64,000 bases of DNA, from assembly GCF_014642675.1 (NCBI RefSeq), contig NZ_BMIS01000008.1:62001-126000 (forward strand). The letters run 5' to 3'. The DNA comes from Nesterenkonia cremea (GTDB lineage: Bacteria > Actinomycetota > Actinomycetes > Actinomycetales > Micrococcaceae). This document shows positions 1 through 64,000 of the stretch, in pieces; the stretch's first letter is position 1, and each line of letters starts with the position of its first letter. The translations under genes and the position numbers were made by a program. The notes beneath the pieces were generated by a model. It was not told the origin of the DNA. It saw nothing but the letters and a program-made list of their open reading frames with translations, and made no database searches.

Positions 1-293
1 ACGCCGTCCGGTGCGCCCGCGCCCTCACCGCCGGTGATCGATCCGCCGCCCTGGATCTCTACGGCGGACATGTCCTTCCCCCATCCGAGGCTCCCGGGGT
101 TCTGCGCATCAGACATCAGCTGTCCGTTCTGCTGCGCGAGTCTGTGCTCTCAGACGGGTCAGGCCAGGAGCTCTGGCGCTACCTGCAGCTGCCAGAGACA
201 GCTGGGGACGAAGACGCCGTCTACACCGCTCTACGTACTCTGCCGGCAGACTCTCCCCAGCGTGCGGCGCTGGTCGCCCGCATGCAACGTTGA
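1..293 (+). CDS. C-terminal fragment of a GAF/HTH-type transcriptional regulator (5' end outside window)
   Basis: An open frame enters from the left edge (first full codon at base 3) and ends at TGA 291-293, giving 96 residues. The text contains LDLYGGHVLPPSEAPGVLRI followed by a Leu/Arg-rich helical tail. This resembles the bacterial-transcriptional-activator-like C-terminus of actinobacterial GAF-domain regulators that commonly sit beside aldehyde and alcohol dehydrogenase genes, and the next gene here is an alcohol dehydrogenase. No start codon and no DNA-binding domain are visible, so the family call rests on the tail and the context. It probably controls the downstream dehydrogenase (inference). 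Confidence 0.55.
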   Translation, partial: AVRCARALTAGDRSAALDLYGGHVLPPSEAPGVLRIRHQLSVLLRESVLSDGSGQELWRYLQLPETAGDEDAVYTALRTLPADSPQRAALVARMQR

Positions 294-322
294 TGCAACG
301 GCCAGCTCAGTAGCTTCGGAGT

Positions 323-342
323 ACACCGCACTCAGACGGTGT
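323..342. promoter_or_regulatory. Inverted repeat upstream of adhP
   Basis: ACACCG at 323-328 and CGGTGT at 337-342 form a 6-bp inverted repeat with an 8-base spacer in the 92-base gap between the regulator and adhP, 44 bases before the adhP start. It could be an operator for the upstream regulator or a weak terminator hairpin; no T-tract follows. Confidence 0.25.
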
Positions 343-385
343 GGGCACCGATCAGAAACACATCAGCTGTGACGAAGGAGTCACC

Positions 386-1411
386 ATGAGCACTATGACA
401 GCCGCCGTCGTCGAAGACTTCGGCAAAGACTTGGCAGTGACCGACTACCCCCGTCCCGCACCGGGGCCGGGTCAGGTCCTGGTGAAGCTCATCGCTTCAG
501 GGGTATGTCACACCGACCTCCACGCCGCTGAAGGGGACTGGCCGGTCAAGCCCGCGCCACCGTTCGTCCCCGGACACGAGGGCGTCGGTGTCGTCGAAGA
601 GCTCGGTGAGGGGGTGACGAACCTCGAGGTGGGCCAGATGGTGGGCAACGCCTGGCTGTGGAGCGCCTGCGGAACCTGCGAACACTGCCGCACCGGCTGG
701 GAGACGCTCTGCGAGGCGCAGACCAACGGCGGCTATTCCGTGGACGGATCCTTCGGCGAGTACATGCTGGTGGACGCGGCCTTCGCGGCAGCCATCCCAG
801 AAGGATCCGACCCGCATGAGATCGCTCCGGTCCTCTGCGCCGGCGTCACCGTCTACAAGGGACTGAAGATGACGGGTGTCCGACCTGGGCAGTGGGTGGT
901 CATCTCAGGGATCGGCGGTCTGGGGCACATCGCAGTCCAGTATGCCGTCGCGATGGGGATGCGGGTGGTCGCCGTCGACGTGGCCGATGACAAGCTCGCA
1001 CTGGCTGAACGTCACGGAGCCGACATCACGCTGAACGCCCAGGGCCGGGATCCTGCTCAGGAGATCAGCGAGAGGACCGGCGGTGCCCACGGCGTGCTCG
1101 TGACCGCAGTCCATCCCTCCGCCTTCGGCCAGGCCATCTCGATGACCCGCCGCGGCGGGACCATCGTCTTCAACGGGCTGCCGCCGGGAGACTTCCCCGC
1201 CCCGATCTTCGACATCGTGCTGAAGGGCCTGACCATCCGTGGCTCCATCGTGGGAACGCGCCAGGACATGGTCGAGGCGCTGGACTTCTACTCCCGGGGG
1301 CTGATCCGCCCGACCTTCTCCAAGCGTCCGCTGGGCGACATCAATGCCGTCTTCGATGAGATGCAGCACGGGAAGATCGACGGACGGGTGGTCATCGACT
1401 ACTCAGCGTGA
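386..1411 (+). CDS. adhP: Zinc-dependent alcohol dehydrogenase, AdhP type
   Basis: This 341-residue medium-chain dehydrogenase interconverts alcohols and aldehydes with NAD(H). The catalytic zinc ligands are visible as Cys41 (in GVCHTDLHAAEGDW), His64 (GHEGVG) and Cys151. The structural zinc lobe has Cys95, 98, 101 and 109. The nucleotide-binding loop GIGGLG lies at 175-180. I chose ATG 386 because GAAGGAG sits five bases upstream; an in-frame GTG at 341 would add 15 unlikely residues. Length is normal for AdhP. The upstream regulator fragment is a plausible controller. The last nine bases overlap the convergent ABC permease gene. Confidence 0.9.
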   Translation: MSTMTAAVVEDFGKDLAVTDYPRPAPGPGQVLVKLIASGVCHTDLHAAEGDWPVKPAPPFVPGHEGVGVVEELGEGVTNLEVGQMVGNAWLWSACGTCEHCRTGWETLCEAQTNGGYSVDGSFGEYMLVDAAFAAAIPEGSDPHEIAPVLCAGVTVYKGLKMTGVRPGQWVVISGIGGLGHIAVQYAVAMGMRVVAVDVADDKLALAERHGADITLNAQGRDPAQEISERTGGAHGVLVTAVHPSAFGQAISMTRRGGTIVFNGLPPGDFPAPIFDIVLKGLTIRGSIVGTRQDMVEALDFYSRGLIRPTFSKRPLGDINAVFDEMQHGKIDGRVVIDYSA

Positions 1412-3067
1412 GTCCTCGTGCTCCATGAAGCGGCTCCGGGGTGCTCCTGTGCTCCAGGCCTGCCCGGTCCGGCTCCATCCGGTCGCCACGGCCACCGCAA
1501 GACAGGCGGCTGAGGTGAGCAGGAGGGCCCACCAGGCCCACGGAAGCAGGAGCATCCCCAGCGCCGCTGTCAGAGAGACCACGAGGCCCTCGGCCACCCA
1601 GAACAACACCTTCAACCCGGAGAGATCGCCAAAGGGAGTGGGAATCGGGACCAGCGAGTCCAGGGGCATCTGACGGTCTCGCATGGTCTGCATGAAGCGC
1701 GCGGACAGAACGATGCCGGCCAGTACCGCGCTCCATCCGATCGTGGTGCCTGAGTGCTTCCCGAACCACCACGAGGCTGTCTGTGCGGCAAGATGCCCGA
1801 GCCCGACAGCGACAAGGCCTGCCGCGCAGGGCCAGGCCAGCCTCCGCAGCGTTGCTTGCCGAGCCGCCCATCCGAAGAGTGGGGCGGCGTCGAATTCGTC
1901 TTTGAGGCTGCGCCAACCATCGGCGACGGCCCCGCTGCCGAGGTGCAGCAGAGCCGTGCCGAGCAGAGTGGCCGGCACGAGGATCAGCAGGAGGTCCTCC
2001 TCCTGAGCGCTCCCGGGACCCGCTGCGCCGAGGCACAGACTGACCAGCAGGACCCCGAGCACCATCGATGAGAACCCCAGCACCAGCCGCCGCGGGGTCC
2101 GAGTCGCTGCCGCCAGATCAGCGACGAAACCGCTGAAGGCGCCCCTCAGCCCGGTTGCCGGCCCCCGGACTGCCCAGCGCATCAGCGCGTGACCACGGTG
2201 CCGGGGCCTGTCACGAAAGAGCTCTGCGGCGTCGTCGAAGCTGCCGGTGGAGCTGTAGAGCCGCGCATGGGCTGTTCGCCTGCTCTGGGCGATCAGCGTC
2301 CGCGCAGGCATGCCGCCCAATGCAGATGGGATCAGCATCATCAGCGCCACCCCGACGACGGCGACCGCTCCGGAGACTGCCAGCGCGGCACCCAAGGCCT
2401 GCTCCGTCCAGAGAAGAGCGAACCAACCACCGGGCGAGAACCAGATGGCTGTCGGGACTGCCAGGGGTGCTGCGGCGCAGATCGTGAGCATCAGAAAGAC
2501 GAGCAGGGCGGCGACCGTTCGCCGAGGCGCAGCGGCCCACCGCTGACCCAGGAACCAGAAGAGTCCACAGTGAAAACCGGTGAAGAGCGAACCGGACAGC
2601 AGGAGCCAGAAGTGACCAGGGCCCCATACGCCTGTCTGCAGTACGGAGAAGCCCGCGATAGCGGTGGCTCCGACGACCGCCGCAGCCACTGAGGTCATCA
2701 TGCCGAGGGTCGGCCGGAGGAGCACTCTGCGGCGCTCGAAGTCGCCGGAGAGCAGGGTGTGCGCCAAGAAGGGCGTGAGATATGCCGGGCCCTGCCCCGT
2801 GCCGAGCAGGAAGCCGAGCGCGCTGAGGAGGCAGAGCACGGCATTGATCACCATCAGAGCCCCGTCACCGGTGAGCGCCGTGGCCGTGGCCGCGTCCAGG
2901 GAGGTTCCGATGAGGTACGCCGTAGGCACCACATAGATGCCCAGCAACAGGGCAATCACGTAGAGGAGGAACCAACGGCCCGTGGCCTCGGTGGCCTCCT
3001 GCCTGCGTGAGTAGATATGCCGGACGGTCCGCAGTCGATCGGACTCGGTGCGCGCAGGCCCGTTCAT
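1403..3067 (-). CDS. Integral membrane ABC exporter permease, substrate unknown
   Basis: A 554-residue protein with roughly a dozen hydrophobic segments: a group in residues 30-260, a hydrophilic loop rich in Arg around 265-325, then a second group to near 540. The next gene upstream encodes its ATPase, and the two overlap by four bases (ATGA), so they form a pair. I recognise no family signature beyond an ABC-2-like, two-block membrane layout; the length is greater than that of a usual ABC-2 permease and suggests both membrane halves are in one chain. There is no periplasmic binding protein nearby, which favours export over import. The 3' end overlaps adhP by nine bases. Confidence 0.65.
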   Translation of the reverse strand: MNGPARTESDRLRTVRHIYSRRQEATEATGRWFLLYVIALLLGIYVVPTAYLIGTSLDAATATALTGDGALMVINAVLCLLSALGFLLGTGQGPAYLTPFLAHTLLSGDFERRRVLLRPTLGMMTSVAAAVVGATAIAGFSVLQTGVWGPGHFWLLLSGSLFTGFHCGLFWFLGQRWAAAPRRTVAALLVFLMLTICAAAPLAVPTAIWFSPGGWFALLWTEQALGAALAVSGAVAVVGVALMMLIPSALGGMPARTLIAQSRRTAHARLYSSTGSFDDAAELFRDRPRHRGHALMRWAVRGPATGLRGAFSGFVADLAAATRTPRRLVLGFSSMVLGVLLVSLCLGAAGPGSAQEEDLLLILVPATLLGTALLHLGSGAVADGWRSLKDEFDAAPLFGWAARQATLRRLAWPCAAGLVAVGLGHLAAQTASWWFGKHSGTTIGWSAVLAGIVLSARFMQTMRDRQMPLDSLVPIPTPFGDLSGLKVLFWVAEGLVVSLTAALGMLLLPWAWWALLLTSAACLAVAVATGWSRTGQAWSTGAPRSRFMEHEDSR

Positions 3068-3720
3068 CGACTGCCCACAGGACCGAGATTCAGTTGCCCG
3101 TCACACCGCTCGATGATCTCTGCCCGGTGCGTGGCAGTGACCACCAAGGCCCCAGCGGATGCTCGCTCTTCCAACACCGAGATCACTTCCTCCACCCGTT
3201 GCTCGTCGAGATGGCGCTCTGGCTCATCGAACAGGAGGAGTCCCCCAGGACGGCTCAAAGTGAGCGCCACTGTGAAGAGCTGGAGCTGGCCGGCCGAGAG
3301 CTCGTGCGGGAAGCGGCCCGCCAGCTGAGGGATCGTGAGACGGTCCAGCAGCTCATCATCAGCCTGCTCTGCCCGATCCGCCCTCGCACCCCAGGACGAG
3401 GCGACCAGAGTCAGCTGCTCGGAGAGCGTCATATCCCGTGCCATCGGAGGAGTATCGATGAGGGAGGCCACCTCCGCGCGGAAGGTCGGATCATGTTCAG
3501 AAGGGGGCCCGGTGAAGCCATCCTCTCTGGAGGCATAGAACATGCAGCTCCCGTGTGTGGGACGCATCCGCCCTGCCAGCGTCTTCAGGAGCGTGGTCTT
3601 GCCCGTGCCGTTGGCACCGGTCAGCGCTACGACGCCGGGGCCGGAGAGTTCAGCAGAGACGGCAGGGAGTAGGAGCGCGTCCTCCACTGAGACGCTGAGA
3701 GCTTCACAGAGAATGCGCAT
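3064..3720 (-). CDS. ABC transporter ATP-binding protein
   Basis: A 218-residue nucleotide-binding subunit. Walker A GANGTGKT is at 35-42, a slightly unusual signature LSAGQ (rather than LSGGQ) at 141-145, Walker B LLLFDEPE at 161-168, the D-loop HLD follows at 170-172, and the switch histidine is His198. It powers the membrane protein encoded immediately downstream, with which it is translationally coupled (four-base overlap). The short chain, with no C-terminal regulatory domain, is like CcmA/heme-type or lantibiotic-type export ATPases, but the substrate cannot be told from sequence. Confidence 0.85.
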   Translation of the reverse strand: MRILCEALSVSVEDALLLPAVSAELSGPGVVALTGANGTGKTTLLKTLAGRMRPTHGSCMFYASREDGFTGPPSEHDPTFRAEVASLIDTPPMARDMTLSEQLTLVASSWGARADRAEQADDELLDRLTIPQLAGRFPHELSAGQLQLFTVALTLSRPGGLLLFDEPERHLDEQRVEEVISVLEERASAGALVVTATHRAEIIERCDGQLNLGPVGSR

Positions 3721-3796
3721 TCCGCCACGCTAACACTGGCAATATGCGGCGGAATCCTCCATGAGGATGACCTTCGGGAGCTGCTGAGGAGGCTGC

Positions 3797-4753
3797 TCAG
3801 CCCATCAGGGGCGAGCCGATGAACGGATCGATCCAGAGGCCGAAGAACAGCAGCGTCAGGTACATGATGGACAGATGGAAGACCTTCATGGCCTTCTTGT
3901 CGGTCAGCGTCTCGTTCTGCGCCTGACGGTGGAGCACATGAGACTCGTAGACGAACCATGCTCCGGCGATGAGGGCCACGGCGGTGTAGGTGATGCCGGC
4001 CCAACCCATGGGGATCAGCAGCAGAGAGCAGACTACAGTGGCCCAGGCGTAGAGCACCACCTGGACCGAGACGGTCTTGGCGGTGGCAATGGCTCCCAGC
4101 ATGGGGACGTCCGCCAGCTGATAGTCCGTCCGGTATTTCATGGACAGTGGCCAGTAGTGCGGCGGAGTCCAGAGGAAGATGACGGTGAAGAGCACCAGCG
4201 CCGGCCACTCCACAGCCTCACGGACTGCGGCCCACGCAATGAGCACCGGGAAGCAGCCGGCGATCCCGCCCCAGATGATGTTCTGCTCGGTGCGGCGTTT
4301 GAGGATCATCGTGTAGACGACCACGTAGAAGAAGATCGCCCCAGCGCCTAGTGCAGTGGCCAGCGGGTTGGTGCCGAACCAGAGGACCGCCATGGAGAAC
4401 AGGCCCAGCAGCCAGGCGAAGACCAGAGCTTCCCGTGGACTCAGCTCACCGGTGACCAGGGGCCGCTTCTTGGTGCGGTTCATCAGCTTGTCCATATCGC
4501 GGTCGATATAGCAGTTGAACGCACCTGCGGATCCTGCGGCTGCGGCGCCGCCGATCACCGTGGCCAGGGCGACCCAGGGGTTGGGCAAGCCGCCCTGGGC
4601 GAAGAACATGGTGGGCAATGCTGTGACGATCAGCAGCTCCATCACACGGGGCTTCGTCAGCGAGACATAGGCTGCGGCTTTGCGTCTGATACCGATGCGC
4701 GAGGAATCCTCCGGGGCATCGGTATCAGGGGTGCGAGTGCTCAGATCGGTCAC
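3797..4753 (-). CDS. ctaB: Protoheme IX farnesyltransferase (heme O synthase)
   Basis: CtaB/CyoE (318 residues) attaches a farnesyl group to heme B to make heme O, needed for haem-copper oxidases; it is a polytopic UbiA-family membrane enzyme. The prenyl-diphosphate/Mg motif is seen in [20 protein letters not shown] at 80-99 (Asn80, Asp84, Asp88), and about nine hydrophobic segments follow. The start is GTG 4753 with only a distant AAAGG; a TACACT -10-like box seven bases before it could make the transcript leaderless. An interrupted palindrome lies at 4761-4796. In relatives ctaB often faces a transketolase gene; here its neighbours are an ABC exporter and parE. Confidence 0.93.
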
Positions 4754-4760
4754 TTGACCA

Positions 4761-4796
4761 GTGTACCTTTTCTACGCCCCGTAGAAGAACGTACAC
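4761..4796 (-). promoter_or_regulatory. 36-bp interrupted palindrome over the ctaB promoter
   Basis: On the plus strand the arms are GTGTACCTTTTCTACG (4761-4776) and CGTAGAAGAACGTACAC (4780-4796) around CCC. They pair almost perfectly with one bulge; the core TTCTACG-CCC-CGTAGAA is exact. On the minus strand the element overlaps a possible TTCTTC...TACACT promoter directly before the ctaB GTG, so it reads better as an operator than as a parE terminator, and no T-tract follows it. Confidence 0.5.
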
Positions 4797-4822
4797 GCGC
4801 AGATCTCTCCGCCCACGACGCC

Positions 4823-6904
4823 TCAGGCGTCGATCCGCTCCTTGTCCAGCGCCTTGGAGCCCTCGATGATGAAATCCTTGCGCGGAGCGACCACCGAGCC
4901 CATGAGTAGGTCGAAGACCCGCTCGGCCGCCTCGGCGTCCTCCACCCGGATCCGACGCAGCGACCGGTAGGCAGGGTCCATCGTGGTCTCGGAGAGCTGG
5001 TCGGCATCCATCTCACCCAGACCCTTGTAGCGCTGGATGGGCTCTTTATAGCGCAGCCCCTTGCTCTCCAGATCGGCCAGCAGGTGGTTCAGCTCCGCCT
5101 CGGAGTAGGTGTAGCGGATCTCGTTGGCCTTGCGCCCGGAGTGGATGACCTCCACCCGGTGCAGCGGCGGCACGGCCGCGAAGACCCGGCCCGCCTCGAT
5201 CATCGGGCGCATATAGCGGAAGAACAGGGTCAGCAGCAGCGTGCGGATATGGGCGCCGTCCACATCGGCGTCGGTCATCAGGACCACTTTGCCGTAGCGC
5301 GCTGCCTCCAGATCGAAGCTGCGGCCGGAGCCGGCGCCGATGACCTGCAGCAGTGCGGCGCACTCGGCGTTGGAGAGCATATCCGCGATGGAGGCCTTCT
5401 GGACGTTGAGGATCTTGCCGCGGATGGGCAGCAGCGCCTGATAGTCCGAGGAGCGGGCCAGCTTGGCGGTGCCCAGTGCGGAGTCGCCCTCCACGATGAA
5501 CAGCTCGGTGTCCTCCACGCCCTTGGAGCGGCACTCCACCAGCTTGGCCGGCATCGAGGAGTTCTCCAGCGCGTTCTTCCGCCGCTGAGTCTCCTTATGC
5601 TGACGGGCCGAGATCCGAGACTTCATCTCGGCCACGACCTTCTCCATCAGCGTGGTGGCCTGCTGCTTATCGGCGCGCTTGGTGGAGTTCAGCCGCGCCT
5701 CCAGCTCCTTGCTGACCACCTTGGTCACGATCTGACGTGCCGCGGGCGTGCCGAGGATCTCCTTGGTCTGGCCCTCGAACTGCGGCTCAGCGATGCGCAC
5801 GGTGACCACAGCGGTCAGACCGGCGAGGACATCGTCCTTCTCCACCTTGTCGTTGCCGGCCTTGAGCTTACGGGCGTTGGCCTCCACCGACTTGCGCAGG
5901 GTCTTGAGCAGCGCCTGCTCGAAGCCGGACATATGCGTGCCGCCCTTGGGGGTGGCGATGATGTTCACGAAGCTCCGCACTGTGGCCTCATAGCCGGTCC
6001 CCCAGCGCAGCGCGATGTCCACCTCGCAGTCGCGTTCGACGTCCTGCATCTGGGACTTTCCGTCATCCTCCAGGACGGGGATGCGCTCGGTGAAGCCGCC
6101 GTGGCCCTGGATGCGCCAGATGTCTGTGACGCCGGCGTCGGGGGTCAGGTGGTCCACGAACTCGCTGATGCCGCCGTCGAACTGGAAGACCTCCTCCACG
6201 GCCTCGGTGCCGCGCTCGTCACGGATGGTGATGCGCAGCCCGGGCACCAGGAAGGCGGTCTGACGTGCACGGTTGACCAGCTCCTCATCGTCGAAGCGGG
6301 CGTCCGGGGTGAAGATGTGGCGGTCGGCCCAGTAGCGGATGGTGGTGCCGGTGACTCCGCGTTTGGCCTTGCCGACCGCTTCCAGCGGTGAGCCCTTCTC
6401 GGCCGGGCTGAACTCGGCGTCGGGGGTGGCGCGACTTCCGGCGAAGGTGCCTGGCTCGCCCCTGCGGAAGGAGAGCTGGTGGACCTTGCCGCCGCGGGTG
6501 ACCTTGGCATCCAGGCGTGCCGAGAGTGCGTTGACCACTGAGGCGCCGACGCCGTGCAGGCCGCCCACAGCGTTGTAGGAGCCCCCGCCGAACTTTCCGC
6601 CGGCGTGCAGCTTGGTGAAGACCACTTCCAGGCCGGAGAGGCCGGTGCGAGGCTCGACGTCGACGGGGATGCCTCGCCCGTCGTCGGAGACCTCCACCGA
6701 GTCATCGGGGTGGAGGGTGATCGAGATGGTGGAGGCGTAGCCGGCCAAGGCCTCGTCGACTGAGTTGTCGATGATCTCCCAGAGGCAGTGCATGAGCCCT
6801 CGGGAGTCGGTGGACCCGATGTACATGCCCGGCCGCTTGCGCACGGCTTCCAGGCCTTCGAGCACCGACAGATGACGGGCATCGTATTCGGAACGCTGCG
6901 CCAC
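4823..6904 (-). CDS. parE: DNA topoisomerase IV subunit B
   Basis: A 693-residue type IIA topoisomerase ATPase subunit. The N-terminus carries the GHKL fold (RPGMYIGS near 23, NSVDEALAGY near 46, GRGIPVD near 75), followed by the transducer domain. The TOPRIM domain shows EGDSALG near 471 and DADVDGAH near 544, and QRYKGLGEM lies towards the C-terminus. I chose GTG 6904, preceded by AGGAGGAG; an upstream in-frame ATG would add 27 unconserved residues. The context beside sigA is the usual place for parE rather than gyrB (which sits near dnaN/recF). No parC is present in the window. Confidence 0.92.
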   Translation of the reverse strand: MAQRSEYDARHLSVLEGLEAVRKRPGMYIGSTDSRGLMHCLWEIIDNSVDEALAGYASTISITLHPDDSVEVSDDGRGIPVDVEPRTGLSGLEVVFTKLHAGGKFGGGSYNAVGGLHGVGASVVNALSARLDAKVTRGGKVHQLSFRRGEPGTFAGSRATPDAEFSPAEKGSPLEAVGKAKRGVTGTTIRYWADRHIFTPDARFDDEELVNRARQTAFLVPGLRITIRDERGTEAVEEVFQFDGGISEFVDHLTPDAGVTDIWRIQGHGGFTERIPVLEDDGKSQMQDVERDCEVDIALRWGTGYEATVRSFVNIIATPKGGTHMSGFEQALLKTLRKSVEANARKLKAGNDKVEKDDVLAGLTAVVTVRIAEPQFEGQTKEILGTPAARQIVTKVVSKELEARLNSTKRADKQQATTLMEKVVAEMKSRISARQHKETQRRKNALENSSMPAKLVECRSKGVEDTELFIVEGDSALGTAKLARSSDYQALLPIRGKILNVQKASIADMLSNAECAALLQVIGAGSGRSFDLEAARYGKVVLMTDADVDGAHIRTLLLTLFFRYMRPMIEAGRVFAAVPPLHRVEVIHSGRKANEIRYTYSEAELNHLLADLESKGLRYKEPIQRYKGLGEMDADQLSETTMDPAYRSLRRIRVEDAEAAERVFDLLMGSVVAPRKDFIIEGSKALDKERIDA

Positions 6905-7121
6905 GAATCTCCTCCTGCATATAGCCGAACCTGTCCAGCGTAGACCGATCGGGGCCCGAAGGGGCGCAGAAGCGCCGCACATCACTCCACCGAAGGAAGA
7001 TCAGGGGCCACTCGGTACGCGGTCAGCGAAAGCGCCCCGCCTGAGGGGGTCTGTGCCGAATGAACGGCAGGTGTCCGTGGTTGTATGGATATCACCACGT
7101 ATTTGTGAGGAGGCGAAGAGC

Positions 7122-7328
7122 ATGACCGGAACCACGGGAACTCTCGAAGCACAGACCACCTTGACCGCTCTGGACCGCTGCGACCGCTGCGGTGCTCAGG
7201 CCTACATCCGCGCAGTGCTGTCCTCCGGCGGCTCGCTGCTCTTCTGCAACCACCATGCACGCCAGGTGGAAGAGAACCTCCGCCCCCAGACTGCCGAATG
7301 GATCGACGAGTCCTCCAGGATCTCCTGA
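7122..7328 (+). CDS. Small Cys/His protein, DUF7455 type, between parE and sigA
   Basis: A 68-residue protein starting at ATG 7122, with GAGGAGG eight bases upstream. It carries CDRCGAQAY near residue 20 and FCNHHARQVEENL near 43, that is CxxC...CxxH, a likely zinc-binding site. Small proteins of this type are found beside the primary sigma factor gene in many actinobacteria (DUF7455, from memory). Function is unknown; the fixed position next to sigA makes a role in transcription an attractive guess. It is transcribed towards sigA's 3' end and is closed off by a strong hairpin at 7352-7387. Confidence 0.8.
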   Translation: MTGTTGTLEAQTTLTALDRCDRCGAQAYIRAVLSSGGSLLFCNHHARQVEENLRPQTAEWIDESSRIS

Positions 7329-7351
7329 CCCTCAACGAGGACGTCGACCAG

Positions 7352-7387
7352 GAAAGAGGCCCCCGGATCACTCCGGGGGCCTCTTTC
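7352..7387. terminator. Strong bidirectional terminator
   Basis: GAAAGAGGCCCCCGGA (7352-7367) pairs perfectly with TCCGGGGGCCTCTTTC (7372-7387) around a four-base loop. The outer GAAA/TTTC pairs supply a T-run on each strand. It lies between two convergent genes, the small Cys/His protein and sigA, and can serve both. Confidence 0.9.
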
Positions 7388-7434
7388 GTGTCTCACCCAG
7401 CCTGGGTGGGCCGGGCCAGATCCTCGGGTCAGAC

Positions 7435-8772
<1,338 letters not shown>

Positions 8773-8925
8773 GGTGACCTTCCGACTCGGATGTGCGAAG
8801 GCGATGGGCTGACCGGTGGTCAACACACCTATGACCCTGTCAAGTCCTTCGCCCTGGTCACAGCTTCTCCCCGGGCTCTCGGAGGAGCCGCCCGGTGGGC
8901 TGGACCAGACAATGGATGCAGGGTC

Positions 8926-10308
8926 TCAGCATGCCATAACAGGGTTGCTGCTCTGTTCATTCCCACTCCGGCGAAGAAATTTTCGCTCAGTCTTTCCCTT
9001 CTCGCAGTTGCTCCAGCTCCAGCTGTGCCTCTTGACCTGTGCCCAGGGGCATATCCCACCGACCTCCATATAGCGTCCCAGCAGCTGAGCCAGCCGATTC
9101 TGCGGGTACTGCTCCCGGCACCGATCGCTGTAGGCCCCGGCGATGCTCCCCCGGCCGCGCGCCCATTCCACCCAGACCATGAGGCTGAGGATATTGGACC
9201 GCGCCTGCTCCTCGGCGAAGGCATGGACCACGCGCAGCACCGTCTCCAGCGCATCGATACGCTCCCACTCGGGACTGCACCCGGTGTCCCCCAGAAAGGC
9301 GGCCTGGAAGTCCTCCACTGCGGCCTCCAGGTCCCCGGGGACCTGTCGTCCCTCACGTCCGAGCAGCTCGGCGATCTTCTCCCGCGGCAGCCCCGAGCGT
9401 GGGCCCGCCGAAAGCACCAGGTATCCGCACAGGGCGGTGTCGAAGCCCAGGGCCGCCATCGGGATGATGGCATCGCGCAGTCCGCTGTCGGCCACGGCGG
9501 TGAGCATGGCGGCCAGCTGATCCGGGCATTCCAACAGCCACAGTGCGGAGCCGCTGACCTCGGTGCGGGACAGCGCAGCGTCCCAGGCGGCCGCACAGAC
9601 ATAGGGAGGACGGCCGTCCTGTGCCGCCATGGAGTCGAAACGATCGCGATGACTGGCCACATCCTCGCGCAGCTGGCCGATCTCGTCGGCGCTGTAGGCC
9701 AGCTCGCCTGCAGGTGCCCGAGCACCGAAGGGCTCCGCCTCGAACCAGCGCACCACGGCCTCCGGCCCCTGGATGCCCGCCACCGGTCCGCCGCGAGGCC
9801 TGCCGGGCTCCTGTGCGGCGAAGATCGGATGGCTGCTCAGCACTGTATCCATCTCTCGGTCCACTTCCAGGCCCGGGTAGCCGCAGCAGCTGGCATCCCG
9901 ACAGTCATAGTCGCGGATATGACCTCCGCCGATGTACCAGGTGTGCACGATGGGCGCTCCCCCGGCTGCGGCGAAGGCACGGGCCAGCGCGGTGACCATC
10001 CCTTCATAGGGGCGCCGATCCGGTGATGCCTCCTCCGGGGCGAAGAGCAGCACCAGCGCAGCCTCCGGGGCAGGATCCGCGCGCTCCCCCAGGAGAGAGT
10101 CGGCGATGGTCTCGGCGAAGTCGCCCATATGCTCCGCGGGAGCCTGCGCCGCACCGGAGGGAAGGTCCACCCGCAGATGTCCGCCGGTGATCCCATGGTC
10201 CAGTCCGATCACCACCAGAGAGTCCTTCGGAAGGAAGCCGAAGGTGCGGCTCACCAGAGCCAGAGTGTCGCCGGGCCGGTTCAGGGAGAGCGGTGTCTGT
10301 ATATCCAT
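8926..10308 (-). CDS. DUF4192 domain-containing protein
   Basis: A soluble 460-residue protein opening MDIQTPLSLNRPGDTLALV and continuing FLPKDSLVVIGL, the hallmark start of the DUF4192 family, which is confined largely to actinobacteria and often lies beside sigA as here. There is no signal peptide or membrane segment. The middle has a Cys-rich stretch (DCRDASCCGYPG) with several Cys. Function is unknown. ATG 10308 is chosen from family alignment memory; the ribosome site is weak. Confidence 0.8.
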   Translation of the reverse strand: MDIQTPLSLNRPGDTLALVSRTFGFLPKDSLVVIGLDHGITGGHLRVDLPSGAAQAPAEHMGDFAETIADSLLGERADPAPEAALVLLFAPEEASPDRRPYEGMVTALARAFAAAGGAPIVHTWYIGGGHIRDYDCRDASCCGYPGLEVDREMDTVLSSHPIFAAQEPGRPRGGPVAGIQGPEAVVRWFEAEPFGARAPAGELAYSADEIGQLREDVASHRDRFDSMAAQDGRPPYVCAAAWDAALSRTEVSGSALWLLECPDQLAAMLTAVADSGLRDAIIPMAALGFDTALCGYLVLSAGPRSGLPREKIAELLGREGRQVPGDLEAAVEDFQAAFLGDTGCSPEWERIDALETVLRVVHAFAEEQARSNILSLMVWVEWARGRGSIAGAYSDRCREQYPQNRLAQLLGRYMEVGGICPWAQVKRHSWSWSNCEKGKTERKFLRRSGNEQSSNPVMAC

Positions 10309-10410
10309 GCCGTCAGTCTCTGCTGACTGCGGGAGGCCTCCGCTCAGACCAGGTTGAACTGTGGAGAGCCGCGCGCGGCGCAACGGCGGCGCCCGTGGCT
10401 GTGGAGGAAT

Positions 10411-11427
10411 TCAGCCCTGGTTCTGGTTGCGGAGGTACGCCTCGGCGGCCGCTCCGAGCTCCTCGGCGTCGGGGACGGCGTCGTCGCTCTTGACCAGCAG
10501 GGAACGCTGCTCTGTGGTGGCGTGATCATCGAAGTTCTTCTCCAGGCGAGCCACCAGCTGCTGGATCTCCGGGTTCTTCTCCACCTGGCGGCTCACATCC
10601 TGATCCACCAGACGAGCAGACTCGCGCAGCTCATCGGTGGGCAGCATCAGCTCCAGCGCCGCTCCGGAATACTCCAGAGCGGCCACCGCCACCTGCGGGT
10701 ACTTGCCGTTGGCCAGGTAATGGGGCACATGGAGGGTGTAGCCGACCACATCATGGCCGGACTCATCGATCCGCATCTCCAGGACCTGCCCGAATCCGGC
10801 CTCCAGCTCAGCGGTGGGGCCCCAGGTGGAGATGCCCTCGATCAGGTCCTCTCTGTTGCCGTGGGCGGTCAGCCCCAGCGACCGGGTGTGCGGCACCGGG
10901 AGTCCGAGGGAGTCCACGACGACCACCAGCTGGACCCCCAGCCGCTCGATCAGCTCCAGCACGGCCTCGGAGACCCGCTCCCACTGGAAGTCGGGCTCAT
11001 CGCCGGTGAGCAGCAGGAAGGGCTGGCCCTGGGAATCGCGCACCTCATAGAGGTCCAGATGCGGCCCCCGGTAGTCGGTGAAGCGGTTCTGCGTGAAGGC
11101 GACCTGGGGACGCCGGGAGCGGTAGTCGAAGAGAGAGTCGACGTCGAAGCTGGCCAGCTGCCGGTGCGGCAGCGTGCTCAGCAGAGAGTCAGCGAGCTGC
11201 TTGCTCAGCGTACCGGCGTCGGTGTGGCCCGCCCAGGAGATGAGCATGTTCAGATCCCGGCGCTGCTCCGGGGCGCCGGAGGCATCACGCAGCACCAGAC
11301 CCCCGCCTTCGGCCCGGACTGCCCCGTCAGGCATCGTGTAGCCGGAGAAGTCCTCGCCGTCCTCATCCTGGCCGGTGAAACCGAGCTCAGCCGGATACAC
11401 ATGCAGAAGGTCCAAGGGGTTTTTCAC
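10411..11427 (-). CDS. PAC2 family protein
   Basis: A 338-residue protein with an N-terminal PAC2 (proteasome-assembly-chaperone-like) fold: LNMLISWAGHTDAGTLSKQL, then DYRSRRPQVAF, LLLTGDEPDFQW, and LPVPHTRS, which are typical landmarks of actinobacterial PAC2 proteins. These have not been given a firm function in bacteria. The start is GTG 11427 preceded by GGAGAGGAG; an overlapping ATG is out of frame. It is divergent from pepA and followed after 102 bases by the DUF4192 gene on the same strand. Confidence 0.8.
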   Translation of the reverse strand: MKNPLDLLHVYPAELGFTGQDEDGEDFSGYTMPDGAVRAEGGGLVLRDASGAPEQRRDLNMLISWAGHTDAGTLSKQLADSLLSTLPHRQLASFDVDSLFDYRSRRPQVAFTQNRFTDYRGPHLDLYEVRDSQGQPFLLLTGDEPDFQWERVSEAVLELIERLGVQLVVVVDSLGLPVPHTRSLGLTAHGNREDLIEGISTWGPTAELEAGFGQVLEMRIDESGHDVVGYTLHVPHYLANGKYPQVAVAALEYSGAALELMLPTDELRESARLVDQDVSRQVEKNPEIQQLVARLEKNFDDHATTEQRSLLVKSDDAVPDAEELGAAAEAYLRNQNQG

Positions 11428-11590
11428 AGTGCATTCTCCTCTCCGCACAGCCCTGCCGGTGCGTCTGTCCGGGTCACAACACAGGGCCCGAGCGCGGCAT
11501 TCCCCGGTGCAGATGATTCTGGATAGGATCGACACGGATAAAGAGGTTCGACCGATTCGGTCCCCGTGGTGGGGATCAGACAGGACAGAC

Positions 11591-13180
11591 GTGATCAACG
11601 ACTTCCAGCCCGCACTGACCGCCGTCTCCGGCTCCGTGGAGAAGACCGACGCCGATGCTCTGGTCCTCGGCGTGGCCAAGGGCCCCGAGGGCCCGATCCT
11701 CCTCCCGAACCCCCTGGCCGACAAGGCCGACAAGAGCGTGGCCGACTCGCTGCAGGCCCTAGGTGCCTCCGGCGCCGCCGACCAGCTGCTGCGGCTTCCC
11801 GGCGTGGACGGCTTCAAGTCCGAGACCCTGGTGCTGATCGGAGTGGGTCCGCTCACCGGCGAGCCCACCGGCGGCGTCTCCCTGGAGGCTCTGCGCCGTG
11901 CCGCCGGCTCGGCCGTGCGTCAGCTCAGCAGCGCCGACTCCGTCGCCCTGGCCCTGCCCGCCTCCAGCGCCGAGCAGGTCTCCGCCATCGCTGAGGGCGC
12001 GGCCATCGGTGCCTACTCCTTCAACCACTTCCGCAGCTCCGAGGAGGCGAAGTCCAAGACTCCGGTCAGCGAGATCCGCATCCTGACCGATCTGAAGGAC
12101 CGCCACACCCGTCCTGCGCTGGACCGCGCGGCTGTGGTGGGCGCAGCAGTGCGCGCCACCCGCGATCTGGTCAACACTCCCCCGAGCCACCTCTACCCCG
12201 AGTCCTTCGCAGACATCGCGGAGGAGCTGGCAGGCCGCAGCAAGGCTCCGGCCCAGGGCGGCAGCACCACCAAAGCTCCCAAGCTCAAGGCCAAGGTCTG
12301 GGACGAGAAGGCCCTGGAGAAGGAAGGCTTCGGCGGCATCCTCGGCGTGGGCACCGGCTCCGCCCGCAAGCCCCGCCTGGTCCGCCTGGAGCACTCCCCC
12401 TCCAAGCCGGTGGCGCATATCTCCCTGGTGGGCAAAGGCATCACCTTCGACTCCGGCGGACTCTCCCTGAAGCCGGCCAACGCCATGACCACGATGAAGC
12501 TGGACATGGCCGGCGCCGCCGCCGTGACCGCCGTCGTGCGTGCCGCAGCTGATCTTGACCTGCCGGTGAAGGTGACCGGTTGGCTGTGCCTGGCCGAGAA
12601 CATGCCCTCGGACAGCGCCCAGCGCCCCGAGGACGTCATCACCATCTACGGCGGCAAGACCGTGGAGGTGCTCAACACCGACGCCGAGGGCCGCCTGGTC
12701 ATGGCCGACGGCCTGGTCGCCGCCTCCCAGGAGAACCCGGACGCGATCATCGACGTGGCCACCCTGACCGGCGCTCAGATGATCTCCCTGGGTGTGCGCA
12801 CCAGCGGCGTGATGGGCAATGAGGAGCTGCGCACCGCGCTCTTCGAGGCCTCCGAGCAGGCCGGCGAATCGCTGTGGCCCATGCCCATCCCGGAGGAGGC
12901 CCGCTCCGGCTTCGACTCCGACGTGGCAGACCTCACCAACACCGGTGATCGCTTCGGCGGCATGCTCAACGCCGCGGCCTTCCTGCGCGAGTTCGTGGGT
13001 GAGCGTGCCGATGCCGAGAAGACCCCTCTGGACCCCGAGGCCAAGCGCATCCCTTGGGCCCACGTGGACATCGCCGGACCCGCCTTCAACGAGAAGGCTC
13101 CCTACGGCTACACCACCAAGTCCGGCACCGGCGTCATGGTCCGCACGTTGATCAGCTACCTGGAGTCCTTCGGACGCTGA
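11591..13180 (+). CDS. pepA: Leucyl aminopeptidase (M17)
   Basis: A cytosolic dizinc aminopeptidase removing N-terminal residues from peptides; 529 residues. The C-terminal catalytic domain shows Lys282 and Asp287 in GKGITFDSGGLSLKP and the family signature NTDAEGRL at 362-369. The GTG start at 11591 fits the family N-terminus (VINDFQPALTAVS); the ribosome site AGGACAG is modest. A possible -10 TAGGAT lies at 11524-11529. It is divergent from the PAC2 gene. The lpd gene follows after 75 bases. Confidence 0.95.
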   Translation: MINDFQPALTAVSGSVEKTDADALVLGVAKGPEGPILLPNPLADKADKSVADSLQALGASGAADQLLRLPGVDGFKSETLVLIGVGPLTGEPTGGVSLEALRRAAGSAVRQLSSADSVALALPASSAEQVSAIAEGAAIGAYSFNHFRSSEEAKSKTPVSEIRILTDLKDRHTRPALDRAAVVGAAVRATRDLVNTPPSHLYPESFADIAEELAGRSKAPAQGGSTTKAPKLKAKVWDEKALEKEGFGGILGVGTGSARKPRLVRLEHSPSKPVAHISLVGKGITFDSGGLSLKPANAMTTMKLDMAGAAAVTAVVRAAADLDLPVKVTGWLCLAENMPSDSAQRPEDVITIYGGKTVEVLNTDAEGRLVMADGLVAASQENPDAIIDVATLTGAQMISLGVRTSGVMGNEELRTALFEASEQAGESLWPMPIPEEARSGFDSDVADLTNTGDRFGGMLNAAAFLREFVGERADAEKTPLDPEAKRIPWAHVDIAGPAFNEKAPYGYTTKSGTGVMVRTLISYLESFGR

Positions 13181-13255
13181 GCGCCCCTGCGCCGCTGATA
13201 AGCTGAAACCCAGAGAAATCGACATCAATTCTCATGCAACCCAAGGGAGAACACC

Positions 13256-14629
13256 GTGGCTGATCAGCCTCAGGAATTCGACGTACTCGTCCTCGGCGGC
13301 GGCAGCGCCGGCTACGCCGCAGCACTGCGCTCCGTCCAGCACGGGCTGACCGTCGGCCTGATCGAGAAGTCCAAGCTGGGCGGCACCTGCCTGCACACCG
13401 GCTGCATCCCCACCAAGGCATACCTGCACGCCGCTGAGCTCGCCGATGAGGCGAAGGAGTCAGAGAAGTACGGCGTGAAGATGACCTTCGAGGGCATCGA
13501 CATGGCCAAGGTCAAGGAGTACAAGGACGGCATCGTCGCCGGCAAGCACAAGGGCCTGTCCGGGCTGCTGAAGATGCGCAAGGTCCAGGTCATCGAGGGC
13601 GAGGGCAAGCTCGTCTCCCAGGACGAGATCGAGGTCGGCGGCACCCGCTACAAGGCCGAGAACATCGTCCTGGCCACCGGCTCCACCTCCAAGACCATGG
13701 GTCTGCCCCTCTCGGAGAAGATCATCACCTCCACCGAGGCGCTGGAGCTCGAGCACACTCCGAAGTCGGCCATCGTCCTGGGCGGCGGCGTCATCGGTTG
13801 CGAGTTCGCCTCCGCATGGACCTCCTACGGCACCGAGGTGACCATCATCGAGGGCCTGCCCACGCTGGTCCCGAACGAGGATCCCTCGATCATCAAGCAG
13901 CTGGAGCGCACCTTCAAGAAGCGTGGCATCAGGTCCAATCTGGGCACCTTCTTCAAGTCCGTGGAGGAGACCTCCGACGGTGTGAAGGTGACCCTGGAGG
14001 ACGGCAAGACCTTCGAGGCCGAGATCTGCCTGATCGCCGTCGGCCGCGGCCCGGTCACCGAGGGCCTCGGCTTCGAGGAGCAGGGCATCACCCTGGACCG
14101 CGGCTTCGTCATCACCGATGAGCGTCTGCACACCGGCGTGGGCAGCATCTACGCCGTGGGCGACATCGTCCCCGGCCTGCAGCTCGCCCACCGCGGCTAC
14201 CAGCAGGGCCTCTTCGTGGCCGAGGAGATCGTGGGGAACAACCCCGTGATCGTCGAGGACATCAACATCCCCAAGGTCACCTTCTGCGAGCCGGAGATCA
14301 TGTCCGTGGGCTACACCCAGCCCAAGGCCGAGGAGCAGTTCGGCAAGGACCAGATCGAGCTCACCGAGTACAACCTGGCCGGCAACGGCAAGTCCTCCAT
14401 CCTCGGCACCGGCGGCATCATCAAGATGGTGAGCGTCAAGGGCGGTCCGATCGTGGGCGTCCACGGCATCGGCACCCGCATCGGTGAGCAGATCGGGGAG
14501 GCCCAGCTCATCGTCAACTGGGAGGCCTACCCTGAGGATGTGGCCACCCTCGTCCATGCCCACCCCACTCAGAATGAGGCCCTCGGTGAAGCCGCCATGG
14601 CCCTCTTCGGCCACCCGCTGCACGGCTGA
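13256..14629 (+). CDS. lpdA: Dihydrolipoyl dehydrogenase (E3)
   Basis: A 457-residue FAD disulfide reductase that reoxidises dihydrolipoyl groups of 2-oxo acid dehydrogenases with NAD+. The FAD loop GGGSAG is at 14-19, the redox pair Cys45/Cys50 in GGTCLHTGCIPTK, the second nucleotide loop GGGVIGCEFA near 177, and the catalytic His436/Glu441 in HAHPTQNEALGEA. The start GTG 13256 follows AAGGGAG. sucB comes 35 bases later, so E3 and E2 are probably co-transcribed. Confidence 0.96.
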   Translation: MADQPQEFDVLVLGGGSAGYAAALRSVQHGLTVGLIEKSKLGGTCLHTGCIPTKAYLHAAELADEAKESEKYGVKMTFEGIDMAKVKEYKDGIVAGKHKGLSGLLKMRKVQVIEGEGKLVSQDEIEVGGTRYKAENIVLATGSTSKTMGLPLSEKIITSTEALELEHTPKSAIVLGGGVIGCEFASAWTSYGTEVTIIEGLPTLVPNEDPSIIKQLERTFKKRGIRSNLGTFFKSVEETSDGVKVTLEDGKTFEAEICLIAVGRGPVTEGLGFEEQGITLDRGFVITDERLHTGVGSIYAVGDIVPGLQLAHRGYQQGLFVAEEIVGNNPVIVEDINIPKVTFCEPEIMSVGYTQPKAEEQFGKDQIELTEYNLAGNGKSSILGTGGIIKMVSVKGGPIVGVHGIGTRIGEQIGEAQLIVNWEAYPEDVATLVHAHPTQNEALGEAAMALFGHPLHG

Positions 14630-14664
14630 GTCCACCCAAACGAGACGACTAGGAGTCGGACACA

Positions 14665-16485
14665 ATGTCTGAGACTGTAAATCTTCCAGCCCTCGGTGAA
14701 TCGGTCACCGAAGGCACTGTGACCCGCTGGCTCGTCGAAGTCGGTGACGAGGTCGAGGTCGACCAGCCCATCGTCGAGGTCTCCACCGACAAGGTGGACA
14801 CCGAGGTTCCCTCCCCCGCCGCCGGCACCATCGAAGAGCTGCTGGTGGGCGAGGACGAGACCGTCGAGGTCGGCGCCCCGCTGGTCAAGATCGGCGACGG
14901 CGGCTCCGGCGGCGGCTCTGAGGAGCCCGCCCAGGAGACCGAGGAGCCTGCTGAGGCCGAGGAAGAGGCACCCACCCCCGCCGCGGGCGAGGCTGGCGGC
15001 GCCGAGGCCGTGGCCGAGGAGAAGAGCCCGGCTGAGGACACTGAGTCCTCCTCCGGCTCCGCACCCTCCGGCGACGCCCAGGAGGTGACCCTGCCCGCAC
15101 TGGGCGAGTCCGTGACCGAGGGCACCGTCACCCGCTGGCTCGTCGAGGTCGGCGATGCGGTGGACGTGGACCAGCCGCTGCTCGAGGTCTCCACCGATAA
15201 GGTGGACACCGAGGTCCCCTCCCCCGTGGCAGGCACCGTCCAGGAGCTCAAGGTCAGTGAGGATGAGACCGTCGAGGTCGGAGCCGTGCTGGCACTGGTC
15301 GGCTCCGGTGCTCCGTCCGGCGGTTCTGCACCGGCTCAGGACGAGCCCGCAGAGGAGGCACCGGCCGAGGAGCCCAAGGCTGAAGAGCCCAAGCCTGAGG
15401 AGCCCGCTCCCGCTCAGGAGGAGCCCGAGCAGGAGGCACCGAAGCCGGAGGAGGCTCCCGAGCAGGAGGCTCAGAAATCTGAGGAGAAGCCCGCAGAGAA
15501 GTCTGCACCGGCTTCCTCCGGCTCCGACTCCTCCGCAGCGTCTTCCTCTTCGGCAGAGGGTTACGTGACCCCGCTGGTCCGCAAACTGGCCAAGCAGGAG
15601 GGCATCGACCTCTCCTCGGTCAAGGGCACCGGCGTGGGCGGCCGCATCCGCAAACAGGACGTGCTGGACGCGGCAGAGGCCGAGAAGTCCTCTGCCCCGG
15701 CAGAGTCCGCACCCGCCGGCGGCGAATCCAAGCCGGCGCCGAAGGTCGAGGTGGACACCACCAAGCGCGGCACCACGGAGAAGGCTCCGCGGATCCGCCA
15801 GGTCATCGCCCGCCGGATGAAGGAGTCCCTGGAGGTCTCCGCGCAGCTGACTCAGGTGCAAGAGGTCGACATGACCCGCATCGTGAACCTGCGCGCCAAG
15901 GCCAAGGCCTCCTTCAAGGAGCAGAACGGAGTGAACCTCACCTACCTGCCCTTCATCGCCACCTCGGTCACCGAGGCGCTCAAGCAGCACCCCAAGCTGA
16001 ACGCCGAGTACCACGAGGACTCCCAGGAGATCGTCTACCACGACGCCGAGCACCTCGCCTTCGCCGTGGACACCGAGAAGGGCCTGCTGGTCCCGGTGAT
16101 CTCCGATGCGGGCGATCTCTCCATGGCCGGCATGTCCAAGAAGATCAACGACGTCGCAGGCCGCACCCGCGACAGCAAGATCGGACCGGAGGAGCTGGCC
16201 GGCGGCACGTTCACCATCACCAACATCGGTTCTGTGGGTGCGCTGTTCGACACTCCCATCATCAACCAGCCCCAGGTGGCCATCCTGGGCACCGGCACCA
16301 TCGAGAAGCGTCCCAAGGTGGTCACCGACGCCGACGGCAACGACACCATCGGCATCCGTCACCTGATGTACCTCTCGCTGACCTACGATCACCGGATCGT
16401 GGACGGCGCCGACGCCGGCCGCTTCCTGCAGACGCTCAAGGCGCGTCTGGAAGAGGGTAACTTCGAGGCTCAGCTGGGACTCTGA
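14665..16485 (+). CDS. sucB: 2-oxoglutarate dehydrogenase E2, dihydrolipoamide succinyltransferase, two lipoyl domains
   Basis: A 606-residue E2 core enzyme. Two near-identical lipoyl domains occupy about 1-80 and 137-216, with lipoylated lysines Lys43 and Lys179 in [14 protein letters not shown]; the DNA of the two copies is clearly duplicated (about 14680-14870 and 15090-15290). Glu/Pro/Ala-rich linkers (80-135 and 220-295) follow each. The E3/E1-binding domain is near 298-335 ([20 protein letters not shown]). The acyltransferase domain has His576 and Asp580 in DHRIVDG. Lipoate for it is supplied by lipB-lipA 1.8 kb downstream. A strong terminator closes the transcript. Confidence 0.95.
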
Positions 16486-16504
16486 TCCTGGCTGACCACT
16501 GTAT

Positions 16505-16539
16505 TGTGGGGACCTGCTCATCCTGAGCGGGTCCCCACA
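16505..16539. terminator. Bidirectional terminator between sucB and the kinase gene
   Basis: TGTGGGGACC, one unpaired base, GCTCA pair with TGAGC, one unpaired base, GGTCCCCACA around a three-base loop: a long GC-rich stem between convergent genes. No long T-run is present, as is common in GC-rich actinobacteria. Confidence 0.8.
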
Positions 16540-16554
16540 GCTGTATCCGGACCC

Positions 16555-18144
16555 TCACAGCTCGCGGACCTCGTAGAGAAGCCATCGGTCCCCATGCCGC
16601 TGCAGGATCAGCCGGACCTCCTGGGTGTGCAGCTGCTCCGAGTGGAAGTCCTGTGCGGAGACTCTGACATCCAGAGCAGCCGCCTCATCCGACTCCAGTC
16701 CATCATCCGGTTCTGACAGCTCCCCCTCGCCGACCGGTGCAGAGCTCACCGGGTCGGCGTCGAGGATCTCCATCTCCATCTGCTGACCGACATAGGAGAT
16801 CTCCTCAGCGAGCAGGGAATCCATCAGCTCCCGGTCCGCGCTCAGCGCAGGGGAGCCTTCCACGGTGTAGACCTGCGCCAGATCTGAGCCGGGCTCCGAG
16901 AGGGCGGCCGTGCGCAGCGCGGCGATGCCCTCCAAGGCTTCCTCCGGGTCCGCTGCGGTGATCCGTTCCAGGGCCTCGAGCACCTCGGCCTCAGAGATCC
17001 CGTCCCTTGCTGACTGCACCATCTCCCCGTGGCCCTGTACTGCCGAGGATTCGAGTCCGCTCCACCAGAGCCATCCGCCGGTGCCCAGCACCAGGGCGCA
17101 GGCGGCAGCGATCAGGCCCACCCTGCTGCGCAGCATCCTGCCCAGCGGGGCGCGCGGACGGTCGCGGGGATCTGGAAGCCGGGTGGGCAGCTCGGGCAGA
17201 ACCTCATCCTCCACATGTGCGCTCAGATCCAGCGGCTGTGCCGGGGCCGCACAGAAGAGGGCATGGGCGAACTCTGCCGCCGTCGGCCGACCCTCCGGGT
17301 GTTCGGACAGCCCCTCCTCCAGCAGACCGACCAGCGGCTCCGGCGCCTCGGAGCAGAGTGCGGACAGCGGCGGCCTGTCCCGCCCGGTCACCGGCGCCTC
17401 CCCGGTGAGCGCGTACCAGCACACGGCAGCCAAGGAATAGACGTCGGCCTCGGAAGCCAGGTCCGAGGCGAGTCGTCGGGAGAGGCTGCGGCCGGCGTCG
17501 TGACCTCGGATCAGGTCCTCACGCTCCGGTGCCATGAAACCCGGGGTCCCGCGCTCGCTCAGCGGTGTCCCCAGCAGCTGCGCCTCGCCCAGATCGGCCA
17601 GCGCCGGCCGGCCGTCCGGGGCCAGCAGGACGTTTCCGGCCGAGATGTCTCCATGCACCGCACCCTGACTGTGCAGATGCGCCACCGCCTCGGCGATGGG
17701 ACTCATAGCCGTCACGAGCTCGCCCGGGCCGATCCGGCCCTCGGCGCGGATCAGCCCGCTCAGCGCCCCGCCTGTATAGGCATCCAGGAGCAGGCCGGGG
17801 CCGACCGAAGTGGGCACGGCACCATAGGCGCGGACGATATGCGGATGGCGCAGCGGCTCCATAGCCTGCAGCTCCGCGCGGATATCCGCCGGCTCGGCCT
17901 GGGAAGCCGCATCGCCTGCGGAGGATCGGCGCGGAACCTTCAGCGCCAGCTCCTCAGGCAGCCCGGGTCGCCGCCGCTCCGCTCGGACCAGCCAGACGGC
18001 GGCCTGTCCGCCGATGCCCAGCAGGCGCCGCACCGAGAAGCCGGGCACCGCCGGGGCCGGCTGACGCTCCGAATCGCACTGACTGTCCAGGGTGCTCTGA
18101 GACTTCAGATTGCTCTGCATGACGCCAACGATGCCCCAGTTCAC
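16555..18144 (-). CDS. Membrane-anchored serine/threonine protein kinase with HGD catalytic loop
   Basis: A 529-residue Hanks-type kinase. The glycine loop GIGGQAAVW is at 43-51, ATP lysine Lys69 in ELALKV, the catalytic loop is HGDISAGN (164-171) in place of HRDxKxxN, the metal motif is DLG (184-186) instead of DFG, and APE is at 205-207. A single membrane span lies at 342-362, leaving about 165 residues outside that contain no domain I recognise. Start GTG 18144 has GGGGAT upstream; ATG 18120 is an alternative without one. It lies head-to-head with lipB and tail-to-tail with sucB, which suggests but does not prove a link to 2-oxoglutarate metabolism. Confidence 0.85.
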   Translation of the reverse strand: MNWGIVGVMQSNLKSQSTLDSQCDSERQPAPAVPGFSVRRLLGIGGQAAVWLVRAERRRPGLPEELALKVPRRSSAGDAASQAEPADIRAELQAMEPLRHPHIVRAYGAVPTSVGPGLLLDAYTGGALSGLIRAEGRIGPGELVTAMSPIAEAVAHLHSQGAVHGDISAGNVLLAPDGRPALADLGEAQLLGTPLSERGTPGFMAPEREDLIRGHDAGRSLSRRLASDLASEADVYSLAAVCWYALTGEAPVTGRDRPPLSALCSEAPEPLVGLLEEGLSEHPEGRPTAAEFAHALFCAAPAQPLDLSAHVEDEVLPELPTRLPDPRDRPRAPLGRMLRSRVGLIAAACALVLGTGGWLWWSGLESSAVQGHGEMVQSARDGISEAEVLEALERITAADPEEALEGIAALRTAALSEPGSDLAQVYTVEGSPALSADRELMDSLLAEEISYVGQQMEMEILDADPVSSAPVGEGELSEPDDGLESDEAAALDVRVSAQDFHSEQLHTQEVRLILQRHGDRWLLYEVREL

Positions 18145-18159
18145 CGATCCCCGCTGAGG

Positions 18160-18197
18160 TTATCCACAGCCCTGGCGGGCCGGGAGCGTTCTCCACA
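18160..18197 (+). promoter_or_regulatory. DnaA boxes between the kinase gene and lipB
   Basis: TTATCCACA at 18160-18168 is a perfect match to the DnaA box consensus, and TTCTCCACA at 18189-18197 differs at one base, in the same orientation and 29 bases apart. They lie in the 121-base divergent promoter region. No AT-rich unwinding element or dnaA/dnaN gene is near, so this is a candidate DnaA-regulated or titration site, not an origin. Confidence 0.45.
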
Positions 18198-18265
18198 GGA
18201 ACGAGCCCCTGCGCGTTGCGGGCCGGCGGTCACGTCTCTACGCTCTTAAGGTTTAGGCTAGGGGC

Positions 18266-18997
18266 ATGGACCTCGAACTACGCAGGCTCGGCTTCGACCC
18301 CGATCTGGTCGACTACACCGAGGCGCTCGAGCTGCAGCGTCAGCTCCACACCAGTGTCCGTGAGGGCTCCTCCCCCTCCACCCTCCTGCTGTTGGAGCAC
18401 GCCGACGTCTACACAGCGGGCAAGCGCACCGAAGAGGTGGACCGCCCCAAGGACGGCACTCCGGTCATCGATGTGGACCGCGGCGGCAAGATCACCTGGC
18501 ACGGCCGCGGCCAGCTCGTGGGCTACCCCATCCTGGCTCTGCGCGACCGCTCCCTGATCAAGGACTATGTCTGCACCCTCGAGGGCGTCATCATGAAGGT
18601 GCTCGCCGAGGACTACGGCATCCAGGGTGAGCGGGTCGAGGGCCGTTCCGGCGTCTGGCTGACCGACGGCCCCCGGGACCGCAAGATCGCAGCCGTGGGC
18701 ATCCGCGTGCACCAGTCGGTGACGCTGCACGGCTTCGCCCTGAACTGCTCCAACTCTCTGGATCCGTTCGATAACATCATCCCTTGCGGGATCAGCGACG
18801 CCGACACCACCACCATCAGCGCAGAGATCGGAAGCACCGTCCGCCCCGAAGAGGTGGTGGAGCGCATCGCCGAGGAATTGAAGTCAGCCCTGCCCCGTTA
18901 CATCGGTGCGGGTCAGCGGACTGAGCAGTCCGCCGATCAGGAGTCGGTGCTCAGCGCCTGCTCCGTCGCACAGCCGAAGGAAGGTGTCCCCCAGTGA
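18266..18997 (+). CDS. lipB: Octanoyl-[ACP]:protein N-octanoyltransferase
   Basis: LipB (243 residues) moves octanoyl groups from acyl carrier protein to lipoyl domains such as those of SucB. The substrate pocket motif [17 protein letters not shown] is at 72-88, and the catalytic pair is Lys140 ([11 protein letters not shown]) and Cys174 (PCGISD). A TAGGCT -10-like box at 18254-18259 lies six bases before ATG 18266, so transcription may begin at or near the start codon. The 3' end overlaps lipA by four bases (GTGA). Confidence 0.95.
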
Positions 18998-20061
18998 CCG
19001 AACAGGCAGTCCGTCCCACCGGAGGATGCGGAACCGGCGGAGGTGCCGCCAGCAGCAATGTCGCCCCGGAGGGCCGCCGCATGCTCCGTGTGGAGGCCAA
19101 GAACGCCGCCGTGCCCGTGGAGCGCAAGCCGGACTGGATGCGCTCCAAGGTCAAGATGGGCCCGGAGTTCGTGGACATGAAGAAGCGTGTGGGCGAGAAG
19201 GGCCTGCACACCGTCTGTGAGGAGGCCGGGTGCCCCAACATCTACGAGTGCTGGGAGGACCGCGAGGCCACCTTCCTCATCGGAGGCTCCGCCTGCACCC
19301 GCCGCTGCGACTTCTGCGAGATCGACACCGGCCGCCCCGCAGCCCTGGACGAGTCCGAGCCGCTGCAGGTGGCCCAGTCCGTGGCCGAGATGGAGCTGCG
19401 CTACGCCACCGTCACCGGTGTGGCCCGCGATGACCTCGACGATGAGGGCGTCTGGCTCTACGCCGAGACCATTCGCAAGATCCACGAGCTGAACCCCGGC
19501 ACCGGCGTCGAGATCCTGATCCCGGACTTCTCCGGCAAGGAGGAGAACATCGCCGGGATCTGCGAGGCCAAGCCGGAGGTCTTCGCCCACAACGTAGAGA
19601 CGGTGCCGCGCATCTTCCGCCGCATCCGTCCGGCCTTCCGCTATGAGCGCTCCCTGGACGTGCTCACCCAGGGCCGCAGCCACAACATGATCACCAAGTC
19701 CAACCTGATCCTGGGCATGGGCGAGACCCGCGAAGAGGTCTCCGAGGCGCTGCAGGACCTCCACGACGCCGGTTGTGACCTGCTCACCATCACGCAGTAC
19801 CTGCGGCCCACCCCACGCCACCTGCCGGTGGACCGCTGGGTCAAGCCCCAGGAGTTCCTGGACATCCAGCAGGAGGCCGAGGAGATCGGCTTCCTGGGCG
19901 TGATGTCCGGACCGCTGGTCCGGTCCTCCTACCGGGCCGGCTCCCTGTGGGCCAAGGCGATGAAGAAGAAGGGCTGGGAGATCCCCGCTGAGCTCTCCCA
20001 CATCGAACCTTCCGGGCAGACCCGCCAGGAGGCCGCCACCCTGGTCGCCGCAGGGCACTGA
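18994..20061 (+). CDS. lipA: Lipoyl synthase
   Basis: A 355-residue radical-SAM enzyme that inserts two sulfurs into octanoyl groups made by LipB. The auxiliary cluster ligands are Cys75, Cys80, Cys86 ([12 protein letters not shown]) and the SAM cluster ligands Cys101, Cys105, Cys108 (CTRRCDFC). The first 35 residues are a Gly/Ala-rich extension ([11 protein letters not shown]) without known role. The start GTG 18994 overlaps the lipB stop, so the two are translationally coupled. Confidence 0.96.
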
Positions 20062-20081
20062 TGCGATAGACTGGGACCATT

Positions 20082-20888
20082 ATGGCAACCGGTTCATCCT
20101 CCACTCCCCAGGTCACCTCAAAAGCCGAGGCGAAGTCCGAGCTGAAGAAGCTCAGGGCGCAGCAGAAGGCTGAGAAGCAGGCTCGCAAGTCCCGTCGCAA
20201 GGACAAGAAGAACAAGGGCGAAGGCTTCTTCGCCCGGCTGAAGCAGGTCTTCAGCATGACCCGCGAGTTCGACCCCAACATCGCGTGGTGGATGGCGCTG
20301 GCCTTCCTGGTCGCACTGGCGGTCAGCTTCGTGCTGTTCAGCGTGCTGCTGCCCTTCCACTGGATCACCGGCCTGCTGATCGGTCTGCCCTTCGGTCTGC
20401 TCGCCGCGATGATCGTGATGAACCGGCGTGCGGAGAAGGCGGCCTTCGCCCGGATCGACGGGCGCCCCGGTGCCTCTGCGGCCGCTCTGGGCACGTTGCG
20501 CCGCGGCTGGATCGTCACCGAGGATCCGGTGGCCATGAACCCCAAGACCCAGGACGCCGTGTTCCGCGTGGTCGGCAGGCCGGGCCTCATCCTCGTCTCG
20601 GAGGGCCCCTCCGGGCGAATCAAGAAGATGATCGAGAAGGAACGCCGCCGCTTCTCCCGGTACCTCCCCAATGTTCCAGTGCATGTGGTCCAGTGCGGCC
20701 GCGGCGAGGAGCAGGTGCCGCTGTCCAAGCTGACCAAGTCCATCAAGAAACTTCCCAAGACGCTGACCAAGCACGAGGTCAACGCCGTGGAGAAGCGCAT
20801 CGGCGCCCTCTCCAACACCAAGCCGCCGATCCCGAAGGGTGTGGACCCTTATCGCGTGCGCCCGGACCGCAAGGCTCTGCGCGGCTGA
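20082..20888 (+). CDS. DUF4191 domain-containing membrane protein
   Basis: A 268-residue protein with a Lys/Arg-rich N-terminus (15-50), two adjacent membrane segments at about 68-88 and 92-112, and a basic soluble C-terminus containing LRRGWIVTEDPVAMNPKTQD. This matches the actinobacterial DUF4191 family, which regularly follows lipA. Function unknown. Start ATG 20082, 20 bases after lipA; a TAGACT box at 20067-20072 might give it an extra promoter. Confidence 0.8.
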   Translation: MATGSSSTPQVTSKAEAKSELKKLRAQQKAEKQARKSRRKDKKNKGEGFFARLKQVFSMTREFDPNIAWWMALAFLVALAVSFVLFSVLLPFHWITGLLIGLPFGLLAAMIVMNRRAEKAAFARIDGRPGASAAALGTLRRGWIVTEDPVAMNPKTQDAVFRVVGRPGLILVSEGPSGRIKKMIEKERRRFSRYLPNVPVHVVQCGRGEEQVPLSKLTKSIKKLPKTLTKHEVNAVEKRIGALSNTKPPIPKGVDPYRVRPDRKALRG

Positions 20889-21083
20889 TCCCTCGCCTGC
20901 TCTGCCGATCTGGTAGAGTGGACAGCTGTCTGGCAGGCAGAAGTATGTCTTCTGTCGCAGTCATCGAGCACTCGGCAGCTCGAGCTCTCCCAGCAGATTC
21001 GGAGGCCAGGACGCAGCTGCGCGAGGTTTGGTGCCACACAGCTGCGATAAACATCGATGCCGACTGATGAAGAAAGGCACACT
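20889..21083 (+). promoter_or_regulatory. Promoter region and long structured leader of rpsD
   Basis: The 195-base gap holds a TAGAGT -10-like box at 20914-20919 (no good -35), then about 160 bases of potential leader. Inverted repeats include CAGAAG/CTTCTG around 20939-20955, AGCTCGAGCT near 20978-20987, and CGCAGCTG (21012-21019) with CAGCTGCG (21039-21046). The ribosome site is AGAAAGG just before ATG 21084. Such a leader is a reasonable place for S4 autoregulation, but I do not recognise a known leader family. Confidence 0.45.
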
Positions 21084-21716
21084 ATGCCCACCACGCCCCT
21101 GCGCGGTCGCCGCACCGTGAAGGCCAGTCGCGCCCTCGGCGTTGCGCTGACCCCCAAGGCCCAGAAGTACCTGGACCGCCGTCCCTACGGCCCCGGCCAG
21201 CACGGCCGCACCCGCCGCAAGACCGACTCCGACTACGCAGTCCGTCTGCGCGAGAAGCAGCGTCTGCGCGCACAGTACGGCATCCGCGAGTCGCAGATGG
21301 TCCGCTACTACGAAGAGGCCAAGCGTCAGTCCGAGGGTCTGACCGGTGAGAACCTGATCGAGCTGCTCGAGTCCCGCCTCGACGCCCTGGTGCTGCGCTC
21401 CGGCTTCGCCCGGACCGTCGCTCAGGCGCGCCAGTTCGTGGTCCACCGCCACATCACCGTCAACGGCAAGCGCGTGGACCGCCCGTCCTACCGCGTGAAG
21501 CCGGGCCAGGTCATCCAGGTGCACGAGCGCTCCGAGAAGTTCGAGCCCTTCCAGGTCGCCGCTGCCGGCGCCCACCAGGATGTGCTGCCTGCAGTTCCCG
21601 GCTACCTGTCCGTGGAGATCGACAAGCTGCAGGCCACTCTGAGCCGTAGGCCCGAGCGCGCTGAGGTCCCCGTGACCTGCGAAGAGCAGCTCGTGGTCGA
21701 GTACTACGCACGCTGA
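21084..21716 (+). CDS. rpsD: 30S ribosomal protein S4
   Basis: A 210-residue primary 16S rRNA-binding protein that nucleates the 30S body. The N-terminal domain includes YGPGQHGRTRRKTDSDYAVR; it has no CxxC-type zinc site. The S4 RNA-binding domain begins ESRLDALVLRSGFARTVAQA and contains GKRVDRPSYRVKPGQVI. ATG 21084 is chosen over an in-frame GTG nine codons earlier because AGAAAGG precedes it. The gene stands alone, upstream of alaS, rather than in the rpsM-rpsK-rpoA operon, and ends at tandem hairpins. Confidence 0.96.
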   Translation: MPTTPLRGRRTVKASRALGVALTPKAQKYLDRRPYGPGQHGRTRRKTDSDYAVRLREKQRLRAQYGIRESQMVRYYEEAKRQSEGLTGENLIELLESRLDALVLRSGFARTVAQARQFVVHRHITVNGKRVDRPSYRVKPGQVIQVHERSEKFEPFQVAAAGAHQDVLPAVPGYLSVEIDKLQATLSRRPERAEVPVTCEEQLVVEYYAR

Positions 21717-21719
21717 TCC

Positions 21720-21775
21720 CCTCAGCGAGCTGAGGCGAAGCCCGTCACGTCCCTCCCAGGGATGCGGCGGGCTTT
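21720..21775 (+). terminator. Tandem hairpin terminator after rpsD
   Basis: A small hairpin (CCTCAG 21720-21725 with CTGAGG 21730-21735) precedes a larger one: AAGCCCG 21738-21744 with CGGGCTT 21768-21774, with CCCT/AGGG pairing inside. A short T-run (CTTTG) follows. It separates rpsD from alaS, which starts at 21835. Confidence 0.7.
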
Positions 21776-21834
21776 GCTGTATCCACTAAGATTGTCCAGT
21801 CATCCCCCATAGCGGCAGAAGGGTCATCCCCACC

Positions 21835-24534
21835 ATGAAGTCTGAGGACATCGCGAGCACCTGGTACGACTATTTCGTGGCCAAGGGCCACACCAAGGTG
21901 CCCTCTGCCTCATTGGTCTCCCCCGACCCTTCCCTGCTGTTCACCATCGCCGGCATGGTGCCCTTCATCCCCTACTTCACCGGCACGGAGACGGCGCCCT
22001 ATGACCGGGCCGTCTCCGTCCAGAAGTGCATCCGCACCGAAGACATCGAAGAAGTGGGCAAGACCGCCCGCCACGGCACCTTCTTCCAGATGTGCGGCAA
22101 CTTCAGCTTCGGCGACTACTTCAAGGCCGGCGTCATTCCCATGGCCTGGGAGCTGCTGACCAGCCCCACCGAGGGCGACCCGGAGACCGGCCTGCGCGGC
22201 TTCGGCTTAGACCCCGAGCGGCTCTGGGTGACCGTCTACCAGGACGACGACGAGGCCTTCGGCATCTGGCGCGACACTGTAGGCGTCCCCGAGGAGCGCA
22301 TCCAGCGCTTCGGCCCAGAGGACAACTTCTGGAACACCGGCCAGCCCGGCCCCGGCGGCCCCTGCTCCGAGATCTACTACGACCGCGGCCCCGCCTACGG
22401 CGCCGACGGCGGCCCGGCCGCCGATGAGGACCGCTACGTGGAGATCTGGAACCTGGTCTTCATGCAGTACCGCCTCTCCTCGGTGCAGTCGAAGTCTGAG
22501 TTCGAGATCGCCGGCCCGTTGGAGAAGCAGAACATCGACACCGGTCTGGGCCTGGAGCGCCTGGCGATGATCCTGCAGGGTGTGGAGAACATGTACGAGA
22601 CCGACCAGGTCCGTCCCGTCCTGGACCGCGCCCAGGAGCTGGCCGGGGTCACTTACACCTCCACCGAGGATCCCGAAGACCCGAACCACGCCACCGATGT
22701 ACGCCTGCGCATGATCGCCGACCACACCCGCAGCGCCCTGATGCTGATCGCCGACGGCGTCCGTCCGGGCAACGAGGGCGGCGGCTACATCCTGCGCCGC
22801 CTGATCCGCCGCGTCATCCTGGGCATGCGCCTGATGGGCGTGGAGAAGCCGGTGCTCTCCGAGCTGATCGCCGTCTCCCGGGACGCGATGAAGGGCGTCT
22901 ACCCGGAGGTGGAGGCCAACTTCTCCAAGATCGCCCAGGTGGCCGAGCGTGAGGAGCAGGCCTTCCTGCGTACCATCTCCGCCGGCACGGAGCGCCTGGA
23001 GTCGGCCGTGTCCACGGCGAAGTCCTCCGGCGCACCGCTGGACGGCGCAGACGCCTTCGCACTGCACGACACCTACGGCTTCCCCATCGACCTCACCCTG
23101 GAGATGGCCGCAGAGGCCGGCGTCGCCGTGGACGAGAACCGCTTCCGCGAGCTCATGACCGAGCAGCGCGAGCGTGCCCGCGCCGATGCCAAAGGCAAGA
23201 AGTCCGGCCACGCCGACACTGAGATCTACCGTCAGCTTCTGGCCGACACCCCCACTCACTTCACCGGCTACACCGAGCACACCACCGAGTCACACATCCG
23301 CGGCCTGGTGGTCGACGGCGAATCTCGCGACCGTGCCGCAGCCGGTGATGAGATTGAGCTCATCCTCGACGCCACCCCGTTCTACGCGGAGGCAGGCGGT
23401 CAGGCCCCGGACACCGGGCGAATCACAGGCGACGGCTTCGAGATCGAGGTCACAGACGTCCAGTCCCCCATCAAGGGACTCTCCGTGCACCGCGCCCGCG
23501 TGGTCTCCGGTGAGGTGCCCGCCGGTGCTGAGGCGTGGGGCGCCATCGACCTGCGCCGCCGCCTGGACGCCCAGAAGGCTCATTCGGCCACCCACATCAT
23601 CCACGCGGCCCTGCACGATGTGCTGGGACCGGAGGCCGTCCAGGCCGGCTCCTTCAACAAGGAGGGATACCTGCGCTTCGACTTCTCCGCGGCGGAGGCC
23701 ATGAGCGAGGGAGCCCGCCAGGAGCTGGAGGAGATCTCCAACCTGGCCATCCGCGACAACCACGAGGTCGACACCCAGGTCATGGGCCTGGAGGAGGCCA
23801 AGAAGCTCGGCGCCATGATGCTCTTCGGCGAGAAGTACGGAGATGAGGTGCGCGTGGTGGAGATGAACGGCCCCTGGTCCCGTGAGCTCTGCGGCGGCAC
23901 CCACGTCTCCAACACCGCCGAGATCGGCACGCTGGCCCTGCTCTCCGAGGCCTCCGTGGGCTCGGGCAACCGCCGCGTGGAGGCGCTGGTGGGCATGGAC
24001 GCCTTCCAGCACTTCGCCGCTGAGCGCACCCTGGTCAACCAGCTGACCGAGATGCTCAAGGTACCCGCCGATCAGGTGCCGGACCGCATCTCCTCCACCC
24101 TGGCCAAGCTCAAGGAGACCGAGCGCGAGCTGGAGCGTCTGCGGGCCGAACAGCTGCGCGCCAAGGCCGGAGAGCTGGTCAGCCAAGCCGTGGACGCCGC
24201 CGGCGTCGACGTCCTCGCCCATCACGCCGGAACCGTCTCCGGGGCCGATGATGTGCGCAATCTGGCGATGGACCTGCGCGGACGCTTCGGCTCCCGCGCC
24301 GCAGTGGTCGCCGTGGCCGCAGAATCCAAGGGCCGCCCCCTGATCGTGGTGGCCACCACGGAGGAGGCCCGCGCTGAGGGCGTCTCCGCAGGTGACCTGG
24401 TCAAGCAGGCCTGCGGCGTGCTCGGCGGCGGTGGAGGCGGCAAGCCGGACATCGCCCAGGGCGGCGGGCAGGACGCCTCCAAGATCGCTGAGGCCCTCGA
24501 CAGCCTGGTCTCCACCGTGCGGAACCGCGGCTGA
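21835..24534 (+). CDS. alaS: Alanyl-tRNA synthetase
   Basis: An 899-residue class II synthetase charging tRNA-Ala. The catalytic domain starts with the family opening (AGMVPFIPYFTG) and has HGTFFQMCGNFSFGDYFK. The editing domain zinc ligands are His583 and His587 (HSATH) and Cys686 and His690 (CGGTH). The C-terminal oligomerisation domain ends with the glycine-rich GGGGGKPDIAQGGG. A TAAGAT box near 21786-21795 may be a -10. The stop shares one base with the ruvX start. Confidence 0.97.
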   Translation: MKSEDIASTWYDYFVAKGHTKVPSASLVSPDPSLLFTIAGMVPFIPYFTGTETAPYDRAVSVQKCIRTEDIEEVGKTARHGTFFQMCGNFSFGDYFKAGVIPMAWELLTSPTEGDPETGLRGFGLDPERLWVTVYQDDDEAFGIWRDTVGVPEERIQRFGPEDNFWNTGQPGPGGPCSEIYYDRGPAYGADGGPAADEDRYVEIWNLVFMQYRLSSVQSKSEFEIAGPLEKQNIDTGLGLERLAMILQGVENMYETDQVRPVLDRAQELAGVTYTSTEDPEDPNHATDVRLRMIADHTRSALMLIADGVRPGNEGGGYILRRLIRRVILGMRLMGVEKPVLSELIAVSRDAMKGVYPEVEANFSKIAQVAEREEQAFLRTISAGTERLESAVSTAKSSGAPLDGADAFALHDTYGFPIDLTLEMAAEAGVAVDENRFRELMTEQRERARADAKGKKSGHADTEIYRQLLADTPTHFTGYTEHTTESHIRGLVVDGESRDRAAAGDEIELILDATPFYAEAGGQAPDTGRITGDGFEIEVTDVQSPIKGLSVHRARVVSGEVPAGAEAWGAIDLRRRLDAQKAHSATHIIHAALHDVLGPEAVQAGSFNKEGYLRFDFSAAEAMSEGARQELEEISNLAIRDNHEVDTQVMGLEEAKKLGAMMLFGEKYGDEVRVVEMNGPWSRELCGGTHVSNTAEIGTLALLSEASVGSGNRRVEALVGMDAFQHFAAERTLVNQLTEMLKVPADQVPDRISSTLAKLKETERELERLRAEQLRAKAGELVSQAVDAAGVDVLAHHAGTVSGADDVRNLAMDLRGRFGSRAAVVAVAAESKGRPLIVVATTEEARAEGVSAGDLVKQACGVLGGGGGGKPDIAQGGGQDASKIAEALDSLVSTVRNRG

Positions 24535-25010
24535 TGGCTCAGCGCGCCGGTGTGCGGCTCGGCGTCGACGTGGGCGATGCCCGCGTCGGCCTGGCCGCCA
24601 CGGACCCGGATGCCCTGCTGGCCACTCCGGTGATGACCCTGCGCCGGGACCCCAATAAGGGCTCGGATCTGCGGATGCTCACCAAGATCGTGGCCGACCG
24701 TGACGCCGCGGTCATCTATGTGGGGCTGCCGCTCTCGCTCTCCGGTGCAGAGACCTCGTCCACGCAGAAGGCCCGCGACTACGCCGCACAGCTCGCACAG
24801 CGGCTCGCAGACGCCGAGCTGGAGGCCGAAGTGCGCCTGGTGGATGAGCGGCTCTCCACGGTCTCTGCAGCAGTTAAGATGCGGACCTCCGGCGTGGAGT
24901 CCAAGGATCAGCGCGACCGGATCGACCAGGCCGCGGCCGTCGAGATACTGGAGCATGCCCTGGAGATGCGCCGCACCCGAGGCGTGGAGCCCGGCCGGGC
25001 TTGTGGATAA
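24534..25010 (+). CDS. ruvX: Putative pre-16S rRNA nuclease / Holliday-junction-resolvase-like (YqgF)
   Basis: A 158-residue RNase H-like protein. LGVDVGDARVGLAATDPD at 9-26 carries the first catalytic Asp, VYVGLPLSLSG-type strand follows at about 62-72, and the final acidic site is in VDERLSTV near 101. It starts at ATG 24534, sharing one base with the alaS TGA (TGATG), so it is coupled to alaS. In relatives mltG and aroE usually follow; here they are absent and an AbiEi-like gene comes next. Confidence 0.9.
   Translation: MAQRAGVRLGVDVGDARVGLAATDPDALLATPVMTLRRDPNKGSDLRMLTKIVADRDAAVIYVGLPLSLSGAETSSTQKARDYAAQLAQRLADAELEAEVRLVDERLSTVSAAVKMRTSGVESKDQRDRIDQAAAVEILEHALEMRRTRGVEPGRACG
25002..25010 (-). 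promoter_or_regulatory. Perfect DnaA box at the end of ruvX
   Basis: TGTGGATAA on the plus strand, that is TTATCCACA on the minus strand, overlaps the ruvX stop codon. It is isolated, so may be a chance match or a titration site. Confidence 0.3.
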
Positions 25011-25049
25011 CTGCGGGCAGCATCGGCCCGACTGCGTCATGCTGGGAGC

Positions 25050-25823
25050 ATGACCAGCACTGATCCCTTCGCAGATCTGTACCGCCCGGATGGGCTCTTC
25101 CGCTCCGAGGAGCTGCAGATCATGGCCAAGGAGGGCTCGCTGCGGCATGTCCTCGCCGATGTCTATGCGGCCTCAGGCCGCCCCGATACGGCTACGCTGC
25201 GTGCCCGCGCGCTGAGACTGCTCCTGGCCCGGACGGAGAGCCCGGGCGTGGCCCTCTGCGGAGAGACCGCGGCCTGGATCCACCTCGGAGCCCCGCGCCC
25301 GGAGCGGCTGACGCTCTGCGCCGAAGGATTCCTGCGCCACCGGCCCAGCCTGGACCTGCAGCGGCAGATCCATCAGGTCACCCTCTTGGACACTGAGATC
25401 ACCGCTGTGGACCATCTGCCGGTCACCACTGTGCTGCGCACAGCGGTGGATCTCTTCCTGGGCATCGGGACAGTGGGAAGCCGAGGTGCCGTGGACAAAG
25501 CGGCCCGGCAGCAGGCCTTCTATCGGACAGAGGTCAGCTATTGGCCGCGACGCACGCCTTCCTGGAGCCCGGATGAGCATGTGGAGGCACTCCACGACGC
25601 CGATGTGGCCGCCTGGACGCGCAGGATCGGCACGCTGGGTCAGCTGATCACCGCGCTGGAGAGCCGCGGTACGGTCCGGGAGAGGATCGCTGAGGAGATC
25701 ATGGCGGTGCGCTCACGCAGCTTCCACCGCAGCCAGGCCACCGATGAGCACCGGGAACGCATCATCGAGGCGCTGGATCACTCCGCCTCGCGGCGCTTGC
25801 CCACAGTCCTGTACACGTCATAG
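25050..25823 (+). CDS. AbiEi-antitoxin-like protein, function uncertain
   Basis: A soluble 257-residue protein. The middle section, [21 protein letters not shown] followed by [14 protein letters not shown], resembles the C-terminal part of the AbiEi antitoxin/type IV regulator family that is scattered through actinobacteria as solitary genes. I see no clear winged-helix N-terminus and no AbiEii nucleotidyltransferase next door, so an active toxin-antitoxin pair is unlikely here. ATG 25050 is 39 bases after ruvX. Its last 46 bases overlap the 3' end of relA on the opposite strand. Confidence 0.45.
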
Positions 25824-28129
25824 ACGCCGTCGATGCGGCGCACCGAGTTCAGCACATGGTTGAGATAGCGTGGGTCCCCCATCTCGAAGGAGAAGCGGGA
25901 GATGGCCACGCGGTCCCGGGAGGTCTGCACGCTGGCCGAGAGGATGTTCACCTGGGATTCTGCCAGCACCCGGGTCACATCGGAGAGCAGGGACTTGCGG
26001 TCCAGGGCCTCCACTTGGATCTCCACCAGGAAGACCGAGGACTTGGTGGGCGCCCACTCGACTTCCACCAGGCGCCCGGGCTGGTCCCGGAGCTGCTGGA
26101 CGTTGCGGCAGCCCGAACGGTGCACTGAGACCCCCTGGCCGCGCGTGACGAAGCCTTCGATCTCATCCGGCGGAACCGGGGTGCAGCACCGGGCCAGCTT
26201 CACCAGGACGTTGCCGGCCCCCTTGACGATGACCCCGGCGTCGGAATACTGGCTCGGCGCGGAGCTGGGCTTGGTGATCGGAGTGGTGTCATGCTCCTCG
26301 GATTCCTCCTCCTCCGGCTCGAAGAGGGCGGTGAGGTGCTCGATGACGTTCTGCGTGGAGACATGGCTGTCGCCGATGCCCGCATAGAGTCCGGAGATGT
26401 CCGAGTAGTGCAGCTGCTGGGCGACCTCGCTGAGGACATCCGGGTTCATGACCTTCTGCAGCGGGAGGTTCGATCTGCGGATGGCCTTGGTCAGATCATC
26501 TTTGCCGCGCTCCACGGCCTCTTCACGGCGTTCCTTGCTGAACCACTGGCGGATCTTATTGCGCGCCCTGGCGCTCTTGACGAACTGCTGCCAGTCGTTG
26601 CTGGGACCGGCGCTCTCGGCCTTGGAGGTGAAGATCTCCACCCAGTCGCCGTGCTGCAGCTCGGAGTTCAGCGGGACGAGCTTGCCGTTGACGCGGGCTC
26701 CGATGGTGCGATGCCCGACGTCGGTATGGATGGAATAGGCGAAGTCCACAGGCGTGGAGCCCGCCGGAAGGGCCATGACCTCGCCCTTGGGCGTATAGAC
26801 GAAGACCTCTTTGGCGTTGATCTCGTAGCGCAGCGAGTCCAGGAACTCGTCCGGGTCCTTTGTCTCGGACTGCCAGTCCACCAGGGACCTCAGCCAGCCG
26901 ATGTCCTCTGTGGCCTGAGACTGCTGCGTGGTGGCCCCACCGGTGGAGCCGCCGGCGCCGACCTCCGGTGCGCCCCCGTCCTGCGGTGCCTTCTGCTTAT
27001 ACTTCCAATGCGCCGCCACACCGTATTCGGCCCGACGGTGCATCTCATAGGTCCGGATCTGGATCTCCACCGGTTTGCCCTGGGGACCGATCACGGTGGT
27101 GTGCAGCGACTGGTACATGTTGTACTTCGGCATCGCGATGTAGTCCTTGAACCGCCCCGGCAGCGGGTTCCATCGCGCATGCAGAGTGCCCAGTGCGGCA
27201 TAACAGTCCCGGACCGAGTCCACCAGGACACGCACACCCATCAGATCGTGGATGTCGTCGAAGTCCTTACCCCGGACGATCATCTTCTGATAGATCGAGT
27301 AGTAGTGCTTGGGCCGGCCGGTGATGGTGGCGGCCAGGCTGGCCCCGTTGAGATCATCGGCGATGGTCTGGCGCACCTCGGAGAGGAACTTCTCACGCTG
27401 CGGGGTCCGCTCCCCCACCAGACGGACGATCTCCTCATACACCTTGGGATAGAGCGCTGCGAAGGAGAGGTCCTCCAGCTCCCATTTGATGGTGTTCATA
27501 CCCAATCGGTGAGCCAGAGGGGAGAAGATCTCCAAGGTCTCTTTGGCCTTCTTCGCGCTCTTCTCGGCCGGCACGTAGCGCCAGGTCCGCGCATTGTGGA
27601 GGCGGTCGGCCAGCTTGATCATCAGCACGCGGATGTCCTTGGCCATGGCCAAGACCATCTTGCGCACCGTCTCAGCCTGGGCGGCGTCGCCGAACTTCAG
27701 CTTGTCCAGTTTGGTGACCCCGTCGACGAGCAGGGCGATCTCCTCGTCGAAGTCCGAGGTCAGCTGCTCCAAGCTGTACTCGGTGTCCTCCACGGTGTCA
27801 TGCAGCAGTGCGGCGGCCAGCGTGGAGCCGTTCAGGCCCAGTTCGGCCAGGATGGTGGCCACGGCCACCGGGTGGGTGATGTAGGGATCACCGCTCTTGC
27901 GCCGCTGATCGCGGTGGTGGAACTCGGCGATCTCGAAGGCCCGCCGGATCAGTGGGAGGTCCTGATCGCGGCCGCTGGAGCGCACGGCCCGCAGCAGCGG
28001 TTCCAGCAGCGGAGACTCGCCGTCCGCCGAGTCCCCGACGACGCCGACAGCACGCGCCCGCCGCGTCACCGGCGGGGACGGTGGCGTAGCTGCCGAGTGC
28101 GAGACGGCCTGGGCGGACGCGTCATTCAC
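25778..28129 (-). CDS. relA: Bifunctional (p)ppGpp synthetase/hydrolase
   Basis: A 783-residue Rel enzyme that makes and degrades (p)ppGpp during starvation. The hydrolase HD domain is intact (His110-Asp111 in [18 protein letters not shown], with His71-His72 upstream), so both activities are expected. The synthetase domain has [13 protein letters not shown] and [23 protein letters not shown] ([20 protein letters not shown]), the zinc-finger-like [20 protein letters not shown] and ACT domains follow. Start is GTG 28129. Two CTGTTCACC direct repeats (28156-28164, 28168-28176) lie just upstream. The gene follows secF by 85 bases. Confidence 0.95.
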
Positions 28130-28214
28130 CAGTGCGGACCTACTTCCTTCCGAAACTGTTCACCGTGCTGTTCACCAGCGAGGTGTGTCCGCAATTGTAA
28201 CGCCGAAAGGGTCC

Positions 28215-29426
28215 TTACGAAGATTCGCGCGACGAGCCGATGCCGGAGTCGTCCCCAGAGTCATCGGCGTCGGGCGCCTCCACGGGCACTGCGGCCGGAT
28301 CCGAGCTCTGGATGACCAGCTGCCACTGGTCCTCCTCCTCGAGCTCGTCCTCCTCCGGCTCCGGCTCGGGCAGCGGCGGGAACGGCACAGGCCTGCCGTC
28401 CTGCAGCGGAGTGCCGGAGGCGGTGATCACCGGGGTGATGCCGGCCAGCTCGAAGCGCTCCTCACGCAGTGCCAGGACCTCTTCGGTGTGCTCGGCAAAG
28501 TCGCGGCGACGGATGAGCGCGTAGAGCGGAGCCTGGACGAAGATGGTCGCCACAGTGCCCACGATGATGCCCACGAACAGCGACAGTGCGATATCTCGCA
28601 GCGTGCCGGCACCCAGCAGCCAGGAGCCGATGAACAGGATGGAGCCCACCGGCAGGATGCCCACCACGGAGGTGTTCACCGAACGCACCAGCGTCTGGTT
28701 CACCGCCAGATTGGTCCGTTCAGTGAATGTCTGGTCCTGCTGTCTCTCCAAGGGATCCAGGTTCTCTCGGATCTTGTCGAAGACCACCATGGTGTCGTAC
28801 AGCGCATAGGACAGGATGGTCAGGAAGCCGATGATCGCGCTCGGGGTGACCTCGAAGTCGGTGGCCGCGTAGACGCCCACTGTGGTCACCACCACGAAGC
28901 CCAGGCCGGCGATGGCGGCCAACGACATCTTCCAGGTCCGGAAGTAGAAGGCCATGTAGAGGGCGACCAGGACAATGAAGATGACCAGGCCGAGCATCAT
29001 CTGATCGGAGACGTGCTCGCCCCAGACCGGGCCGATGAAGGTGGAGGAGACCTGCTCGGCGGTCACGCCGTAGCCCTCGGTCAGCCCTTCGGCCACATCC
29101 AGGGTCTCCGTGTCGCTGAGCTCCTCGGTCTGGACCCTGACGGTTCCCGGCGCCACATTGGTCACTGTGGCCTCCTGGCCGGTGACCTCGGAGACCACGT
29201 CCTCACCGATGGCGATATCGGTGTCCTCGGTCTGCGAGACGGTGAACTCTGAGCCGCCGGTGAATTCGATGCCCAGGTTGAAGCCGCCGCGGAAGAACGG
29301 GATGGCCACAGATATCAGGACGATCAGTCCCGCCAGTGCGAACCACAGCTTGGACTTCTGGATGAACGGATAGGCGCGCTCCCCGGTATAGAGCTGATTG
29401 CCTGCCTTGGCGAATCCTGCTGCCAT
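28215..29426 (-). CDS. secF: Protein translocase subunit SecF
   Basis: A 403-residue membrane protein of the SecDF complex, which uses the proton gradient to pull exported proteins out of the SecYEG channel. The first membrane span is at about 30-48, then the motif FNLGIEFTGGSEFTVSQ, a periplasmic loop (65-165), and five more spans. The C-terminus (350-403) is an acidic tail with EPEPEEDELEEEDQ. It starts with one base shared with the secD stop (TGATG). Confidence 0.95.
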   Translation of the reverse strand: MAAGFAKAGNQLYTGERAYPFIQKSKLWFALAGLIVLISVAIPFFRGGFNLGIEFTGGSEFTVSQTEDTDIAIGEDVVSEVTGQEATVTNVAPGTVRVQTEELSDTETLDVAEGLTEGYGVTAEQVSSTFIGPVWGEHVSDQMMLGLVIFIVLVALYMAFYFRTWKMSLAAIAGLGFVVVTTVGVYAATDFEVTPSAIIGFLTILSYALYDTMVVFDKIRENLDPLERQQDQTFTERTNLAVNQTLVRSVNTSVVGILPVGSILFIGSWLLGAGTLRDIALSLFVGIIVGTVATIFVQAPLYALIRRRDFAEHTEEVLALREERFELAGITPVITASGTPLQDGRPVPFPPLPEPEPEEDELEEEDQWQLVIQSSDPAAVPVEAPDADDSGDDSGIGSSRESS

Positions 29427-31450
29427 CAGCGGGCCTCCTCTTCCTCGTCGGCCTCTAAGGCGCCGGGACCGGCCTCAGCCTGCTTCCGTGCTGCCTGCTC
29501 GCGCGCCCTGCGCCGCTCAGCGATGGTCATCTTGGCCCACTCCTCTTCGGAGATGTCGGGCACGGCCTCGAGGCGATCGGCGGCGGCATGCTCACCGCGA
29601 CGCCGGCGCTCCTGGGCCCGCTCCGCCGAGCGTTCCTCCGCCGTGGCTCGATCGGTGACGTCATCCTCCGCGGAGGACTCTTCCTCTCCAGCCTCTTCAG
29701 ACGTGGCCGCTCCCACCGCTGAGGGGTCGGAGTAGACCACATCGCGCCGGGCGAAGCGTCCGCGGCCGCGGTAGAGCACGTCCACGCCCAGCTCCTTCTC
29801 CGAGAGGCCGGAGAATCGCTTGCCCGCGGCGAAGAACTTCCGCCGCGCGAGCACCTGCATGAGCGGGTGGGTGAACAGGAAGACCAGGATCACGTCGATG
29901 ATCGCCGTCAGGCCGAGGGTGAAGGCGAAACCTCGCACATTGCCCACGGCCACCAGGTAGAGCACCACGGCGGCGATGATGTTCACGGCCTTCGAGGCCA
30001 GAATGGTGCGCCGCGCGCGGGCCCAACCGGACTCCACCGCGCCGGCCAGGGATCTGCCTTCGCGCAGCTCATCCTTCACACGTTCGAAGTAGACGATGAA
30101 GGAGTCGGCGGTCAGACCGATGGAGACGATGAGTCCGGCGATGCCGGCCAGGGAGAGCCGATAGCCCTCGGACCAGCCCAGCAGGGCGATGGCCCACCAG
30201 GTGAGCAGACCGGCGACCACCAGCGAGGTGATGGTCACCAGGCCCAGCGCACGGTACTGGAAGAGCGCGTAGGCCGCGGTGAGCACCAGACCGATCACAC
30301 CGGCCAGCAGACCCATGCGCAGCTGATCCTCACCGAGGGTGGCGGAGATCTGCTCCTCAGACTCGATCTCGAAGCTGATGGGCAACGAGCCGTAGCGCAG
30401 CTGCTCAGAGAGGTTCCGTGCCTCCTCCTCAGTGAAGTTGCCGGTGATCTGCGCGTTGCCGTCAGTGATCGGCGCGTTCATGCTCGGGGCCGAGATGACC
30501 TGGCCGTCCAGCATGATCGCGAACTGGTTCCGCTCACCCTCCAGGGCGTTCAGGCGAGTCGAGGAGTCCGCGAACTCCTCCCGGCCCTCGGCGTCGAAGC
30601 TGAGGTTGACCGCCCAGCCTCCGGTGGAGATGCCCTGACCGGTCTGCTCCATGCCGAAGTCGGCGTCGTCGATATGGGTTCCAGGCACATCCACCGGGCC
30701 CAGCAGGTACTTCATACCGCTGTCCGGGTCGCAGGCGATGAGCGGCTCGGCCGGATCGGCCGCAGCCCGCTCCTCCATGCTGACCTCGCGGGAGCAGGTG
30801 TGGTTCTCGAAGTCCGCGGCCAGCTCCTGGGTGACCCAGTTGGGGTCGGAGTTGTCCTGGGGCTCGCCCTCAGGCTCCGGGAAGTCCTCGGGCTGGGCGG
30901 AGTCGCCCTCCTCCTGGGCGGCCTCCTGCTGCTCGGCGTCCTCGCCATCCTGCGCAGCGGCATCTTCCCCCTCAGGAGCGGCCTGCTCGTCCTGGTCAGC
31001 GGTGCCCTCGAGCTCCTCGTCCTGGGCGGCCAGCTCCTCCATGTAGTCCTCGTCCTGGCTGATCTGCAGCACGGGACGGAACTCCATATCGGCCGAGGCC
31101 TGGATCAGCTCGCGGGTCTCCTCATCGGGAGTGCCGGGCATGCCGACCACGATGTTCTGCGCACCCTGAGTGGTGATCTCAGCCTCGGACACACCGGTGC
31201 CGTCCACGCGCTGACGGATGATCTCGACGGCCTGCTCGAGCTGCTCGTCGTCGACCTCTCCCTCACCCTCGTCGAGCTGGGGAGACAGGACCATCTGCGT
31301 GCCGCCCTCGAGGTCGAGGGCCAGCAGCGGCGCCCATTGGGCCTGACCCTGCTGGACACCGTAGGTCAGCAGTCCGCCCATGCCGAAGAGCAGGACGAGC
31401 AGACCCGTGAGGGCTATGCGTGCGCGCGCCACCGGTGAGGTCCTGGCCAT
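29426..31450 (-). CDS. secD: Protein translocase subunit SecD with acidic insert and long charged tail
   Basis: A 674-residue SecD. The first span is followed by LLALDLEGGTQMVLSP, then the P1 periplasmic domain. An insert at roughly 135-205 is almost entirely Glu, Asp, Gln, Ala (for example DEQAAPEGEDAAAQDGEDAE), which the family lacks or has in short form. The RND-like membrane block (from near 375) has GLIVSIGLTADSFIVYFERV. A cytoplasmic tail of about 120 residues is highly charged. Part of yajC-secD-secF; yajC ends nine bases upstream. Confidence 0.95.
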   Translation of the reverse strand: MARTSPVARARIALTGLLVLLFGMGGLLTYGVQQGQAQWAPLLALDLEGGTQMVLSPQLDEGEGEVDDEQLEQAVEIIRQRVDGTGVSEAEITTQGAQNIVVGMPGTPDEETRELIQASADMEFRPVLQISQDEDYMEELAAQDEELEGTADQDEQAAPEGEDAAAQDGEDAEQQEAAQEEGDSAQPEDFPEPEGEPQDNSDPNWVTQELAADFENHTCSREVSMEERAAADPAEPLIACDPDSGMKYLLGPVDVPGTHIDDADFGMEQTGQGISTGGWAVNLSFDAEGREEFADSSTRLNALEGERNQFAIMLDGQVISAPSMNAPITDGNAQITGNFTEEEARNLSEQLRYGSLPISFEIESEEQISATLGEDQLRMGLLAGVIGLVLTAAYALFQYRALGLVTITSLVVAGLLTWWAIALLGWSEGYRLSLAGIAGLIVSIGLTADSFIVYFERVKDELREGRSLAGAVESGWARARRTILASKAVNIIAAVVLYLVAVGNVRGFAFTLGLTAIIDVILVFLFTHPLMQVLARRKFFAAGKRFSGLSEKELGVDVLYRGRGRFARRDVVYSDPSAVGAATSEEAGEEESSAEDDVTDRATAEERSAERAQERRRRGEHAAADRLEAVPDISEEEWAKMTIAERRRAREQAARKQAEAGPGALEADEEEEAR

Positions 31451-31459
31451 GAGGGGCTC

Positions 31460-31876
31460 TTACTTCTCCTGGCCGGCGGTGGGATCCTCGTGGCTGGGAT
31501 CCTCCGGGCTCACGGCGGGCTCGATGATGTGCTGGACGGCAGCGACCTGGAAGTCGGCACGGTCGCCCGAGGAGAACTCCAGGGTCAGCCGCTGACGCTC
31601 CTCGTCGCGGGCCACGACCGTTCCGATCATGCCGCCGGCGGTCATGACCTCAGCGCCGACCACAGCGGAGCTGACCGCCGCCGCCTGGGCGTCGCGCATC
31701 TTCTTGCCGCGGCGGAAGGTCATCACCATGAAGACCAGCATGATACCGAGCAGAGCCAGCATGAAGAACTCGCCGCCACCGGCTGCTCCTCCGCCTCCTC
31801 CGGCGAGGATCTGAGCATCGGTGAAATGGGCGTAGAGGGGATCGATCACAGGGTTGAGCCAATCTGTCTGTGTCAC
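31460..31876 (-). CDS. yajC: Preprotein translocase subunit YajC
   Basis: A 138-residue SecDF partner with one membrane span (FFMLALLGIMLVFMVMTF, about 41-58) preceded by a glycine run, then the conserved MTAGGMIGTVV and TLEFSSGDRADF. The best start is GTG 31876; no ATG lies before the membrane span. An eight-C run on the coding strand (31884-31891) lies between a GGAGA element and this GTG, making the ribosome-site spacing unusually long (about 19 bases). Confidence 0.85.
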   Translation of the reverse strand: MTQTDWLNPVIDPLYAHFTDAQILAGGGGGAAGGGEFFMLALLGIMLVFMVMTFRRGKKMRDAQAAAVSSAVVGAEVMTAGGMIGTVVARDEERQRLTLEFSSGDRADFQVAAVQHIIEPAVSPEDPSHEDPTAGQEK

Positions 31877-31934
31877 GGACTTAGGGGGGGGTGTTCTCCA
31901 ACGATTCAGGGTATCAGCCGATTCCCTGAGCTCC

Positions 31935-32966
31935 TCAGCCGCCGGACCTCTCCTCAGGGACAGGCACAGGCAGCCCGAGATGCTCCCAGGCGGCATCGGT
32001 GGCGATGCGCCCACGCGGGGTCCGGGCCAGGAATCCTTCCCGGACCAGATAGGGCTCGGCCACCGTCTCAACGGTCTCAGTCTCCTCGCCCACCAAGATG
32101 GCCAGCGTGGAGAGCCCCACCGGTCCCCCGCGGAATTTGGTGCACAGCGCCTCCAACACGGCGCGGTCCAGGCGATCCAGGCCGCGACGATCCACCTCAT
32201 AGGTGTCCAGGGCCTCGGAGGCCGCGCTGCGCCCGACATCCTCCACGCTGTGGACCAGTGCCCAGTCGCGCACGCGGCGCAGCAGTCGGTTGGCGATGCG
32301 GGGCGTGCCGCGGGATCGGGAGGCGATCTCCGCGAAGCCCTCAGTGGAGACGGACACGTCCAGCATGGCGGCCGAGCGGCGCAGGACCAGCTCGAGCTCC
32401 TCGGTGCTGTAGTACTCCAGGTGCCCGGTGAAGCCGAAGCGGTCGCGCAGCGGACCGGGCAGCAGGCCGGCGCGGGTGGTGGCGCCGACCAGGGTGAAGG
32501 GCGGAAGCTCCAGTGGGATGGAGGTGGCCCCGGCACCCTTGCCCACGATGATGTCCACCCGGAAGTCTTCCATGGCCATATAGAGCATCTCTTCGGCAGG
32601 GCGGGACATCCGGTGGATCTCGTCGATGAACAGGACCTCTCCCTCGGTGAGCGAGGAGAGGATGGCCGCCAGGTCCCCGGCGTGCTGGATCGCGGGCCCA
32701 GAGCTGATCCGCAGGGGTGCGTTCATCTCGCCGGCGATGATCATCGCCAGCGTGGTCTTGCCCAGACCGGGCGGACCGGAGAGCAGGACATGATCTGATG
32801 CCGCACCGCGCAGCCGCGAGGACTCCAACACCAGCGAGAGCTGTCCGCGCACCGTCTTCTGGCCCACGAAGTCGTCCAGGGCTTTGGGACGCAGGGCCGC
32901 CTCCATGGCCTTCTCCTCGGCAACGGGAGAACTGCCCACCAGTTCGCGCGGGTCCTCTGTGCTCAT
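31935..32966 (-). CDS. ruvB: Holliday junction branch migration ATPase RuvB
   Basis: A 343-residue AAA+ motor. Walker [12 protein letters not shown] near 64-75, Walker [10 protein letters not shown] near 117, sensor-1 [10 protein letters not shown] near 163, and the C-terminal winged helix ending [14 protein letters not shown]. It drives RuvA-bound junctions apart for RuvC to cut. Its first four bases overlap the ruvA end, so ruvA-ruvB are coupled. Confidence 0.96.
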
Positions 32967-33592
32967 CGGCCGCCTCCAGGCCCTCCGAGGGAGCGCAGCG
33001 TGTGGCGCAGGACCTCGGAGACGTCCTTGCCGGCCAGCTCAGGCTCAGCCTCCAGGACTTTGTCCACCGCGGTCTTGGCGTCCTTCTCCGTCCAACCCAG
33101 GGAGGTCAGCGCCTCACGCACCTGATCCACGGTCTCGTCCTGCGGGGCAGGCTGTGCGGCGGCGGGATCGGCAGAGACCTCCACCTGCTCGATGACCAGC
33201 TTGCCAGCCAGCTCCAGCAGGATGCGCTGGGCGGTCTTCTTCCCGATGCCCGGCACTTTGGTGAAAGCGGCGGTGTCCGACTCGGTGATGGCCTGACGGA
33301 CCTCTGCCGGAGTGTGCACGCTCAGCACAGCCAGGGCCAGCCGCGGCCCGACCCCGGAGATGGAGAGCATCGTGGTGAAGATCTCCCGCTCCCCCACATC
33401 GGCGAAGCCGAAGAGCAGCGGCGCATCATCCTGCCGGGGCACGAAGCTGGTCTGCAGGCGCGCCTCGGAGCCCACGCGCAGCTGCCCCAGGGTCTGGGCC
33501 GTGGCGGTGACCTCGAGCCCGAATCCGGAGACCTCCACGACGGCGTGGTCGAGGGCCACATGGAGGACTTCACCGCGGATCGAAGAGATCAT
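32963..33592 (-). CDS. ruvA: Holliday junction DNA helicase subunit RuvA
   Basis: A 209-residue junction-binding protein. It opens [12 protein letters not shown] as in the family (OB-fold), has [20 protein letters not shown], the helix-hairpin-helix [12 protein letters not shown] and [16 protein letters not shown], and a C-terminal RuvB-contacting three-helix domain. ATG 33592 is preferred over the adjacent GTG 33595; AGGTG is upstream. A LexA-box-like site lies at 33620-33635, between this gene and ruvC. Confidence 0.94.
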
Positions 33593-33619
33593 CACTCACC
33601 TAACAGCCGGAGCATCAAT

Positions 33620-33635
33620 TAGAACAGACCTTCGA
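33620..33635 (-). promoter_or_regulatory. LexA (SOS) box-like site upstream of ruvA
   Basis: TAGAAC-AGAC-CTTCGA matches ten of the twelve defined positions of the actinobacterial SOS box TCGAAC-N4-GTTCGA (one mismatch per arm). It sits 28 bases before the ruvA start in a 46-base gap. ruvAB genes are SOS genes in many bacteria, which supports but does not prove the assignment. Confidence 0.4.
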
Positions 33636-33638
33636 ATA

Positions 33639-34295
33639 CTAACGCACCCCGCGCTCGGCCTCCCGCCAGGCACGCTGGGCGGGTGTCAGAGCGGCCTTCT
33701 GCTTCTCGGCCGCCTTCTGCAGGGACGTTCGAGCTCCCTGGTGCGTGCGTGTCCCCGCGGACATGTCGAAGCGCGCCCCGATGCCGGAGCGCCAGGCGTG
33801 GCAGATGGCCACGGCATAGGCATCGGTGGCGTCCACCGGTTTGGGCAGACCCGGCAGCTTCAGGATGCGCTGGACCATGCGGGCCACTGCGTCCTTATCC
33901 GCGCCGCCGTCGTCGGTGACCGCCGCCTTGATCTCCGAGGGGGTGTGCCAGGCCACCGGGATGCCGCGCGCCGCGGCGGCCGCGATCACCACTCCCGAGG
34001 CCTGGGCGGTGCCCACCACAGTGGGCGCATTGGCCGAGGCGAAGACCCGCTCGACGGCCAGGACGTCCGGCGCGTAGCTGTCCAGCAGCTTCGCGGCGGC
34101 GCGCTGGATGGCCAGGATCCGCACGGCGAGGTCCTGATCCGAGGAGGTCCCCTTGACCTCCACATGCACCGACTCGCCGGTGCGGTTGCGGTTCATCTCC
34201 ACCACGGCGAAGCCGCAGCGGGTGAGCCCCGGGTCGACTCCCAGGATGCGCTGTGCGACCAGGGAGCCACCCGCCGAGCCGGAGACCGGAACCAT
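33639..34295 (-). CDS. ruvC: Crossover junction endodeoxyribonuclease RuvC
   Basis: A 218-residue resolvase. LGVDPGLTRCGFAVVE near 18-33 holds the first catalytic Asp, VERVF near 82 the Glu, and VDATDAYAVAICHAW near 155 the last acidic residues, so the site looks complete. About 35 residues of Lys/Ala/Gln-rich tail follow the nuclease domain (QKAAEKQKAALTPAQRAWRE), longer than in enterobacteria. Start ATG 34295, 13 bases after yebC. Confidence 0.93.
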   Translation of the reverse strand: MVPVSGSAGGSLVAQRILGVDPGLTRCGFAVVEMNRNRTGESVHVEVKGTSSDQDLAVRILAIQRAAAKLLDSYAPDVLAVERVFASANAPTVVGTAQASGVVIAAAAARGIPVAWHTPSEIKAAVTDDGGADKDAVARMVQRILKLPGLPKPVDATDAYAVAICHAWRSGIGARFDMSAGTRTHQGARTSLQKAAEKQKAALTPAQRAWREAERGVR

Positions 34296-34308
34296 CTGGC
34301 TGCCCCGC

Positions 34309-35070
34309 TCAGCTCTCGGCGTCGAGCGCGGCCAGGGTCTCCTGACTCAGGTCCGCGTTGGTGTGGATGGCCTGGACGTCGTCGAGGTCGTCGAGGGCAT
34401 CGTGGAGCTTCAGGAACTTCTTGGCGTCGGCCAGCTCCAGATCCACCTTGATGTCGGAGATGAAGGCGACCTCATCGGAGTCGTACTCGATGCCGGCCTC
34501 CTCCAGTCCGGAGGTCACGGCCCGCAGATCGCCGGGCTCGGCCTGGACCTCGAAGCGGCTCTCCTGCTCCAGGACATCCTCGACGCCGGCCTCCAGCACG
34601 GCGGCCAGGACGTCGTCCTCGGTGAGGCCCTCGGCGTGCGGCACAGTCACCACACCCTTGCGCTGGAACATATATGCCACCGAGCCCGGGTCGGCCACAG
34701 TGCCGCCCGAGCGGGTCACCGCAGTGCGCACGTCGGCGGCGGCACGGTTGCGGTTGTCGGTGAGGCACTCCACCAACAGGGCGGAGCCGGCGGGGCCGCG
34801 CACCTCGTAGGTGATCTCTTCGTACTCGACGGAGTCGCCGGTCAGACCAGCACCGCGCTTGATGGCGCGATCGATGTTGTCGTTGGGCACCGACTCCTTC
34901 TTCGCCTTGGAGACGGCCAGATCGAGTGCCGGGTTGCCGGCGGGGTCGGGCCCGCCGTTGCGTGCGGCGACCTCGATCTGTTTGATGTAGCGCGCGTTGA
35001 TCTTGGCGCGCTTGGCATCGACAGCAGCCTTGCGGTGCTTGGTGTTGGCCCATTTGGAGTGGCCGGCCAT
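34309..35070 (-). CDS. yebC: YebC/PmpR family protein (translation-stalling relief or transcription factor)
   Basis: A 253-residue member of the TACO1/YebC family. It begins [22 protein letters not shown], contains [15 protein letters not shown] near 60-74, and later [16 protein letters not shown] and [11 protein letters not shown], all standard landmarks. Family members bind DNA or ribosomes; some relieve stalling at polyproline stretches. It heads the minus-strand run yebC-ruvC-ruvA-ruvB. Confidence 0.93.
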
Positions 35071-35145
35071 AATTCTCCTCGTGTCTGTCTGCGACGTGAC
35101 GCTTCAGCGCCGCTTCCCTGGAGCAGAAGCGCCCACGGCGCTGAA

Positions 35146-35168
35146 AGTTGTCTGAAACAACTGTTCGT
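35146..35168. promoter_or_regulatory. Overlapping inverted repeat and LexA-box-like site between yebC and the M3 peptidase
   Basis: AGTTGT (35146-35151) and ACAACT (35157-35162) form an inverted repeat. Overlapping it, 35153-35168 reads TGAAAC-AACT-GTTCGT, whose complement ACGAAC-AGTT-GTTTCA fits ten of twelve positions of the SOS box variant TCGAAC-N4-GTTTGA. It is 83 bases upstream of yebC and 40 upstream of the peptidase. Confidence 0.35.
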
Positions 35169-35207
35169 TACTCTGCTTCCAAGACTATCGGAGAGAGAGG
35201 CCTTCAC

Positions 35208-37286
35208 GTGGCAGCTGAGCTTGACTACGGATATCCGGATCCCGCACTGCACACCGCCGCACAGGGAGACGGCACAGGGCAGTGGCGCGATGACCGCTGG
35301 GTTCCCCAGACCCGTGAGGGGCTTGATGCCCACCGGGCGGAGATCGAGGCCATCGCCGCCGATCCGTCTCCGGCCACCGTGGAGAACACGCTGCGCCCCC
35401 TCGGCCGGGCCGGTGCCCTGCTGCACCGCACCCAGCGGGCCTTCTCCTGTGTGTACTCCGCCGACGCCGATGAGGTCCGCCGCTCGGCGCGCAGCACTCT
35501 GGCGCCGGAGCTGGCCGCCCATCAGGACTTGCTGCGGCTGCACCCTGGGCTGCATGCCCGGCTCACCGAGCTGCACGACAGGATCGCCCGGGATGAGACT
35601 CCGGCGAGCCCCGAACAGCGGTGGTTCCTGGAGCAGGAGCTGCAGGCGGCCGATCTGGCCGGCGCCGGCCTGGGACCTGAGCAGCAGGAGTCCCTCCGCG
35701 CTCTGAACCAGGAGCTCTCCTGCGAGGAGACCGCCTATGGGCAGCTGCAGAACCACGAGGCCGCCCAGGCCGCCGTCCATGTCACGGAGGAATCGGCCCT
35801 GCGCGGTGTGCCCGCCGCCCAGAAGGAGGCGCTGGCCCAGGCCGCACGCGAGGTCGGATACGACCGGGGCTGGCTGCTCACGCTGACCATGCCCGTCCAG
35901 CAGGGGCTGCTGAGCTGGCTGGAAGACCGGACCACCCGTGAACGCCTGCACCGAGCCTCCATCGCCCGTGGCTCCCTGCCGGGTGAGGACGGGCGGACCA
36001 CCCGGCAGATCGGAGCGCGGATCGCCGTGCTGCGAGCCCGCCGCGCCCAGCTGCTGGGCTTCGAGAATCACCTGGAGTCGGTGCTGCCCGGACGCACCGC
36101 TCCGAACCGGTCCAGCATCGAAGAGATGCTCGGTCGGATCGCCTCCGGCTCTGCAGCGCGGCTGGCCGATGAGATCGGACGGATCGCTGAGGCGGTGCGC
36201 CGGGCCGAGCCTGAGGTGCAGCAGCTGGAGCCCTGGGACATCAGCTTCGGTCAGCAGCTGGTGGAGTCAGCTCGGCAGGATGATCGCACCGATGACGACG
36301 CCGAGGGCAAGGGCAGCGCTGGAGGGGTGCCGCCGGAGTCCGCACTGCAACGGGTCTTCCACGCCGCCGGCCAGGTCTACGGGATCAGCGTGGTGGAGCG
36401 CGAGGACCTCCCCGGCTTCGCCCCCGGCGCACGAAGCTTCGAGGTCTTCGAGGGCACAGCCGGGACTCCCGGCACCGGGATGGGGCTGTTCCTGCTGGAT
36501 CTCTATGCGCGGCCCACCAAATCCGGCGGCGCCTGGATGAACTCCTTCTCCGTGGCCTCCAGCCTGACCGGCACACGGCCGGTGGTCATCAACTGTCTCA
36601 ACGTCACTCCGGCCGCGCCCGGGGCTGAGACGGTGCTCAGCGACGATGAGATGCGCACCCTGTTCCATGAGTTCGGCCATGCCCTCCACGGGCTGCTGGC
36701 CCAGGCCGAGTTCGAGGAGCTATCCGGCACGGCGGTCCCCCGGGACAACGTCGAGTTCCCCTCCCAGGTCAACGAGATCTTCCAACATCTGCACAGCGGC
36801 GAGCTGGAGCAGCCGGGGCGCACTCGTGCCGAGGAGGAGCTCTGGGGAAAGGGGCTGAGCACCTTCGAGCATGTGGCCGCCGTGGTGCTGGACCTGGCCT
36901 GGCATACGCTGAGCCCAGAGCAGGCCGAGGCCGCCGCTTCAGATCCCGAGGCCTTCGAGCAGGTGGCTCTGGACGCCTGGGGGCTGGACCATCCGCTGGT
37001 CCCACCGCGCTACGGCAGCGGCTTCTTCAAGCACATCTTCGCCGGATCGGGATACGCCGCCGGCTACTACTCCTACCTCTGGGCCGAGGCCTTGGCCGCC
37101 GACGCGGCCGAATGGTTCCGCGAGGAGGCAGCGGCGGGCCGGCTCATCGAGGCTGGCCGGCACTTCCGCCGGGAGCTGCTGGCCCGCGGCAACACGCGGG
37201 ATCCCTACGAGTCCTACCGGTGCGCCGTCGGGAGGCAGCCGCAGACCGAGCCGCTGATGCGCTCGCTGGGACTGCAGCCGGTGTGA
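35208..37286 (+). CDS. M3 family oligopeptidase (peptidyl-dipeptidase Dcp type)
   Basis: A 692-residue cytosolic zinc peptidase of the thimet oligopeptidase/Dcp family. The metal site HEFGHALHG has His487, Glu488 and His491, with the third ligand expected in the following PSQVNEIFQH helix (about 521-530). The C-terminal GSGFFKHIFAGSGYAAGYYSYLW is typical of Dcp. GTG 35208 is chosen because GAGAGAGAGG lies seven bases upstream; an in-frame TTG at 35148 would overlap the inverted repeat. It occupies the place where pdxT/pdxS and PIM genes usually lie in relatives. Confidence 0.88.
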   Translation: MAAELDYGYPDPALHTAAQGDGTGQWRDDRWVPQTREGLDAHRAEIEAIAADPSPATVENTLRPLGRAGALLHRTQRAFSCVYSADADEVRRSARSTLAPELAAHQDLLRLHPGLHARLTELHDRIARDETPASPEQRWFLEQELQAADLAGAGLGPEQQESLRALNQELSCEETAYGQLQNHEAAQAAVHVTEESALRGVPAAQKEALAQAAREVGYDRGWLLTLTMPVQQGLLSWLEDRTTRERLHRASIARGSLPGEDGRTTRQIGARIAVLRARRAQLLGFENHLESVLPGRTAPNRSSIEEMLGRIASGSAARLADEIGRIAEAVRRAEPEVQQLEPWDISFGQQLVESARQDDRTDDDAEGKGSAGGVPPESALQRVFHAAGQVYGISVVEREDLPGFAPGARSFEVFEGTAGTPGTGMGLFLLDLYARPTKSGGAWMNSFSVASSLTGTRPVVINCLNVTPAAPGAETVLSDDEMRTLFHEFGHALHGLLAQAEFEELSGTAVPRDNVEFPSQVNEIFQHLHSGELEQPGRTRAEEELWGKGLSTFEHVAAVVLDLAWHTLSPEQAEAAASDPEAFEQVALDAWGLDHPLVPPRYGSGFFKHIFAGSGYAAGYYSYLWAEALAADAAEWFREEAAAGRLIEAGRHFRRELLARGNTRDPYESYRCAVGRQPQTEPLMRSLGLQPV

Positions 37287-37299
37287 GCCTCGCCCCTCG

Positions 37300-37367
37300 T
37301 TCAGCGGAGAGCCCCGCTGAACCCAGCGTAGCTCAGCGGGGCTCAGTTCAGCCCAGCTCAGCGGGGC
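37300..37367. terminator. Hairpin and direct repeats between the M3 peptidase and pgsA
   Basis: TTCAGCGG (37300-37307) pairs with CCGCTGAA (37314-37321). Beyond it, AGCTCAGCGGGGC occurs twice as direct repeats at 37330-37342 and 37355-37367; the second runs into the 3' end of pgsA. All copies share the CAGCGG core, so alternative pairings are possible. It lies between convergent genes and probably ends both. Confidence 0.55.
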
Positions 37368-37972
37368 GACTCCAGCGACTGGCGGTAGACGCTGACCATC
37401 CGCTGGATCACCGTGACCAGCGAGGCCGCGGCCAGCAGACTCAGCACAGCCAGGAGAACCTCAGGCGCCAGGCCCAGACCGGTGAATCCGGTGAAGACCA
37501 GGGTCAGCACCATCCGTTCGGGCCGTTCGGCGATGCCGCCCTGGGCCGTATAGCCCAGCGACTCCGCCTTGGCGCGGACATAGGAGACCAGCCCGCCCAG
37601 CAACAGGCACAGCGAGGCGACGACGCCGAGCCATACATGCTCTCCCCCGGTGAAGAACCAGACCAGCAAGCCCAGGAAGACAGCGCCGTCCTGCATGCGG
37701 TCCAGAGTGGAGTCCAGAAAGCTGCCCAGTACGGAACCATTGCCGCTGATCCGCGCCATGAGGCCATCGATCAGATCGGAGAAGACGAAGAGTGTGATGA
37801 AGACGGTGCCCCAGAAGAGCTCACCCATCGGATAGAAGATCAGCGCACCGGCGCAGACGCCCAACGTTCCGATCACGGTGACCGCGTTGGGCGTCAGGCC
37901 CAGCTTCAACAGACCTTTGGCGATGGGGGTGAACAGTGCGACGAAGAAGGCCTTGGCATAGCGGTTGAGCAT
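37358..37972 (-). CDS. pgsA: CDP-alcohol phosphatidyltransferase, phosphatidylinositol-phosphate synthase type
   Basis: A 204-residue membrane enzyme. The family signature DxxDGxxAR-x8-GxxxDxxxD is complete: DLIDGLMARISGNGSVLGSF followed by LDSTLD, at about 66-91. Six membrane segments are visible. Position after thrS and a HIT protein is the standard actinobacterial place of the phosphatidylinositol-phosphate synthase, the entry to PI and PI mannosides; a PgsA-type phosphatidylglycerophosphate synthase is the alternative. It shares one base with the HIT gene stop. Confidence 0.85.
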   Translation of the reverse strand: MLNRYAKAFFVALFTPIAKGLLKLGLTPNAVTVIGTLGVCAGALIFYPMGELFWGTVFITLFVFSDLIDGLMARISGNGSVLGSFLDSTLDRMQDGAVFLGLLVWFFTGGEHVWLGVVASLCLLLGGLVSYVRAKAESLGYTAQGGIAERPERMVLTLVFTGFTGLGLAPEVLLAVLSLLAAASLVTVIQRMVSVYRQSLESPR

Positions 37973-38550
37973 CAGCGCTCCCCCTGCCGCTCTGCCGTGA
38001 ACTCAGCCTCGGCCTCGGGCCATGCCTCGGAGAGCAGCTGATGGGTCTCCCCCAGCGTCTGGGACATGTTCTTGGTCTGAGCGATGATCGGCAGGAAGTT
38101 GCCGTCTCCTCCCCAGCGCGGCACCACATGCTGATGCAGATGTGCGGCGATGCCGGCCCCGCCGACTTTGCCCTGGTTGATGCCCAGGTTGAAGCCGCCG
38201 GGGGCCGCCACGCTGCGCAGGACTGTCATCGCCACCTGGGCCAGCCGGGTGAACTCCTCACTCTCGGCCGCGCTCAGATCGGTCAGATCCGGGACGTGCC
38301 GGTACGGGCAGACGAGCAGGTGCCCGGGGTTATACGGGTAGAGGTTCAGCAGCACGAAGCAGCGCTCACCGCGGTGGATGATCAGCGAGTCGGCGTCGTC
38401 GTGGTCCGGAGCCTCACAGAACGGGCAGTCCGAGCGGCTGGTGACCTGGTCCTGGCCGCGCTTCAGGTACGCCGTGCGGTGGGGGTTCCAGAGCCGTTGG
38501 AAGGCATCGGGAACCCCGGCCGGCGCAAACTGCTGCTCCTCGTCCCCCAC
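37972..38550 (-). CDS. HIT domain nucleotide hydrolase/transferase
   Basis: A 192-residue histidine-triad protein. CPFC near 45-48 is a structural zinc site, NPGHLLVCPYRHVPDLTDL follows, and the active HxHxH is in AHLHQHVVPRWGGD near 142. Actinobacterial homologues include diadenosine-polyphosphate phosphorylases (Rv2613c type), and the thrS-HIT-pgsA order matches that locus. The start is GTG 38550, eight bases after the thrS stop; no better start exists. Confidence 0.85.
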   Translation of the reverse strand: MGDEEQQFAPAGVPDAFQRLWNPHRTAYLKRGQDQVTSRSDCPFCEAPDHDDADSLIIHRGERCFVLLNLYPYNPGHLLVCPYRHVPDLTDLSAAESEEFTRLAQVAMTVLRSVAAPGGFNLGINQGKVGGAGIAAHLHQHVVPRWGGDGNFLPIIAQTKNMSQTLGETHQLLSEAWPEAEAEFTAERQGER

Positions 38551-38558
38551 TGCTAGCT

Positions 38559-40559
38559 TCAGGCTTCCTTGTTCCGGATGGCGGTCAGGATGCGCTCCAC
38601 GGCCTCGTCCACCGGGATCTGGTTGTCCTGGCTGCCGTCGCGGAAGCGGAAGGAGACCGCATCGGCCTCGGCGTCCTCCCCGCCTGCGATCAGCACGAAC
38701 GGGATCTTGTCCTTCGAAGCCGTACGGATCTTCTTGGGGAAACGGTCGGAACCGTCGTCGAGCTCGGCGCGCACACCGGCGGCCTTGAGCTTCTCGATGA
38801 CCTCTCCCAAGTAGTCGTTGAAGGGCTCGGCCACCGGGATGCCACGCACCTGCACTGGAGCCAGCCAGGCCGGGAACGCACCGGCATAGTGCTCCAGCAG
38901 GATGGCGAAGAAACGCTCGATGGAGCCGAAGAGCGCACGGTGGATCATGATCGGGCGCTGGCGGGAGCCGTCCTCGGCCGTGTACTCCAGCTCGAAGCGC
39001 TCGGGCAGGTTCGGGTCCACCTGCACAGTGGAGAGCTGCCATTTGCGCCCGATGGCGTCGGTGATCTTCAGGTCGATCTTCGGGCCGTAGAAGGCGGCCT
39101 CACCGGGGATCTCGGTGAGCTTGAGGCCGGAGCTGATCGCCACATTGCGCAACGCCTGGGTGGCGGAGTCCCAGAAGTCGTCCGAGCCCACCCACTTGTC
39201 CTTCTCGTCGTCGCGCAGGGACAGCTCGAGCTCGAAGTTCTCCAGCCCGAAGTCCTGCAACAGGGAGACCACGAATTCGACGACCTTGGTGACCTCCGCC
39301 TCCAGCTGGTCGGGGCGGACGAAGAGGTGCGCATCGTCCTGGGTGAAGCCGCGCACGCGGGTCAGTCCGTGCAGTGCGCCAGAGCGCTCGTTGCGGTAGA
39401 CGGTGCCGTTCTCAGCGAACCGCAGCGGCAGCTCGCGGTAGCTGCGTCCACGGTCCTTGTAGATCAGGATGTGCATGGGGCAGTTCATGGGCTTGAGGTA
39501 GTAGTCCTGGCCCTGCTTGGTGACGTTGCCGTCCTCATCCACCTCCTCATCCATGGAGATGGCCGGCCACATGTCGTCCTTATAGTTGGCCAGGTGCCCC
39601 GAGGTGGCGAAGAGGTCCGCCTTGGAGATGTGCGGGGTGTAGACGTAGGTGTAGCCGGATTCCAGGTGGCGCTGGCGTGCGTGCTGCTCCATGAGGCCGC
39701 GGACCAGGCCGCCCTTGGGGTGCCAGACGGAGAGGCCGGAGCCGATCTCCTCGGGGAAGCTGAACAGGTCGAGCTCACGGCCCAGACGGCGGTGGTCGCG
39801 GCGCTCGGCCTCGGCCAGGCGCTCCTTATAGGCGACCAGGTCCTCCTTGGTGGGCCAGGCGGTGCCGTAGAGCCGCTGCAACTGCGGGTTGGTCTCCTTG
39901 CCGCGCCAGTAGGCACCGGCGGCGCGCATCACAGCGAAGCCGTTGGCGATGAGCTTGGTGGAGGGCACATGCGGCCCGCGGCAGAGATCTGCCCAGACGC
40001 GCTCTCCCTTGCGGTCCACGTTGTGGTAGACGGTGATGACGTCGCCGCCGACCTCCACGGAGGCGCCCTCGGCGGTCTCACCGCCGGACTCGCCCAGCAG
40101 CTCGAGCTTATAGGGCTCCTCGGCCATCTGGCGCTTGGCCTCATCGGTGTCCACGACCTCGCGCTCGAAGGTCTGGCCGGACTTGATGATCTTCTGCATC
40201 GCCTTCTCGATCTTCTTCAGATCCTCAGGTGTGAAGGGCTCCTCCACGTCGAAGTCGAAGTAGAAGCCGTCGGTGATGTAGGGGCCGATGCCCAGCTTGG
40301 AGCCGGGGAAGAGCTGCTGGACGGCCTGGGCCATCACGTGGGCGGTGGAGTGGCGCAGGACGTTGAGGCCGTCCTGTTCGGTGATGTCCACCGACTCCAC
40401 GGCGGCACCGGCAGGGATCTCGCGGGAGAGGTCCCACAGCTCGCCGTCCACGCGCATGACCACCGCTGTGGCCTCCTGGGCGAAGAGTGTGGTGCCTGTG
40501 GTGCCCGCCTCAAGGGTCGTGGATGAGCCGTTGAGGGTGATGCTGATGTTCTCGGACAC
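38559..40559 (-). CDS. thrS: Threonyl-tRNA synthetase
   Basis: A 666-residue class II synthetase. The N-terminal TGS domain is present ([20 protein letters not shown]), followed by the editing domain with [11 protein letters not shown] near 90, then the catalytic core with motif [34 protein letters not shown] and the C-terminal anticodon domain. Start is GTG 40559 with GAGGAG upstream at a long spacing. The leader carries a palindrome and a TAGAAT box (40596-40622); there is no T-box. Confidence 0.96.
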
Positions 40560-40595
40560 GGGGCGTGCTTCTCCTCGCTCGGGTGGTGCGTCGGG

Positions 40596-40622
40596 CCGTC
40601 CGCTGCGGACGGTGCGATTCTA
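40596..40622 (-). promoter_or_regulatory. Promoter box and perfect palindrome upstream of thrS
   Basis: On the minus strand TAGAAT (plus-strand 40617-40622) is a good actinobacterial -10. Directly downstream, at the expected transcript start, lies CCGTCCGC-A-GCGGACGG (40596-40612), an eight-base-arm palindrome. It may be an operator or a 5' stabilising hairpin. No convincing -35 is visible. The rest of the 175-base gap (40560-40734) shows nothing I can name. Confidence 0.45.
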
Positions 40623-40734
40623 CGGGACTGTTCAGGATCAGCGGACATCGACGCCGACGAGCGGGCAGCGGGCCGTTCACACCCAGGTCTGCGCAGCTGC
40701 TGAACAGCTGCCTCAGCGGCACCGCTGCGGCAGC

Positions 40735-41721
40735 TCAGCCGGTCTGGCAGCCGGGGCACCAGTACAGGCGCCGGCCCTGCAGCTCCCGCATGGCGATGGT
40801 CTCCCCGCAGCGCAGGCAGGGAGTGCCCTGGTGCTGATAGACGTGATGACGGCGCTCGACATCGCGGACTCGCCCGGCATAGTAGTCATGAGTGAGCCCG
40901 GCCCGGGCATCGGTGCTCCTGACGGCCGCGGAGCCCCCGACGCCGTCACTCTCCTCGCCGTCAGCTTCCTCAGGTCGCAGCGTACGGATGACACCTTCGG
41001 CCACGCCGTGGCGCAGCTGCTGGGTGAGCCGGCTCCAGAGCGCCTCCCCCTGTTCGCGGCTGATGCTGCTGGAGGGGGTATCCGGTGAGATCTCCTCCAG
41101 GAAGAGGGACTCGGCCCGGTAGATGTTCCCGACGCCGGCGATCACCGCCTGGTCCATCAGCGCGGCTCCGATGCTGATCCGACGCCGCGAGATGTTCTGC
41201 AGGAACTGCTCACGGCCCTGCGGATCCCAGCCGCCCTCAGGCTGGCGCAGCGGGTCTGGCCCCAGCCGGCGGATGACCTTCTCATAGTCGATGGCGGTCA
41301 GCACCGCACAGGTGGCCGGTCCACGCAGATCGGCCCAGCCGTGCTGGCTGCGGATCCTGGCGCGCACCGCACCCTGGGGCGCCTCGGGGATTATCCACCC
41401 GGCGTCGTCGTATTCGGGCTGAAGCTGCTGAGCGGCGGCACGCGGGGCGCCCAGCGTCAGGGCGGTCTCCCCCTGGGTGAACTGCTCATCCCCACTGAAG
41501 CTGAAGGCTCCGTAGAGCCCCAGGTGGACCTGCCAGATATCCGCGCCCACGTGGATGAACAGGTGCTTCCCCCAGGCCTGAGCGCGGTCCGGTGTGCGTC
41601 CGTCCAAGCGGGCCGCGCCGGCGTCGAACCGTCCCTGCGGGGAGCTGACCTTCCAGGGTCGGCCCACAAAGAGCCGATCGATCTGCCGGGCGAGCCGGTG
41701 CAGCGTATGTCCTTCAGGCAT
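40735..41721 (-). CDS. nei: Fpg/Nei-family DNA glycosylase/AP lyase
   Basis: A 328-residue oxidised-base repair enzyme. Pro2 and Glu3 (MPEGHTLHRLA) are the catalytic N-terminus; the MPEGH form is typical of Nei/endonuclease VIII rather than Fpg (MPELP). GKHLFIH near 50 has the conserved Lys. The H2TH region is near 190-215 (QAVIAGVGNIYRAESLF). The zinc finger has four Cys (CLRCG...WCPGC) at the extreme C-terminus. A Glu/Gly/Ser-rich insert at about 250-270 is unusual. A plus-strand TTATCCACC at 41391 is an imperfect DnaA box. Confidence 0.9.
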   Translation of the reverse strand: MPEGHTLHRLARQIDRLFVGRPWKVSSPQGRFDAGAARLDGRTPDRAQAWGKHLFIHVGADIWQVHLGLYGAFSFSGDEQFTQGETALTLGAPRAAAQQLQPEYDDAGWIIPEAPQGAVRARIRSQHGWADLRGPATCAVLTAIDYEKVIRRLGPDPLRQPEGGWDPQGREQFLQNISRRRISIGAALMDQAVIAGVGNIYRAESLFLEEISPDTPSSSISREQGEALWSRLTQQLRHGVAEGVIRTLRPEEADGEESDGVGGSAAVRSTDARAGLTHDYYAGRVRDVERRHHVYQHQGTPCLRCGETIAMRELQGRRLYWCPGCQTG

Positions 41722-41736
41722 AGCGAGCCGAGGGCC

Positions 41737-42210
41737 TCAGTCGAGGATCTCGCCGGTCTCCTCGTAGTGGGCGATCTTGCCGATGCGGCGGGTGTGCCGC
41801 TCGTCCTCGCTCCACGCGGCGGTCAGGAAGGCCTCCACGAGGGCGGTGGCCTCCTGAAGAGAGTGTTGGCGACCGCCCAGGCCGACCACATTGGCGTCAT
41901 TATGCTCGCGCGCCAGACGTGCGGTGTCCAGGCTCCAGGCCAGCGCCGCCCGAACGCCGCGGACCTTATTGGCCGCGATCTGCTCGCCGTTGCCGGATCC
42001 GCCGAGCACGATGCCCAGGGAGTCGTGCCCCTCGGCACGCTCCGCGGCCACCGCCTCGGCCGCCTTCAGGCAGAAGCCTGGGTAGTCGTCCAGAGCGTCA
42101 TATTCCTGCGGACCGTGATCGACCATCTCGTAGCCCTGGGCGCTGAGGTGCTCGACCAGATGGGCGGAGAGCTCCATTCCGGCATGATCAGTGGCGATGT
42201 GGACGCGCAT
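41737..42210 (-). CDS. rpiB: Ribose-5-phosphate isomerase B
   Basis: A 157-residue RpiB/LacAB enzyme interconverting ribose-5-phosphate and ribulose-5-phosphate. ATDHAGMELSAHL near 6-18 and GGSGNGEQIAANKVRGVRAA near 70-89 are clear. The base is Glu76 in GNGEQ, the actinobacterial (M. tuberculosis) form, instead of the Cys of the E. coli enzyme. His and Asn of REHNDANVV complete the site. It is 15 bases upstream of nei on the same strand and divergent from the globin gene. Confidence 0.93.
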   Translation of the reverse strand: MRVHIATDHAGMELSAHLVEHLSAQGYEMVDHGPQEYDALDDYPGFCLKAAEAVAAERAEGHDSLGIVLGGSGNGEQIAANKVRGVRAALAWSLDTARLAREHNDANVVGLGGRQHSLQEATALVEAFLTAAWSEDERHTRRIGKIAHYEETGEILD

Positions 42211-42284
42211 AGTCGGCGAAGTTCCTCTCAGAGACGGCAGATCCTTCAGATCAGAACCATCCTAGCCCGTAGAATGGAGGCATC

Positions 42285-42941
42285 ATGAGCGAGTCGAATG
42301 AGCATCCCGAGACATCAGAGGACGGCCGGAAGCTTCCGGAGTTCTCCCGCCGACTGGGTGCGCCCATCGCCACGGTGAAGCCGGTCGGAAAAGCACCCTC
42401 GCAGGTGAGCGGCCTGCCCGCAGACGGCGGTGCCGTGGACCGGGAGACCGGACGCCCCGCCGGAGCCGACCTCGGCTTCCTGCCCAACCCGGACGGAAGC
42501 ATCCCGACGACGACGCCGGCCGTCCAGCAGGACAGCGGCGCGGGCGACGATCAGGAGAAGACCGGTCCGGAGCAGCAGAGCTTCTATGATGCTGTGGGCG
42601 GGCACGAGACCTTCAAGATGATCGTGGACGTCTTCTACGACCAGGTGGCCGAGGACGAAGACTTCCGGGCGATGTACCCCGAGGAGGACCTCGAGCCGGC
42701 CAAGCAGCGCCTGCTGATGTTCCTGGAGCAGTACTGGGGAGGTCCGCGGAGCTACCAGGAGCAGCGCGGCCACCCGCGGCTGCGCATGCGGCATATGCCC
42801 TTCCGCGTGGATGCCGCAGCCCGGGACAAGTGGCTGGCCTTCATGAGCCATGCGGTCAAGGCCGCAGAGCTCTCCCCTATCCATGAGGAGATCCTCTGGG
42901 ACTACCTGGAGCGGGCGGCCCATTCCATGGTCAACAGCTGA
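42285..42941 (+). CDS. glbO: Truncated hemoglobin, group II (trHbO), with long N-terminal extension
   Basis: A 218-residue protein whose last about 125 residues are a 2/2 globin: [20 protein letters not shown] opening, [20 protein letters not shown] with the proximal His, and the G8 Trp in DKWLAFM. The first about 90 residues are Pro/Gly/Asp/Glu-rich and appear disordered; typical trHbO proteins are about 130 residues. The start ATG 42285 has GGAGG at 42276-42280 and a TAGAAT box at 42270-42275 that overlaps it, so the promoter may lie further up. Confidence 0.9.
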
Positions 42942-42943
42942 GC

Positions 42944-42960
42944 CCTCCCCCGACGGGAGG
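42944..42960. terminator. Small hairpin between the globin gene and the 43-kb unknown gene
   Basis: CCTCCC (42944-42949) pairs with GGGAGG (42955-42960) around a five-base loop between two convergent genes. There is no T-run, so efficiency is uncertain. Confidence 0.4.
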
Positions 42961-42972
42961 ACCCGCAGAGCC

Positions 42973-43638
42973 TCAGCTCCTGACCAGGGTGAACCCACCT
43001 TGGGAGCTCAGCCGCATCCAGCGGCCCACACGGTGGACGGTGGTGATGGCTCCAGTCTCGGCCGCGCCCAGGAAGTTCAGTGCGAAGCTGCCGAAGGCCG
43101 CACCGGCCGGCAGACCGCCGTCGAGGGTTCGGCCCCAGACGCGCTCGCGGACCTGCTCCACCACATGGGCTCCCGCCGTATCCGGAACGGCCTCGGAGAT
43201 CTCACGGATCCCCTCCTCTGCCGCCGAACGCAGCGTGTCATCGCTGATGGTCCCCAACGGCTCCCAGCCGGAGCGCGGCGGGGTCACAGCCGCCCAGGGT
43301 GCGTTGAGCCGGCTGACCGGCAGGGAGAGCTCGGTCTCTGCGGGGTTCATGCGGGCCAGGCGCTCGCTGACCGAGTTCAGCTCGGCGGTGACATCGGCGG
43401 TGGAGGCCTCGGCCAGAGCCATCGTGCGCAGCCCCAGCACCGCCGGCAGAGAGCCGTTGAGTGAGCTGGGTGTCATGACCGGCACCCAGGCCGCCACCAC
43501 GGAGCCGGCGGCCTGCAGGCGGATCCCCTGCTCCTGGATGCGTCGTGCGCGCTTGATGTAGGTGGAGAGGTCCTGCAGCGAGACGGCCTCGGCGAAGTTC
43601 AGGACCTCAGGTGAGGAAGAGGGGGTCATAGCGTTCAT
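42973..43638 (-). CDS. Conserved actinobacterial protein of unknown function, coupled to a FadR-type regulator
   Basis: A 221-residue soluble protein without signal peptide or membrane span. Visible pieces: LQDLSTYIKRARRIQEQGIR, AGSVVAAWVPVMTPSSL, LGLRTMALAE, and near the C-terminus LNFLGAAETGAITTVHRVGR then WMRLSSQGGFTLVR. I have the impression of a widespread but unnamed actinobacterial family and can give no function. It starts at ATG 43638, overlapping the regulator stop by four bases, so the two are translationally coupled. There are no obvious catalytic clusters of His, Cys or Asp. Confidence 0.7.
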   Translation of the reverse strand: MNAMTPSSSPEVLNFAEAVSLQDLSTYIKRARRIQEQGIRLQAAGSVVAAWVPVMTPSSLNGSLPAVLGLRTMALAEASTADVTAELNSVSERLARMNPAETELSLPVSRLNAPWAAVTPPRSGWEPLGTISDDTLRSAAEEGIREISEAVPDTAGAHVVEQVRERVWGRTLDGGLPAGAAFGSFALNFLGAAETGAITTVHRVGRWMRLSSQGGFTLVRS

Positions 43639-44339
43639 TCTTCCAGAGCCCGGCGCACCTCATCGACCAGCAGCTGCATATTCTCCCGAGCCGTGCGCGT
43701 GTCCTGCTGTGCGATGCCCCGGGCCACGGCGTCATGGGCGTCCAGAGCCTCGGGCTTGGGGCGCTCGGGCATCAGACCGTGATGGGTTCGGCCGGTGAGC
43801 ACCTCGGCCACCACATCGCCCAGCGCTGTGAACATGGTGTTGCCCCCGGCCTCGAGCAGCAGCCGATGGAAGGCGACGTCGGCCACCATGAACTCCTCCA
43901 GACGTCCGGCCTCGCCCAGACGGCGCATCTTGGACGCCAGGGCGAGCAGCTCCTCCATCTGCTCCTCGCTGCGGTGCTGGGCCGCAAGTTCGGCGGCCTC
44001 GGGCTCCACGGCGATGCGCAGCTGGCTCAGCTCCACATAGGCCTTGCGGGAGTGCTCCGACTCCAGACGCCATGCGATCACCGAGGGGGCGTAGACGTTC
44101 CACTGGTCCTCCGCGGTGACCACCAGCCCCACGCGGCGCTTGGAGTACAGCAGCCCCAGAGACTCCAGGACCTTGACGCCGTCGCGGGCCACCGTCCGGG
44201 AGACGCCGAAGCGACCCTGCAGGGAGTCCAAGGTGAGGATCTCCCCCGGCTGCAGCGTTCCCCCGATGATCTCCCGTCCCAGAGCGGCTGACATGCCCTC
44301 CGGGCGCACGGCTGCGATGCCGTTGGCCTGCGGCGCCAC
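43635..44339 (-). CDS. GntR-family regulator, FadR/FCD type, likely gluconate repressor
   Basis: A 234-residue regulator. A winged helix spans about 16-78 (LDSLQGRFGVSRTVARDGVK), and an all-helical FCD ligand domain follows (about 95-225) with acidic and His residues typical of its metal/ligand pocket (DVAFHRLLLEAGG, GRTHHGLM, DAHDAVARGI). The start GTG 44339 has AAGGGGA upstream. It is divergent from gntK-gntP, the classic arrangement of a gluconate repressor controlling both promoters. Candidate operators lie in the 128-base gap. Confidence 0.88.
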   Translation of the reverse strand: MAPQANGIAAVRPEGMSAALGREIIGGTLQPGEILTLDSLQGRFGVSRTVARDGVKVLESLGLLYSKRRVGLVVTAEDQWNVYAPSVIAWRLESEHSRKAYVELSQLRIAVEPEAAELAAQHRSEEQMEELLALASKMRRLGEAGRLEEFMVADVAFHRLLLEAGGNTMFTALGDVVAEVLTGRTHHGLMPERPKPEALDAHDAVARGIAQQDTRTARENMQLLVDEVRRALEE

Positions 44340-44360
44340 ACGGTCCCCTTCCCCTCGTGG

Positions 44361-44390
44361 TTGAGAAAAATCACACCTTTTCGAGAAAAG
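44361..44390. promoter_or_regulatory. Candidate operator region of the gluconate regulator
   Basis: Two similar direct elements, TTGAGAAAAA (44361-44370) and TCGAGAAAAG (44381-44390), are 20 bases apart, so on the same helix face. The second completes an inverted repeat CTTTTC-GA-GAAAAG (44377-44390). This short stretch is strikingly AT-rich compared with its surroundings. It lies between the divergent regulator and gntK genes; promoter hexamers are not clear. Confidence 0.45.
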
Positions 44391-44467
44391 ATGCTACCTT
44401 TGTCTGCCAGTGGCCCCCATCACAGACGATGGGGGGCTCCGGCCCCGACCCGACCTCAAGGAATTCG

Positions 44468-45025
44468 ATGACGAGTCCTGATCGCAAGCCTATCCGGCCC
44501 CGCCCCGATGCTCCTCGCCACCTGGTGGTGATGGGAGTCTCCGGCTCCGGCAAATCCACACTGGCGCTCGAACTGGCAGACCGGCTGGGACTGCCCATGG
44601 CCGAAGCCGATGAGTTTCACCCGCCGGAGAACATCGAGAAGATGTCTCAGCAGATCCCGCTCACCGATGAGGACCGCTGGCCCTGGTTGCGGACTCTCCG
44701 CGACTGGATGAGCGAGCAGACCGCCGGCGGCAGCATCATCACCTGCTCCGCTCTGCGCCGCAGCTACCGCGATGTGCTGCGTGAGGCCCACGGGCAGGTG
44801 CTATTCCTCCACGTCACGGTGGACACTCCGCGGCTCACCGGCCGCCTGGCCCACCGCTCGGGCCACTTCATGCCCGCCTCTCTGCTGGACTCTCAGCTGG
44901 CCACTCTGGAGGCGCTGCATGCCGATGAGGACGGCGTCGTCCTCTCCAACGACGGCTCCATCGAGGATCTGATCGATGCGGCCTCGGCCTGGCTGGCCAA
45001 GAGCGAGGAGGGATCGCTGCGATGA
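44468..45025 (+). CDS. gntK: Gluconokinase
   Basis: A 185-residue P-loop kinase phosphorylating gluconate to 6-phosphogluconate. Walker A GVSGSGKS is at 23-30, followed by EADEFHPPENIEKMSQQIPL and ITCSALRRSYRDVLRE, both highly characteristic of GntK. ATG 44468 with AAGGA six bases upstream is preferred over an upstream in-frame codon at 44357 that would cover the operator. The last four bases overlap gntP (ATGA). Confidence 0.94.
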   Translation: MTSPDRKPIRPRPDAPRHLVVMGVSGSGKSTLALELADRLGLPMAEADEFHPPENIEKMSQQIPLTDEDRWPWLRTLRDWMSEQTAGGSIITCSALRRSYRDVLREAHGQVLFLHVTVDTPRLTGRLAHRSGHFMPASLLDSQLATLEALHADEDGVVLSNDGSIEDLIDAASAWLAKSEEGSLR

Positions 45026-46422
45026 CGCTGGAGAACTGGGAACAGACCATGAGCGCAGGGCCGCTTCTGGCCATCGCCGCCGGATCGGTGGCCGTGCTGC
45101 TGATCCTCATCATCCGCTTCAAGATCCATGCCTTCCTCGCCCTGCTGCTGGTCTCCCTGGCCACCGCAGCGGTGGCAGGAATCCCCACCGGCGAGATCGT
45201 CGGCGTGCTGACCGACGGCTTCGGCTCCACCCTGGCCTCAGTGGCGCTGCTGGTCGGCCTGGGCGCGATGCTCGGCCGGATCATCGAGGTCTCCGGTGGG
45301 GCCAAGGTGCTCTCCGACGCCCTGATCCGACGGTTCGGCGAGGACCGGGCGCCCTTCGCCCTGGGTGTGGCCTCGCTGCTCTTCGGCTTCCCGATCTTCT
45401 TCGACGCCGGCCTGGTGGTCATGCTGCCCGTGGTCTTCGCTGTGGGCCGCCGCCTCGGCGGCTCTGTCCTCCTCTACGGGCTGCCCGTGGCCGGCGCCTT
45501 CTCGGTGATGCACATCTTTGTGCCGCCGCATCCGGGACCGGTGGCCGCCGCAGAGTTCTTCGGCGCCAACGTGGGCATCATCCTGCTGATGGCCCTGCCC
45601 ATCGCAGTGATCACTTGGTACGTCACCAGCTACCTCTTCGGTCTGTGGGCCGGACGGCGGCTCCAGCTTCCCATCCCCTCTCTGCTGGGACAGGCCTCCG
45701 AGGAGGCAGAGCAGAATCCTCCCCGGTTCAGCCTGGTGATCGCGATCCTGCTGATGCCGATGGTGCTGATCTTCTTCAACACCGGCCTGGACACCCTCTC
45801 CACCGCTGAGGTCGTCACCCAGGAGCAGACCGAACAGACCTGGTACGGACTGCTCACCTCACTGGGCGAGGTGCCGGTGGCCCTGGCGTTGACCCTGGTG
45901 GTCGCCCTGGTGACCTTGGGAACCCGTGGAGGACGCGGCCTGGGCGGTGCCCAAGAGGTCATGGACAAGGCGCTGGCACCGGTCTGCGCCGTCATCCTGA
46001 TCACCGGCGCCGGCGGAATGTTCGGCTCCGTGCTGCGTGAGTCCGGGATCGGTGAGGCGCTGTCGGACTCCCTGGACGGCGTCGGGATCCCGATGATCGC
46101 AGCAGGATTCATCATCGCCGGTGTCCTGCGCATCGCTCAGGGTTCGGCCACTGTGGCGCTGACCACCACCGCCGGCCTGCTCTCCGCCGGTGTGATGGAT
46201 GCCGGCTTCAACGAGGTGCAGCTGGCGGCCATGGTGGTCTCCGTGGCGGCCGGCTCGGTCATCGCCTCCCATGTCAACGATTCCGGCTTCTGGCTGATGC
46301 AGCGGTTCTTCGACATGACGGTGAAGCAGACGCTGAAGACCTGGACGGTGCTGCAGACGCTGATCGGCGTGATGGGCTTCGGCGCGGCCGCCGCGGTGTT
46401 CGGCCTGGCCTCGGTCCTCTGA
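45022..46422 (+). CDS. gntP: Gluconate:H+ symporter, GntP family
   Basis: A 466-residue permease with about 12 hydrophobic segments. The family motif LLFGFPIFFDAGLVVMLPVV is near 112-131, with VMHIFVPPHPGPVAAAEFFG near 162-181 and, late, NDSGFWLMQRFFDMTVKQTL. It brings gluconate to GntK. Translation is coupled to gntK. GntP paralogues can take other sugar acids, but the kinase partner favours gluconate. Confidence 0.94.
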   Translation: MTLENWEQTMSAGPLLAIAAGSVAVLLILIIRFKIHAFLALLLVSLATAAVAGIPTGEIVGVLTDGFGSTLASVALLVGLGAMLGRIIEVSGGAKVLSDALIRRFGEDRAPFALGVASLLFGFPIFFDAGLVVMLPVVFAVGRRLGGSVLLYGLPVAGAFSVMHIFVPPHPGPVAAAEFFGANVGIILLMALPIAVITWYVTSYLFGLWAGRRLQLPIPSLLGQASEEAEQNPPRFSLVIAILLMPMVLIFFNTGLDTLSTAEVVTQEQTEQTWYGLLTSLGEVPVALALTLVVALVTLGTRGGRGLGGAQEVMDKALAPVCAVILITGAGGMFGSVLRESGIGEALSDSLDGVGIPMIAAGFIIAGVLRIAQGSATVALTTTAGLLSAGVMDAGFNEVQLAAMVVSVAAGSVIASHVNDSGFWLMQRFFDMTVKQTLKTWTVLQTLIGVMGFGAAAAVFGLASVL

Positions 46423-46468
46423 ACTAGAGTGGTGGGCAGAAGCCGCACCGTCCTCGAAGGAGTTCCCC

Positions 46469-47434
46469 ATGCCTGAGCACCAGTACCGCGCCCCGACGCC
46501 TGAGGAGGCCGTGGAGCAGCTGGTGGGCATGCTGGACCTGGAGGAGCTTTCGGTCACCGAGGAGACGGCCCACCCTGAGGACCGTTTCCTCGGCCCGGTC
46601 TTTGAGCAGGCCTTCTGGCGCGTGTTCGGCGGGCAGGTCCTGGCTCAGTCTGCCGCCGCAGCCATGCGGACGGTGGAGCCGGGGCGCGCCATCCACTCGG
46701 TGCACGGCTACTTCCTGCGGCCCGGCGATGCCACGGAACCCATCGAGATCGGCGTGGAGCGGCTGCGCGACGGCGGAAGCTTCTCCGCCCGCCGCAGCCA
46801 GGCCTATCAGGGCGGGCGCCCCATCCTCTCGATGATCGCCTCCTTCCAGAAGCCCTCCCCCGGCCTGGAGCATCAGCTGCCCACCCTGGACGGGATCCCG
46901 GCGCCGGAGGAGCTCCCCTCCCCGCAGGAACTGGTCGGGCATGTGAAGCATCCGGTCATGCAGGAGTGGGGCTATGGGCGCCCCTTCGAGATCCGCCACA
47001 TCGACAAGCCGCTCTACCTGGAGTCGGATAAGTCTCCGCGGCCGTCCAACGGCGTCTGGATGCGGGCCAAGGCGCCGCTGCCCAATGACCCGAACATCCA
47101 CCGCGCGGCCATGCTCTACGCCTCCGACTACACGTTGCTGGAGCCGATCCTGCGCCAGCACAGCCTCTACTGGGCCAAGCCGGGCATGAAGATCGCGTCA
47201 CTGGACCACGCCATGTGGTGGCACCGCGATGCCCGCGCCGATGATTGGCTCCTCTACCTGCAGGACAGTCCCAGCGCGCAGAACGCCCGCGGGCTGAGCA
47301 TGGGCTATATCTATGACCGCTCGGGCAACCACGTGGCCACAGTGGCTCAGGAGGGCATGGTCCGCGCTCCTGAGGGGATCAGACCGAAGATCCGCGAGAC
47401 CATCCAACGCTCGGTCATGCGGACCAAGCGCTGA
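46469..47434 (+). CDS. tesB: Acyl-CoA thioesterase II
   Basis: A 321-residue double-hotdog thioesterase hydrolysing medium- and long-chain acyl-CoA. The N-terminal hotdog shows FGGQVLAQSAAAAMRTVEPG and VHGYFLRPGD, then SFSARRSQAYQGGRPILSM; the C-terminal hotdog has SLDHAMWWHRDARADDWLLY with the conserved Asp, and SMGYIYDRSGNHVATVAQEG. RBS AAGGAG precedes ATG 46469. Sixteen bases separate it from the convergent glycosyltransferase gene. Confidence 0.93.
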   Translation: MPEHQYRAPTPEEAVEQLVGMLDLEELSVTEETAHPEDRFLGPVFEQAFWRVFGGQVLAQSAAAAMRTVEPGRAIHSVHGYFLRPGDATEPIEIGVERLRDGGSFSARRSQAYQGGRPILSMIASFQKPSPGLEHQLPTLDGIPAPEELPSPQELVGHVKHPVMQEWGYGRPFEIRHIDKPLYLESDKSPRPSNGVWMRAKAPLPNDPNIHRAAMLYASDYTLLEPILRQHSLYWAKPGMKIASLDHAMWWHRDARADDWLLYLQDSPSAQNARGLSMGYIYDRSGNHVATVAQEGMVRAPEGIRPKIRETIQRSVMRTKR

Positions 47435-47450
47435 GTCTGATCAGGCGCGA

Positions 47451-48752
47451 TCAGCCCACGCGGGCCGGCGCCAGACGGCGGTAGAGCGCCAGTGCGGCAT
47501 TGGCCGTGGCAGCCCAGGAGTAGGACTGCGCCGTGGCCGAGGCGGTGCTGCTGTAACGGTTCCAGGCGCGGCGGTGCAGCACCAACCAGCGCATCTGTCC
47601 GGCCCATTCCTGGGGATCCAGTGAACCGATGAGACGTCCGGTTCGCTTATGTCCCACCAGCTCGGAGAGGCCCCCGACGTCATGAGCCAGCACCGGCGTG
47701 CCGCAGGCCATGGCCTCCAGGGCCACCAGACCGAAGGACTCGCTGTAGGAGGGGACCAGGACGGCGTCGCTGCTGCGGAACAGATCGGCCAGATCCTGAT
47801 GCGGCATCGGCGGCGCAGTGCGCACCAGATCCCCGACGCCGGCCGCCTCGGCCAGCGTGGCCACATCCAGCGCATCGCTGCCGCTCTGCTGCCCGGCCAC
47901 CGTCAGCTCGAGGGGCACCTCCGGCATCATGGTCCGGAAGACGCCGAGAGCCTCGATGGCCACCTGCGGTCCCTTATGCGGCTGAAGCCGCCCGGCGAAG
48001 GTCAGCCGCAGCGGACGACCCTCCAACTCGGCGCGGGGATCCTCCTCCCCCGATCCTGCGGGCGGATGGAAGACAGCGAGGTCCACACCGGGCTTGACCA
48101 GACCCACCCGCTGCCGCGACACGCCGAAGAGCCGGTGCAGATCATCGGCCTCATGCTGAGTGTTGGCGGTGAGCAGGTCTGCACGGGCGGCGATCCGCGC
48201 CTCGGCGGCATCCCGCCGGGGGTCCTCCCGCGAGGAGGGGTCGCGCTCCCGCTTGACCCGTCCGATGGTGTGCATGGTGTGGATCAGCGGGCGCCGCGGG
48301 TCGGCCAGATGCAGTGCGGCCAGACCGGAGATCCAGTAGTGCGAGTGCAGGATGATCTGCTCCCCCGGCTCCCCGCAACCGGCAAGCGAGGTCTCGGCGC
48401 GGGCGGCCAGATCCTCCACGTATTCGACCAGGCGGTTCTTATCCGGTCGGCCGTCGGGGCCGCTGAGCAGATGAGCCGGCACAGCCAAGGTATGCACGCG
48501 ACGGCCGTCCTCAAGCACGGTGACCACATCAGCCTGCTCGGCTGAGCCGGCCTCCTCGATGCTGGTGGTGACGATGTCCACGGCCACACCGGCGGCGCGC
48601 AGGGAGCGTGAGAGGGCGTTGACGTAGACGTTGAGCCCGCCGGCGTCGCCCTGGCCGGCCTGGACCAGCGGCGAGGTGTGGAGGCTCAGCATGACCACGC
48701 GCGGCACAGCGGCTCCGCCGCAGAGTGCGGTGGGAGCGGCAGCGGTGGTCAT
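47451..48752 (-). CDS. mshA: GT4 glycosyltransferase, MshA-like (D-inositol-3-phosphate glycosyltransferase)
   Basis: A 433-residue GT-B enzyme. The donor/acceptor loop GDAGGLNVYVNALSRSL near 34-50, HSHYWISGLAAL near 135, TMHTIGRVKRERD, KPGVDLAVFHPP, FAGRLQPHKGPQVAIEAL near 255 and the ExxxxxxxE motif in YSESFGLVALEAMACGTPVL all match MshA, the first step of mycothiol synthesis. A sucrose-phosphate-synthase-like GT4 is the main alternative. It follows tRNA-Arg by 35 bases on the same strand. Confidence 0.82.
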   Translation of the reverse strand: MTTAAAPTALCGGAAVPRVVMLSLHTSPLVQAGQGDAGGLNVYVNALSRSLRAAGVAVDIVTTSIEEAGSAEQADVVTVLEDGRRVHTLAVPAHLLSGPDGRPDKNRLVEYVEDLAARAETSLAGCGEPGEQIILHSHYWISGLAALHLADPRRPLIHTMHTIGRVKRERDPSSREDPRRDAAEARIAARADLLTANTQHEADDLHRLFGVSRQRVGLVKPGVDLAVFHPPAGSGEEDPRAELEGRPLRLTFAGRLQPHKGPQVAIEALGVFRTMMPEVPLELTVAGQQSGSDALDVATLAEAAGVGDLVRTAPPMPHQDLADLFRSSDAVLVPSYSESFGLVALEAMACGTPVLAHDVGGLSELVGHKRTGRLIGSLDPQEWAGQMRWLVLHRRAWNRYSSTASATAQSYSWAATANAALALYRRLAPARVG

Positions 48753-48787
48753 AGAAGGTGTCTCCGTGCAGAGGGTGTGGCGAAAAG

Positions 48788-48860
48788 TGCCCCAGGAGGG
48801 AATCGAACCCCCGACCGGCGGATTAGAAGGCCGCTGCTCTATCCCCTGAGCTACTGGGGC
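48788..48860 (-). tRNA. tRNA-Arg, anticodon UCU
   Basis: The minus strand folds into a full cloverleaf: acceptor GCCCCAG/CTGGGGC with discriminator A, D arm GCTC/GAGC, anticodon loop CTTCTAA (anticodon TCT), and T arm GGGGG/CCCTC with TTCGATT. The anticodon stem has a C-T mismatch at its loop end, which also occurs in related tRNAs. CCA is not encoded. A TAGACT -10-like box (plus-strand 48879-48884) and a GGACTC/GAGTCC repeat lie just upstream. Confidence 0.97.
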
Positions 48861-49032
48861 AAGGACTCCGGAGAGTCCAGTCTATGAGTGTACCGATTGG
48901 ATTCCTCCACAGGCGAGCCGGAGTGCGGTGCGCCACGCCCGGGACTCCCCAGATCGCACGCTTCCTGTCCGCAGCGTATCCCCGTGAGGAGATTCTGAGG
49001 GTGGACATGCTCATCACAGGAAAGGAACTCTC

Positions 49033-49520
49033 ATGTCAGAGACCGTCACCGTGCGAGGCTTCGCCGGCACCGATATCCGCAAGATCACCACCGATAAGGG
49101 CCTGCCGATCTCCACCTTCCGCCTGGCCTCGACTCCGCGCCGCTTCGATCGGGAGTCCGGGGAATGGGTCAACGGGGAGACCAACTGGTTCAACGTGACA
49201 TGTTTCCGCAATCTGGCGCTGAATGCGCACAGCACCCTGGCCAAGGGAGATCCGGTGATCGTCACCGGTCGCCTGAAGATCCGCCCCTGGGAGAACGACG
49301 CCGGCCAGCGCGGCACGGCGGTGGAGATCGACGCCGACGGGCTGGGCCATGACCTGACCTTCGGCACCGGGTCTTTCACCCGGCTGAACCCCGGCTCCTC
49401 GGAGCAGGGGGCCTCTCCTGCCCCGGAGGCGGACCAGGAGGGTCCAGACACGCAGAAGGCCGAGGCCTCCCAGCAGGGCTGGGACACCTCGGCCTCCGAC
49501 CAGCGTGAAGCCGCCCCGTT

Positions 49521-49524
<4 letters not shown>
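49033..49524 (+). CDS. ssb: Single-stranded DNA-binding protein (second, SsbB-like type)
   Basis: A 163-residue protein with one OB-fold (residues 1-110: VRGFAGTDIRKIT, STFRLASTPRRFD, TNWFNVTCFRNLALNAHSTL, VTGRLKIRPWEND). The linker is Glu/Gln/Ala-rich and the tip is EAAPF rather than the acidic DDxPF. The lack of rpsF/rpsR neighbours and the ettA neighbour suit the accessory actinobacterial SSB. RBS AAAGGAA precedes ATG 49033. The 172-base gap upstream holds only the tRNA promoter. It overlaps the ettA 3' end by four bases. Confidence 0.9.
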
Positions 49525-51203
<1,679 letters not shown>

Positions 51204-51240
51204 GCTCCCCAGCCTAGTCGCCAGAGCAGGGATCCTGGAA

Positions 51241-52308
51241 TCAGCGGCGCTCCAGGAGTCGGGCTGCGACCTTCTGATGTCCGGGCAGCACATAGAGCCA
51301 GGTGGTCCAGGGGCGCAGCCACACCAGCAGCACCGATCCGCCGATGCCGATCAGCGTCATCAGCATCACATGGACACCCGGCTCCAGGCCCAGCGGCTGC
51401 AGGACGTTGCCGCGGGCCACGATGATGATGGGGAAGTGCGCCACGTAGACCACGATGGAGCTGCGGCCCACCCATTCGATGAAGCGGACCGGGGCGATCC
51501 GCGGCAGCCGCGCGGCCAGCCACAGGATCACCGCGATCCCCAGCACAGAGATGCCGGCCGCCTCCAGGGTGCCGACCCGCAGGTCACGGTCGTGGACGGC
51601 GATATGGGCGAAATAGGCCGAGGCCAGCAGCAGCGGCAGGATCAGCAACCAGTGGGACCTGACCCAGATCGGGGCGAAGCGGACCGCCCAAGCGCCCAGG
51701 AAGAAGAAGGAGCCGTACCAGACGGTGCTGCCGATGACTCCCCCGGCCACATCACCGGTCACATAGGTGATGATCATCGCCGCGAAGACCGCCAGGAAGG
51801 CCCAGCCGTTGCCCGTGGGGAACCGGCTCAGCAGCGGCTTGAACAGTGCCGCGAAGAGGTAGCAGAGCGTCAGCGACATCAGGAACCACAGGTAGTCCCC
51901 GCTCAGCCAGTAGTCGATGCCGTTTCCGGGACCCCCGATGCCGTTGCGCACGAAGAAGCCGTAGAGGCACATCCACACCAGAAGCGGCCAGACGATGGCG
52001 GCGAATTTGCCCCAGAGGTAGATCGGCAGCGGCTTGGCCAGGGACCGGTGCAGCAGCATCCCGGAGAGGAACATCAGCAGCGGCATCCGGAACGGCGTCA
52101 GATGCCGGTTGATCTCGCTCCAGGTCTCCGTCTCTGCCCCACCGTGGGAGGCTGCGTGGAGCACGACCACCAGCAGCACGGCGATGCCGCGGAGGAAATC
52201 CATCCACTGCATGCGGGAGGACCCTGGAGAGGAGGGGCCGGCGCTGCGCGGCTGAGAGGAGGGGCCGGCGCTGCGCGGCTGAGCGGAGATCCTGGTCACG
52301 GGCGTCAA
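51241..52308 (-). CDS. Acyltransferase 3 family membrane protein
   Basis: A 355-residue polytopic protein of the OafA/NodX type, which transfers acyl groups (acetyl, succinyl) to surface glycans. QWMDFLRGIAVLLVVVLHA near 34-52 carries the conserved Arg and His; about ten hydrophobic segments follow. I prefer TTG 52308, nine bases after GAGGG, which makes the first 32 residues two nine-residue repeats (QPRSAGPSS); ATG 52212 is the alternative and would exclude them. It is 12 bases after the DUF2079 gene and in one operon with mptB, so a lipoglycan acceptor is plausible. Confidence 0.8.
   Translation of the reverse strand: MTPVTRISAQPRSAGPSSQPRSAGPSSPGSSRMQWMDFLRGIAVLLVVVLHAASHGGAETETWSEINRHLTPFRMPLLMFLSGMLLHRSLAKPLPIYLWGKFAAIVWPLLVWMCLYGFFVRNGIGGPGNGIDYWLSGDYLWFLMSLTLCYLFAALFKPLLSRFPTGNGWAFLAVFAAMIITYVTGDVAGGVIGSTVWYGSFFFLGAWAVRFAPIWVRSHWLLILPLLLASAYFAHIAVHDRDLRVGTLEAAGISVLGIAVILWLAARLPRIAPVRFIEWVGRSSIVVYVAHFPIIIVARGNVLQPLGLEPGVHVMLMTLIGIGGSVLLVWLRPWTTWLYVLPGHQKVAARLLERR
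52229..52282. repeat. 27-bp perfect tandem repeat (two copies)
   Basis: Bases 52229-52255 and 52256-52282 are identical. The unit is a multiple of three and encodes nine residues on the minus strand if the acyltransferase starts at TTG 52308. Copy number could vary by slippage without a frameshift. Confidence 0.85.
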
Positions 52309-52320
52309 GGATACAGGCCC

Positions 52321-53805
52321 TCAGCGCTGCAGATACTCATGGCAGATCGAAGCGTCGGGGATGTCCCGGTGCAGCACCCAGAGGCCGTGATCATCCTCGA
52401 TGACCACCTCGAAGCCGAGCTCCTCGGCCCGGTCGAATGCCTCTTGGGGGCTCAGCGGATCATTGCCGCCCAGCTCATCGACGGTTTCATCGATGATCAG
52501 CCAGTTCACGTGCTCCTCGCTCAGCGTCCCGTTGAGCCCCACATAGGTCCGGTCCACCAGGTGCGGGACCGCAGTGTCCGCGGCCTCCACGCAGGCGCCG
52601 TCGGGAATCATCCCCACGGCCCGCTGATGCGCCTCGGCACGCCCGTCCAGCTGCCAGTTCTCTGCCGTGTAGGTCCGGTGGAACGGGAAGAGCTGATAGT
52701 GCTGCGGCACGGTGTAGGCCATCACCGCACCGCCGATCACGGTGAGGATGAGCATCCCACCTGGCAGCCACATCGCCGGAGAGCTTCCCCAGCCTCGCCG
52801 CAGCCCGATCCGGCGCAGGATGTCCAGGGCCGCCAGCAGGAAGATCGGCACCAGGATGGCGTCGTACTGGTAGACCAGCCCCCAGACGGTGAGCCTGTCG
52901 TTGAGCAGCCGGGAGAGCAGGATCGGCATGCCCAGCAGCACATAGGGCGACAGCAGCGGCAGCAACCACAGCGGCAGGAGATGGGCCAGCATCAGCCCGA
53001 GCTTCAGCGGGTGGTCCACCAGCACCGGCAGCACCGTCCAGGGACGGGTCACCAGCGTGGTGACCGCCGCGCCCGCCGTCGCACCCAGAGCCGTGTACTC
53101 CCAGTAGCTGAACTCGCCGTCGGCGGCGAAATGCGGGATGGCGACGCCGACGGCGAACCAGAAGCCCACCAGACCCAACACCACAGCCGCCGCGGCCGGG
53201 ACCCAGAACCGCCGGATGGCCAGGACCAGGCCGACGGCCGCCAGCGTGGCTCCCATATCCTCACGCACCAGCAGCAGGACCGCCCCCAGACCGAAGGCGA
53301 TCCAGGGCCGGCGTCGTTCCATCGCCCAGATGACCCAGCCGATGATCGGCACGCCGAAGGCGATCTCGTGGAAGTCCCAGTCGATGAAGGACTGGAAGGG
53401 CCACCACAGCAGCATGGCCGCCGCGCAGAGCATCGCCGCCCGGTGGCCGAACCAGCCGCGGACCACCAGGTAGACCGGAAGTGCGGTGGAGACCAGCAGG
53501 ACCACCAGCGCGATGTTGAGCATGCGCGGGTCGTCCCAGATCCAGTAGAGCGGGGCGAGCAGGGCGATGATCGGATGGAAGTGATCCCCCAACAGGTGGA
53601 AGTCCTCTCCCTTGATCGGCACGATGGGCGCATCGAACTGCGCGTACTGCCGCACCGCCTGATCGAAGATGCCCAGGTCATAGCCGCGGGCCTCGAAGTT
53701 GCGGAAGCGCAGCAGCGAGTGGGCCAGGTACAGCCCGCAGACGGCCAGCATGAGCAGGCCCAGCTGCAGGCCATGGACCTTGGTCATCGGAGCTGAGGTC
53801 TTCAT
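52321..53805 (-). CDS. DUF2079 membrane protein, candidate GT-C glycosyltransferase
   Basis: A 494-residue protein with about ten membrane spans. The first loop has the DUF2079 landmarks ARGYDLGIFDQAVRQYAQFD and GEDFHLLGDHFHPIIALLAP at about 39-80, i.e. acidic residues after the first span, as in GT-C enzymes that use polyprenyl-phosphate sugars. Later FIDWDFHEIAFGVPI is also typical. The last 100 residues are soluble. It overlaps mptB by four bases. Catalytic role and substrate are inferred from fold and context only. Confidence 0.8.
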   Translation of the reverse strand: MKTSAPMTKVHGLQLGLLMLAVCGLYLAHSLLRFRNFEARGYDLGIFDQAVRQYAQFDAPIVPIKGEDFHLLGDHFHPIIALLAPLYWIWDDPRMLNIALVVLLVSTALPVYLVVRGWFGHRAAMLCAAAMLLWWPFQSFIDWDFHEIAFGVPIIGWVIWAMERRRPWIAFGLGAVLLLVREDMGATLAAVGLVLAIRRFWVPAAAAVVLGLVGFWFAVGVAIPHFAADGEFSYWEYTALGATAGAAVTTLVTRPWTVLPVLVDHPLKLGLMLAHLLPLWLLPLLSPYVLLGMPILLSRLLNDRLTVWGLVYQYDAILVPIFLLAALDILRRIGLRRGWGSSPAMWLPGGMLILTVIGGAVMAYTVPQHYQLFPFHRTYTAENWQLDGRAEAHQRAVGMIPDGACVEAADTAVPHLVDRTYVGLNGTLSEEHVNWLIIDETVDELGGNDPLSPQEAFDRAEELGFEVVIEDDHGLWVLHRDIPDASICHEYLQR

Positions 53806-55511
53806 GGCATGGGTTCGCGGCCGCGCTCGGAGAACAGAGTGATGGTCTTCGGCTCACCCTCGGCATCCTTGGACCAGGGCAGGCCCACGGTGATCGGCGA
53901 GAGCACCCAGCCGGTGAACACCGCCCAGCGGGTGCTGCGCATCAGGCCGATGAGCCCCATACAGATGATCGAGGTGAACAGCGAGGTGCGCAGCATCTGC
54001 TCATCCATGTCCAGGAACTGCCAGACATGCAGCTGGTCCTGGGCGCCGTAGCAGATGAAGAAACCGACGGTGAAGAAGACCCATTTGGTCTGCCAGTCGT
54101 TGCGGATTCCGGTGACGGCGAACAGCGGCAGCAGCCACAGCAGGTACCAAGGGTGGATGATCGGGCTGAGCACCACCAGGGCGGTGAAGGCCCAAGTCAT
54201 GCGCTGAACGATGTGCTTGTCCCGGCCCAGGAACATCAGCGCCAGCACGATCACCACGGAGCTCAGCCGCCCGATCAGGCGCATGGTGTCCAGGGTCCAG
54301 TCGGCGTCCATGCCGAAGACCAGCAGCAGGTCGCTGAGCATGGTGTCCGCGATGCCCATGGGCGACCAGAAGGACTTGCCGGTGTCGCCGGTCCCGGCCA
54401 GCACGCCCAGCCAGCCGATGCCGTAGCCGTTGATCCAGCCGACGACCAGCAGGATGGCACCGGCGATCCCTGCGGTGAGGAGCCAATAGGTGAAGCGCAT
54501 CAGCCAGGTCGCCTGGGTCAGCCCCCTGTGGTGGGCGACATAGGCGGCCCAGAGCAGCCCGATGAAGGGCAGCAGCACGATGGTGATCAGCTTCATCCCG
54601 ATGGACACGGTGACCAGCACGGTGGCCAGCACTCCCCTGCCCTTGGCCGCGGCATGGATGCCGGCCAGGGCGAAACCCATCATGAGGGCGTCATTATGTG
54701 CCGAGGCGATGAAGCTGATGATGAACAGCGGGTTGGCCGCGGTCAGCCACTGGGCGCGAGCTCCGTCCACATCGAAGAGCCGCGCCAGCTTGGGCACAAA
54801 GACCATGATCAGCACGACGCCGGCCACACAGGCCAGGCGGAAGAGGAACACCGCCGGATCCACCGCGTTGTCGGTCATCCGCATCACGAAGGCCTCGATC
54901 CAGAGGAACATCGGCCCGTAGGGAGTCTCCGAATGGGCCCACATGATGTCGGTGCCGAAGTGGAACCAGTTGTCCAGCTGAGAGACCCCGACGACGTAGG
55001 GATCCTCCCCTGACAGCACCAGGCGCCCCTGGTTCACGTAGGCGTAGACGTCCCGGGAGAAGATCGGCAGGCAGATCAGATGCGGCAGCGACCAGACGGC
55101 CGTGGCCCAGTTGATCGTGGCCAGGGATCCTCCTGGCCAGCCGCGCAGGGCCCGGCCCAGCCTCAGCCAGGCACGGAACATGAACCAGCAGCCCACTGTC
55201 AGTGCGATGGTGCTGATCGTCACACCTTCAGGGGTAGTGCGCAGAGGGATGACCCAGTCCCAGCGGTTGATGTTCGAGGCGTTGGCCAGCCATCCGACGC
55301 CGAAGGAGCCGAAGAGCACCAGCAGGGATCCGAAGAGGCCCTCGAAGACCGGACCGCGGATGCCCTGGCGCCACAGGCCCGGGCGCATCAGGGCTTCGCT
55401 CAGCCCGCTGCCCTCTTCTGCGGAGGTATGTGCGGACGGCGAAAGGCCGCCCCCATCTTCTGCGGGAGCGGCCGTTCGCGGGTGTCTCTGATCCGGCCCT
55501 GAACTACTCAC
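53802..55511 (-). CDS. mptB: Polyprenol-phosphomannose-dependent alpha-1,6-mannosyltransferase, MptB family
   Basis: A 569-residue GT-C enzyme with about 13 membrane spans, extending the lipomannan/lipoarabinomannan mannan core from polyprenyl-phosphate mannose. The GT-C acidic motif is in FSRDVYAYVNQGRLVLSGED near 153-172 (Asp155), followed by YGPMFLWIEAFV near 197. Later HPWYLLWLLPLFAVTG matches the MptA/MptB C-terminus. A 45-residue hydrophilic N-terminus precedes. The start GTG 55511 lies inside the end of the GAPDH gene (eight-base overlap). Confidence 0.85.
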   Translation of the reverse strand: MSSSGPDQRHPRTAAPAEDGGGLSPSAHTSAEEGSGLSEALMRPGLWRQGIRGPVFEGLFGSLLVLFGSFGVGWLANASNINRWDWVIPLRTTPEGVTISTIALTVGCWFMFRAWLRLGRALRGWPGGSLATINWATAVWSLPHLICLPIFSRDVYAYVNQGRLVLSGEDPYVVGVSQLDNWFHFGTDIMWAHSETPYGPMFLWIEAFVMRMTDNAVDPAVFLFRLACVAGVVLIMVFVPKLARLFDVDGARAQWLTAANPLFIISFIASAHNDALMMGFALAGIHAAAKGRGVLATVLVTVSIGMKLITIVLLPFIGLLWAAYVAHHRGLTQATWLMRFTYWLLTAGIAGAILLVVGWINGYGIGWLGVLAGTGDTGKSFWSPMGIADTMLSDLLLVFGMDADWTLDTMRLIGRLSSVVIVLALMFLGRDKHIVQRMTWAFTALVVLSPIIHPWYLLWLLPLFAVTGIRNDWQTKWVFFTVGFFICYGAQDQLHVWQFLDMDEQMLRTSLFTSIICMGLIGLMRSTRWAVFTGWVLSPITVGLPWSKDAEGEPKTITLFSERGREPMP

Positions 55512-56964
55512 CGACCTGAGGATACTTGGTGGGAGCTGAGGCAGTCATATGCTCCAGCACCCGCAGCACCTGAGCCGAGTAGCCGAACTCGTTGTCGTAC
55601 CAGACGTAGAGGATCGCCTGGGTGCCGTTGACGATGGTCGCCAGGCCGTCCACGATACCGGCGGCGCGGGTCCCCACGAAGTCTGTGGAGACCACTTCGG
55701 CCGAGTCGATGTAGTCGACCTGCTGGTGCAGCTCGCCCTCCAGGGACTCAGTGCGCAGGAAGCGGTTGAGCTCCTCCTTGGTGGTCTCCTTCTCCAGCTC
55801 CAGGTTCAGGATGGCCATGGAGACGTCCGGGGTGGGCACGCGGATGGCGTTGCCGGAGAGCTTGCCCTTCAGCTCGGGCAGCGCCTTGGCCACCGCCTTG
55901 GCCGCACCGGTTTCGGTGAGCACCATGTTCAGCGCCGCGGAACGTCCGCGCCGCTCACCCTTGTGGAAGTTGTCGATCAGGTTCTGATCGTTGGTGTAGG
56001 AGTGCACCGTCTCCACATGGCCGTGATCGATCCCGTAGGCCTCGTGCATGAGCTTGGCCACAGGGGTGATGGCGTTGGTGGTGCAGCTGGCCGCGGAGAC
56101 GATCTGGTCGGCGTCGGTGATGTCCTCGTGGTTCACCCCGTGGACCACGTTCTTCAGATCGTCCTTGCCCGGGGCGGTCAGCAGGACCCGAGAGGCGCCC
56201 TGAGCCTGCAGATGCTGGCTGAGCCCCTCCTCATCGCGCCAGCGTCCGGTGTTGTCCACCACGATGGCGTCGCTGATGCCGTACTGGGTGTAGTCCACCT
56301 GGGCCGGATCATCGGCGTAGATGACCTTGATGTAGGTGCCGTTGGCGATGATGGCACCGTTCTCCTCATCCAGGCGGATGGAGCCGGCGAAGGGGCCGTG
56401 GACCGAGTCGCGGCGCAGCAGCGAAGCCCGCTTGGCCAGATCGTTCTCCGCACCCTTGCGGACCACGATGGCGCGCAGCCTCAGTCCCGTGGCCGAGGAG
56501 GCTCGGCCCACCAGGATGCGTGCGAGCAGGCGGCCGATGCGGCCGAAGCCGTAGAGGACGATATCGCGCGGCCCAGCCTGGCCCTCGCCCTTCTTCCCCA
56601 CGATGCCGGAGAGCTCCTCGCGCAGGAAGCTGTTGAGGTCGGAGACGCCGGAGCTGCGGTATTTGGCGTTGAGCCGGGCGATGTCGATGGTGGAGGCACC
56701 GAGGTCCAGCTCGGTCAGAGCCTGCACCAGCGGCAGCGTCTCGGAGATGGGCAGCTCGGTCTCATCGACCTGGCGGGCGAAGCGGTGTGCTTTGAGGATG
56801 TCCGTGGCGGACTGGTTGACCAGCTGGCGGCCATAGATCCCGGTGACGACGTTGTTCTCCCGGTAGAGCCGGCCGATGAGCGGGATCATGGCCTCGGCCT
56901 GAGCCTCCCGGTCGATCCACTGCTGAAGCTGCTGCTGGGTGTGCTGCTCTGCGCTGGTGGGCAC
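55504..56964 (-). CDS. gap: Glyceraldehyde-3-phosphate dehydrogenase, long (GapB-like) form
   Basis: A 486-residue GAPDH with about 125 extra N-terminal residues before the Rossmann start IVLYGFGRIGRLLARIL. The catalytic Cys294 is in SCTTN, and HSYTNDQN and WYDNEFGY are present. The long form resembles Corynebacterium GapB, which works in the gluconeogenic direction and can use NADP; a classical glycolytic gap would be elsewhere. The mptB start overlaps its stop by eight bases, tying expression to the envelope genes. Confidence 0.9.
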   Translation of the reverse strand: MPTSAEQHTQQQLQQWIDREAQAEAMIPLIGRLYRENNVVTGIYGRQLVNQSATDILKAHRFARQVDETELPISETLPLVQALTELDLGASTIDIARLNAKYRSSGVSDLNSFLREELSGIVGKKGEGQAGPRDIVLYGFGRIGRLLARILVGRASSATGLRLRAIVVRKGAENDLAKRASLLRRDSVHGPFAGSIRLDEENGAIIANGTYIKVIYADDPAQVDYTQYGISDAIVVDNTGRWRDEEGLSQHLQAQGASRVLLTAPGKDDLKNVVHGVNHEDITDADQIVSAASCTTNAITPVAKLMHEAYGIDHGHVETVHSYTNDQNLIDNFHKGERRGRSAALNMVLTETGAAKAVAKALPELKGKLSGNAIRVPTPDVSMAILNLELEKETTKEELNRFLRTESLEGELHQQVDYIDSAEVVSTDFVGTRAAGIVDGLATIVNGTQAILYVWYDNEFGYSAQVLRVLEHMTASAPTKYPQVGE

Positions 56965-57033
56965 AGTGATTTTCCTTCCGATAGACGTCCTTGTCTATGA
57001 GCGGAGCTCACCAGGACAGTCTATGGGGAGAGG

Positions 57034-57470
57034 GACGGGTTGGCGTGTACGCCGGATTCTGTGACGCCGGGCGATTGCTCCCCCGGCGCCGGCCATCATC
57101 CATCTGGGCACCGTGTTGCCACGGCCCTCAAGCAGCCAACCCGGATGCTCGGGCGGGCAGCCCTGTCGGAGACGAGCTCCTGCGCATCCTGTTCGGCTTT
57201 GCTCCGGATGGGGTTTACCGAGCCGCACCGGTCGCCCGGTGCGCTGGTGGTCTCTTACACCACCGTTTCACCCTTACCCGAGGGCGCACGGCCCTCCGGC
57301 GGTCTGTTTTCTGTGGCACTGGCCTGCGGGTCTCCCCGAGTGGGTGTTACCCACCATCCAGCCCTGCGGAGTCCGGACGTTCCTCGGCGCCACCGTTATC
57401 CGCCGGGCAGATCACGGAGTCATCTGCCGGGCGGGGCCTGGCGGCGACGCGATGGCCCGGCCAACCCGTC
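57034..57470 (-). ncRNA. rnpB: RNase P RNA
   Basis: The RNA component of RNase P, which matures tRNA 5' ends. On the minus strand, GACGGGTTGGC (5' end, from 57470) pairs perfectly with GCCAACCCGTC (3' end, to 57034) as helix P1. The conserved core GAGGAACGTCCGGACTCC is at 57385-57368, and the 3' ACAGAATCCGGC near 57062-57051. Size, about 437 bases, fits actinobacterial A-type. A TACGAT -10-like box is at 57487-57482. Ends are estimated from P1 and may be off by a few bases. Confidence 0.93.
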
Positions 57471-57524
57471 CCTGAGGGTCCATCGTAACGCCCCGTACGC
57501 TCCTGGAGCTTCTCGCTTGGGGGA

Positions 57525-58502
57525 TCAGGCGGGCAGCGGAACCTCGGCGGAGACCAGCTTCTGCTCGCGCAGCTCCTGCCAGAACGCGGCGGGGATCTCA
57601 GCGTTGATGGAGTCGAGATCCTCACGGATGCGCTCGGGGCGGCTGGATCCGGGGATCACAGCGGCCACGGCCGGGTGCGCGGTGGAGAACTGCAGAGCGG
57701 CAGCCTTCAGGCTGACGTCGTGGCGGCCGGCGATCTCGTTGAGCGTGGTCACCCGCTCCTTGATCTCCTGCGGGATCTCGGCGTAGTCGAAGTGATCGCC
57801 GCCGAGCAGGGCACCGGAGTTGAACGGGCCGCCCACCACGATCTTGCCGCCCTGAGCCTCAGAGCGAGGCAACATGCGCTGCAGGGCACGCTCGTGCTTG
57901 AGCAGGGTGTACTGGGTGGCCGCGAGGCTGATGTTCGGAGTGGACTCCTCCATGTCCAGGGCCAGCTCGATGGGCTCAGTGGAGTTCACACCGAGGCCCC
58001 AGCCCTTGATGACACCCTCCTCCTTCAGCTGCGAGAGCACCTTGAAGGCGCCCCGGCGAGCCTGGTCGAAGAGGGAGACCCACTCGTCGCCGTAGAAGTC
58101 GCGGGAGGTGTCGTGGATGAACACGAAGTCCAGCCGGTCGGTCTTCAGGCGGCGCAGGCTGTCCTCGATGGAACGCTTGGTCGCATCGGCGGAGAAGTCG
58201 GTGGTGACCTTCTTCTGGTGACCGAATTCGAAGAGGCCGGACTTCTCCTCGTGCTCCTCCTCCACCAGGCGTCCGACCTTCGTGGAGAGGATGAAGTCGT
58301 CGCGGTTCTTCTGGGAGAGGACCTCGCCCAGGCGCTCCTCCGCCAGGCCTGCACCGTAGAAGGGTGCGGCGTCGAAGTAGCGGATGCCCTCGGTCCAGGC
58401 GGCCTCGACCGTGGCCAGAGCCTCCTGTTCAGCGATGTCCCGGAACATGTTGCCCAGGGGTGCGGCACCGAATCCGATCTTGTTCTTCACTGTTTCGATC
58501 AT
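57525..58502 (-). CDS. Aldo/keto reductase, D-threo-aldose/L-fucose 1-dehydrogenase-like
   Basis: A 325-residue TIM-barrel oxidoreductase. The tetrad is visible: Asp44 and Tyr49 in RYFDAAPFYGAG, Lys in STKVGRL near 76, and His in FVFIHDTSRDFYG near 128. The FGAAPLGNMF opening and RSIEDSLRRLKTDRLDFVFI suit the subgroup with L-fucose/D-threo-aldose or pyridoxal dehydrogenases. ATG 58502 has GGAG very close; a GTG four codons in is a possible alternative. Divergent from the Nif3-like gene (75 bases). Confidence 0.85.
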   Translation of the reverse strand: MIETVKNKIGFGAAPLGNMFRDIAEQEALATVEAAWTEGIRYFDAAPFYGAGLAEERLGEVLSQKNRDDFILSTKVGRLVEEEHEEKSGLFEFGHQKKVTTDFSADATKRSIEDSLRRLKTDRLDFVFIHDTSRDFYGDEWVSLFDQARRGAFKVLSQLKEEGVIKGWGLGVNSTEPIELALDMEESTPNISLAATQYTLLKHERALQRMLPRSEAQGGKIVVGGPFNSGALLGGDHFDYAEIPQEIKERVTTLNEIAGRHDVSLKAAALQFSTAHPAVAAVIPGSSRPERIREDLDSINAEIPAAFWQELREQKLVSAEVPLPA

Positions 58503-58577
58503 CTCCGTGCCAACACACCACCGGCCGGTCTTTCTTCCCGCCCGCGGGTCAGGAATTGCCCGTGGTAGAAATGGCCT

Positions 58578-59423
58578 ATGCCACAGACGCCATCGCTGCA
58601 GGACGTTCTCGACATCGCCGAAGAGCTCTGGCCCACCTCGCTGGCCGAATCGTGGGATGCCGTCGGCCTGGTGGCCGGACGCCGCAGTGCCCCGGTGCAG
58701 AAGATCCACTTCGCCGTGGATCCCGTCCGGCCGGTGATCGAGGAGGCCTGCGGTGCCGACGCCGATCTGCTGATCACCCATCATCCCCTGCTGCTGCGCC
58801 CGGTGAGCACGGTGGAGGCCGGCACCTTCAAGGGTGAGCTGGTCCACCGTCTGATCGAATCCGGCTGTGCTCTGCTGACCGCCCACACCAACGGCGACTC
58901 CGCCGTCGGGGGTGTCAACGATGTGCTCGCCGAGATCTTCGGCCTGGAGGACGCCGTTCCGCTGAAGCCCGCCGATGACGGGCTCGACGAGGAGGGCCTG
59001 GGCCGCATCGGAACGCTCCCGCAGGGCACCACGCTGGGCGATTTCGCCGCCACCGTCTTCTCCACGCTCCCCTCGGTGGCCGGTGGAGTGCGCGTGGCTG
59101 GTGACCGGGATGCCTTCATCCGCCGTGTGGCCCTCTGCGGAGGCGCCGGCGATTCGCTGCTGGAGGCGGCCCGCCGCGCCGAGGCCGATGTCTTCATCAC
59201 CGCTGATCTGCGGCACCACCCCGCCTCGGAAGCCCGTGAGGCCGTGGGCGAGTCACGACCGTATCTGATCGATGTCTCACACTTCGCCAGCGAGTGGATG
59301 TGGCTGCCCGCCGCGGCCCAGGCCTTGGACCGTGCACTGGGCGACCGCGGCTATGATGTCGAGGTCGCAGTCAGCGGCATCAACTCCGACCCGTGGGATT
59401 TTGTGATCACGCCCGGGCACTGA
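58578..59423 (+). CDS. Nif3-like dinuclear metal-binding protein (DUF34/GTP cyclohydrolase-1 type 2 family)
   Basis: A 281-residue protein with metal ligands in ITHHPLLLRP (His68, His69) and LTAHTNGDSAVGGVNDVLAE near 99, and the C-terminal DVSHFASEWMWLP near 231. Members form hexameric toroids; the biochemical role is not settled. ATG 58578 lacks a clear ribosome site. The RNase H-like gene starts 43 bases later on the same strand, an arrangement seen in other actinobacteria. Confidence 0.88.
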   Translation: MPQTPSLQDVLDIAEELWPTSLAESWDAVGLVAGRRSAPVQKIHFAVDPVRPVIEEACGADADLLITHHPLLLRPVSTVEAGTFKGELVHRLIESGCALLTAHTNGDSAVGGVNDVLAEIFGLEDAVPLKPADDGLDEEGLGRIGTLPQGTTLGDFAATVFSTLPSVAGGVRVAGDRDAFIRRVALCGGAGDSLLEAARRAEADVFITADLRHHPASEAREAVGESRPYLIDVSHFASEWMWLPAAAQALDRALGDRGYDVEVAVSGINSDPWDFVITPGH

Positions 59424-59466
59424 GCCCTTGCACACCGTCCCTGGGCACGTCCTCACAAGGAGCACA

Positions 59467-59919
59467 GTGACCGACCTCATCGTCGAAGCCGACGGCGGCA
59501 GCCGCGGCAATCCCGGAATCGCCGGCTCCGGAGCCTTGGTCCGTGACAGCAGCGGAAGCATCCTGGCCACCAAGGCCACCCCTCTGGGCAAGGCCAGCAA
59601 CAACGTGGCCGAGTACACCGGTCTGGTGGACGGCCTGACTCTGGCCCGCGAGATCGATCCCGGCGCCTCAGTGGAGGTGCGCATGGACTCCAAGCTGGTC
59701 GTGGAGCAGATGAGCGGCCGCTGGAAGATCAAGCACGAGGATATGAAGCGCCTGGCGGCCCAGGCCGCTGCGATCCTGCCGCCGACGCAGGTCACCTACA
59801 CCTGGATCCCGCGCAAGGAGAACGGCGACGCCGATGCGCTCAGCAACGAGGCCATGGACGCCTCCACAGCGGGCACCGAGTGGGACCCGGCCGCCAGCCG
59901 GATCACCGTCCAGGGCTGA
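59467..59919 (+). CDS. RNase H-like (reverse-transcriptase-like RNase HI) protein
   Basis: A 150-residue RNase HI fold nuclease. The DEDD set is visible: Asp9 (VEADGGSRGNPG), Glu in NNVAEYTGLVDGL near 48, Asp in VRMDSKLVVEQM near 78, and Asp in NGDADALSNEAM near 121. In other actinobacteria this domain is often fused to a cobalamin phosphatase (CobC); here it is stand-alone. GTG 59467 is preceded by AAGGAG. No terminator is obvious in the 83-base gap to the convergent lipoprotein gene. Confidence 0.85.
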   Translation: MTDLIVEADGGSRGNPGIAGSGALVRDSSGSILATKATPLGKASNNVAEYTGLVDGLTLAREIDPGASVEVRMDSKLVVEQMSGRWKIKHEDMKRLAAQAAAILPPTQVTYTWIPRKENGDADALSNEAMDASTAGTEWDPAASRITVQG

Positions 59920-60002
59920 GAAGCCCGACAGCCGCCCGGCGGCGGAGTCGCCGGATCGGCGTCGATGCGGGCCGTGTGTGCCGCCTGAGGCGTACGTGGC
60001 GC

Positions 60003-60875
60003 TCAGGCGCAGAGGCCCTCGGCGACTCCCCGCTGGCAGAGCTGAGTCTGTTCCACCTGGGTCAGCTCATAGCCTTCACCGGTGTCCTCCACGGTGACGA
60101 AGAGCCGGTAGCCGGCCAGCGAGTCATCCATGAGCCCGGTGACATCCAGGCGATAGAAGTCCTCGCCGTAGTCATCGGGAGTGCTGATCAGCGTCCACTC
60201 GGAACCGGGATCCTGGCCTGTGTCCTCCCCAGCGGCCCGCTCGGCCACACCTTCAGCGATGGTCTGAGCGTCCTCGGCCGGCGGCACCTCGTCGATATAG
60301 TCCTCGGTGACATCCTCAGTGCCGGCGAAATAGGCCAGGCCACCTTCCACCCAGCCGTAGCCGTCGGCGAGCTCCACCTCGGTCCAGATCCCGGCCTCGG
60401 CATCATCCGGATCCTGGCGCTGACGCCCGGTCACAACCACAGCGTCCAGGGGCTCCAGCTCACCGACCACGTCACCGTCCTGCTCCAGGGGCACCTCGAG
60501 GGCCTCCAGAGGCGCGTCCTCCGGGTCCAAGCCCGCGACGCCGAGCTCATCGCCCTCCTGGTAGAACAGCTCCACGTCCTCACCGGGCAGCTCCTCCTCC
60601 GGGACCTGCTCGGAGCCGCCGGCCGGAACCTCATCACCGGGCGTCTCCTGGGCCTCGGCCTCGGCGTCCTGGTGGGGAGCATCCTCGTCCTCGTCGGAGC
60701 CCTGCTGATCCGGAGCGTCCTGCTGGCCGGTGTCGTCCTGGGCGGCGTCCTCCTGGGCGGCGTCGTCCTGACCGCCCTGATCGAGATCCTGGCCGTCATC
60801 ACCGGCGCATGCTGTCAGCACCAACAGCGACACGGCGCTCCATGCTGTCATCTGCGCGGTCAGTTCAGTCCTCAT
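60003..60875 (-). CDS. Acidic lipoprotein with SH3-like domain
   Basis: A 290-residue lipoprotein. The lipobox LLVLTAC gives a predicted lipidated Cys23. Residues 24-95 are almost entirely Asp, Glu, Gln, Ala, Gly and Pro. Residues 100-185 resemble a bacterial SH3 (SH3b) domain (VEVELADGYGWVEGGLAYFA-type ending). The last 50 residues include two Cys (QLCQRGVAEGLCA). ATG 60875 is fixed by GGAGGT six bases upstream. Cell-wall binding is plausible; no enzyme domain is seen. The 126-base upstream gap shows CCACCCT repeats but no clear promoter. Confidence 0.75.
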   Translation of the reverse strand: MRTELTAQMTAWSAVSLLVLTACAGDDGQDLDQGGQDDAAQEDAAQDDTGQQDAPDQQGSDEDEDAPHQDAEAEAQETPGDEVPAGGSEQVPEEELPGEDVELFYQEGDELGVAGLDPEDAPLEALEVPLEQDGDVVGELEPLDAVVVTGRQRQDPDDAEAGIWTEVELADGYGWVEGGLAYFAGTEDVTEDYIDEVPPAEDAQTIAEGVAERAAGEDTGQDPGSEWTLISTPDDYGEDFYRLDVTGLMDDSLAGYRLFVTVEDTGEGYELTQVEQTQLCQRGVAEGLCA

Positions 60876-61001
60876 CGCACACCTCCTCGAGTCACCCCTG
60901 GGTCTGTCCACCCTGATCTCTCCACCCTAGGGAAGCGAACCTGAACACCCGATCACCATCAGGTCACAACACCATTTCGATGCTGTATAGCAGCTGCCGG
61001 A

Positions 61002-61790
61002 TCAGGCGGAGGTGCTGATCAGATCCAACTGATGCGGCTGTCGGCCCTCAGCCGGGCGGACCTCCGTCGTCCAGCGCTGCGAGGCGATGGCCACGACATC
61101 CTTGATGGTCTCCGGCCGCGCCGAGGAGCGCAGCAGCATACCGGTGAGCTCGCCCCGTGCGTGCTTGGCGAAGTGGGTGACCACCTTCCGCTGGCCGTCC
61201 TTCTCGGTGAAGCTGTTGACCATCAGGGTGTGCTGCGGAGCCGGCTGGAAGGCCTTGCCGTAGGAGGCCGAGCGGCAGTCGATGACCAGCCCATCGCCCA
61301 CCAGGGCCTCCATGGGCTCCTTCATCTGCTTCTTCCAAAACGTGCCCAGATTGCCCAGCTCGCCGAGCTTCACATCCATGGAGAGCCGGTAGGCGGGAAT
61401 CCTGTCGGTGAATCCGGTAGCGCCGAAGAGCCCGGAGAAGATCAGCACGTCCCGGGCACCCAGGGCCAGCTGCTCCTCGGTGAGCGAGCAGGCATCCAGC
61501 GCATCGAACAGCACTCCGGTGTAGATCTCATGTGCAGGCGCCGTGGGAGCCTCACGCAGAGCCGTGTTGGCCTCCACCTCAGCCATGACCTTCACCCCGA
61601 CCTTGAGCACCGCCTGGGCATCCTCACGGCTGCTGGCGGCGATCAGCTCACGCAGCACCTGCTCGCGCTGCTCGGCGAGGCCTGGCAGGGTGAGCGCAGC
61701 CATGTCCAGGAGCGGGCTGGGACCGGACTGTGCGGCGTCGTCGTGCTGAGGTGCGGCTTTGCCCTCGGAGGGCGGAAGGAGGATTTTCAC
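61002..61790 (-). CDS. yaaA: Peroxide stress protein YaaA (DUF328)
   Basis: A 262-residue protein matching YaaA: start MKILLPPSEGKA, IYTGVLFDALDACSL near 90, DVLIFSGLFGATGFTDRIPA near 113, IDCRSASYGKAFQP near 170 and THFAKHARGELTGMLLR near 205. In E. coli YaaA lowers free iron and protects DNA under peroxide stress. It is divergent from msrA (52 bases), another oxidative-damage gene, so the two may share control. Confidence 0.92.
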   Translation of the reverse strand: MKILLPPSEGKAAPQHDDAAQSGPSPLLDMAALTLPGLAEQREQVLRELIAASSREDAQAVLKVGVKVMAEVEANTALREAPTAPAHEIYTGVLFDALDACSLTEEQLALGARDVLIFSGLFGATGFTDRIPAYRLSMDVKLGELGNLGTFWKKQMKEPMEALVGDGLVIDCRSASYGKAFQPAPQHTLMVNSFTEKDGQRKVVTHFAKHARGELTGMLLRSSARPETIKDVVAIASQRWTTEVRPAEGRQPHQLDLISTSA

Positions 61791-61842
61791 CCCGACAGAT
61801 TAGCAACGGAATGAACTCCGCCCCCGCACAGTTGGACCCGAT

Positions 61843-62397
61843 ATGACCGATACCGCCGAGGCGACCACCCGAACCGTCGTGCTCGCCGCCGGATGCTTCT
61901 GGTGCCTGGACTCCCTGGCCCGGCGCCTGCAGGGCGTGGAGCAGGTGCGCAGCCTCTACACCGGCGGCACCGCCGAGACCGCGAACTACAGCGCCGTCTG
62001 CACCGGCATGACCGCCCATGCGGAGGCGGTGGAGATCACCTATGACCCCACGCAGCTGCCCACTGAGGTGCTGCTCGAGGTCTTCTTCACCTCCCACGAT
62101 CCGACCTCGCTGAACCGGCAGGGCCACGACGTCGGACCGCAGTACCGCTCAGCGATGTTCTACTCCACCGATCAGGAGAAGGCTGAGTGGCAGGAGGCCA
62201 TCACGCGGTTCCAGCAGCACTATGACCGCCCGATCGTCACCACGCTGGAGCCGCTGGAGGCCGCCTATGAGGCCGAGCCCGAGCACCAGAACTTCCACGC
62301 CCGCCGCCCCGAGGTGGGCTACTGTCAGTTCATCATCGATCCGAAGGTCGCCAGGCTGCGCCGGCACTGGGGCCGGTGGATGCGACCGATAGGCTGA
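61843..62397 (+). CDS. msrA: Peptide-methionine (S)-S-oxide reductase
   Basis: A 184-residue repair enzyme. The catalytic GCFWC motif (Cys18) is at 17-21, followed by YTGGTAETANYSAVCTGMTA and DPTSLNRQGHDVGPQYRSAM, all diagnostic. EPEHQNFHARRPEVGYCQFI near the end has the usual second-half motif and a possible recycling Cys. No MsrB domain is fused. Probably expressed with or beside yaaA. The cysK gene follows after 49 bases. Confidence 0.95.
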   Translation: MTDTAEATTRTVVLAAGCFWCLDSLARRLQGVEQVRSLYTGGTAETANYSAVCTGMTAHAEAVEITYDPTQLPTEVLLEVFFTSHDPTSLNRQGHDVGPQYRSAMFYSTDQEKAEWQEAITRFQQHYDRPIVTTLEPLEAAYEAEPEHQNFHARRPEVGYCQFIIDPKVARLRRHWGRWMRPIG

Positions 62398-62446
62398 TAC
62401 CGAACACCTAAGCACCCCGTCCTGCCAGAGAGGTTCCGTCAGAACA

Positions 62447-63382
62447 ATGGGCAAGATCCTTGAGAACATCACCGAAGCCGTGGGCAACACTCCCCTGGTG
62501 CGCCTGAACCGGCTCGACGCCGACCTTCCCGGCAATGTGGCCGTGAAGCTGGAGTTCTACTCCCCGGCCAGCTCGGTGAAGGACCGCATCGGCACCGCCA
62601 TCGTGGACGCCGCTGAAGAGGCCGGCGTGCTGCGCCCCGGCGGCACCATCGTGGAGGGCACCTCCGGCAACACCGGAATCGCCCTGGCCATGGTGGGCGC
62701 GGCCCGCGGCTACCGCGTGGTGCTGACCATGCCCGAGACGATGTCCACCGAGCGGCGCGTCATGCTGCGGGCCTTCGGCGCAGAGATCGTGCTGACCCCC
62801 GGCGCCGACGGCATGCGCGGTGCGGTGGAGAAGGCGAAGTCCATCGTCGAGGAGACCGACAACGCCATCTGGGCGCGCCAGTTCGCCAACGAGGCCAACC
62901 CCGCCGTGCACTACAACACCACCGGCGAGGAGATCTGGGAGGACACCGACGGCGCCGTGGACGTCCTGGTCTCCGGCATCGGCACCGGCGGCACCATCAC
63001 CGGCGCAGGCCGGAAGCTGCGCGAGCATAACGCGGGCATCCGGCTGGTGGCCGTGGAACCTGAGGACTCCCCGATCCTCTCCGGCGGGCAGGCCGGACCG
63101 CATAAGATCCAGGGCATCGGCCCGAACTTCGTGCCCGACATCCTGGACACCGAGATCTACGACGAGGTGGTCCAGGCCAACTTGGACACCGCACTGGAGA
63201 CCGCACGCCGACTGGGCGTCGAGGAGGGAATCCTCGGAGGCATCTCCACCGGCGCCAACGTCGCCGCAGCTCTGGAGGTCGCCTCGCGCCCGGAGAGCAA
63301 GGACAAGCTGATCGTCACCCTGGCCTGCGACTTCGGTGAGCGCTACATCTCCACCCTCCTCTACGAAGACATCCGGAGCTAG
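62447..63382 (+). CDS. cysK: Cysteine synthase A (O-acetylserine sulfhydrylase)
   Basis: A 311-residue PLP enzyme making cysteine from O-acetylserine and sulfide. The PLP lysine is Lys45 (SSVKDR), the substrate loop TSGNTG is at 72-77, and the phosphate-binding loop [10 protein letters not shown] near 179. GAGAGG precedes ATG 62447. Followed after 49 bases by cysE, which makes its substrate and forms the cysteine synthase complex with it. Confidence 0.96.
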
Positions 63383-63431
63383 GACGCCTCACGGCCGTCC
63401 AGGCACCGCAGACCTCGAAAGGCAGAAGACC

Positions 63432-64000
63432 TTGGGCCTCCTCAAGCGACTCCGCGAAGACATCAAGTCAGCCCGCGAGCATGACCCGGCCGCCCGCAGC
63501 CACGCGGAGATCGTGCTGGTCTACTCCGGACTGCACGCCATCTGGTCCCACCGTCTGGCCAAGCGCATGTGGCGCTACGGTCCACTGAAGACCCCGGCAC
63601 GTGTGCTCTCCCAGGTGACCCGCGGGCTCACCGGCATCGAGATCCACCCCGGCGCCACCATCGGCCGGCGGTTCTTCATCGACCACGGCATGGGCGTGGT
63701 CATCGGTGAGACCGCTGAGATCGGTGATGACGTGATGCTCTATCAGGGTGTGACCCTCGGCGGCACCTCCCTGGAGCAGACCAAGCGGCATCCCACGCTG
63801 CGCGACGGCGTCACCGTCGGCGCCGGCGCCAAGGTTCTGGGCCCGGTGGAGATCGGAGAAGAGTCGGCCATCGGGGCCAATGCCGTCGTGGTGAAGTCGG
63901 CCCCGGCGCATTCGGTGCTGGTGGGTGTCCCCGCCAAGGACCGCAAGCGCCGCGAGGAGGAGCATAAGCCTCTGGTGGACCCCGCCACCTACGCATTGGA
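63432..64000 (+). CDS. cysE: Serine O-acetyltransferase (3' end outside window)
   Basis: An open frame of 189 residues to the right edge with no stop. It starts at TTG 63432 with GAAAGG about ten bases upstream; no earlier ATG or GTG fits the family start. The left-handed beta-helix is clear: [20 protein letters not shown] (active His85) then [29 protein letters not shown] (His120), and [20 protein letters not shown]. It is the short, actinobacterial/plant-like form. With cysK it completes serine-to-cysteine synthesis. Confidence 0.93.

Follow-up and report, generated by a model that had tools for sequence, protein, structure and literature searches.

The ruv locus examined here raises the question of whether LexA boxes frame the operon yebC-ruvC-ruvA-ruvB, one lying upstream of yebC and another between ruvC and ruvA, and whether the internal box would let ruvAB respond to DNA damage apart from yebC-ruvC, as proposed in a first-pass annotation of the same DNA. 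The locus is contained in a window of 64,000 bp (the whole stretch of DNA analysed, C8:62001-126000) from a 3.08-Mb genome in 39 contigs belonging to the genus Nesterenkonia (Micrococcaceae); among the matches listed for its RuvC, the first 18 loci are all from Nesterenkonia or the close Garicola, at 74-85% identity. Open reading frames and Pfam domains bear out the proposed gene order on the minus strand, and the two LexA-box-like sequences are present at 33620-33635 and 35153-35168 as reported. The locus comprises the following features:

31935..32966, minus strand: ruvB (ORF; Pfam RuvB_N and RuvB_C)
32963..33592, minus strand: ruvA (ORF; Pfam RuvA_N and RuvA_C), with its ATG at 33592, 27 bp past the box, and its start aligned in relatives
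33620..33635, minus strand: predicted LexA operator (SOS box) before ruvA, TCGAAGGTCTGTTCTA on the coding strand, based on matrix score and conservation
33636..33641, minus strand: predicted -10 hexamer TAGTAT of an internal ruvAB promoter, its first three bases forming the ruvC stop codon (33641-33639)
33639..34295, minus strand: ruvC (ORF; Pfam RuvC), stop codon at 33641-33639, without a LexA box upstream
34309..35070, minus strand: yebC (ORF; Pfam TACO1/YebC), 13 bp ahead of ruvC
35146..35162, no strand assigned: inverted repeat AGTTGT-CTGAA-ACAACT, overlapping the proposed yebC site with a different centre
35153..35168, no strand assigned: proposed yebC LexA site, judged a probable chance match (9/12, 4.5 bits)
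GTG start at 35208: peptidase M3 gene, divergent from yebC (sequence and Pfam)

Both sites had been described as matching ten of the twelve positions of the consensus. This holds for 33620-33635 (TAGAACAGACCTTCGA, consensus TCGAAC-N4-GTTCGA), whereas 35153-35168 (TGAAACAACTGTTCGT) matches nine and reaches ten under a looser consensus only. Across the window, two positions match at 10/12 and 32 at exactly 9/12, such that a match of the latter quality is common. We scored both sites with a position matrix, as the first-pass annotation had suggested, on a broader base: the training sites came only from the recA and lexA promoters across Nesterenkonia, with no ruv site included. Stretches upstream of 30 recA and 29 lexA loci of the genus, each contributing at most its two best positions with no more than two mismatches apiece, provided 84 training sites (37 distinct). 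Because resemblance to the consensus guided the choice of these sites, the matrix somewhat overrates near-consensus sites in absolute terms; the two proposed sites differ widely in score. The site at 33620-33635 scored 19.9 bits, ranking first among 63,985 window positions (runner-up, 15.0 bits), and no position attained this score in 3 Mb of sequence generated by a third-order Markov model; for reference, training sites score 12.6-28.3 bits, and the genome's own recA and lexA boxes 26.4 and 23.3 bits, respectively. Its two departures from the consensus recur in recA or lexA boxes of relatives. Conversely, 35153-35168 scored 4.5 bits. The Markov sequence attains this score 331 times per Mb, corresponding to a chance expectation of about 0.04 in its own 137-bp gap and about 1,000 in a genome of this size. 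The recA/lexA matrix, on its genus-wide base, thus upheld one of the two proposed sites and not the other. No LexA box was found in the yebC-ruvC interval, where the best matrix score is -8.5 bits. A match of 15.0 bits inside yebC (34664-34679) was dismissed as a coding coincidence, the same position in the other Nesterenkonia loci compared scoring 5.4-9.5 bits.

The genome encodes one LexA match and one RecA match, and both genes carry boxes at their own promoters, perfect upstream of recA (C2:54695) and 11/12 upstream of lexA (C2:65617). A strict pattern, TMGAANNNNNNTTCKA, occurs at 16 places in the genome, compared with 6 for the reversed control, and 33620-33635 is one of the 16. Other places adjoin recA, lexA, uvrA, a DUF222 gene, a radical-SAM gene, and a DUF6504/DNA-polymerase-III-alpha pair (dnaE2-like by context), while several lie inside unrelated genes (by eye L7/L12-like, NusB-like and amylase-like). 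Strict-pattern scores range from 15.4 to 26.6 bits, with one place inside a ribosomal-protein gene at 20.6 bits. Since matches inside unrelated genes score at or above the level of the ruvA site (up to 20.6 bits), score alone is no proof of function, and it is conservation and position that carry the case for this site.

Additional LexA-type boxes were also observed. The radical-SAM gene on C5 (L008:5-1540) possesses a box of 26.6 bits at its start, and its match to the intein-splicing domain PF14890, at 32.1 bits, falls below the 35.8 cut-off. On C2, boxes of 24.8 and 22.3 bits occur at the DUF222 gene and uvrA, respectively (L288, L004). Two LexA-like boxes (21.9 and 20.6 bits) lie 41 bp apart at C16:33242-33298 (L296:1501-1557), upstream of a short ORF that appears truncated-integrase-like by eye, near the contig end. 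Many Nesterenkonia lexA promoters (L146-L173) comprise two or three LexA boxes, with a separation that is frequently about 105 bp.

Conservation across the genus points strongly to the internal site. We found ruvC in 28 of 30 genus genomes, the remaining two being 65% and 82% complete, and all 28 possess a box between ruvC and ruvA, scoring 16.9-25.2 bits. The box is retained while the surrounding sequence and spacing change, its distance to ruvA varying from 16 to 121 bp. A TANNNT hexamer precedes the box in each of 29 distinct Nesterenkonia/Garicola sequences, ending 2 bp ahead of it in 27 and 0 bp ahead in two, as would be predicted were LexA to cover the start of transcription. The ruvC stop codon forms the first half of the hexamer in 13 of these 29 sequences, the window included. 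Among other Micrococcaceae the spacing between hexamer and box varies more, being 2 bp in 24 of 55. Against an internal ruvAB promoter, no -35 element was recognised and a simple promoter scan did not call it; a simple scan of the minus strand from 31900 to 35300 also revealed no terminator-like site. Taken as a whole, the window's strongest score, retention throughout the genus and in most family members examined, and a position directly after a -10-like hexamer make it very likely that 33620-33635 represents a real LexA operator. Together with a box at ruvAB and none at ruvC (19.9 versus -8.5 bits), these observations support, at the level of sequence, the earlier proposal that an internal site lets ruvAB respond to damage apart from yebC-ruvC.

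We therefore favour, with high confidence, a reading in which 33620-33635 would act as the LexA operator of an internal ruvA-ruvB promoter, yebC-ruvC would be LexA-independent, and the site upstream of yebC would be a chance match. In the regulation that we infer, LexA bound just past the -10 hexamer would cover the transcription start and keep the internal promoter shut, until RecA filaments forming on damaged DNA bring about LexA self-cleavage and ruvAB is induced. Lacking a LexA box, yebC-ruvC would be transcribed at a steady, LexA-independent level from ahead of yebC, with read-through supplying basal ruvAB. This suggests that these bacteria may be able to respond to damage with more of the RuvAB repair motor but no more of the RuvC cutting enzyme. 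It would also place ruvAB within the predicted Nesterenkonia SOS set, beside recA, lexA, uvrA and dnaE2-like genes.

To place this arrangement in a broader context, box placement was surveyed across actinobacterial ruv loci, with a box called at scores of at least 10 bits, or at least 5 bits with 7 of 8 core positions. The sample covered 56 of 149 genomes of the family, 41 of 110 of the order outside the family and 46 of 147 of the class outside the order. From 212 scored loci (46, 53 and 113 from successive searches), 10 belonging to other phyla and two second hits of one locus were dropped, and 18 with identical protein sets were merged, leaving 182 distinct loci. A box was called at ruvA in 120 of these (two by hand, where the box overlaps the ruvC end), at ruvC in 47, at neither in 15 and at both in none. 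Boxes precede ruvA in 118 of 177 regions versus 2.1 expected from shuffles; the shuffle expectation before ruvC is 1.5 of 178. The 15 loci without a called box, two of which belong to the same family, count against LexA control of ruvAB. Raw CAGAACGTCTACTCCA-type matches near ruvC in other genera were rejected, as they fall in the 3' part of yebC and vanish once scanning is confined to the sequence past the yebC stop codon.

Placement also follows taxonomy. Outside the order, 42 of 46 loci carry the box at ruvC, with four at neither and none at ruvA; within the order and outside the family, it occurs at ruvA in 29 of 41, at ruvC in four (one of which, L251, is weak and poorly covered) and at neither in eight; and within the family and outside the genus, 47 of 49 loci possess it at ruvA and two at neither. 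Named loci with the box at ruvA include those of Arthrobacter, Glutamicibacter, Trueperella, Arcanobacterium, Actinomyces and Boudabousia; that of Janibacter has it at ruvC, and one Actinomycetaceae bin at neither. Gene spacing differs correspondingly: loci with the box at ruvC have ruvC and ruvA overlapping or almost abutting (no more than 15 bp apart in 43 of 46), and where the box is at ruvA, the ruvC-ruvA gap exceeds 15 bp in 118 of 120 loci. The median distance from yebC to ruvC is 25 bp among 119 box-at-ruvA loci versus 117 bp among 32 box-at-ruvC loci. It seems that the operator has changed position, separating the control of ruvAB from that of yebC-ruvC. A FastTree phylogeny of the three proteins requires at least four changes between the two placements; with deep branches partly weak and gain indistinguishable from loss, a single early move followed by reversals is an interpretation of this tree rather than a result. 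We nevertheless lean slightly towards a shift from the front of ruvC to the front of ruvA early in the order of Micrococcaceae, during which ruvC would have settled close behind yebC and the overlap of ruvC and ruvA would have opened, such that damage would raise the RuvAB motor without the RuvC cutter. If true, this would constitute a rewiring in another phylum, parallel to the one in E. coli and some vibrios, and would suggest that selection generally favours an inducible RuvAB that works without RuvC, e.g. in fork rescue.

Alternative explanations were weighed against this reading. The framing arrangement, in which both sites are LexA operators, 35153 controlling yebC-ruvC and 33620 controlling ruvAB, appears very improbable. 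Although the upstream site is located in the divergent yebC/peptidase gap and keeps nine of twelve consensus positions, it fails the matrix test, its 4.5 bits being met 331 times per Mb at random, and the symmetry seen at 35146-35162 is that of a different inverted repeat. The site is also absent from the aligned place (alignment by eye) in the closest relative, G158 (RuvC 92%), whose sequence upstream of yebC differs. The best score there, 6.2 bits, just passes the loose box call and could be taken to favour framing, but it falls at a different place, within a repeat region. Another genus locus (L097) shows a 10.5-bit match upstream of yebC; overall, called boxes occur in 6 of 157 regions upstream of yebC versus 4.1 in shuffles, about equal. 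With its low score, lack of conservation and shuffle-level frequency, 35153-35168 was rejected as a LexA box and is probably a chance match; of the two sites proposed, the analysis settles which one is likely to be real. Two local features were noted in passing: the 35146-35162 repeat forms a short hairpin in the predicted fold of the yebC leader that is not notable (z-score -1.3), and where the window has this single inverted repeat, G158 (L094) carries tandem CACAGTTCAGCTGTTC-like repeats.

Alternatively, the ruvA site might bind LexA without setting ruvAB output, the damage response being dominated by read-through from yebC or by a RecA-independent activator such as PafBC, a possibility that we regard as unlikely, if less so than framing. 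The title of a 2010 study by Dawson et al. speaks of RecA-independent induction of M. tuberculosis ruvC, reportedly even though its SOS box is well placed. The simple scan showed no terminator in the ruvC-ruvA interval, and mycobacterial PafBC regulon members include RuvA and RuvC according to passages of PMC8223512. Against this explanation, the long conservation of the box at the -10 hexamer argues that repression matters. A PafBC-type core, TGTCRGTG, precedes yebC, ruvC or ruvA in none of 29 Nesterenkonia loci, which constitutes a weak test given that it precedes recA in only 2 of 30. The least credible explanation is that the palindrome at 33620 arose by chance or serves a different regulator. 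A looser 12-position pattern allowing two mismatches occurs at 162 places in the genome versus 139 for the reversed control, so that a 10/12 match is not rare and means little by itself. This explanation would nonetheless have to accommodate a matrix score unmatched in the window, retention in all 28 genus genomes where ruvC was found, a fixed relation to a -10-like hexamer, and a sequence of the same type as the recA and lexA boxes. LexA control of an internal ruvAB promoter accordingly remains our preferred reading.

This kind of system is already known. Among the papers listed by our literature searches, none deals, judging by title or abstract opening, with a LexA operator in the ruvC-ruvA interval of Micrococcales or Actinomycetaceae, and the either-or distribution in actinobacteria likewise did not surface in these listings; an earlier prediction may exist in regulon databases or subscription papers. 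As described in passages of PMC3323433, E. coli places ruvAB and not ruvC under SOS control, a division shared with Nesterenkonia, where it is predicted from sequence. In E. coli, however, the operon is split and ruvC is separate, and the box is of another sequence type; in Nesterenkonia, ruvC lies next to ruvA and its stop codon is overlapped by the predicted -10 hexamer. Among Actinobacteria, Streptomyces venezuelae ruvC-ruvA is under SOS control by LexA ChIP-seq and RNA-seq, with the consensus tCGAAC-N4-GNNCGa, as given in parts of PMC9380542. The site listed there lies ahead of ruvC (-23), so that ruvC and ruvA rise together, whereas that of Nesterenkonia lies ahead of ruvA. Similarly, passages of PMC8151990 report that RuvA, RuvB and RuvC of M. 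tuberculosis rise after mitomycin C and describe them as SOS-box regulated; all three Ruv proteins respond there, in contrast to a Nesterenkonia ruvC without its own box.

A parallel in layout is the ruvCAB operon of Vibrionaceae, for which passages of PMC3323433 present a predicted internal LexA site and a presumed secondary promoter before ruvAB, an internal placement shared by the site predicted in Nesterenkonia. The same passages indicate that control of ruvC was apparently lost in some vibrios, and infer that ruvC is under weaker selection for SOS control than ruvAB. According to this source, some Vibrionaceae possess sites before both ruvC and ruvAB, a combination seen in none of the 182 actinobacterial loci examined. 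This either-or placement, at ruvA or ruvC and never at both, would make the actinobacteria a natural test of the benefit gained from inducing RuvAB without RuvC.
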